From IMG/VR virus record IMGVR_UViG_3300017598_000267, positions 1 through 31,333 of that record: 31,333 bases of DNA; one strand, written 5' to 3'. Under the pieces are notes generated by a model that ran no database searches, was not told the origin of the DNA, and saw only the letters and a program-made list of their open reading frames with translations. Both the position numbers and the translations under genes were made by a program. Below are positions 1 through 31,333 of the stretch, piece after piece; position 1 is the first letter of the stretch, and each line of letters starts with the position of its first letter. The stretch comes from a virus.

Positions 1-1581
1 TCCAGTTCCTGCACCACCATCAATAATTACATGACCATCTTCAAAAGTAAGTGAGTCAGTAAGTGTAGCCACTCTCCCTGCTCCAACAGTATCGTCTGCA
101 GAGTATAAAGTATTTCCTGATGATGGAGTTACCCATGATAAAACACCTCCACCATTTGTTTCAAGAACTTGATTAGGTGCTCCATCAACATTTGGATAGG
201 TTAACCCTTCAATTAAAACTCTACCTGTACCTGCTGAAATATTAATATTACCTGTACCAGAAGTAATATCTATTTCACCACTACCTGCTCCACCAGAAGT
301 TAATAATCTAATATCACCTGTACCTGTTTGTGTAAATTGTAAACTACCTGTTCCGCTATTAATAAAGTTTGTTCCTGCTGTAGAAGTTCCAATAATTGAA
401 TCTGCAATAGCAAGGAAAGAAGACATTCCAGTAAACCTTAATTCATTTCCTGCACCAGTAATAGTGGTAGTAGCACTTAATGTTGCAGAAGTCGCATTCC
501 AAGTACCTCCATTATTAGCTACATCGAACATTCCATTACCCGTTAACTGACTTGTTAAAGCAACTGTACCCGTAGCATCAGGCAACGTCCAAGTTCTGTC
601 ATCATCTAAAACAGCAGATGTTAGTGTTCCGTTATATCCTGAATCTCCTATTATTTGCAATGAAGGAACTTCTGTAGTTAAGTCTATTATAAACTGATTT
701 GAGTAATTAGCATTTTCTCCATTCAGGATGAAATGTTGCTCACCCCCTGACTGAATAGACATGTCTATATTTTCAATACCATCATCATTTGTTGCAGTCC
801 ATGTATGACTAGCCCCTTGCCCTCCTGTAGGATGTACCCGATAGTTATAAATTTCAGCACCACCATGTTCAATAGTTAAACCACTATTTAGAGCACCAAA
901 TGTGCTTATAGTAGTTTGAAACGTAGTATCAATATCTGTAGATACTACGGGTGCGCCAGAATCAGAATCATAATTACCTCTTATGTATAATATAGGGCTA
1001 TTATTGACTGCTCCTGCGGTTGCAGGTGCGCTTGGATCTAATATTATATCGTTACCTAATGTGTTGTTTCCTACTGTAGTTACAGCATTTAAATCTTGAG
1101 CAACAGCTCCACCTAAACCAACCCATGCAGAACCATTATAATACTCAAGTTCATTTGAAGTAGAATTACCTTTTAACATCCCTTCTACGGGAGTAGTAAC
1201 TGTAGCTGTAGGAGATGCAACTAAAGGCATTATAACAGCACCCTGGGTAGTTGTTCTTAATTCAATATCATAACCTGCTCCTGCAGCTTGTATAAGGAAT
1301 AAACCATCTGCAGCAACTAACTCCATATGAGTTCCTGCAGTCATAAGCATAGAGTCATTAGACTCTAATTCATATTCCTCTACATTTAAAAGACTAAAAT
1401 TATGTCCATCTCCATCATGAAATCTTTCACCCGTGAATGTTAAATCTGCATTGGCGAAATTATCAGGTGTCAGTGCAGTTAGATCTGCTATAGTGGCAAA
1501 TACATTAGAAGAAGATGGTGAAGCACCTCCTACTGCTGCATCATAAATATCTTGAGGTAGTAACTGTTCTATATTAACCAT
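1..1581 (-). CDS. Tail-fibre-like protein, C-terminus cut by window edge
   Basis: An open frame of 527 codons runs from an ATG at 1581 to base 1 with no stop, so the C-terminus is missing. The protein is low in charged residues and rich in Gly, Thr, Ser and Asn. It has fibre-type phrases such as NRTWTLPDATGTVALTSQL and LEYYNGSAWVGLG, plus a Gly-rich repetitive stretch (TGTGDI, GSGEIDITSGTGNINISAGTG) that suggests beta-helical or triple-beta-spiral structure. Such sequences are usual in tail fibres and appendages of Bacteroidota phages. It starts 4 bases after the stop of the preceding fibre-type gene, so the two are probably co-translated and may form one appendage. Host recognition is inferred from family type. 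No receptor-binding or chaperone domain is visible because the end is absent. Confidence 0.75.
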   Translation of the reverse strand, partial: MVNIEQLLPQDIYDAAVGGASPSSSNVFATIADLTALTPDNFANADLTFTGERFHDGDGHNFSLLNVEEYELESNDSMLMTAGTHMELVAADGLFLIQAAGAGYDIELRTTTQGAVIMPLVASPTATVTTPVEGMLKGNSTSNELEYYNGSAWVGLGGAVAQDLNAVTTVGNNTLGNDIILDPSAPATAGAVNNSPILYIRGNYDSDSGAPVVSTDIDTTFQTTISTFGALNSGLTIEHGGAEIYNYRVHPTGGQGASHTWTATNDDGIENIDMSIQSGGEQHFILNGENANYSNQFIIDLTTEVPSLQIIGDSGYNGTLTSAVLDDDRTWTLPDATGTVALTSQLTGNGMFDVANNGGTWNATSATLSATTTITGAGNELRFTGMSSFLAIADSIIGTSTAGTNFINSGTGSLQFTQTGTGDIRLLTSGGAGSGEIDITSGTGNINISAGTGRVLIEGLTYPNVDGAPNQVLETNGGGVLSWVTPSSGNTLYSADDTVGAGRVATLTDSLTFEDGHVIIDGGAGTG

Positions 1582-1585
1582 ATTC

Positions 1586-2704
1586 TTATGTTAAGTATGT
1601 TATGATAATTTGTTGTGCTCCTCCTGTAGGTACTGTAAAAGCCAAAGCTGCTACAGTGTCATTGTTGTCATCTCCTCCCCATGAAAATCTTGCTCCATTT
1701 GGAACGGCACCCCCACCTATTGTAGCTCCTGTACCTCTAACCCACATAGACATTCCTTTAACTCCTGCCGTAGTACTACCATCAGCGACTGCTACAACAA
1801 GTGAAGGTGTTCTACTTACACCTGTTAATAAAGTCTCAATACCTTCTGTTGCAGTTACTATATCTGCAGTATCTAATTTAATTGTATCAAGTACTGCATC
1901 TATTGTTGTAAGTAATGCTGCAATTGCAGTAGTATCTGTTAAGATATCATCTAGCACTGCATCCATTATTGTAAGCAAACCATTTGTAACTAGTAAAGTA
2001 GTTTCTGTTGCAAAATCAGTTAAAGCAAATGCTGCGGTAAATGCTGCTAGAGTAGTCTCAGTTGCAAAATCTTCTAGATTAAATGCTGTAAGTAAAGATG
2101 CTAAATCTGCTGCTGCCCCCGTAAGAGTAGTCTCAGTTGCAAAGTCTGTTGCTAATAAAGAAGCTAAAGTTGTTTGAGTGGCGAAGTCAGTACCAGAAAA
2201 AGCAGCTAATAAGGCTGCTAAAGTTGTTTGAGTGGCTACGTCTGTTGTTTGTGTTACTATTGTCTGTAATTCTGCAATAGCTAATGCTTGATTTGCTGCT
2301 GTAGCAAAATCAACTGCATTCAGAGTCTGAAGCTCTGCTAATATGTTTGTTAATAATCCATCAGGATTTAAAAAAGTTATAGGTGCTACGGGTACTGCAA
2401 CATTACCTGCTGCATCTATATAGTCCCAAGAAAAAGCACCTGTTTCTTCATTAAGAGTGCCTCTTAATTGAAATACATCGTCATTAGCATCAATAACAGA
2501 CTTCATTTCAAAGTCTAATTTATTTTCAGCCAATAGACTTAATAATGTGTTTGAAACTACACCGAGAGTAACCTCAGTAGCTAATCCTGTCCCTGAAGGG
2601 GCTGAAAGTGTTAATTGTTTTACAGAATCTAAAATACATTTTTGTATATCTAATTCCATTGATCGCATTCTCATTAGGTCTGCGTTACTTCTATCTCTAG
2701 GCAT
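1586..2704 (-). CDS. Repeat-containing fibre/coiled-coil virion protein
   Basis: 372 residues. Residues about 155-237 carry five copies of an octapeptide close to DFATETTL (starts near 155, 173, 187, 212 and 230). The spacings of 18, 14, 25 and 18 residues fit sums of 7 and 11, as in coiled coils built from heptads and hendecads. Flanking Leu/Ala-rich helices (LASLLTAF, ILAELQTL, AIAALLTTIDAVLDTI) support a long helical rod. The last 70 residues are Gly-rich and probably a beta domain. The N-terminus has a short basic segment followed by a helix, which could dock to the virion. It lies just downstream of a strong terminator and 4 bases before the next fibre gene. I infer a trimeric tail appendage. 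The exact role is unknown. Confidence 0.7.
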   Translation of the reverse strand: MPRDRSNADLMRMRSMELDIQKCILDSVKQLTLSAPSGTGLATEVTLGVVSNTLLSLLAENKLDFEMKSVIDANDDVFQLRGTLNEETGAFSWDYIDAAGNVAVPVAPITFLNPDGLLTNILAELQTLNAVDFATAANQALAIAELQTIVTQTTDVATQTTLAALLAAFSGTDFATQTTLASLLATDFATETTLTGAAADLASLLTAFNLEDFATETTLAAFTAAFALTDFATETTLLVTNGLLTIMDAVLDDILTDTTAIAALLTTIDAVLDTIKLDTADIVTATEGIETLLTGVSRTPSLVVAVADGSTTAGVKGMSMWVRGTGATIGGGAVPNGARFSWGGDDNNDTVAALAFTVPTGGAQQIIITYLT

Positions 2705-2726
2705 GGTAGTTGTTTTAAAAATTAAG

Positions 2727-2760
2727 AAAAAAAAGAGGGGGTTTTTATACCCCCTTTCTT
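2727..2760 (-). terminator. Rho-independent terminator after the 666-aa virion gene
   Basis: On the minus strand five G (2754-2750), an 8-base AT loop and five C (2741-2737) are followed after TC by eight T (2734-2727). A-rich bases before the G run extend the pairing. It sits 12 bases after the stop of the upstream gene. Only about 20 bases separate the T run from the next ATG, so the fibre genes probably depend on read-through. Confidence 0.85.
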
Positions 2761-2771
2761 AGCTATTCTTG

Positions 2772-4772
2772 TTAGGCTCCGAAAGCTGATACAGAACCAA
2801 CTCCTGATGCCGAAGCAATTGAGTTAAGTAGTGCTTCTACAGCATCGTGTCTTCCAACTTCCACAAATATGTGATAAGTAATATCCTCATTGATTCGCCC
2901 TGCGAACGATTGAGAATGGTTGAAGTGGCTCACGGTGATTGCGTAATCAACGTATTGCTTCAATTGATCTTGAACTGAAGATTCCATACCTCTTATAGAA
3001 CGCTTAAGATTGTCACCAACCATTTCGTCTCTGAAGTAAATTCTATCAGCATCTTCAAAATCTTGCAAGTTACCTCCTAAGTGAGTTCTTGGCTCAAACT
3101 TAGCAACTCTAGTTACTGAGAATAACTCTTGTGCAGTTTTCCCAATACCTTCTCTAATATCGTCAGGATATCCACCTGATACACGAATTCTTAAAGAATC
3201 TTCTCTAAAGTTAACTCTATCTCTGAAACATTCACCTGATTTTAAAACAAATGGTTTAGATTTAAATCTAATTCCACATTTACAGTTTCCACTTGCTTCC
3301 GTGTCAACGTTTGTTGGATCAGCAACCCATTGAACTGTATCGTACTCTTCAGGTGCATCAGTAATAAATGTATCTAAATACATAGGATCACATTCATCAC
3401 AAACCATGTTTGAAACTACTGTTGCTTTATAACGAGTAGAACATCCACCTGTTGTTCCTTCTAACGCTATTACTATGTCAGGGAATGCAGTTTGTAATTC
3501 TACTAATCTGTCTTCTCCACACTCATTATCAGGTAAGTCAATTAAGTAACATTTTTCAACTACGTTACATTGTCCACATGTTGCCCATGCAATAGGGTCT
3601 TTAGCAGCTACTTGACATAATGCAGATACTTCTCCTAAGAAATCAAATGTTGCAGTTGTCATTGGTGCAGCTAATGCTACAAATCCTGCTATATCAGCGT
3701 CAGATAATTCAATATCGAAGATTGCTGTATAAGCTCCTACTCCCATTGATTGTCCTGATGCCTTAATTACAGAAACAACTACTGAACCTGTGTCTGCTCC
3801 TACTAATGCAGCAACTGTTGCTGTTACATCTACTCCATCATCTTCAATTGAAAGTGAGTAAGCAAAGCCTCCTGGTACTTCTACGTCAGGTGCTGTACAA
3901 TCCTCACATCCTTTAATGTAAGATGCACAAGTTGCAACGTAATCTGCAGGTGCTCCTGCTGATACAGGTATGATCATTTCATACTTAGACATTGCCCCTA
4001 CTCGGTCAATTCGTTTAAGTGGTACATCATACTGTGCTTGTAACAAAGCTAATGCTTCTCCATCTCCTGTGTCACATTGCTCTAAGCAATAGAAATCATA
4101 AGGTATTAAAGTTTCAGTAGCATCTACGTCACAAGAAAATACAGGTGTAATATCAATCATGTCTCCTAAAGGTGTTCCTCCAGTTAACTGTTGTGTCTTA
4201 AGTGTCTCAATTACGTTAAGTGTCCACTCTTTACAATCAACTGTGTCACATGACTCACAATCAACACATTCGTTAAACACCTCACAACGAGGAATCTCGA
4301 AGTTTACTGATACAATTTCTTTATCATAACCCCCTCCTAAGTAAGAAACAGCGTCACCGTAAATCTCTACAGTTACTCGCTTGTATGTCTCACCCATTTC
4401 AAGGTCAAATGATGTCGCATCATCAATTCCGTTATACCCTAGTATAACCTCGTCTAATCTTTGTTCTGTTCTTAGTGGAGCAGATACTTTAATATCTACT
4501 ACTTCTTTCAAAGAGAAAGGCATAGAAACCATAGGTTTGTTTGAGTAACTTCTATTTGGAGTTCTCTCATCAATTCCTAATCTTAGTTCTAAGAACTTTC
4601 TGTCTTTAGCAATTCCTGCTAAAGTACTTAATACTTTTGCCCCTGCTGAAGAAGTTTGACTTCCATCAACTAAAGCTAGTTGTCCTTTAACTAGGTCTAA
4701 TGACCCTCCACTTGTCTTTACCGAACCTCCGATAACGAAGAATGAACGGTCAAAAGGTTTATGTAATCCCAT
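2772..4772 (-). CDS. Cysteine-rich major virion (tail-region) protein
   Basis: 666 residues, family not recognised. The N-terminal 160 residues and the C-terminal 140 residues contain no cysteine. Between them I count 22, many in close pairs or clusters (CVDCESC, CATCASYIKGC, CGQC, CDEC, CKCG), which suggests an inserted domain or domains stabilised by metal or disulfides. The central part also has an Ig-like, Val/Ala/Thr-rich stretch (GVDVTATVAALVGADTGSVVVSVIKASG). The gene follows the head-neck gene and precedes the fibres, where the main tail protein (tube or sheath) usually lies. That placement, not homology, is the basis for the call. A strong terminator right after it also fits a highly expressed structural gene. 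It could instead be a neck whisker or decoration protein. Confidence 0.6.
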   Translation of the reverse strand: MGLHKPFDRSFFVIGGSVKTSGGSLDLVKGQLALVDGSQTSSAGAKVLSTLAGIAKDRKFLELRLGIDERTPNRSYSNKPMVSMPFSLKEVVDIKVSAPLRTEQRLDEVILGYNGIDDATSFDLEMGETYKRVTVEIYGDAVSYLGGGYDKEIVSVNFEIPRCEVFNECVDCESCDTVDCKEWTLNVIETLKTQQLTGGTPLGDMIDITPVFSCDVDATETLIPYDFYCLEQCDTGDGEALALLQAQYDVPLKRIDRVGAMSKYEMIIPVSAGAPADYVATCASYIKGCEDCTAPDVEVPGGFAYSLSIEDDGVDVTATVAALVGADTGSVVVSVIKASGQSMGVGAYTAIFDIELSDADIAGFVALAAPMTTATFDFLGEVSALCQVAAKDPIAWATCGQCNVVEKCYLIDLPDNECGEDRLVELQTAFPDIVIALEGTTGGCSTRYKATVVSNMVCDECDPMYLDTFITDAPEEYDTVQWVADPTNVDTEASGNCKCGIRFKSKPFVLKSGECFRDRVNFREDSLRIRVSGGYPDDIREGIGKTAQELFSVTRVAKFEPRTHLGGNLQDFEDADRIYFRDEMVGDNLKRSIRGMESSVQDQLKQYVDYAITVSHFNHSQSFAGRINEDITYHIFVEVGRHDAVEALLNSIASASGVGSVSAFGA

Positions 4773-4798
4773 TTTTGTTTAATTTTAAATTTTAATTT

Positions 4799-5467
4799 TT
4801 AGATTTTAGAAAAAAGCCTATCTTTGTCGGCTTGGTATTTATTATATTCTTCATTGACTGCTGAAAAATCTTTTGACATCGCTGTTATTATTCTATTAAC
4901 TGTTCTGTCGGAAAATTCAGGATCAATATTAGTGCTTTGGTTATTATCTAAATTTATATAACCATCTATATCCACTTGAACAGGATATCTATAATATGAT
5001 AATTTAGCTATGGTAATATCAAATTTTGAAAAGTAAATTGATACTGTGTTAGAACTTAGTGTGTAAAACGTCTCACGATATTCAAAAGAAGGTTCATTAA
5101 AACAATCTGCTAAGTACTCATCAACGTTGTCATTTTTAACCTCAAAGGAAAAAATCTTTTTATCTTTACAACTTGCTTTGCTCCCAAAAACTTGTAATGA
5201 AGAATGATCAAAGTAGTTATCAGGAAGAGGAAAATCTTTATGATTCTCATTTTCTATTCCATTAGCTAGTGGTTTGTCTAATACTAAAAGGTTTTGAATA
5301 TCTCTTAGTTCATCTTCGTTTCTCTTTTCAAGAACCCACTCTACAAACTTACCTTGTATCTTATTGAACATTAGAACAAACCTACTTTTGTCAACATCTA
5401 TGTTGTCCTCAGTGCTGTTTCTATTAACCTCTTGTAAGAAGGTTATGTATGCTTGCTCTATAGTCAT
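4799..5467 (-). CDS. Putative head-tail connector (neck) protein
   Basis: 222 residues. The N-terminal helices (about 1-55, with EQAYITFLQEVNR and FNKIQGKFVEWVLEKRNEDELRDI) lead to a beta-rich middle. A C-terminal helix (NRIITAMSKDFSAVNEEYNKYQADKDR) ends the protein. This layout resembles phage head-completion and adaptor proteins that bind below the portal. Position supports this: after capsid genes, before the large tail-region gene. The start codon shares one base with the stop of the 320-residue gene upstream, implying translational coupling. The similarity is judged by eye, so a different neck role remains possible. Confidence 0.5.
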   Translation of the reverse strand: MTIEQAYITFLQEVNRNSTEDNIDVDKSRFVLMFNKIQGKFVEWVLEKRNEDELRDIQNLLVLDKPLANGIENENHKDFPLPDNYFDHSSLQVFGSKASCKDKKIFSFEVKNDNVDEYLADCFNEPSFEYRETFYTLSSNTVSIYFSKFDITIAKLSYYRYPVQVDIDGYINLDNNQSTNIDPEFSDRTVNRIITAMSKDFSAVNEEYNKYQADKDRLFSKI

Positions 5468-6429
5468 TAAATACTAATTATCTCCTGCTTTGTCTCGCTA
5501 AGTTCACTATCTATTAATAAGTTCTCTGCTGCGTGTTTTAGGTCTGTCCCTAATTCTACATCTTTAAAGTAATACTTACCATTTGATTTCTTAGTAATAC
5601 CTTTTTCAGCTTTAAACAATACACTTAATTTCTTATGTAAATTAATCTTTTCTTCAAACTTATCACTTTCATCAGCCCGTGTATAAGTTTCATTAAATAG
5701 TCCTGGATTTTGAGGTTTTCGCTCTAACCACTCTTGGAATGAGAAGTTTAGTGTTTCTTCATCTATTGAGTCTGAAACTATAAGACCATTATAATGTAAT
5801 AAACTTAATAAGAATGTTCTATTCTTAGCTTCTAATCTAGCAAAGTTTTTAACAGCATTCATCTTATCACTTGCCTTTTGCTTCTTAAAGTCAGTAGCTT
5901 TCGCTGTGTCAACAATACAGTAATCTGAATTTTTGAACTTTGGGTCACCTTCTTTTCCTTTTGGAGTTAAGCTAAAGTTATTAATTGCAAGAAACAAATC
6001 AAGTAGGTCTTTTACCTTACCTGTGTTAAATACTCTACCATTGAAGAGATTTATTGAATAGGTTAACCAAAATTCATCATCTGTGTGATCTAAATCTTGA
6101 GTTTTCCCATTAGCCTTTTTATAAGGATTAACAATGTGTTTTCTAAGAGAAGAAACAATGCTTTTTATTTCATCAGTATCTTTATCATGGTAACATGGGG
6201 AAGATTCATGTAATCCTGTATCCCATACTCCACTTCCTGTTTGACTATCAATAATATGATATCTACAAGGTACGGAGTTTGCTACTCCTTCTGATGGTAA
6301 TTTTGATACTCCTTCTGCTGCAAAACCTGAAGGTGCGTTAAGATCCTCTTTACCTGTGATCTTATACAATGAGTTTGTTTTGATTTGAAATCCATTGAGT
6401 TCAAATACTAATTCTTTTTTTTCTGACAT
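5467..6429 (-). CDS. Head/neck-region protein of unknown function
   Basis: 320 residues with no family I recognise. It is Lys-rich and mixed alpha/beta. The first 70 residues (ELVFELNGFQIKTNSLYKI, CRYHIIDSQTGSGVWDTGL) look beta-rich. A central basic helical stretch (ATDFKKQKASDKMNAVKNFARLEAKNRTFLLSLLHYNGL) follows. There is no signal peptide or membrane segment. It is the first gene after the capsid terminator and has its own promoter candidate. It is coupled to the connector-like gene downstream, so a head-completion or minor capsid role is inferred from order only. Confidence 0.55.
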   Translation of the reverse strand: MSEKKELVFELNGFQIKTNSLYKITGKEDLNAPSGFAAEGVSKLPSEGVANSVPCRYHIIDSQTGSGVWDTGLHESSPCYHDKDTDEIKSIVSSLRKHIVNPYKKANGKTQDLDHTDDEFWLTYSINLFNGRVFNTGKVKDLLDLFLAINNFSLTPKGKEGDPKFKNSDYCIVDTAKATDFKKQKASDKMNAVKNFARLEAKNRTFLLSLLHYNGLIVSDSIDEETLNFSFQEWLERKPQNPGLFNETYTRADESDKFEEKINLHKKLSVLFKAEKGITKKSNGKYYFKDVELGTDLKHAAENLLIDSELSETKQEIISI

Positions 6430-6491
6430 GTTGGTTTGATTTTATGGTGTAAAATTACGTAAGTAATTTAATATAATGAAATATGTTAAAA

Positions 6492-6522
6492 CAAAATTAA
6501 TAGGGGATTGGTTTTTATCCAA
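6492..6522 (-). promoter_or_regulatory. Candidate Bacteroidota-type promoter for neck/tail genes
   Basis: On the minus strand TAATTTTG (6499-6492) matches the -7 form TAnnTTTG. TTGG (6522-6519) lies 19 bases upstream as a weak -33. The -33 would overlap the hairpin of the capsid terminator. Transcription would begin near 6486, leaving a leader of about 57 bases before the ATG at 6429. Confidence 0.35.
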
Positions 6523-6527
6523 CCCCC
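6497..6527 (-). terminator. Terminator after the major capsid gene
   Basis: The minus strand reads GGGGGTTGG (6527-6519), loop ATAAAAA, CCAATCCCC (6511-6503). This is a 9-bp stem with one G-U pair, starting 13 bases after the capsid stop. The downstream T run is interrupted (TATTAATTTT), so termination may be partial. The stem could also work in the opposite direction. Confidence 0.65.
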
Positions 6528-6539
6528 TTAGTTAATTTA

Positions 6540-8237
6540 TTATTGCTTAAGTTCAATAACGATATATCTCGTTGTATCTAATACTAAAGCTGCCGATTGA
6601 CTGTGTGCCCAAAATGTTCTTCCCATTTGTTTTAGAGATGATTGAACATCTGATACACTTGCACCATTCGCCATTCTTCCTTGCTCGTATCCGTATTCGA
6701 TATGAGAACCTTCAGGTTTGATATAGTAAACGTTAGCACGGTCATTTCCGTTCTCCATTACTTTACCACCTTTCACTTTGCTCTCAATTGAAGCATTTGA
6801 ATATTCAGGGTTAGTTGCATCCCAAATCACTAAAGAGTGAGATGTGTGTGCCATTCCGTCTCCGTAGAATCCTGAAGAGAATCTGTCTGCATATGGTTGG
6901 TAGTCTAAAGCAGGATCATGTTCTACTTCTACTAATCCAACACCAGGAATGTTTACCGTTCTGAAAACGATAGGCTTCATAGTTAATGCATCAAGGTCTC
7001 CTTGTAAAGGTGATTGAGGCAATGTTCTATCTGTACCTAATACAAATCCTAATCCTGACAATTGTTGTGAAACTTCCTCACGGAAAATCTCCATCATGTT
7101 CATGTAAGCAAACCATCCTGCTTTGAACTTAACTTTTCTCTTGTGTGGTGGAATGTCATTACGACCTCTAAACATATAAGCTACTGCTTCTTGAATATGT
7201 TGTTTAGTAATTCCTCCTGGACGACCATACTGAATCATCTTCCCTCTTCGAATCTGATGCCATACACCCTCATTCAGTCTCATTAGACCATTTGAAGTTT
7301 CAATAGTAGCAGCTTTTTGGAAGTACAATTGGTGTGCTTCAATTTGAGCTAACTCCATAAGAGCTAAATACTCAAGTGTTGCACCAACCTTGATTGATTT
7401 CTTGTCAATTTTACCATTAGGTAATTTGTTTGCCATAAAGAACATCTCTTTAGACTTACCACCTAATATATCTAATTGCTGTTTTGCTTTGTCCATTTGT
7501 GCATCAGCTACTGCTGAAAGCCCTGGAGCAGACATTCTACTTGCTTTTCTAGTATAGAATGTTTCAACACCTCTCATGTTACCAAGAATAAATTCATTAG
7601 TAATAGTTCCCATAGATGGGTTCATAAGGTTAATACTAGAATAGTCTGTACCAAACTCAGCTAAATTGTGACCGATTTTGATATACTCAATACCTGCTTT
7701 CAATTTATCTTTAGGATACCAAGCTCTCTTGTCATTAGAAACTAATCTTACATAGTGTCTGTAGTTTTCACCTTCTCTTTCAACATCGAAGTTTTCATCT
7801 ACAATAACTTGCTCTCCATACTGAGGATCATAAGTTAACACATCACCTTTAGTGAATTGTGTGTCCAATACAATCTCAAATACACCACCATCGATACCAG
7901 GTGCTTCATGCATGTTACTTGTATCTACTGCTGTTACACATCTAGAACTTCTTTTTACAGGAAGGTCATAAGTCAATGATTGTCCTTCATCCAATTCATA
8001 AACCTGAGAGTTTTTAAACAAGTCAGTCATGAACGGTAAACGTACATTGTGTGTTGCAGAGAAAAGGTTGATTAACCCTAAGTGCTTGCTAGTTGTGTTT
8101 TCTCCATCTTGTAACCATGCTCCTACTGTAGAAGAGTCTGCATATGAGATGTTTTTAATTTCTTTTGCACTAGTAAATCCTATGATTGAATCACCATTGA
8201 TGGACTCTCTAATGTCAAATCTGTCGTTGTTCGCCAT
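6540..8237 (-). CDS. Major capsid protein
   Basis: 565 residues. Called from position and composition: it directly follows an acidic scaffold-like gene, sits in the terminase-portal-scaffold-capsid order, and is followed by a terminator, as expected for the most abundant virion protein. The N-terminal 100 residues contain an arm-like segment and DEGQSLTYDLPVKR, then alternating beta strands and an alpha-rich middle (YLALMELAQIEAHQLYFQKAA, ITKQHIQEAVAYMFRG) compatible with an HK97-type fold with insertions. It is longer than a minimal HK97 capsid subunit. No Shine-Dalgarno is apparent. The region before the ATG is A/T-rich, as is normal in Bacteroidota. Identity with a particular capsid family was not verified. 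Confidence 0.75.
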   Translation of the reverse strand: MANNDRFDIRESINGDSIIGFTSAKEIKNISYADSSTVGAWLQDGENTTSKHLGLINLFSATHNVRLPFMTDLFKNSQVYELDEGQSLTYDLPVKRSSRCVTAVDTSNMHEAPGIDGGVFEIVLDTQFTKGDVLTYDPQYGEQVIVDENFDVEREGENYRHYVRLVSNDKRAWYPKDKLKAGIEYIKIGHNLAEFGTDYSSINLMNPSMGTITNEFILGNMRGVETFYTRKASRMSAPGLSAVADAQMDKAKQQLDILGGKSKEMFFMANKLPNGKIDKKSIKVGATLEYLALMELAQIEAHQLYFQKAATIETSNGLMRLNEGVWHQIRRGKMIQYGRPGGITKQHIQEAVAYMFRGRNDIPPHKRKVKFKAGWFAYMNMMEIFREEVSQQLSGLGFVLGTDRTLPQSPLQGDLDALTMKPIVFRTVNIPGVGLVEVEHDPALDYQPYADRFSSGFYGDGMAHTSHSLVIWDATNPEYSNASIESKVKGGKVMENGNDRANVYYIKPEGSHIEYGYEQGRMANGASVSDVQSSLKQMGRTFWAHSQSAALVLDTTRYIVIELKQ

Positions 8238-8256
8238 TTTAGTTTATTTTTTAAAT

Positions 8257-9465
8257 TTAGTTTTTACCCCCTGTTAGCTCTTCTAAACTTATTTCGTCAG
8301 ATCCACTAGTGGTATTGTTGTTATTAGTTGTTGTTTTACGTTGTTTACTTGGTATTAGGTTTAACTTTTTAAAAGTCTTTTTCTTTTCTGCTATTACAGC
8401 TTTTTCAGAAACCTTTTTAACAAAACTTTCCCTGTCTATCATGTAAAGTGCCATTTCAGCAGCTTTCTCAGGGTTAAGTCTTATCTCATTATAAAGAGCA
8501 TCTAACTCATAAGAATTATTCTCTCCTTTTTTTGTAGCTATTTCTACAATTCTGCTTTTTAAGCTCTCTTTAATATTATAATCAGCTACAGAACTCTTAA
8601 TATCCTTTCTGTACTGTTTTAATGCTTGCTCATGCTTTACTTTATCGTCAGCAGCCTTATCATCCATTGCTGACATTCTAGCCTTTACAGCATCCTCTAA
8701 TTCTTCTTTAGCTTGAAATGCTCTTTCTTTCTTATTTCCTTTAATCCCAAAAGCATCAACCATGTCTCTGATCTCACTGTCGTCCATGCCCTGTGCTCTG
8801 TATCTCATGTATAGGGCTTTGTCTTGGTCAGCCTCAGAGTCTAGATCAAGTGAGTTTAAAGGATCTTGGTAAGATTTATATAAATCAATTGCTTCCTTTA
8901 CACTTCCACCATTTTTCTCAATGTTGATAACATGCTTGGTGAAGTCTGAAACATCCTCTGTACTTACTCTTTCTTTGTAAGTGTCTTCTAACTCGGCTAG
9001 TTTTGACTTAACTATATTAATGAACTTGTCGTCTCCAATCTCCGCTTCAGATAAAAGCATTTCGATCTCTTCTCCATTTTCACCCTCTTCAACAATTGTT
9101 TCTATCTCATCTCCCCAAATTGCTTTGATTACAGATTGATAGTTAACTTTGTCCTTGCCCTCTTCAGGCTTCTTACCTTCCTCTTCGTCAGCTATTCTCT
9201 TGGCTTCAGCGTCTGCTTCTGCTTTAAGCCTGTTTGCTTCTTCCTCCTCTTCTGTATTAACTACAGGAGGTACAATAGGATTAATGTCTTCTTCTTCCTT
9301 TTTCTTATTTGCTGCTATTTCTAGCTCATCATCTAAGTTAATAGGTTCTTCCTCTTTTTTAACAGGAGGTTCTACATTCTGTCCTAGAAGTTCCTCCATT
9401 GATATAATATCAGATGAGTCCTCATCAGACAAGTTAAATTGTTGTTGTTGGTTTTCGTTTATCAT
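8257..9465 (-). CDS. Probable head scaffolding protein
   Basis: 402 residues, very acidic, Glu/Lys-rich, with low-complexity and coiled-coil stretches (EEEEEANRLKAEADAEAKRIADEEE; helices to residue 375) and a basic tail (KKKTFKKLNLIPSKQRK). This composition, with placement directly upstream of the capsid gene, is typical of phage scaffolds, which guide procapsid assembly and leave or are degraded. A motif near the N-terminus (SDIISMEELLGQ, about 18-29) is echoed at the C-terminus (SDEISLEELTGG), suggesting two equivalent docking peptides. No protease motif is visible, so if the scaffold is cleaved another protein must do it. Confidence 0.65.
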   Translation of the reverse strand: MINENQQQQFNLSDEDSSDIISMEELLGQNVEPPVKKEEEPINLDDELEIAANKKKEEEDINPIVPPVVNTEEEEEANRLKAEADAEAKRIADEEEGKKPEEGKDKVNYQSVIKAIWGDEIETIVEEGENGEEIEMLLSEAEIGDDKFINIVKSKLAELEDTYKERVSTEDVSDFTKHVINIEKNGGSVKEAIDLYKSYQDPLNSLDLDSEADQDKALYMRYRAQGMDDSEIRDMVDAFGIKGNKKERAFQAKEELEDAVKARMSAMDDKAADDKVKHEQALKQYRKDIKSSVADYNIKESLKSRIVEIATKKGENNSYELDALYNEIRLNPEKAAEMALYMIDRESFVKKVSEKAVIAEKKKTFKKLNLIPSKQRKTTTNNNNTTSGSDEISLEELTGGKN

Positions 9466-9555
9466 TACTGCAAATTTATTTATGGTTTAGCACTTTTCAA
9501 AATATGTAAAAAGTTATTGTATTATTATTAAATTATTTTTTATATTAAATTTTTT

Positions 9556-12303
9556 TTAATTCTTGTTAATTATTGAGGTAAATTCTTTAGTCTGTCTCTC
9601 TCTTTCACGTTGGTTTAGTTCCTTAGCTTTAAGCTTAAGTTCCTCCATCTTAAGTTTGAATTCTTTTGACATCTTAGTGTCTTCATTCTTCATTTTATTC
9701 ATCTCCAATCTCTCCTTAGAGTCAATTGATCTATTCTTTACAGCCCTATCAGCTTCCTTGTTAATTTGATTAAAGTCTTCTAGCCCTGCTTCTTTATCTG
9801 CTGCCCTACCTAGTGCATTTATTCTAGCAACCTCAAGTTTAGCTATTCTATCTTTTTCTTTAGACTCTTCTGTCCTAGCATCTTTATCTGCTTCTAATTG
9901 AGCAGCACCTTCTTGTTGTTGTTTGATAAGACCTTGATCTTGTTGATTTTTCGCTTGTAACTCTCCTTGCTTTCTAACTCTATTAATTCTAGCTAACTCA
10001 ACTAATTCCGAGTATGCGTCAGATTTAATAAGCTCTGCTAATTCTAAAGCATCTGACCCTAATGTGTTATTTTGTAATAGAGATTGTTTCAAACTCTCTA
10101 AATCTTTTCTTTTCTTATTATCATTAGAAGCTATTATACCTAACGTTCTAAATGGGAAGTGTTCATCTTCCATTTGTAAGAATGCTAATGACGAATCACT
10201 CTTAGTATATGCTACTGTTATATCTTTACCTTCCCCTTGTGCATACTGAGCTACAGATAGATGTAAATCTAAAGCTTTTTGAGTATACTCAGAGAATTCT
10301 GCAAATATTTGTGCGGTCTGTGCATAAGATGCATCTTGACTTGCTTTAATACCTTCCTGGTTTGTGTATTTATTTGGTGCACCTGTTTGTTGAGGTGATA
10401 TACCAATAATTTCAAATGCTTTTGATTTATAATACTCAGCTAATTGTTGTCTGTTTGCAATCTGTCCTGAGAATGTAATACTTTGGGTTGAGAACTGATT
10501 AAATATAGTATTGTTACTCTGTGTATCTCCTGAAGTAGCTATAGGCATAACCCCTACATCCTTTGCAATATTTCTAAGGTGCATTAGTGCTTCCTCTGTA
10601 TCACCCCATTCTTTAAATTCACTTGGAATAAATGCAACATCCATTAAGAAGAATGTACCAATCTCTTTTTCTAATAAAGAGTAGATTTGGTTCATACATA
10701 AGTTAAACTTAGTTTGGTATGGTGCAATTTTCTTAGCCAAAGATTTGCCAATTTTTCCTCCTACTGGCAATTTTATATCAAAAAAGTTACTGTCACCTTT
10801 TATTTGGTGTTCGCATGGTTTACAATATAAGTATAAAGGTTCTTCCATATTGAAAGAAGATACTTTTGCTCCTTCATAACATACAGGTCTGTAAAACCAT
10901 TGTAATGTGTTTTCCTCAAAGTCATCTTTTACATCAATAAGACGATTTGTTTTAATTTGTTTTATATCTTTGTCCTTTAAAAACTCCGATAAAATATCTT
11001 CTGTTACTATTTCATTAAAGATTTCCCCTGTCGTTTCATCAGTATAAGACAGATAACCTACCATATCGTATGCAATAAAGTATACTTCCGTAACTTGGCA
11101 CATATCAAAGTTTATGTTTAGGTCTTCTCTTAAAGAACTCATGTAAGAATGGTTTACCTGATTGGTATCTCCATGTCTTCTAGAAATAAATCTATCGTAC
11201 TCTTCTCCTGTTTTAAGATCTTTGTACTGTCCCATTGGTTCTCCAAAGTAATCTTGCATGTTTAAAGCAAAATTATAATCAAAATAGTTGGCATGTGGTG
11301 CAACAACTGACTTATGAAAGTTGCTCTCTATAGCATCATTAAAGTTACCATCGGAGTACCCTACATAATTCTTCCAATCTTTTTTACCTCCAAGTAATTT
11401 CTTTTGATCGCTTGTTTTTATGTAATGTCCTAATCTTTGTACAGTTTCTGATGGAGATAAGTAATGTACTCTACCTACATACTCACCGTCTTGTGCGTAG
11501 TCTGAATCTATTGTTTGTGAAAAGAATGTATTTACAGGACTCCACTTTTCAGGGTGGTACATGTCATACCCTATTCTATAATGTCTAAAACATCTTCCTG
11601 TTGCTAGGTAATCTTTGAACTCCCCTCTTTCAAGTTTGTCCATTTGAAATCTTTCCCTATCTTGTTCAAGTGTAGCTTCCCCCCATTTAACTCCTACCGT
11701 TTTAAACGATTTTTGTAAGTGGTGTTCTATATGTTTTGGGGTTTTCTCATCAACTACTTGTTGTAGCTGTTGCATGTACATTTGCTTTTCCTCTTCAGAC
11801 TTAAAGTCAGTCTTTTTTGAGTCTAAGCCCATATTCATTAAATGAAGCTCAATTTCTGCATCCAATTTTTCCTTTAGGTAGCTCTTGAACATTTCGTTCT
11901 TCTTCCTAAGATAATCATTATTTGCTATTTCCCCCGTGTCGGTAACATGGAACAAATCCTGCATCTCCATATAATTACCTACTAGTACATTAATAATAAT
12001 ACCAATAAGATCATAATGTTTTAGGAATGTAGGAATACCTACACCATCAAGTAAATCTTGGACATTTTCTAGTTCGGGAATTACTTCAGAAAGTTCCTGA
12101 TGTGATAAATCCCCATCAATCATTCTATAATAATCTAGGAACTTGTAGTTCTCACCAAGTTGATCAATACCTACTCTTTCGAAATCATCTAGCACGGATC
12201 GTTGCCAATCTTTACTATTCTTTACAGATTTTTTTACCCACATTGGGGTAATCTCACTGGATGAATTTATATTGCTATGCCAATTTCCTATGTTAGTCCA
12301 CAT
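9556..12303 (-). CDS. Portal protein (large, with long C-terminal coiled coil)
   Basis: 915 residues. The portal forms the dodecameric DNA channel at one capsid vertex. It lies between terminase and scaffold, the usual place. Core features are an N-terminal helical region containing NYKFLDYYRMIDG, a middle clip/stem region, and the segment KKIAPYQTKFNLCMNQIYSLLEKEIGTFFLMDV followed by QQLAEYYKSKAFEIIGISPQQTGAPNKYTNQEG, which is characteristic of large portals of this type. Residues about 780-915 are almost entirely charged helix (Lys/Glu/Gln-rich), an extended C-terminal barrel or coiled coil. It is much longer than minimal portals and nearer in length and style to crAss-like ones; that relation is by eye. 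70 bases separate it from terminase. Confidence 0.85.
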   Translation of the reverse strand: MWTNIGNWHSNINSSSEITPMWVKKSVKNSKDWQRSVLDDFERVGIDQLGENYKFLDYYRMIDGDLSHQELSEVIPELENVQDLLDGVGIPTFLKHYDLIGIIINVLVGNYMEMQDLFHVTDTGEIANNDYLRKKNEMFKSYLKEKLDAEIELHLMNMGLDSKKTDFKSEEEKQMYMQQLQQVVDEKTPKHIEHHLQKSFKTVGVKWGEATLEQDRERFQMDKLERGEFKDYLATGRCFRHYRIGYDMYHPEKWSPVNTFFSQTIDSDYAQDGEYVGRVHYLSPSETVQRLGHYIKTSDQKKLLGGKKDWKNYVGYSDGNFNDAIESNFHKSVVAPHANYFDYNFALNMQDYFGEPMGQYKDLKTGEEYDRFISRRHGDTNQVNHSYMSSLREDLNINFDMCQVTEVYFIAYDMVGYLSYTDETTGEIFNEIVTEDILSEFLKDKDIKQIKTNRLIDVKDDFEENTLQWFYRPVCYEGAKVSSFNMEEPLYLYCKPCEHQIKGDSNFFDIKLPVGGKIGKSLAKKIAPYQTKFNLCMNQIYSLLEKEIGTFFLMDVAFIPSEFKEWGDTEEALMHLRNIAKDVGVMPIATSGDTQSNNTIFNQFSTQSITFSGQIANRQQLAEYYKSKAFEIIGISPQQTGAPNKYTNQEGIKASQDASYAQTAQIFAEFSEYTQKALDLHLSVAQYAQGEGKDITVAYTKSDSSLAFLQMEDEHFPFRTLGIIASNDNKKRKDLESLKQSLLQNNTLGSDALELAELIKSDAYSELVELARINRVRKQGELQAKNQQDQGLIKQQQEGAAQLEADKDARTEESKEKDRIAKLEVARINALGRAADKEAGLEDFNQINKEADRAVKNRSIDSKERLEMNKMKNEDTKMSKEFKLKMEELKLKAKELNQRERERQTKEFTSIINKN

Positions 12304-12373
12304 TCACGAAAAAATTTAACAACAAAGATATCGTTTTATTACGTTTATATAAAAAATGTAAAATTATTTATAA

Positions 12374-14407
12374 CTAATAAGGTTTAGCTCTACGCTTGCC
12401 ATAAGCTGAGGGACGAGTTCTTTTCTTACCCTTTAGTTTGTCCTCCATATTCCTATTTTTGGAATTACCATAGTCAGGCATATATCCTTCTTTATCTAGA
12501 TATCTACACCAAGCTAATGCATGGGAGAATGCAATAATTCTATCAAAGTTTCCTCCTTTTCTATAAGCAATTATCTCTCTTAGTAACTCTACATCATCTA
12601 TAAACTCTATACCTAATTTAGTAACTTTATTACCATCCTCATCCATGTCTACCTCATGCTGTTCCTTTGTATAACTAACAAATAAATTAAAAAGATATTC
12701 TTGATTAGGTTTTGTAGGGTATATACCAAACTTAGTGTTTGCTTTGGATTTCTTCTTAGAATTTACCTGTCCAAATGTTATAGCAGGTGTTAACAAGTCA
12801 TGTGCTTTACCTTTTGCATCTAGATATTGAATAAGACCTTGATCAATAGACTCCATACAACACTTGGCATTATAGGTTTCTAAGGCAGTCTCACAATATT
12901 GATGAAATTCATTCATCCTATAAGGTCTTGCTGCATAAGATAATGCTATTCTCTCGCAAGGTGTATTTATATCAGAGTTTCTCCTTTTTAACACATAGCA
13001 TACACCAACTGAGTCAGTATACTCAGATACATCGACTTTGTATCCATCCAATCCTGCTACAAATAAATGTTCAGGTGGTTTTTCTGCAGGGAAGTCGTGA
13101 TTACCATATCTAACCATAGGTGCATCACACTCTCCCCCAGGAAAAGGAAAGTCTGCTCTCTTTTTTTCAGAGAAACTTTGTGTAGCCCATTCTAGTGATG
13201 ACCTTTGTAAATCAATTGGTGTTCCTGTATCTCCATCCTCTTCTAATCTCGCTAAGTGCTTTCTAGCTACTTCTACAGGGAAAGGGTTTACACTTGTTTC
13301 TAAGAAACATTCATCTATATCTAGAGGATGATACATCTTAAATTTATTTAAGGCATCTTCGTCACTTTCTAAACGTTTTCTTTCCTCAAGAATAAATTCC
13401 TTGCATGCTTTCCAATCTGTTGTGAACATTTTTATACTAGAAAGGTATTTACTCTTTTTCCCTAAAAAGTCTGCTAAATTAGTTTCTATTTTAGGTACAG
13501 GTAAACGATATGACATTTGTCCAGGTACAAAAACTCCAAACTTTTTTTCTTCCCAAGTTCTATGCTCTTTAGGGCACATATCATTTAATATCTTCCAATC
13601 CATTTCTAGCATATCATATGCAGAAGGATTTTTAAGTGCTCTTTTAGCATCTTTTGATAAAGTATTATTACCACCTGTCCCTGATAAAATAGGGTAAGCT
13701 TTCCAACCATACTGTGTCTTAAATGCAGGTAATGCTGATTGATAGATTGATATCCAATCCCATTTTCCTATCTCATCTATTGTAAATCCAATAGGGGAAC
13801 CCCCTGCTCCTTTCTCTGAGGCTTTACCCGTACCTTTTACAGCATTCTTAATAAAGATATCTGAATGAACAATCCTAGATCCTGTCTTAGTCTTTAGCCC
13901 AAACTCAATATGTTTGTCCCAATCTGATCTATTTCTAGGTAATAAAAATGCAGGATGAACACTATTAAAAGACATATCCATTAATCTAGATATAGCATTT
14001 AAATCTCCATCGTCTCCCCCAATAATTTCTAGAGTACCATTTTGCTTTATTGTATTTAGGTAAGTAGTGTTTGATGTAATAGTAGTTGTCTTACTAAATC
14101 CTCTACATCCAAAAATCAGCATGGCTAACTGCTCCGTCTTACACCTTTTATAGTTTTCTACAAAATACCAAATATGATCATCTAGTGGTGGGTGCATTAA
14201 GACCTCATCGGTTTCTCCCCTTTTATTTGGTACAGGAATGGGTGTCTTAAAATAATTCAAATGCCAATAAAGCCAAGGATGTATAAAAACCCCATCTATA
14301 GTAACTCCATCTTTTAATTTTCTAATTTCCTCATTAAAAAAATCAATAACATCTGGTGACTGCTCATAAAAAGACTTACTCCTATTATAAACAGGAGTAT
14401 CTTTCAT
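12374..14407 (-). CDS. terL: Terminase large subunit
   Basis: 677 residues from the ATG at 14407. The enzyme pumps DNA into the procapsid using ATP and cuts the concatemer. Walker A is GCRGFSKTT (about 100-108). Walker B is IGFTIDE (about 206-212), with D211 and E212 as magnesium and catalytic residues. The C-terminal RNase-H-like nuclease has candidate acidic residues D454 (AGLDGY), E519 (CMESID) and D622 (FDRIIAF). The tail is basic (KLKGKKRTRPSAYGKRRAK). An upstream in-frame ATG at 14491 would add 28 residues but would overlap the previous gene by 47 bases, so I prefer the internal start. No small terminase subunit is recognised. One of the small genes upstream may serve. Confidence 0.93.
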   Translation of the reverse strand: MKDTPVYNRSKSFYEQSPDVIDFFNEEIRKLKDGVTIDGVFIHPWLYWHLNYFKTPIPVPNKRGETDEVLMHPPLDDHIWYFVENYKRCKTEQLAMLIFGCRGFSKTTTITSNTTYLNTIKQNGTLEIIGGDDGDLNAISRLMDMSFNSVHPAFLLPRNRSDWDKHIEFGLKTKTGSRIVHSDIFIKNAVKGTGKASEKGAGGSPIGFTIDEIGKWDWISIYQSALPAFKTQYGWKAYPILSGTGGNNTLSKDAKRALKNPSAYDMLEMDWKILNDMCPKEHRTWEEKKFGVFVPGQMSYRLPVPKIETNLADFLGKKSKYLSSIKMFTTDWKACKEFILEERKRLESDEDALNKFKMYHPLDIDECFLETSVNPFPVEVARKHLARLEEDGDTGTPIDLQRSSLEWATQSFSEKKRADFPFPGGECDAPMVRYGNHDFPAEKPPEHLFVAGLDGYKVDVSEYTDSVGVCYVLKRRNSDINTPCERIALSYAARPYRMNEFHQYCETALETYNAKCCMESIDQGLIQYLDAKGKAHDLLTPAITFGQVNSKKKSKANTKFGIYPTKPNQEYLFNLFVSYTKEQHEVDMDEDGNKVTKLGIEFIDDVELLREIIAYRKGGNFDRIIAFSHALAWCRYLDKEGYMPDYGNSKNRNMEDKLKGKKRTRPSAYGKRRAKPY

Positions 14408-14444
14408 TAGAATGTAAAATTCATTATTACCTTCGTACTTATTT

Positions 14445-15017
14445 TTATGTTTCTTCTTGCTCAAATTTTCTTTGCATATATGATTTAACATCGGGAAACA
14501 TTTCTTCTACTTTACCATGCATAATTAAAGGTATAGGTTTGTCAGAGTGTATTGGTATGTATAACTCACTAGTCATATCATCCAAATTAAGTTTCTTAAT
14601 ATCTAATCTAAATTTATTTACATTTGCTAATACTATAGACTGAAATTCCGTCTCTTCTCCAATCAACCTATCAATTTCTTCCTCATCTAAGTGAGAGAAT
14701 GTATCTTCATAGGTAGTCCAATCATATGCTATGGCACATTGTTCATACCTTTCTATGTATGTGTCTACAAATCCTACTAATAATTCTATAAAATCCTGTA
14801 CTATTTTTCTATCTCTAAAATCCTCTGTTATTTTTGCAAAGTATTCAAGTTTTGAGTAGTTACGATTTGTAATAAGATGTTGCCTTTTGTGTAATTTTTC
14901 TCTCTTAAACGTGTTATCCTCAGTTGCCCAAGTTTTACGCTGAATATAAGCCCACTCCTTTTCAAGAGCAGACTTGTAGTTTTCTATGTAGTTAGTTACC
15001 TCTATTGGTAATGTCAT
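14445..15017 (-). CDS. Unknown protein upstream of terminase
   Basis: 190 residues, helical and charged (IENYKSALEKEWAYIQRKTWATEDN, VQDFIELLVGFVDTYIERYEQ), with no membrane segment. Its start overlaps the stop of the previous gene by one base and its stop lies 37 bases before the terminase start. Position directly before terL makes a packaging role possible (small terminase or terminase cofactor), but there is no clear helix-turn-helix, so this is only a guess from order. Confidence 0.55.
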   Translation of the reverse strand: MTLPIEVTNYIENYKSALEKEWAYIQRKTWATEDNTFKREKLHKRQHLITNRNYSKLEYFAKITEDFRDRKIVQDFIELLVGFVDTYIERYEQCAIAYDWTTYEDTFSHLDEEEIDRLIGEETEFQSIVLANVNKFRLDIKKLNLDDMTSELYIPIHSDKPIPLIMHGKVEEMFPDVKSYMQRKFEQEET

Positions 15018-15484
15018 TACTTAGCAGTTTTCATATAAGTAAAGATTTGTTCAGCTTCATTAGGTTTTAGTACACTGATCTGTTGCATAATAACATCATG
15101 GTACTCTTTATCTAAAACAACAAGATTTCCTTTCTCTATCCCAAATAGATCCATTTTTTGTTGCATAAACCCTTCCAAGAACTTCTCATCCTTCTCAGAG
15201 AGACTAGTGGGTAGGTCTGCCATTTTGATAATGGTGTAGTACTCAATAACTCTACTAATAAGAGACTGTAATTGTTGACTTAAAAGTGTCATCGACATTT
15301 CATTCTTTTTAAAAGTAGTAATGTCAGAGGTGAACTTGGAGGATTCTTCTTCTTCAGATTCCTTAACCTTATTAATTAATTCTAAGTTTTCAGTAGATAC
15401 TTGTGTTAAATAATCACTAATACCTTTTACTTGCTCAAATCTGTCTTCAAAATTTTGAACTATTAATTTTTCTATGTTATCCAT
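15017..15484 (-). CDS. Unknown coiled-coil protein
   Basis: 155 residues, almost wholly helical by composition. Residues about 20-90 (YLTQVSTENLELINKVKESEEEE; LLSQQLQSLISRVIEYYTII) are likely coiled coil. It overlaps the genes on both sides by 1 and 8 bases, so it is translated as part of the packaging operon. An oligomeric small-terminase-like role is conceivable given length and place, but no DNA-binding motif is seen. Confidence 0.5.
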   Translation of the reverse strand: MDNIEKLIVQNFEDRFEQVKGISDYLTQVSTENLELINKVKESEEEESSKFTSDITTFKKNEMSMTLLSQQLQSLISRVIEYYTIIKMADLPTSLSEKDEKFLEGFMQQKMDLFGIEKGNLVVLDKEYHDVIMQQISVLKPNEAEQIFTYMKTAK

Positions 15485-15686
15485 TTAATTCTTTTTTAAT
15501 TGCTTTTTCTATTAAAGTATACATACTACCATCAGGTATTTCTAGTAAAGAGCTTTTCTTAAAGTCTACTCCTGAAGGTATTTGTGCGAAAACACTATAA
15601 AGTAACTCCCCTACACTATAATCCTTGAATTCAGGATTCTCACTAAATTCTTTTAATTTGTCTATCACTAATGCTTTATAATTCAT
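15477..15686 (-). CDS. Small unknown protein
   Basis: 69 residues, mixed charge, one soluble domain (MNYKALVIDKLKEF ... LYSVFAQIPSGVDF ... LIEKAIKKEL). It overlaps its neighbours by 4 bases upstream (ATGA junction) and 8 downstream, which argues that it is a real coupled gene. No function can be assigned. Confidence 0.5.
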   Translation of the reverse strand: MNYKALVIDKLKEFSENPEFKDYSVGELLYSVFAQIPSGVDFKKSSLLEIPDGSMYTLIEKAIKKELNG

Positions 15687-16345
15687 TTTTTTATCCCTGT
15701 TAATTTAATTATTCCAACTCTTGTTCCTGTACTAGTTACGAAGTAGTTAACTGTTAAACTTTTTGTAAATCTTGCGTCTTTCGTAAAACCTACTGTATTA
15801 ATTTTAGCTATTACTTTAATAGTATTTTCATCAACCTTCTCTTGGGTTGGTACTGTACAAGAGCAACCTGCTTTTATACTACTTATATTTAATCCCGTCT
15901 TCCTAGTTATTAATAACTCCACTTCTTTTACTGTTTCTGTTACATCTCCTAGTTCTACAACGAAAGCGTCCCCTCTGTCTGTCAACTTTATACTTTCTGC
16001 AGAATGGTTTATGTATTCAACATCTAACTCTCTATCTTTAGATGTTTCAACTTTAACAGCATTCCACTTTGGTGGTAGGTTTAATTCTACTAACCCACAT
16101 TCTTCCGTTTTCTGTCCTATCTTTTTTAAATAACAACAACCACATGCTGTACATACAGGACTTCCTTGACATACAGTATCTATTGTTAGTTTATGAGATG
16201 TTTTTAGATCCTCTTCACTTACATTTTCTGAGAGGTACTCACACCCGTTACATATCTTTAACCTTTCCTGATACATTTCGGTAGTTGTATCAATGTCCTC
16301 TGTAAAGGCTTTATAAATTACTTTTAGTTTACTTTTCTTCTTCAT
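15683..16345 (-). CDS. Zinc-finger domain fused to DUF1573-like domain
   Basis: 220 residues in two parts. Residues 28-94 hold a Cys cluster (RLKICNGC at 29-35, then C59, C65, C68, C70, C71, C83 and the ending PPKW). This matches the small phage zinc-ribbon type with C..C, CxxCGC and a late Cys followed by KW. Residues about 105-220 form a beta sandwich with AGCSCTVP at 159-166, the signature of DUF1573, an Ig-like domain frequent in Bacteroidota. In host proteins DUF1573 is usually exported. Here no signal peptide is present and the gene sits in the packaging operon. A virion or assembly role is inferred. The fusion is unusual. Confidence 0.65.
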   Translation of the reverse strand: MKKKSKLKVIYKAFTEDIDTTTEMYQERLKICNGCEYLSENVSEEDLKTSHKLTIDTVCQGSPVCTACGCCYLKKIGQKTEECGLVELNLPPKWNAVKVETSKDRELDVEYINHSAESIKLTDRGDAFVVELGDVTETVKEVELLITRKTGLNISSIKAGCSCTVPTQEKVDENTIKVIAKINTVGFTKDARFTKSLTVNYFVTSTGTRVGIIKLTGIKK

Positions 16346-16745
16346 TTTGAAATTGTTCTAGTTCTTCTGTTGTTTTTCTTGTTGTTAAATATGTATTCTT
16401 AAGCTTTGGTTTTGTGTAATGGTTTTTTAATTTTGATGTTCCTGCCTCAGAGTTTTCTTCTAGTATTTGCAACTTGTCTTTACTTCTTGATAACCTAATT
16501 GCTTCCCCTCTACTTAACTCTTCCTTACTTCCTAGTTTACCTTCTTCTCTTTTTAAGAAACCATGCTTCTGATATAACCTACCTAAGTGAGGTATGAAGA
16601 TAGTCAGGATATCTCTTCTCTTTGTTAACTTCTTAATATGGCTAAATAAAAAGTTAAAGATAAATGCAATCTTCTCCTTATCGACACCCGTTCTCTTTGC
16701 GACCTCATTAATAATATCTTCTTGATTAGATACATTCTTAGTCAT
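16329..16745 (-). CDS. HU/IHF-like DNA-binding protein
   Basis: 138 residues. Residues 7-60 follow the HU/IHF pattern: helix (NEVAKRTGVDKEKIAFIFNFLFSHIKKLTKR), then a strand leading to IPHLGRLY, the place of the IPGFGTF element in HU. The beta-arm and the remaining C-terminal half are replaced by a basic, probably flexible tail (LKNHYTKPKLKNTYLTTRK). HU/IHF proteins bend DNA. In a phage this could help origin activation, recombination or packaging. IHF-type genes near packaging genes are known in crAss-like phages. It overlaps genes on both sides by 8 and 17 bases. Confidence 0.65.
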   Translation of the reverse strand: MTKNVSNQEDIINEVAKRTGVDKEKIAFIFNFLFSHIKKLTKRRDILTIFIPHLGRLYQKHGFLKREEGKLGSKEELSRGEAIRLSRSKDKLQILEENSEAGTSKLKNHYTKPKLKNTYLTTRKTTEELEQFQNEEEK

Positions 16746-17127
16746 TTGAATTATTTGTTATCTGAAATAAGTAATAGGATTCATTCTGTCCTTTTCTATA
16801 GTAATCTGAAAGTTTTTCTAGTTCAGGATGTAGATACTTATTATTAAAGTTCTTTGTGGATGGTATTAGATAACCTAGTTTAGTCAATTCATGGTTCATC
16901 ACATTTAGGTTGGTTGTCTTTACTCCCATACTACTTGCTGCTAAATCTTTACTATCCTTATTATAACCATACTTCATATAATAAGCAAGTAGGGATGCTA
17001 ACTTTTTCCTTAAGGGTTTCTTATCTCTTCTTACTGTTACTGATGCTGTGTAAAGTTGTACCATAGCTGATAGAACTTCTATCTCATTTTCACAGGTAAT
17101 TTTACATCTAAATATTTCTCCTTTCAT
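16738..17127 (-). CDS. Putative winged-helix DNA-binding protein
   Basis: 129 residues, first gene of the leftward operon. Residues about 58-90 (SKDLAASSMGVKTTNLNVMNHELTKLGYLI) read as a helix-turn-helix followed by a possible wing, and the protein is basic (RRDKKPLRKKL). The long leader before it contains a 30-base palindrome. A first gene that is a DNA binder beside a divergent control region is a plausible regulator of the early/late switch and might bind its own leader. This is inference. It could also be a small terminase subunit, which uses the same fold. Confidence 0.5.
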   Translation of the reverse strand: MKGEIFRCKITCENEIEVLSAMVQLYTASVTVRRDKKPLRKKLASLLAYYMKYGYNKDSKDLAASSMGVKTTNLNVMNHELTKLGYLIPSTKNFNNKYLHPELEKLSDYYRKGQNESYYLFQITNNSND

Positions 17128-17183
17128 ATAGACACAATTTGGGCTTTATTAGTTTACGTACTTAAATCAAGTATTTTTTAGTT

Positions 17184-17213
17184 TACTTAGAAATCAAATG
17201 ATTTAAATAAGTA
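17184..17213. promoter_or_regulatory. Extended palindrome in the divergent control region
   Basis: TACTTA (17184-17189), G, AAATCA (17191-17196), AA, TGATTT (17199-17204), AAA, TAAGTA (17208-17213) form two nested inverted repeats. A smaller copy, TACTT-AAATC-AAGTA, lies at 17159-17173 and is followed by six T on the plus strand. Placed inside the leftward leader, the site could be an operator or an attenuating hairpin. Confidence 0.45.
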
Positions 17214-17251
17214 TGTTTAAAAGTATGTGTGTTTTACGTTAACGCACGGAG

Positions 17252-17283
17252 CAAAGTTAGAGGTTATATTTGACATATGCAAG
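17252..17283 (-). promoter_or_regulatory. Candidate leftward promoter for the packaging/virion operon
   Basis: The minus strand has TAACTTTG (17259-17252), a full match to TAnnTTTG, with CTTG (17283-17280) exactly 20 bases upstream as a 3-of-4 match to TTTG. Transcription would start near 17246, about 120 bases before the ATG at 17127, so the leader includes the palindrome. Confidence 0.5.
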
Positions 17284-17330
17284 CTTTTTGGCAAAAACTT
17301 TCAAAAAAATATTAAATATTATTATAAATG

Positions 17331-17362
17331 TTAGGTTTTTACACATAAATTGATTACTTTTG
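17331..17362 (+). promoter_or_regulatory. Candidate rightward promoter for the recombination operon
   Basis: TACTTTTG (17355-17362) is a full TAnnTTTG match. TTAG (17331-17334) lies exactly 20 bases upstream as a 3-of-4 TTTG. The predicted start near 17368 lies about 22 bases before the ATG at 17390. A further TATATTTG at 17265-17272 lacks a good -33. Confidence 0.5.
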
Positions 17363-17389
17363 CTAAAGTTGTAAATATACGAAAAAATT

Positions 17390-17644
17390 ATGGAAGTTTT
17401 AGGTTTTGAGGATTATTATTATGAAGTTTGGGCTTTAGTCCCCCACTACATTGTTGATCAGGACATGTATGATAGTAATCGTGCACTTATTAAAGAGATT
17501 ACTTATGGTCTATGGGAAATATATAATATAACAGTAGAAGTCGATGCTTATGAATTTGTAACATCAGACATGTCTGTGGAGAGAGCAGCAAAATTATTAA
17601 CAAAAATATTTGAATCAATACAAAAAATAGGAATAGAATTATGA
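17390..17644 (+). CDS. Small unknown protein, first gene of rightward operon
   Basis: 84 residues, acidic, rich in Tyr and Glu (GFEDYYYEVWALVPHYIVDQD; VERAAKLLTKIFESI), soluble and probably alpha/beta. Its stop overlaps the recA start by 4 bases (ATGA). Its position suggests co-regulation with recombination genes. No family recognised. Confidence 0.55.
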   Translation: MEVLGFEDYYYEVWALVPHYIVDQDMYDSNRALIKEITYGLWEIYNITVEVDAYEFVTSDMSVERAAKLLTKIFESIQKIGIEL

Positions 17645-18609
17645 GCAAAAGTAAATTAGAAGAAGCATTAAAAATGTTAAACGCAGCAAATCCTGGTAGC
17701 ATTATGCAACTAAGAGAGGATGATCTACCAACCTACACAAGGATCCCAACAGGTTCTTATGGTTTAGATAATATAACAGGTGGCGGTTTCCCTTTAGGAA
17801 GGATTATTGAATTATATGGGAATGAGTCATGTGGTAAGACCACAGTGTGCTTACAAGCTATTAGAGAAGCACAACAGATGGGTATAAAGTGTTGCTTTAT
17901 AGATATGGAACAAGCCTATGATGCAACCTACGCAGCTAATTTAGGGGTAGTTAATGAAGACTTATATTTAGCACAACCTTCTAGTGGGGAGGAAGCCCTT
18001 GATATGATTAGGACTATGGTTGAGACAGGTGAAATAGGTTTGGTTATACTTGATTCTGTTGCGACATTAGTACCACAGACTGAGATTGAAGGAGAAGTTG
18101 GTGATAATCAAATGGGACTTCAGGCTAGAATGATGTCAAAAGGTTTAAGAATGATTACACCTGCTTTAAATAAAAACAATACTTGTGTTATTTTTACAAA
18201 TCAGGTTAGAGAGAAGATTGGAGTTATGTTTGGTAGCCCTGAGACAACTCCTGGAGGTAACTCACTAAAGTTTTATGCTTCTATCAGAATTAAATTTACT
18301 AATAGAGATTCTAAAACTCAAGTAGACAGTGATGGTCAAAAGAAATCTAAACAAGTAGGAGCAAAATGTATTAAAAATAAAACTTTCCCTCCTTTCAGAG
18401 AGTGTTCTTATTACATTGAATTTGGAAAGGGTATTGATAACTTAACAGAATTGATTGAAATTGCAGTTGAGAAGCAAATCATTGACAAAAAGGGGTCATG
18501 GTTTAACTATGAAGAAACGAAGTTAGGGCAAGGGTTAGAAAATGTTAAACTACTTCTAGCCGACAATCCTGAGTTAGTAGAAGAAATTAAAGCTGAGATA
18601 AATGGTTGA
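17641..18609 (+). CDS. recA: RecA-type recombinase
   Basis: 322 residues, close to bacterial RecA in sequence. The N-terminal helix (KSKLEEALKMLNAANPGSIMQL) is kept. Walker A is GNESCGKTT (60-68), catalytic Glu is E90 in FIDMEQAYD, and Walker B is LVILDS (134-139). The loop region is EGEVGDNQMGLQARMMSKGLR, and FTNQVREKIGVMFGSPETTPGGNSLKFYAS matches the family closely. RecA/UvsX proteins form filaments on single-stranded DNA and drive strand exchange, which phages use to start recombination-dependent replication and repair. The protein stops near KDNPE/ADNPELVEEI, so the acidic C-terminal tail of cellular RecA is missing. That tail restrains DNA binding in E. coli RecA, so this form may be more active. 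SSB is encoded nearby. Confidence 0.95.
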   Translation: MSKSKLEEALKMLNAANPGSIMQLREDDLPTYTRIPTGSYGLDNITGGGFPLGRIIELYGNESCGKTTVCLQAIREAQQMGIKCCFIDMEQAYDATYAANLGVVNEDLYLAQPSSGEEALDMIRTMVETGEIGLVILDSVATLVPQTEIEGEVGDNQMGLQARMMSKGLRMITPALNKNNTCVIFTNQVREKIGVMFGSPETTPGGNSLKFYASIRIKFTNRDSKTQVDSDGQKKSKQVGAKCIKNKTFPPFRECSYYIEFGKGIDNLTELIEIAVEKQIIDKKGSWFNYEETKLGQGLENVKLLLADNPELVEEIKAEING

Positions 18610-19045
18610 TTGGATGTTCGCCCGACACTACATTAATGATGTAGAGCAGTTAAAAGCATTCTCTCCTGATGTTATGGGCTTTGTTTATGAGGTTACTTTA
18701 TCAAATGGGATGAAGTATATAGGAAAGAAGAATTTGTTCTCTGTAAGGAAGAAGAAGTTTGGTAAAAAGAAATTAGCAGAAATAACTGACAAAAGACTAA
18801 AAAAGTATGAAATGATCATAAAGGAGTCTGATTGGAAAAGTTATTATGGTAGTTCAAAACGACTAAAAGAAGAAGTAGCAGGAGGATTACAAGTAATCAA
18901 CAGAGAAATTCTTGCTCTTGCTACTAGTAAGATGAATCTAACCTACCTAGAAACTAAACATATGTTTGTTAGAGAGGTATTAGAAAGAAGTGACGAGTAT
19001 TATAACGATAATATTTTAGGTAAATTTTATAAAAAGACAATATGA
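18602..19045 (+). CDS. GIY-YIG-like nuclease
   Basis: 147 residues overlapping recA by 8 bases. GFVYEV (26-31) and KYIGKK (38-43) correspond to the two strands of a GIY-YIG core. SDWKSYYGSS (76-85) follows, and E117 in YLETKHMF is a candidate metal-binding Glu. This form, with a YYGSS segment and a late conserved Glu, occurs in many phages as a stand-alone endonuclease. It may cut recombination intermediates, host DNA or packaging substrates. The location between recombinase and SSB favours DNA processing over homing. Exact activity is unknown. Confidence 0.65.
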   Translation: MVDWMFARHYINDVEQLKAFSPDVMGFVYEVTLSNGMKYIGKKNLFSVRKKKFGKKKLAEITDKRLKKYEMIIKESDWKSYYGSSKRLKEEVAGGLQVINREILALATSKMNLTYLETKHMFVREVLERSDEYYNDNILGKFYKKTI

Positions 19046-19623
19046 AAGAAAATGAGGAAGAAGAAGCAGTAGTTGAAGTACCAATGTCAGAGTATATACA
19101 TTTCACAAGACCTGAATATCTTTACTACAGAGATTTTAATGAAGAGGGTCTAGCTAATTTTTTAGGGCACTTAAATGCTACTAGGGAAACACCAAAAAGA
19201 ACAGTTTATTTAGATTCAGGTGGGGGAGCCGTTAGTTGTATTCATCCTGTTATAGATGCTATAGAAGAAGGACAATGTGATCTAATTGCATGCAATAAAA
19301 TTTATTCAGCAGCATTTATGGTATTTTTTGCAACAAATGTTGAAAAAAGGATATTACCTGGAACTATAGGAATGTTTCATTACCCTTTTATCCCTTCTGC
19401 AACTTTAAAACCTGATTATACTATAAATATAGGTGAAAATAAGTTAGATAAACTAGAACATAAGCTAGTTGTACCCTTTAATAAATACTTTAAGGAGTTG
19501 TTAGGTATAACAAAAGAGAAGCATAAAGAACTATTAAAAGGTGGTGAACTTATCTATGAATACAAGGATTTAGTTAAACTTTTGAAGAAAAGTAAAGAAT
19601 TACTTGCGAAATACAAAAAATAG
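19042..19623 (+). CDS. ClpP/SppA-like serine protease
   Basis: 193 residues. The ClpP-like order is visible: VYLDSGGGAVSCIHPVIDAI (55-74) is the oxyanion-hole Gly-rich segment, KIYSAAFMVFFAT (86-98) supplies the probable nucleophile S89, and ILPGTIGMFHYP (104-115) contains H113. The third catalytic residue cannot be set by eye. The helical tail is Lys-rich. In phages such proteins usually mature the head, but this gene sits in the recombination operon on the opposite strand from the capsid genes. It may therefore be a prohead protease expressed early, or it may cleave or replace a host protein. It overlaps the nuclease gene by 4 bases. Confidence 0.75.
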   Translation: MKENEEEEAVVEVPMSEYIHFTRPEYLYYRDFNEEGLANFLGHLNATRETPKRTVYLDSGGGAVSCIHPVIDAIEEGQCDLIACNKIYSAAFMVFFATNVEKRILPGTIGMFHYPFIPSATLKPDYTINIGENKLDKLEHKLVVPFNKYFKELLGITKEKHKELLKGGELIYEYKDLVKLLKKSKELLAKYKK

Positions 19624-19660
19624 TAGTAATATTGCAACAGTTAATTAAACAAAAAGAAAA

Positions 19661-20377
19661 ATGAATTACAAAAATTTAAGATTTAAATGGGGAAACGGCA
19701 AATTCGTAGAGAGTGCCAAACAACCAAGCGAAGGTTTTCAAAAAATCGAATACACAGACCCCGACAGTAAAACAGATAAAGTAACTTACCACAAGTTCCA
19801 CGATGAGGTTTCAGGTATTATTAGTTCCGTAGGAATGAATGAAACACATTTTGGTACATTCCTTAGAGTGAATGTTAAGACAGGTACTGATGAAATAACT
19901 AGTATTCAAGTTCCTTATGAGAACCAATATGGTTTTTCAAGAGAAACTAAAGCTTTAATTTCTTCTTTAAGAGATTATAAGTTAGGAGAAGATGTTACAA
20001 TCAAACCTGTAGTTAAAACCTTCACTAGAAGAAATGGTAATGAAGGAAAAGATGTTAATTTTTACATCAATTACAAGAACATCATGAATGATGAAGGTAA
20101 GCCTGCAACAACAGGGTATATCAAATTTGATGAATTACCTGAATTAGAAAAAGAAGAAAAAAGAGGTAAGACAACCTACAATAGTGATAAGCAGATGGAC
20201 TTCTACTATGAAGTGTTGCAGAAAGTAGTTGCAGACTTTGAGAAGTATTGGGAAGATAAAAAAGCCAACTCTGCTTCAAATACAGAGGGAGATGCTTCAG
20301 CTTCAGCACCTGAAGAAGAAAAAGCAGGTGCTTTAGAACCAAATGCAGAATTTAATGAGGACGATTTACCTTTTTAA
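19661..20377 (+). CDS. ssb: Single-stranded DNA-binding protein
   Basis: 238 residues. Residues about 45-150 are beta-rich and compatible with an OB fold (VSGIISSVGMNETHFGTFLRVNV; DVTIKPVVKTFTRRNGNEGKDVNFYINY). A low-complexity acidic linker (ASNTEGDASASAPEEE) ends in FNEDDLPF, the acidic tip with terminal Phe used by SSB proteins to recruit replication and repair partners. The N-terminal half differs from bacterial SSB, as in many phage SSBs. It is separated from the protease gene by 37 bases. Binding of single-stranded DNA beside RecA is the expected role. Confidence 0.8.
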   Translation: MNYKNLRFKWGNGKFVESAKQPSEGFQKIEYTDPDSKTDKVTYHKFHDEVSGIISSVGMNETHFGTFLRVNVKTGTDEITSIQVPYENQYGFSRETKALISSLRDYKLGEDVTIKPVVKTFTRRNGNEGKDVNFYINYKNIMNDEGKPATTGYIKFDELPELEKEEKRGKTTYNSDKQMDFYYEVLQKVVADFEKYWEDKKANSASNTEGDASASAPEEEKAGALEPNAEFNEDDLPF

Positions 20378-20396
20378 TAAATAAATAGATAAAGAC

Positions 20397-20636
20397 ATGA
20401 TAGACATAAGAGCATTCATATACGGAGAGAGACTTAAAGACATTAAGAAAAATGTTGGGTCAAAATGTAGACACTTAGCAAACCGAAGAAGTGTTAATGG
20501 AGATAGATCGATTGATGTAGGTATAGTAACCCCTAGTGGTTATAAAAGATTTGAATTTACAATGCCAATATTAATTAATGATATTACAGACGCAGACTAT
20601 AAACGGTTAGAGGAGTTGATTGTATCAAAAATGTAA
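20397..20636 (+). CDS. Small unknown basic protein
   Basis: 79 residues, basic N-terminal half (YGERLKDIKKNVGSKCRHLANRR) and a short beta-rich C-terminal part (VGIVTPSGYKRFEFTMPI). It lies 19 bases after ssb and 2 bases before the next gene. It may bind nucleic acid by charge. No family recognised. Confidence 0.5.
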   Translation: MIDIRAFIYGERLKDIKKNVGSKCRHLANRRSVNGDRSIDVGIVTPSGYKRFEFTMPILINDITDADYKRLEELIVSKM

Positions 20637-20638
20637 TT

Positions 20639-20836
20639 ATGTCAGTTATTGAAGCAAAAGCTATATATATAATGTTGCGAGATAGTGGGGAACTAGAATT
20701 AATGTTCCCCCAAGCAACAGGAGATTGGTTTGAGGATAAAGTGAAGTTTATAGAAGCTTATAATAAGAACTTAGAGATGTTGTATGCAGATTTAGATATA
20801 TCATCAGAAGAGGATTACTACGAAGACGACTTATGA
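20639..20836 (+). CDS. Small unknown acidic protein
   Basis: 65 residues, acidic with a DISSEEDYYEDDL tail and a helical N-terminal part. It overlaps the phosphoesterase gene by 4 bases, so the two are probably co-translated. The acidic tail resembles a partner-docking peptide, but this is only appearance. Confidence 0.5.
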   Translation: MSVIEAKAIYIMLRDSGELELMFPQATGDWFEDKVKFIEAYNKNLEMLYADLDISSEEDYYEDDL

Positions 20837-22377
20837 AAAAAGAAGACTATTTACAAGAAGTGCTAGATTTATATAAAGAGTTGAAAAATGCAACAAAGGT
20901 TGCAGTTGCTCTTTGTCAGAAATATGATTTCACTTACTCTGAAAGTTTAGGACGAAAAATAAGACATTGGGTTTACAATTCAAAAGAAGAGGTTAAACTT
21001 GATGAGAGTGATATGTACAAAGTGGCTAGTGAGCGTACTGTAAACAAATCTAAATATAGATTTATTACTTCTGCCCAAAATGCTACACCTGTACACGCTG
21101 AACTACTAGCAAGCATGAAGGAATATGCAGAAGTGCTAGATGCAGAGATCAACATTATACCTATTCGCTATAAAAACCCTACTAGTAACTTTAAAGAAGC
21201 CGAACATGATTATTGGGATGAAGCAGTAAATGAGTATTTAGTAGCAAGTAGAAATTACATACACAAAAACCTACTACTTTTAGCTGATATTAAGATGCAA
21301 CCCACAGCCGTAATGCCTTTAACAGGTTTAGAGGGTTTAAGTGGTATGGAAAGTTGTATACTTGCCCACCCAAGACAACATTTTAAAGTATGCCCCACAT
21401 TAGATGGGCAACCTGCCAAATTTTTAGCGACAACAGGGTGTATTACACAACAAAACTACACAGATTCCAAAGCAGGTAAGAAAGGAGAGTTCCATCACAC
21501 CTACGGTTTTATTATTGTAGAGGAAATGGACGATGATACCTTTGCTATAAGACAAGTTTCTGCAACAAGTGATGGTAAGTTCTGTGATCTAGATTATAAG
21601 GTCTCTCCTGAAGGAGTAGAAAAGTGTACAGACATAGTTGATGTAGTTACTTTAGGTGATATACATCTTGGAGATGAATGTCCTGAGTCTATGATGTGGT
21701 CTGATTTGATGTTACAGCGTTTTAACCCTAATCATGTTATATTTCATGACATTATGGATGGTAGTTCTGTATCACACCATGAGAGAAAGAACCCTTTTAT
21801 AGCTTTAGAGCGTGAGAAAGATGGTAGTAACAACCTGCAACATGAGTTGGATAAGGTTGTAGACTTTGTAGGTGGGTATTTGAAATGGAACCCTATAATA
21901 GTGAAGTCAAACCATGATATTTTTGTGGACAGATGGTTAACAGACATTGATTGGAGAAAGGAAAACAATAAATATGCCTATTTGAAGTATGGTAAGTTGA
22001 AGTCAGATGGAGAATTACCAAATGGCATACTTCCATATGAATTAGAACAAGCCTACGGAGATAAAGTAGTGTGCTTAACTGAAAATGACTCATTTAAAAT
22101 CAATGGGACAGAGTTTGGTATACACGGACACATTGGAGCAAGTGGTAGTAGAGGAAGTGCTACCCAATACAAGAAAATTAACACTAAATTAGTGACTGCT
22201 CATACCCACAGCCCATTAAAACTTGATAATTTAATAACTGTAGGCACAAACACCTTACTAAGGATAGGTTATAACAAAGGATTGAGTGCATGGTATAATG
22301 CTAATGCAATTACACACTATAATGGTAAGTCTCAATTGATATTAATTAATGGAGCAAAAGGATATACAACATTATGA
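20833..22377 (+). CDS. T5 A1-like calcineurin-type metallophosphoesterase
   Basis: 514 residues. The N-terminal part (1-50) has a helix-turn-helix-like segment (ATKVAVALCQKYDFTYSESLGRKIRHWV). The C-terminal metallophosphoesterase carries GDIHLG (275-280), HDIMDGSSVSHH (305-316), KSNHD (358-362), HGHIGASGSRGS (431-442) and AHTHSP (456-461), the metal-binding order of this superfamily. The arrangement, including the DGSSVSHH and GASGSRGS elements, fits the A1 family of phage T5, which is needed for early host DNA breakdown and for completing DNA entry in T5. Here it is likely a DNA nuclease acting early, alongside recA and ssb. Substrate in this phage is inferred. Confidence 0.8.
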   Translation: MKKEDYLQEVLDLYKELKNATKVAVALCQKYDFTYSESLGRKIRHWVYNSKEEVKLDESDMYKVASERTVNKSKYRFITSAQNATPVHAELLASMKEYAEVLDAEINIIPIRYKNPTSNFKEAEHDYWDEAVNEYLVASRNYIHKNLLLLADIKMQPTAVMPLTGLEGLSGMESCILAHPRQHFKVCPTLDGQPAKFLATTGCITQQNYTDSKAGKKGEFHHTYGFIIVEEMDDDTFAIRQVSATSDGKFCDLDYKVSPEGVEKCTDIVDVVTLGDIHLGDECPESMMWSDLMLQRFNPNHVIFHDIMDGSSVSHHERKNPFIALEREKDGSNNLQHELDKVVDFVGGYLKWNPIIVKSNHDIFVDRWLTDIDWRKENNKYAYLKYGKLKSDGELPNGILPYELEQAYGDKVVCLTENDSFKINGTEFGIHGHIGASGSRGSATQYKKINTKLVTAHTHSPLKLDNLITVGTNTLLRIGYNKGLSAWYNANAITHYNGKSQLILINGAKGYTTL

Positions 22378-22664
22378 CACCTGGAAGACAAGTAATATGT
22401 ATTGATGCCTCTAAGGATGCAAACACTGACTACAGTATGTTTACGCAGTGGGTAACCGAGGGGGCTAAGTACACAGTAAGAAGAGCAGAAGCAGATGGTA
22501 GGTTACTATTTGAGGAGATAAAAAATAAGTCAATTCATTTCCCTAGCTTAATGGGAAATACAGAGCCTGGATTCCACAAGAGGAGATTTGCAGACTATGA
22601 AGAGTATATATTAGGAAATGTTAACGTAGAAGAAAAAGAAAAAGATGAAGTACACACCATGTAA
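22374..22664 (+). CDS. Small conserved-type phage protein
   Basis: 96 residues. The pattern VICIDAS...WVTEGAKYTVRRAEADGRLLFEEIKN...EPGFHKRRF is common in small phage proteins: a short SH3-like beta barrel (a prescribed length, Gly at turns) ending in GFH..RF. I recognise the style but no function. It overlaps both neighbours, by 4 bases upstream and 20 downstream. Confidence 0.55.
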   Translation: MTPGRQVICIDASKDANTDYSMFTQWVTEGAKYTVRRAEADGRLLFEEIKNKSIHFPSLMGNTEPGFHKRRFADYEEYILGNVNVEEKEKDEVHTM

Positions 22665-23016
22665 CAATAGAATTATAATCAAAGTCCTTAAAGCATCATT
22701 TGAACAAACAGCAGGTGGTTTATTAATAGATGGGGATGATTTAAAGACTGAAAGTAAAAATAATTTAATAAGAGCAACTATTGTAAGAGTAGGACATGCT
22801 TGTACTTTCTTTACTCCTGAGCAAGAAGGTTTAGTAGTACTGATTCATGAAGTAGCAGGAGTACCTATGCACGGAGTAGACTCTGATTACAAAATACTTA
22901 GAGAAGATGATATTTGGGCATTTTCAGAGGAACAACCTAGTGAGATTATTACACTAGCAGATGCTATGAAAGAGAGTCCATTTGCAAAAGAAGTAAATCA
23001 TCAGGAAAGTAAGTAA
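22645..23016 (+). CDS. GroES-like co-chaperonin
   Basis: 123 residues. The Cpn10 beta barrel is recognisable: NNRIIIKVLKASFEQTAGGLLI at the start, a loop region (about 25-40) in place of the mobile loop, RATIVRVGHAC, then VLIHEVAGVPM and YKILREDDIWA. The last 25 residues are an added tail. Phage relatives (T4 Gp31, RB49 CocO) replace host GroES so that GroEL can fold large capsid proteins. With a 565-residue capsid protein here, the same role is plausible. It overlaps the preceding gene by 20 bases. Confidence 0.75.
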   Translation: MKYTPCNNRIIIKVLKASFEQTAGGLLIDGDDLKTESKNNLIRATIVRVGHACTFFTPEQEGLVVLIHEVAGVPMHGVDSDYKILREDDIWAFSEEQPSEIITLADAMKESPFAKEVNHQESK

Positions 23017-23243
23017 TGAAAACTACAGAAGACTTAGCAACTGAGTACCTGAAAGAGATACACCCTACTAAGAAATTTTTAAGGATCAGGACAGACGAGA
23101 AGTTTGGTTCATACTTTGAAATAGTATGTATGGAAGAATCCTTGTCTATAGAGGAAGCAGTGGAAGTAGGGTATCTAGATTTTATAACTTGGGTATATAA
23201 TAGATATATTGCCCCTGAAAAGATTTATATTAACTTAAACTAA
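23016..23243 (+). CDS. Small unknown protein
   Basis: 75 residues, soluble, acidic (EDLATEYLKEIHP; EESLSIEEAVEVGYLDFITWVYNRYI). Its start overlaps the last base of the co-chaperonin stop (TAATG), so it is probably translated with it. No family recognised. Confidence 0.5.
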   Translation: MKTTEDLATEYLKEIHPTKKFLRIRTDEKFGSYFEIVCMEESLSIEEAVEVGYLDFITWVYNRYIAPEKIYINLN

Positions 23244-23248
23244 CAACA

Positions 23249-23467
23249 ATGGGTAATAAAGAGAAACAGAATTTAAAGAGGAATAAAGACTTTTTCAAAT
23301 CAAAAGGGAGAATAGATGTTTGGTTAGAAGAAGAAGATATTGATTTTATTATTAAGGAATGGGAGGAAATGAAGGAACATCTTTCAGATTTTCAAGCAGA
23401 ACGTTGGGGGAATATTGCATATCGATGTAATATAGCCCTGTTTGCAAACACCGAACAAACAGATTAA
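23249..23467 (+). CDS. Small unknown protein
   Basis: 72 residues, highly charged and helical (KEKQNLKRNKDFFKSKGRIDVWLEEEDIDFIIKEWEEMKEHL). Last gene before the structured RNA candidate. Its stop is 5 bases before the long closing stem. No function can be assigned. Confidence 0.5.
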   Translation: MGNKEKQNLKRNKDFFKSKGRIDVWLEEEDIDFIIKEWEEMKEHLSDFQAERWGNIAYRCNIALFANTEQTD

Positions 23468-23472
23468 CAATT

Positions 23473-23632
23473 TAACTACCTACTGAAGATAAACAGAGAA
23501 GTCTAAGACGGACATAAGCGAAAGATGCTTCTCAATCATGCTAAGATGATGTTGTTTATTGTAAGCTAGTAACACTAAGCCACCAAAGTTTAGTTATAGT
23601 ATTAGTCCACTTAGAAATGGATAGGTAGTTAT
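23473..23632 (+). ncRNA. Candidate structured non-coding RNA
   Basis: A 180-base gap in packed genes holds nested complementarity. The closing stem TAACTACCTA (23473-23482) pairs perfectly with TAGGTAGTTA (23623-23632). Inside, ATAAACA (23489-23495) pairs with TGTTTAT (23553-23559) and encloses two arms: GAGAAG/CTTCTC (23496-23501/23528-23533) and ATCAT/ATGAT (23535-23539/23546-23550). A third domain is CTAGTA/TATTAG (23566-23571/23601-23606, one G-U) capped by ACTAA/TTAGT (23574-23578/23591-23595). A fourth arm is TCCA/TGGA (23607-23610/23619-23622). No open frame fills the gap. I do not match it to a known RNA family: hammerhead core bases and tRNA features are absent. It may act in trans or be a cis element for the gene at 23648. 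Confidence 0.55.
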
Positions 23633-23647
23633 TTTAAAACAAAGATT

Positions 23648-23857
23648 ATGAAAACGAGTTTAGAGATAGAAATAACAAACGTAGAAGTAGAGGGTAGGTG
23701 GTATACTGTAAATTATACAGCATCCTACAAAGGAAAAGAATACAAAGAAGAAATCAACGATGATCATTGTTGGGAACCTGCCGAATGGTTAGAAGACCTA
23801 ACAAAAGGAGGAGCAGAGACAATGGCATTTTGTGATTTTACAGAAAAACACTTTTAA
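23648..23857 (+). CDS. Small unknown protein after the structured RNA
   Basis: 69 residues, acidic, beta-rich start (LEIEITNVEVEGRWYTVNYTASYKGKEY) and Trp-containing middle (DDHCWEPAEWLEDL). Starts 15 bases after the closing stem of the RNA candidate, so its translation could be affected by that fold. No family recognised. Confidence 0.5.
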   Translation: MKTSLEIEITNVEVEGRWYTVNYTASYKGKEYKEEINDDHCWEPAEWLEDLTKGGAETMAFCDFTEKHF

Positions 23858-23859
23858 TC

Positions 23860-24186
23860 ATGGAAAAATACTTCCTACAAAAGCAGTGGTTTCGAAATTT
23901 ATTTCCAAACAACACATACATACTAGTAGACAACAAATGGAAAGGCTATGACGATTATGTTATGGGCGAGAAAATAACAGATGTAGATGGTAGGTGGAAT
24001 ACTCAATTTTACTGTAAGTGTGGTAATGAACTTATACAAAGTGGATCATGTAGAGAAACTAGGGCAGGCAATAATCAGACGGTTTGGGTTTTTAAGTGTG
24101 AACACTGTTGGTTGGTGAGTTATGGCAGACCCGATTTAATACCTGGAGTACTATCTTGTGATAAACACGGAAAACCTTTTGCATGA
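23860..24186 (+). CDS. Small putative zinc-ribbon protein
   Basis: 108 residues. C52, C54 (YCKCGNEL) and C80, C83 (FKCEHCW) could bind one zinc ion, with C64 and C100 as extras. The rest is Trp- and Tyr-rich. A zinc-ribbon of this size may bind nucleic acid or a host protein. It overlaps the next gene by 4 bases. Function unknown. Confidence 0.5.
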   Translation: MEKYFLQKQWFRNLFPNNTYILVDNKWKGYDDYVMGEKITDVDGRWNTQFYCKCGNELIQSGSCRETRAGNNQTVWVFKCEHCWLVSYGRPDLIPGVLSCDKHGKPFA

Positions 24187-24422
24187 AACTAACTAGAAAA
24201 ACAGAGTGGTATGAATTAGATTCACCTATAGGGGAACCTGATACCAATTGGACAGAAGATAAGTATTGGATTGAAAGACTCGAAGAAGATGGTAGGGTAG
24301 TATGGTTTGGAAGTAATACTAATTGGGTAAAAGAACCTGAAGGTAATTGGAAGACTTTAATAGGAGGTGAGTTTGTAGGCTGTGAAGAACCTATATATGA
24401 AACATTAAGAAATAAATTATGA
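24183..24422 (+). CDS. Small Trp-rich unknown protein
   Basis: 79 residues with repeated Trp-containing turns (KTEWYEL, TNWTEDKYWIERL, VVWFGSNTNWVKEPEGNW), probably a compact beta domain. Joined to both neighbours by 4-base overlaps. No family recognised. Confidence 0.5.
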   Translation: MKLTRKTEWYELDSPIGEPDTNWTEDKYWIERLEEDGRVVWFGSNTNWVKEPEGNWKTLIGGEFVGCEEPIYETLRNKL

Positions 24423-24715
24423 GATTAACAATAGATACAACAGCAAAGACAATTACAATGGATGAGACAGTCTCACTAGGTGAGTTGTTTAAATTACTAG
24501 GAGAGTTCTTCCCTGAAGAAGCATGGAAAGAGTATAGTTTAGGTATGCCTACTAATAGCAATTGGTTCCCTGTTGATCATACACCTCCTTTTCAATCTCC
24601 ACCATTTAATCCTAATACACCTGATATCACTTTTTATAATACTGCCCCGTACTGTGATCTATCAAAAGTGTACCCATTTGGTAATATGACAGTAGTAAAA
24701 TCGCCACGACAATAA
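24419..24715 (+). CDS. Small unknown protein
   Basis: 98 residues. The N-terminal half is a short alpha/beta unit (MRLTIDTTAKTITMDETVSLGELFKLLGEFFPEE), while the C-terminal half is Pro/Asn-rich and probably extended (PPFQSPPFNPNTPD). The start overlaps the upstream stop by 4 bases and the stop overlaps the next start by one. The N-terminal pattern recurs in many small phage proteins, without a known role. Confidence 0.5.
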   Translation: MRLTIDTTAKTITMDETVSLGELFKLLGEFFPEEAWKEYSLGMPTNSNWFPVDHTPPFQSPPFNPNTPDITFYNTAPYCDLSKVYPFGNMTVVKSPRQ

Positions 24716-24972
24716 TGATTAAAATTTACGAACCTACCGAAACACCTGATAGAGAAGTAGTATCAGAATGGTTAATACTTTGTGAAATACCTAATGAGGA
24801 TTTCTTCGGATGGACTATATGCCACAAAGACAATAAGAACTATGGTCTATGGAAAGGTAGTGTGATCAATAAAAGTATGAGTGCCAAGTTCCCTTTATTT
24901 ACATTAACAGAAGAAGAGTGTAAAGAACTTAATCGTATGGGTTATACTGAGAGGGTAGGTTGTTTAGGTTAA
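24715..24972 (+). CDS. Small unknown protein
   Basis: 85 residues, soluble, with several Trp and Cys (EWLILCEIPNEDFFGWTICHKDNKNYGLW; EEECKELNRMGY). Coupled to the previous gene by a TAATG junction. No family recognised. Confidence 0.5.
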   Translation: MIKIYEPTETPDREVVSEWLILCEIPNEDFFGWTICHKDNKNYGLWKGSVINKSMSAKFPLFTLTEEECKELNRMGYTERVGCLG

Positions 24973-24983
24973 ATAGTAAGATT

Positions 24984-25124
24984 ATGAAAAGACTATTAAT
25001 AATTTTAGGGTTAATCATTTTACCTTTTCCTTTATCTAAGTTGCTATTTAAAAAGTATAGTCATTTATTTAAAAGAACGGGATATTATCCAAATGGCTCA
25101 ACTTATACAATTTATAAATTTTAA
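24984..25124 (+). CDS. 46-residue single-span membrane peptide
   Basis: ATG at 24984, stop ending 25124. Residues 3-22 are hydrophobic (RLLIILGLIILPFPLSKLLF), then a basic stretch (KKYSHLFKRTG) and a polar tail. This suggests one inner-membrane span with a positively charged flank after it. It sits 11 bases after the preceding stop in the same operon. Small membrane peptides of phages often affect host membranes or superinfection. That role is not shown here. Confidence 0.5.
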   Translation: MKRLLIILGLIILPFPLSKLLFKKYSHLFKRTGYYPNGSTYTIYKF

Positions 25125-25127
25125 ACC

Positions 25128-25199
25128 ATGAAAGAAGTAACAAACGATTTAATAACATTAAGTGACGAAGGAATAAAGATAATAACAACTTTAAGTTAG
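25128..25199 (+). CDS. Possible 23-residue micro-ORF
   Basis: ATG at 25128 to TAG ending 25199 (MKEVTNDLITLSDEGIKIITTL then S). It fills the space between two genes exactly, 3 bases after the previous stop and 4 before the next start. It shares the context ACCATGAAAGAAG with the next gene, so it may be a truncated duplicate start or a leader peptide. Too short to judge as protein. Confidence 0.3.
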   Translation: MKEVTNDLITLSDEGIKIITTLS

Positions 25200-25203
25200 A
25201 ACC

Positions 25204-25446
25204 ATGAAAGAAGAACAAGAAGCGGAAAGGATAATTGGAATGTATGAAAAGTTTCTAACCTTGCATTTTTATAATAAGGAGTTTATGTACGAACAAGCTA
25301 AACAATGTGCTTTAATCCATGTTAACGGTATAATAGAACATAATCATAAGCTAACCTTAGATATGAAAGGCTTAAAAGATATAGAATGGTGTAACTTCTA
25401 TGATGAGTACTGGCAAAAAGTTAAATCAATAATAGAAAGTAAATAA
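25204..25446 (+). CDS. Small unknown protein, last gene before non-coding region
   Basis: 80 residues, helical and charged (KEEQEAERIIGMYEKFLTLHFYNKEFMYEQAKQCALIHVNGIIEH). The ending DEYWQKVKSII is of a kind often seen in small phage proteins with one helical domain. No function recognised. Confidence 0.5.
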   Translation: MKEEQEAERIIGMYEKFLTLHFYNKEFMYEQAKQCALIHVNGIIEHNHKLTLDMKGLKDIEWCNFYDEYWQKVKSIIESK

Positions 25447-25635
25447 GTAGGTTTTTAGGAGAAGGGTGATCCGATAAGTGACGAAATGATAAGATAATGA
25501 TACGAAGAGTGATTTGGTTGGTTATTCTACAATTTTTATAAATCGAACGGATGTGAGCAAGTACCTAATAAAAACCCTCCCCCCCAAAAAAAAAATTTTC
25601 GAAACCACCCCCCTAATTTAGAACGATTCTATTTA

Positions 25636-25790
25636 AGTTTGGCACGGTTTTATTTTGAAAGCTGGCTCTTTTTTATTTTTCGAGTTAACTAATTTATGTT
25701 CATAACTTAGTACTTATTTTAGGTAGTTTGGCACGGTTTTATTTCTCATATTTATTTCCCAAAAACCCAGATCTGGCACGGTCTTTGGTA
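25636..25790 (+). repeat. Three TGGCACGGT direct repeats
   Basis: AGTTTGGCACGGTTTTATTT occurs identically at 25636-25655 and 25725-25744, 89 bases apart. A third, shorter copy (ATCTGGCACGGTCTTTGG) is at 25771-25788. The core resembles the -24 part of sigma-54 promoters, but the -12 GC is missing in all three, so protein-binding repeats are more likely. Confidence 0.6.
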
Positions 25791-25863
25791 GGTATTTTAG
25801 GCTTAATTCAATTGAAATTGCACCTGTAAAATTATTTACATAGCAATACAATTATTAATAAAG

Positions 25864-25872
25864 TTTTCCACA
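25864..25872 (+). promoter_or_regulatory. DnaA-box-like site
   Basis: TTTTCCACA fits the relaxed DnaA-box consensus TTWTNCACA. It lies in an AT-rich stretch about 220 bases left of the phased iterons. A single box can occur by chance, so the context gives most of the weight. Confidence 0.35.
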
Positions 25873-26092
25873 AATTTTCATGCATTGTTAACAACGTATA
25901 TAGGTAGTGTATAGCTATACCTTATGTATGTTGATAGCATGCGTTTTAAGGTACTTATTAGCGTGTTTAAGCTACTATCTCAGTACCTCGCGTATACATA
26001 TATCAATTTCTTGAGTTCGTCCATTAGAAGCGATTCGCCTGCTATCATTGGGCTGTAGAGCCTATGTTTATATTAGTTTATATAAATATGAC

Positions 26093-26145
26093 CGTTCGTC
26101 ATTGAAATTGATACGTTCGTCATTTTATAGCTACCGTTCATCACT
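26093..26145 (+). repeat. Three iterons with exact 21-bp period
   Basis: CGTTCGTCATT starts at 26093 and 26114, and CGTTCATCACT at 26135, so spacing is 21 and 21 bases, two helical turns. A weaker fourth version follows at 26155 (CACCTATCACAT), and a related AGTTCGTCCATT lies at 26014-26025. Phased repeats of this kind are typical binding sites of replication initiators or regulators. Confidence 0.55.
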
Positions 26146-26217
26146 TAAAACTTGCACCTATCACATTTTTCACCATCTTTGTAATGTCAAAACGAAACAA
26201 CGGTTTTATTTGACATG

Positions 26218-26315
26218 AGTTCTTTAACATATGTACACGATAACCTTGCAAATTCTTTGCAACGTTTTGGTAACATTCGATACCAGTTTTACATATGAAG
26301 TTCTTTGACATATTG
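26218..26315 (+). repeat. Two boxA-like sequences flanking an inverted repeat
   Basis: AGTTCTTTAACATATG (26218-26233) and AGTTCTTTGACATATTG (26299-26315) resemble the boxA of ribosomal RNA leaders (E. coli TGCTCTTTAACA) and the GTTCTTTGACATATTG form seen in Bacteroidota rRNA leaders and spacers. BoxA in RNA binds NusB/S10 to prevent early termination. The second copy also reads as TTGACA-N17-TACATA. Confidence 0.4.
26246..26262. promoter_or_regulatory. Inverted repeat TTGCAAA-N3-TTTGCAA
   Basis: A perfect 7-bp inverted repeat with spacer TTC. Copies with the same arms and 3-base spacer overlap the promoters at 29872 and 30941, so one phage protein may bind all three. This copy lies between the two boxA-like sequences and has no TAnnTTTG at the right distance. 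Confidence 0.5.
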
Positions 26316-26392
26316 ATACATACATACTACATAGGTACTACGGCAGGCAATGACATCACGAATACGATGACAACCATAGAAGTAGCCTTGAT

Positions 26393-26450
26393 AGGTCGAA
26401 GGTGTGAAAGCCTTTTACATGGTGCATACGTCCCATGCTTACAATGACCT
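26393..26450 (+). ncRNA. Three-way-junction fold in possible long transcript
   Basis: AGGTC (26393-26397) pairs with GACCT (26446-26450) and encloses two hairpins: AAGG/CCTT (26399-26402/26411-26414) and CATGG/CCATG (26418-26422/26433-26437). It lies about 80 bases after the second boxA-like site. The stems are short, so this is a weak call by itself. It gains weight from the density of hairpins in the region. Confidence 0.3.
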
Positions 26451-26838
26451 TGATACGTTAAGATAGTACACTAATATATAGGTATGGAATCATGATGAAA
26501 GACGTTAAACAGTAATATACATGGAGCGTCAGCCATAGTCCTCAGCCAATGGAGAGGCGGTTAATACCGCATAAGGCAGAATGAGGGGTACTTTTTTAGG
26601 ACAATTGAATTGAGTCTAAATTTCAGGCAATATCGGGCTTGGGGGTATCAAAACGCAATAGGGCAATAGTGCTATTGACGGATTAACAGATTCTATATGT
26701 ATCGTTCTATATAGATTAAAAAGCGGAACGAATAGTTTATTAATGAGAGTGAAAAAAGTCAAACACTTGTTGATTAAAAAATAATGACCATGTGGCTGAG
26801 ATAGAGAACACGTTAAATAACTATCTAAAATTAGGTAA

Positions 26839-26890
26839 TTAGGTGTGTATAGAGTAGTCTACGGGGGTTCATGACCCTGCACACCTCTAA
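26839..26890 (+). ncRNA. tRNA-like fold without anticodon arm
   Basis: AGGTGTG (26841-26847) pairs with CACACCT (26880-26886), a 7-bp acceptor-like stem. Then TA, as at tRNA positions 8-9, a 4-bp D-arm-like hairpin TAGA-GTAG-TCTA (26850-26861), and GGGGT-TCATG-ACCCT (26864-26878), which can also be read as a T-arm with loop TTCATGA. There is no anticodon arm and no CCA, so it is not a working tRNA. It ends 23 bases before the ATG at 26910 and may be a leader regulator or tRNA remnant. Confidence 0.4.
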
Positions 26891-26909
26891 TCAATTAATA
26901 TAAAATAAC

Positions 26910-27269
26910 ATGGGAAAGTTTTTAAAGGATGTATCGGAATTTATTGCGAAATTAGAGAGAGTTAACTTTACTAAAGTGGATGGTGATACCTTGATTAGTG
27001 ACGATGGGTTTGAATTGTCTTATCATACGAAGTTCCAAACACTAATGGGAAGTCGTGAGGATTGTAAATTTGTAGGGTTGCCCGTACAATTGATTTTTAG
27101 AATTGTAAAGGAGGGTGTTTATGTAAGTTCGTGGGGTTGTATGGACTTGGAAGATACAACAGAATTGGCAAAGTGGTATAAATTGAAGCATTCTGACTTA
27201 CAAAGAGAGCAGGATGATAAAGAGCGTAAAGTACGTGACACATTCGAATTAGTTTGGAATAATAAATAA
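26910..27269 (+). CDS. Unknown protein, first gene right of the non-coding region
   Basis: 119 residues. Alternating beta and alpha elements (FELSYHTKFQTLMGSREDCKFVGLPVQLIFRIVKEGVYVSSWG), then a charged helix (SDLQREQDDKERKVRDTFELVW). No signal peptide or known motif. Its leader contains the tRNA-like fold. Function unknown. Confidence 0.55.
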   Translation: MGKFLKDVSEFIAKLERVNFTKVDGDTLISDDGFELSYHTKFQTLMGSREDCKFVGLPVQLIFRIVKEGVYVSSWGCMDLEDTTELAKWYKLKHSDLQREQDDKERKVRDTFELVWNNK

Positions 27270-27288
27270 TCATATAAATCTATACAAA

Positions 27289-27669
27289 ATGGAAAAAGAA
27301 ATCGCAAAAGTAATCGCAAAACACGTTGAACAACTAAGTGACGAACGTGGTAAGGAAATCAAAGTTAACTTTACCCTTTCGGGGCAATTTGTAGCCAAGA
27401 AAGGTGAAGACTTTCAACAAATTGTATCATTTGCCATACCATATGATAAAATCCTGGCGGTTGCCCTATCAAAATTGAATGGGGTAACAGTGGATAGCAT
27501 AGTTAAGGAGGCAATGTCGGAGGATATCGACACTGAGAAGATTAAATTGGAAGCGTCAAAGGCACTTGCAAAGATCAAGGGTAAAGGTACACGCAATATG
27601 AGTGGTAAAGTTACCTTTCAATCTCATACATTTGATATAAAGGAAATCGAATCTTGCGAATATTGTTAA
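27289..27669 (+). CDS. Unknown protein with C-terminal CEYC
   Basis: 126 residues, Lys-rich, helical ends around a beta segment (GKEIKVNFTLSGQFVAKKGEDFQQIVSFAIPYDKIL). Ends in ESCEYC. The ATG is preceded by a 17-base leader (27275-27291) that is repeated exactly before the gene at 29927. A terminator follows within 8 bases of the stop. No family recognised. Confidence 0.55.
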   Translation: MEKEIAKVIAKHVEQLSDERGKEIKVNFTLSGQFVAKKGEDFQQIVSFAIPYDKILAVALSKLNGVTVDSIVKEAMSEDIDTEKIKLEASKALAKIKGKGTRNMSGKVTFQSHTFDIKEIESCEYC

Positions 27670-27674
27670 AAACT

Positions 27675-27700
27675 TTGGGGGTGCAATGCCCCCTTTATTT
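27675..27700 (+). terminator. Rho-independent terminator after the 126-aa gene
   Basis: GGGGG (27677-27681), loop TGCAATG, CCCCC (27689-27693), then TTTATTT. It lies 7 bases after the stop, separating the preceding gene from the DUF932 gene. Confidence 0.75.
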
Positions 27701-27750
27701 AAAATAAATTTATATATTTACACAAAACAAAAATTAAAAATTAAATTATT

Positions 27751-28617
27751 ATGGAAATTTTGAAAAATTTAAACTCGGAAATGAACCAAGTAGAGGCAGT
27801 AAGAAGCCAATTGTTTAACGTTGAAAAAATTCAACTAGTACCTTGTAAGGAAGGGTTTGACGTACCAACGGCATTCGGTATGTATAAAACAACGGGAGGT
27901 GAGCCTTTAGGGGTTGTTGGTAAAGACTTCACAGCTACACAGCCAATTGCATTGTTAGATGGTTTGTTAGGTTGTGGACTTGATTTATCTAAAATGAAGT
28001 ACTCAGAATTAAATGGAGGGTCTAAAATTTACTTCGACATACCTGCAGGAAAGATAGCTTTTAAGAACATTAGAGGTATTGAGGATGTAACGGATGTATC
28101 GGTTAGAGTTCAAACGGGATTTGATGGAAGTACTTCTACTAGTTTATATATCTATACTCATAGGTTAGTATGTTCTAATGGGATGAAAGCAACGGTAACT
28201 GAATTCAAAGCGAAGTTCAAAAATACCGCAGGTAATCAAGGTAAGGCATTAAGCTTATGTCATGACGTATCAAAAGCAATTGATAATCTTACTAGACTTG
28301 AACAATTGTATATCGACATGGACAAAATTACAGTTAACCAAACGGTTATCGATGATTATCTTAAGGCAGTTGCCAATATCGATGTGAAGATTAAGGATGA
28401 ATGGTCTACACGTAAAACAAATATGTATCAAGACATGATGAATTCTATAAACCTAGAGTTCAATAGAACGGGTGCAACGGCATACGGATTGTTACAAGGT
28501 GTAACGCACTATACCAACCACGTTGCTAGTGGACATGGTTCGGAAGAATTCATCTTACTTAATAACGGTGCAAAGATGAATGATAAGGCAGTGAAGTTCT
28601 TAACAGCTTTAGTATAA
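27751..28617 (+). CDS. DUF932 family protein
   Basis: 288 residues, close to full domain length. Recognised by TAFGMYKTTGGEPLGVVGKDFTATQPIALLDGLL at the N-terminus, the central YTHRLVCSNGMKATV segment, and GLLQGVTHYTNHVAS near the C-terminus, which are typical of DUF932 (phage/plasmid-like protein family). The family is common in phages and plasmids but has no settled biochemical role. A role in DNA handling or host interference is often supposed. It has its own unit: terminators lie just before and after. A weak promoter (TATATTTA near 27710) may drive it. Confidence 0.8.
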   Translation: MEILKNLNSEMNQVEAVRSQLFNVEKIQLVPCKEGFDVPTAFGMYKTTGGEPLGVVGKDFTATQPIALLDGLLGCGLDLSKMKYSELNGGSKIYFDIPAGKIAFKNIRGIEDVTDVSVRVQTGFDGSTSTSLYIYTHRLVCSNGMKATVTEFKAKFKNTAGNQGKALSLCHDVSKAIDNLTRLEQLYIDMDKITVNQTVIDDYLKAVANIDVKIKDEWSTRKTNMYQDMMNSINLEFNRTGATAYGLLQGVTHYTNHVASGHGSEEFILLNNGAKMNDKAVKFLTALV

Positions 28618-28625
28618 ACTTAAAT

Positions 28626-28660
28626 GACCTACCTAGTACAATGCTAGGTGGGTCTTTATT
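28626..28660 (+). terminator. Strong terminator after the DUF932 gene
   Basis: GACCTACCTAG (28626-28636), loop TACAATG, CTAGGTGGGTC (28644-28654) form an 11-bp stem with one T-G pair, followed by TTTATT. It starts 9 bases after the stop. Confidence 0.8.
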
Positions 28661-28679
28661 AACCTTTAAAACAATTGTA

Positions 28680-28940
28680 ATGATAGAAGTAATAGTATTT
28701 AATTGGAGTGTTTTAGAATGTGATGTTTTAGACGCTAAAGATCTGGGGATTGAAACCTCTGAAGAATTAGAGTATATAAGAATGAATGCACTTGAACAAA
28801 TAGACAACGGTGTAGGGTTTGTAGAGAGACCTTACGAGGCGATTGCTAGGTTTTATGGTAAGACATATGGAGAAGCTTATGCAAAGGCTCAAACCTTTGT
28901 AGATGCTATGGTATTAAGTCAAACAATTAATATAGATTAA
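28680..28940 (+). CDS. Small unknown protein
   Basis: 86 residues from the ATG at 28680. A longer frame from 28641 would start inside the terminator loop, so it is rejected. Mixed alpha/beta: EVIVFNWSVLECDVLDAKDLGI, then helices (SEELEYIRMNALEQI; KTYGEAYAKAQTFVDAMV). Followed after 1 base by the next gene. No family recognised. Confidence 0.5.
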   Translation: MIEVIVFNWSVLECDVLDAKDLGIETSEELEYIRMNALEQIDNGVGFVERPYEAIARFYGKTYGEAYAKAQTFVDAMVLSQTINID

Positions 28941-28941
28941 T

Positions 28942-29187
28942 ATGGATACATTAGAGCAAATTGCCCTTGAAGTGGGAGTACTTGAAGAGGCTAAAGGAAC
29001 TATCTTTGCAACGTGTGTAGAGAATAAGAACTTTGAACTTTATTGGAATGATGCAAATGAAGAAGAGCAAAAAGCTATAGAGGTTTGTATTAAAGGTAAG
29101 TATGGGAGTAAATTTTATATGCAAAAAGACATACCTAGATTAATTGAGTTCTTAGAGAATAATAATTTTTTAAGTGAATTGATATGA
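28942..29187 (+). CDS. Small unknown acidic protein
   Basis: 81 residues, acidic and helical (LEQIALEVGVLEEAKGTIFAT; WNDANEEEQKAIEVCIKGKYG). Start follows the previous stop by one base. No function recognised. Confidence 0.5.
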   Translation: MDTLEQIALEVGVLEEAKGTIFATCVENKNFELYWNDANEEEQKAIEVCIKGKYGSKFYMQKDIPRLIEFLENNNFLSELI

Positions 29188-29199
29188 TGGTTTAATAAT

Positions 29200-29382
29200 T
29201 TAAAATAAATTGATATGGATATTTATGAAATGAATGAATTGATAGAAAGTTATATACAAGACCTAAGAGATATTAAGATTAGGGATGTATCGATTGAACG
29301 AAAAATGGAGGCTCTTAACTTACTAGGTGTTGACTTAGTAAAGGAGAATAATACTAATTAAAATAAATTGATATGGATATTT
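29200..29382 (+). repeat. 25-base leader-and-start repeat, two copies
   Basis: A 25-base block with core AAATTGATATGGATATTT is identical at 29200-29224 and 29358-29382. It includes the start codon and first codons (Met-Asp-Ile) of two consecutive genes. Whole-block conservation, including non-coding bases, suggests a recent duplication or a selected translation-initiation element. Confidence 0.7.
29215..29361 (+). CDS. 48-residue unknown protein
   Basis: ATG at 29215, stop ending 29361. A helical, charged peptide (MDIYEMNELIESYIQDLRD, VSIERKMEALNLLGVDLVKEN). It is supported by its place between co-oriented genes and by sharing its leader and start block with the next gene. No function recognised. 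Confidence 0.5.
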   Translation: MDIYEMNELIESYIQDLRDIKIRDVSIERKMEALNLLGVDLVKENNTN

Positions 29383-29591
29383 TAAGTATATGTGTTAAGT
29401 GTAGTGACAGTTTTAATGCTGTCCTAATTAAGGATAATACAAAGATCCTGGAGTACGAAGGTTATGTACCTGACTTCATGCCCGAACAACACTACGGTGA
29501 TTATATTGAATTAGATATAGATATTGCCACGGGTAAAATTGTAAATTGGAATAAAGTAACATTAAGTGAAGCCAAAAAACAACTTAAATAA
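29373..29591 (+). CDS. Small unknown protein
   Basis: 72 residues. A short beta-rich domain (LSICVKCSDSFNAVLIKDNTKILEYEGYVPDFMP) followed by GDYIELDIDIATGKIVNWNKVT, a pattern common in small phage proteins. Only 6 bases separate it from the next gene. No function known. Confidence 0.5.
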   Translation: MDILSICVKCSDSFNAVLIKDNTKILEYEGYVPDFMPEQHYGDYIELDIDIATGKIVNWNKVTLSEAKKQLK

Positions 29592-29597
29592 ACTAAG

Positions 29598-29861
29598 ATG
29601 AAAAAAGTAAGCAAGCGAATAGAGTTCGCACCATCGAAGAGAAACAAGCAAGTAATGGTGCCATCTAGGTACTACCTTGATGATGTAGAGGTAACCGCAA
29701 TGGAATACTATGGTATTACACCCGAAACAACTTTAGAAGAGGTTATGGCTCAAGAACCTGCAGATTATAGTAAGTTTGGAGAGTGGGAAATTAAAGTAAG
29801 TTTAGTTAAAGAAAGGGATGGAGATGCAAGTAACCCTCTTCATGGAATTATTGGATTTTAA
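29598..29861 (+). CDS. Small unknown basic protein
   Basis: 87 residues, basic N-terminus (KKVSKRIEFAPSKRNKQ), then a short acidic helix (TPETTLEEVMAQE) and a beta segment. Preceded by a 21-base leader-start block (29586-29606) repeated exactly before the gene at 30995. Its stop abuts the operator/promoter at 29862. No family recognised. Confidence 0.5.
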   Translation: MKKVSKRIEFAPSKRNKQVMVPSRYYLDDVEVTAMEYYGITPETTLEEVMAQEPADYSKFGEWEIKVSLVKERDGDASNPLHGIIGF

Positions 29862-29903
29862 TTGCAAAAAGTTTGCATATTAAATTAAATTGAATTACAT
29901 TTG
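29862..29903 (+). promoter_or_regulatory. Promoter overlapped by TTGCAAA-N3-TTTGCAT operator
   Basis: TTGCAAA (29862-29868), AAG, TTTGCAT (29872-29878). The TTTG of the right arm is a perfect -33, with exactly 20 bases before TACATTTG (29896-29903), a perfect -7. Start predicted near 29909, about 18 bases before the ATG at 29927. A protein on the inverted repeat would block or recruit RNA polymerase. Confidence 0.7.
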
Positions 29904-29926
29904 TATTCTAATTAAATCTATACAAA

Positions 29927-30253
29927 ATGAAAAACAAAAATATATCGATTGCTAAGTTCATGGGATGGACTAAAGGTAAACCAAATGAATTTAGATGGGA
30001 AAATGATTGGTTCGACAAAGAAGGGATTAGAAGGACAGATGGTCTAGGTGTGATATTATCCTTTCATACGTCATGGGATTGGTTGATGCCTGTAATTGAG
30101 GAAATCATGAACTTGTCAAGTGATATAACACCTCATGAAGATGCTTTTGAAGACTATAGAAGTACTATTTGGAATGCGGTAACTAACTTTGATTTAGAGA
30201 GTGCACACTCAGTAATAGTAGAATTAATTGAATGGTTATTAATAATAGATTAA
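29927..30253 (+). CDS. Small unknown protein of Bacteroidota-phage type
   Basis: 108 residues. The feature HTSWDWLMPVIEEIMNL is a phrase I associate with small proteins of Bacteroidota phages and mobile elements, of unknown role. The rest is helical with a hydrophobic end (SVIVELIEWLLIID). It is the first gene of a promoter unit and has the 17-base leader (29913-29929) also found before 27289. Confidence 0.55.
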   Translation: MKNKNISIAKFMGWTKGKPNEFRWENDWFDKEGIRRTDGLGVILSFHTSWDWLMPVIEEIMNLSSDITPHEDAFEDYRSTIWNAVTNFDLESAHSVIVELIEWLLIID

Positions 30254-30254
30254 T

Positions 30255-30542
30255 ATGAAAGACGAAACAAAATACGCACGAAAGTGTGACGTAACGGGCA
30301 AAGGTATGAATGAGGGCTTCTATCTTGAATGTATAGGAGTATACCTAGCCAATGAAAAAGACCTAATCAAGCAATTGCGAGAAAAGGAATTTAGCGGAGA
30401 TGATTACGTAGGTATGTCAGATGAGGACATGAAAGAATTAGCCTATGAAGAGGGTGTTTACTATTGGACTGATTGGTACGACACGTTAGAAGAAGAAGAT
30501 GAGTACTACACAGAGAGTGGAAAACTAATTGAAATTAATTAA
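30255..30542 (+). CDS. Small conserved-type phage protein with C..TG.GM motif
   Basis: 95 residues, very acidic. KCDVTGKGMNEGF near the N-terminus is a motif I recognise from small Bacteroidota phage proteins. The C-terminal half is Asp/Glu/Tyr-rich (YYWTDWYDTLEEEDEYY). A DNA-mimic type of inhibitor is imaginable from the charge, but there is no direct evidence. It follows the previous gene by one base. Confidence 0.5.
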   Translation: MKDETKYARKCDVTGKGMNEGFYLECIGVYLANEKDLIKQLREKEFSGDDYVGMSDEDMKELAYEEGVYYWTDWYDTLEEEDEYYTESGKLIEIN

Positions 30543-30558
30543 AACAAAAACATATAAG

Positions 30559-30930
30559 ATGAAAAAACTATTTAGTATAATGTTATTGACTGTAGTAGCT
30601 ACAGTTAGTAACGCAAAGGATAACACAACTATTTCAGGTTACTTACTTCACACTAAGGGGGCAACAATTGAAATCTATAAGGATGGTGAATTAATTAAAA
30701 CAAAGAAACCTATCTTTAAAGCATACAGATTAAAGTTTAAATCAGGGTCTTATGTTGTCGTATTTAATGATGGAGTGACAGAAAAGAAAATGTATGTTAC
30801 TTTAAATAGATCTAAACAAAATGTACAAATAGATGTGGACTTCACACGTTTTACAGACGTAGTAATTAAGAGTAAAGGGGACGACTTGTACTATAAAAAA
30901 ATAAAACAAGAAGAAAACTTTGAAATTTAA
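30559..30930 (+). CDS. Secreted protein with signal peptide
   Basis: 123 residues from ATG at 30559. An upstream TTG would overlap the previous gene and hide the signal peptide. MKKLFSIMLLTVVATVSNA is a classic Sec signal (basic start, hydrophobic core, cleavage after SNA). The mature part is about 104 residues, Lys-rich and beta-rich (ISGYLLHTKGATIEIYKDGELIKT, SYVVVFNDGVTEKKMYVTL), like a small carboxypeptidase-regulatory or Ig-type beta sandwich. In an infected cell it would enter the periplasm. Superinfection exclusion or envelope change are possible roles. It may have been taken from a host. Confidence 0.65.
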   Translation: MKKLFSIMLLTVVATVSNAKDNTTISGYLLHTKGATIEIYKDGELIKTKKPIFKAYRLKFKSGSYVVVFNDGVTEKKMYVTLNRSKQNVQIDVDFTRFTDVVIKSKGDDLYYKKIKQEENFEI

Positions 30931-30972
30931 TTGCAAATTATTTGCATAAGTGAAAAATAAAGATTACATTTG
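30931..30972 (+). promoter_or_regulatory. Second promoter with the same operator
   Basis: TTGCAAA (30931-30937), TTA, TTTGCAT (30941-30947); -33 TTTG at 30941-30944, 20 bases, -7 TACATTTG at 30965-30972. The layout is identical to the promoter at 29862, including the -7 sequence, while intervening bases differ. Predicted start near 30978, ATG at 30995. Confidence 0.7.
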
Positions 30973-30994
30973 TAGAACATTAAAATAAACTAAG

Positions 30995-31333
30995 ATGAAA
31001 AAACCAACGGGATATATTTTATATGAAGGTAAGAGCCAAATTGATGGTGCACCTATTGTGGCTATTGTTACAATGAAGTCAAGTAATGTTAAAACGGGCA
31101 ACATGGCTAGTATGTGGATATTACGTAGTGATGTTAAACCTACTGAAGCAAGTAAAGAGGGTAAAGATGAATCTATTTGTGGTTCGTGCCCTCATAGACA
31201 TTCGTTAGGTGGGTCTTGTTATGTTACTTTATTTCAAGCACCATTGCAAGTATACAAGTCGTATAAGAAAGGGAACTATCCTAAAGCAAATGATATAAAC
31301 TTATTTAAAGATATGTCTATTCGCTTCGGAGCA
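30995..31333 (+). CDS. Cys-motif phage protein, C-terminus cut by window edge
   Basis: 113 codons are visible from ATG at 30995 with no stop. The pattern ESICGSCPHRHSLGGSCYVTLFQAPLQVYKSYKKGNYP (C62, C65, C75) is one I recognise from a widespread phage protein family of unknown function, with a probable metal- or cluster-binding Cys set followed by a basic helix. The N-terminal part is beta-rich (YILYEGKSQIDGAPIVAIVTMK). It has its own operator-controlled promoter and the 21-base leader block, hinting at timed, strong expression. Confidence 0.65.
   Translation, partial: MKKPTGYILYEGKSQIDGAPIVAIVTMKSSNVKTGNMASMWILRSDVKPTEASKEGKDESICGSCPHRHSLGGSCYVTLFQAPLQVYKSYKKGNYPKANDINLFKDMSIRFGA

Follow-up and report, generated by a model that had tools for sequence, protein, structure and literature searches.

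The phage and the gap in its rightward operon

We analysed the whole of a 31,333-base virus record (IMGVR_UViG_3300017598_000267), referred to here as the window. PHROG family matches show that its left half, on the minus strand, carries the genes for terminase, portal, and virion structural proteins; its right half is taken up by closely packed small genes on the plus strand, among them RecA, a GIY-YIG endonuclease, and a GroES-like gene. The best matches of the terminase were csAssE-Sib, the Cellulophaga phages phi17:2 and phi4:1, and a Leptolyngbya phage, all at ~37-38% identity, with human-gut crAss-like phages ranking next at lower identity. Since the terminase, portal, and capsid proteins match the Cellulophaga phi17:2/csAssE-Sib branch of the crAss-like phages, and given the gene content, we interpret the window as part of the genome of a crAss-like phage from the phi17:2 branch, in line with the phage origin assumed in the first-pass annotation.

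The plus-strand genes between 17390 and 24972 overlap or lie at most 40 nt apart, with the sole exception of an untranslated gap of 180 nt (23468-23647), which extends from the stop of a 72-amino-acid ORF to the ATG of a 69-amino-acid ORF and is interrupted in all six frames. Both the tight packing of the neighbouring genes and the 180-base gap with no open frame had been pointed out in the first-pass annotation, and both were borne out. Two genes lie between the GroES-like gene and the candidate RNA described below, and neither a promoter nor a terminator specific to this RNA was recognised at the locus. A tblastn search of the downstream 69-amino-acid protein against phages gave no match. 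The genes concerned are:

22645-23016, plus strand: GroES-like (Cpn10) gene, ~450 nt upstream of the RNA (Pfam Cpn10, E 1.3e-6)
23249-23467, plus strand: upstream gene from the ORF list, 72 aa, no Pfam family
23648-23857, plus strand: downstream gene from the ORF list, 69 aa, no Pfam family, starting 16 nt past the structure

Elsewhere in the window, a long non-coding region (25447-26909) precedes genes of 119, 126, and 288 amino acids and contains repeats such as TTTGGCACGGTTTTATTT; relatives have non-coding regions of ~500-940 nt at the matching place, and the region may serve as an origin or in control. Two promoter motifs of the Bacteroidota type (TTTGCAT..N..ATTACATTTG), almost identical to each other, are found at 29872-29903 and 30941-30972, upstream of small genes.

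The predicted fold and its comparison with shuffled sequence

The gap is predicted to fold into a branched structure with the following parts:

23473-23632, plus strand: candidate structured RNA, ~160 nt, branched (MFE -40.1 kcal/mol, z -3.53)
23473-23482, plus strand: 5′ arm of the predicted closing stem P1, TAACTACCTA, perfect 10-bp pairing with 23622-23631
23622-23631, plus strand: 3′ arm of the predicted P1, TAGGTAGTTA
23488-23560, plus strand: predicted arm P2, 8 bp (23488-23495 with 23553-23560), enclosing the two hairpins P2a and P2b
23496-23533, plus strand: predicted hairpin P2a, 7 bp
23535-23550, plus strand: predicted hairpin P2b, 5 bp, loop GCTAAG
23566-23605, plus strand: predicted compound arm P3, 6 + 7 bp (23566-23571/23600-23605 and 23574-23580/23588-23594)
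23606-23621, plus strand: predicted hairpin P4, 4 bp, loop CTTAG

The perfect 10-bp closing stem of the first-pass annotation was recovered with its arms 139 nt apart, and pairing probability was near 1 for most of the P1 pairs. The nested 7-bp stem and at least five further helices, said to fit together without conflict, also hold in the MFE structure, which has nine mutually compatible helix segments (10, 2, 8, 7, 2, 5, 6, 7, and 4 bp), two of them only 2 bp long. The P2a loop (23503-23526) comprises 24 nt and is purine-rich and mostly unpaired, with one weak 2-bp helix inside. The P4 loop CTTAG may form a pseudoknot with CTAAG of P2a (23503-23507) or of P2b, which we grade as a possibility only, because a 5-bp loop-loop match is also seen in ~9% of shuffled loops. 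The fold was unchanged in contexts of 186-301 nt except for a few outer pairs, and in a 612-nt context P1 was lost and the inner arms were kept. The structure spans the gap, stops 16 nt short of the next ATG, and keeps clear of the A/T-rich start region of the 69-amino-acid gene, which is not part of the fold and, in folds of 160-220 nt, is predicted to be unpaired.

Comparison with shuffled sequence, a check that the first-pass annotation had proposed, supported the structure. The whole 180-nt gap has an MFE of -40.6 kcal/mol (z -3.33), and only 2 of 2000 dinucleotide shuffles were as low; for the 160 nt at 23473-23632, an interval chosen because of its folding, so that selection bears on the shuffle statistics, none of 200 shuffles reached the same energy (z -3.53). 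Ensemble diversity was 12.8, compared with 42.9 +/- 13.2 in shuffles, none of which was as tight (0/600). When composition-corrected energy and tightness were scored jointly over both strands of the window, 1 of 2078 tiles was as good. The minus strand of the gap is less stable than the plus strand, yet it too folds better than its shuffled versions (z -2.21). Energy alone is unexceptional genome-wide: the gap is absent from the 15 best plus-strand structures in a local-fold scan of the window, and shuffled windows yield equally extreme z values. The 10-bp inverted repeat is, by itself, likewise unexceptional in the window, where perfect repeats of this length with a loop of 100-180 nt occur twice, compared with a mean of ~5 in shuffles. 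The case for a structured RNA therefore rests on the combination of the operon's only gap and one well-defined fold that fills it.

Searches against Rfam and with ARAGORN agreed with the earlier statement that the structure matches no known ribozyme, riboswitch, or tRNA. At curated gathering thresholds, no Rfam family matched in the window, including riboswitches, ribozymes, introns, ROOL, GOLLD, and phage pRNA families, and at E<=10 the interval 23400-23700 gave three weak matches (E 1.9-7.4), far below gathering and none of them credible. ARAGORN found no tRNA or tmRNA genes in the window, and no tRNA was among the E<=10 Rfam matches in 23400-23700. A hammerhead ribozyme was considered and rejected, as the CTGAAGA sequence at 23483-23489 resembles the CUGANGA box, but the GAAA partner is absent after the P2 arm and no Rfam hammerhead matched.

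Search for counterparts in related phages, and the RNA genes that follow groES

A terminase alignment led to 31 IMG/VR loci and four genome contigs, including a Chitinophaga chromosome, and alignments of the 514- and 288-amino-acid proteins led to 90 further loci, whereas a locus search with three neighbouring proteins found no relatives. Even the nearest relatives have a terminase only 44-48% identical to that of the window. In the Chitinophaga sp. YR573 sequence (NZ_FOJF01000001.1), a terminase of the same crAss-like branch sits inside a 4.8-Mb bacterial contig, which suggests an integrated relative.

No counterpart of the window RNA emerged from these sequences. Searches of ~40 related records with blastn and a single-sequence covariance model gave chance scores only, unfiltered searches of nine syntenic loci found none, and comparison of the region with phage records by blastn returned chance matches only. 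The best full-length phage match of the first covariance-model search (L066) was rejected, as it lies antisense inside a 618-amino-acid ORF. Two degenerate loop patterns run over IMG/VR retrieved 2 and 9 stretches, none credible to the covariance model, and in the stretches inspected the motif sits within coding frames. The lack of a homolog is weak evidence, because at such distance an RNA that evolves fast is likely to be missed, and records nearly identical to the window may be missing from the collections searched.

Several syntenic relatives carry RNA genes directly 3′ of groES, namely tRNA-like genes and two structured RNAs without a family, which we call R2 and R3:

L194:4853-4966, L195:6282-6396, and L199:5485-5599: R2 RNA, adjoining groES
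L210:1501-1611 and L211:1501-1594, minus strand: R2 RNA, diverged copies beside a different gene
L193:4274-4447 and L192:4451-4577: R3 RNA, lying between groES and a tRNA-like gene and adjoining both

R2 is a short, branched RNA of ~115 nt that begins at the first base past groES in L194, L195, and L199, with a conserved hairpin (CGCUGU..GGGGUGUC.CCC..GCAG) followed by UUCUGAAUCCAGCCAA, and it has no Rfam match at E<=3. Among the five phages, four R2 pairs are altered on both sides, compared with a shuffle mean of 1.1; single-sequence folds also point to an outer stem that would read CCUAU/AUAGG in L210, CUUAU/AUAAG in L211, and CCUGU/ACAGG in L194. R3 likewise has a compensatory change in a stem, which is ATAGAC/GTCTAT in one of the two phages and GTAGAC/GTCTAC in the other, and its hairpin tip is expanded by 46 nt in L193 relative to L192. 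In L196, a tRNA-Leu-like gene and a tRNA-Met lie a few genes beyond groES, and in L191 groES has no such adjoining gap. The tRNA-Leu-like gene (L196:7714-7813) was recognised by Rfam only (33.8 bits), was missed by ARAGORN, and adjoins a normal tRNA-Met. L198 contains a palindromic repeat (GTAGTTACCTCGGAGGTAACTAC) in many copies, at ~5190-7301 and 10889-10912, and one gap there folds with a z of -6.2.

Covariance models built from these families did not recover the window RNA: the R2 model had no match in the window (E<=10) or in record G000 (E<=1), and the R3 model had none in the window. A resemblance between the P2a loop AAGACGGACATAAGCGAAAGATGC and the loop GAGACGTAAATGAGAATTGC of the L193 RNA was seen by eye only and was set aside, as no model backs it. 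The position that the candidate shares with the post-groES RNAs of relatives is loose and suggestive only, because the window GroES is of a different type from theirs and two genes intervene.

Interpretation and comparison with known structured RNAs

Taken as a single sequence, the locus can reasonably be read as an unassigned structured RNA, probably an orphan, lineage-special small RNA gene or leader. The trans-acting RNA, processed leader, and decoy put forward in the first-pass annotation are all candidate functions. We tentatively favour, at somewhat below an even chance, a gap that encodes a ~160-nt structured trans-acting RNA, cut or protected at the 10-bp stem from a polycistronic transcript. 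The rightward operon transcript would include the gap RNA, the terminal stem would serve as the site of excision or as protection, and the resulting stable RNA would act in trans during infection, with a host RNase, the ribosome, a defence factor, or a phage protein as candidate partners. This reading fits a start region of the next gene that is free of the fold and the known occurrence of phage RNAs near tRNA genes, and it draws support from the stability and tightness relative to shuffles (1 of 2078 tiles), from the lack of an Rfam riboswitch or leader match, and from the RNA genes that follow groES in relatives, where R2 has compensatory changes. It is weakened by the missing homolog, by the relatives' models that found no match, by the lack of a recognisable promoter or terminator, and by a folding energy that is unexceptional by itself. 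That the candidate would represent a new lineage-specific small-RNA class, one among unrelated RNAs in a changing post-chaperonin slot, with the host's translation, RNases, or defence as its targets in trans, seems to us distinctly doubtful.

A chance fold in a non-functional spacer or in the remains of a lost gene, with no selected RNA, is a serious null that we consider rather unlikely. In its favour, there is a single sequence with no homolog, shuffled sequence contains P1-like inverted repeats more often than the window does, the energy z is equalled by other, mostly coding, stretches, and, with about a dozen gaps considered, the 2/2000 becomes a family-wise value of ~0.01; on the other hand, the ensemble is tighter than all 600 shuffles, and the structure fills the sole sizeable gap of a compact operon. 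The main functional rival is a cis-acting intercistronic element that would tune translation or decay of the 69-amino-acid gene and later genes, either as a barrier to processing or decay or as a leader that senses a ligand or protein. Its position directly upstream of that gene, in a co-oriented operon and with neither promoter nor terminator recognised for it alone, fits such an element, but the free start region, the lack of a match to a known leader or riboswitch family, and the lack of a recognisable competing terminator or anti-terminator argue against it, and we regard it as unlikely. Finally, a DNA-level recombination or replication site, whose inverted repeats would fold as single-stranded DNA, is very improbable. 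In its favour, the other strand holds the repeats too, and its fold is below its own shuffles; against it, the fold of the mRNA strand is markedly better (z -3.33 vs -2.21), and replication or control is more likely to be seated at 25447-26909, with a long non-coding region conserved there in relatives.

crAss-like phages are abundant, and no paper dealing with non-coding RNAs of these phages turned up in our literature search. If the window RNA and the families of its relatives are true transcripts, they would form a changing set of structured RNAs beside chaperonin and tRNA genes and would be concrete candidates through which phage and Bacteroidota host might interact at the RNA level.

RNA C and RNA D of phage T4 are stable non-tRNA species of 100-150 nt that derive from a polycistronic transcript, lie within a tRNA cluster, and have no known function. 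The candidate would resemble them as a small non-tRNA phage RNA, with sequence compared through Rfam and phage BLAST; no tRNA was found in the window, and tRNA-like genes follow groES in some relatives. R2 belongs to the same phage group, follows groES in three of its five members, and is short, branched, and without an Rfam family; however, neither its sequence nor its structure matches the window RNA, and two of its members adjoin another gene. ROOL and GOLLD are structured RNAs of phages and prophages, of unknown function and often near tRNA islands, and GOLLD RNAs are in many cases longer than 800 nt (PMC12286853). Relatives of the window phage similarly carry RNA genes together with tRNA-like genes, although ROOL and GOLLD are far larger than the ~160-nt window RNA, which has no Rfam match. 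Screens of intergenic regions have found candidate structured RNAs, some near phage genes, by comparing multiple sequences (PMC8040213, PMC2864571); ours is likewise a predicted structured RNA in an intergenic region, but it rests on one sequence. The candidate belongs to a kind that is already known, the orphan structured RNAs of phages.
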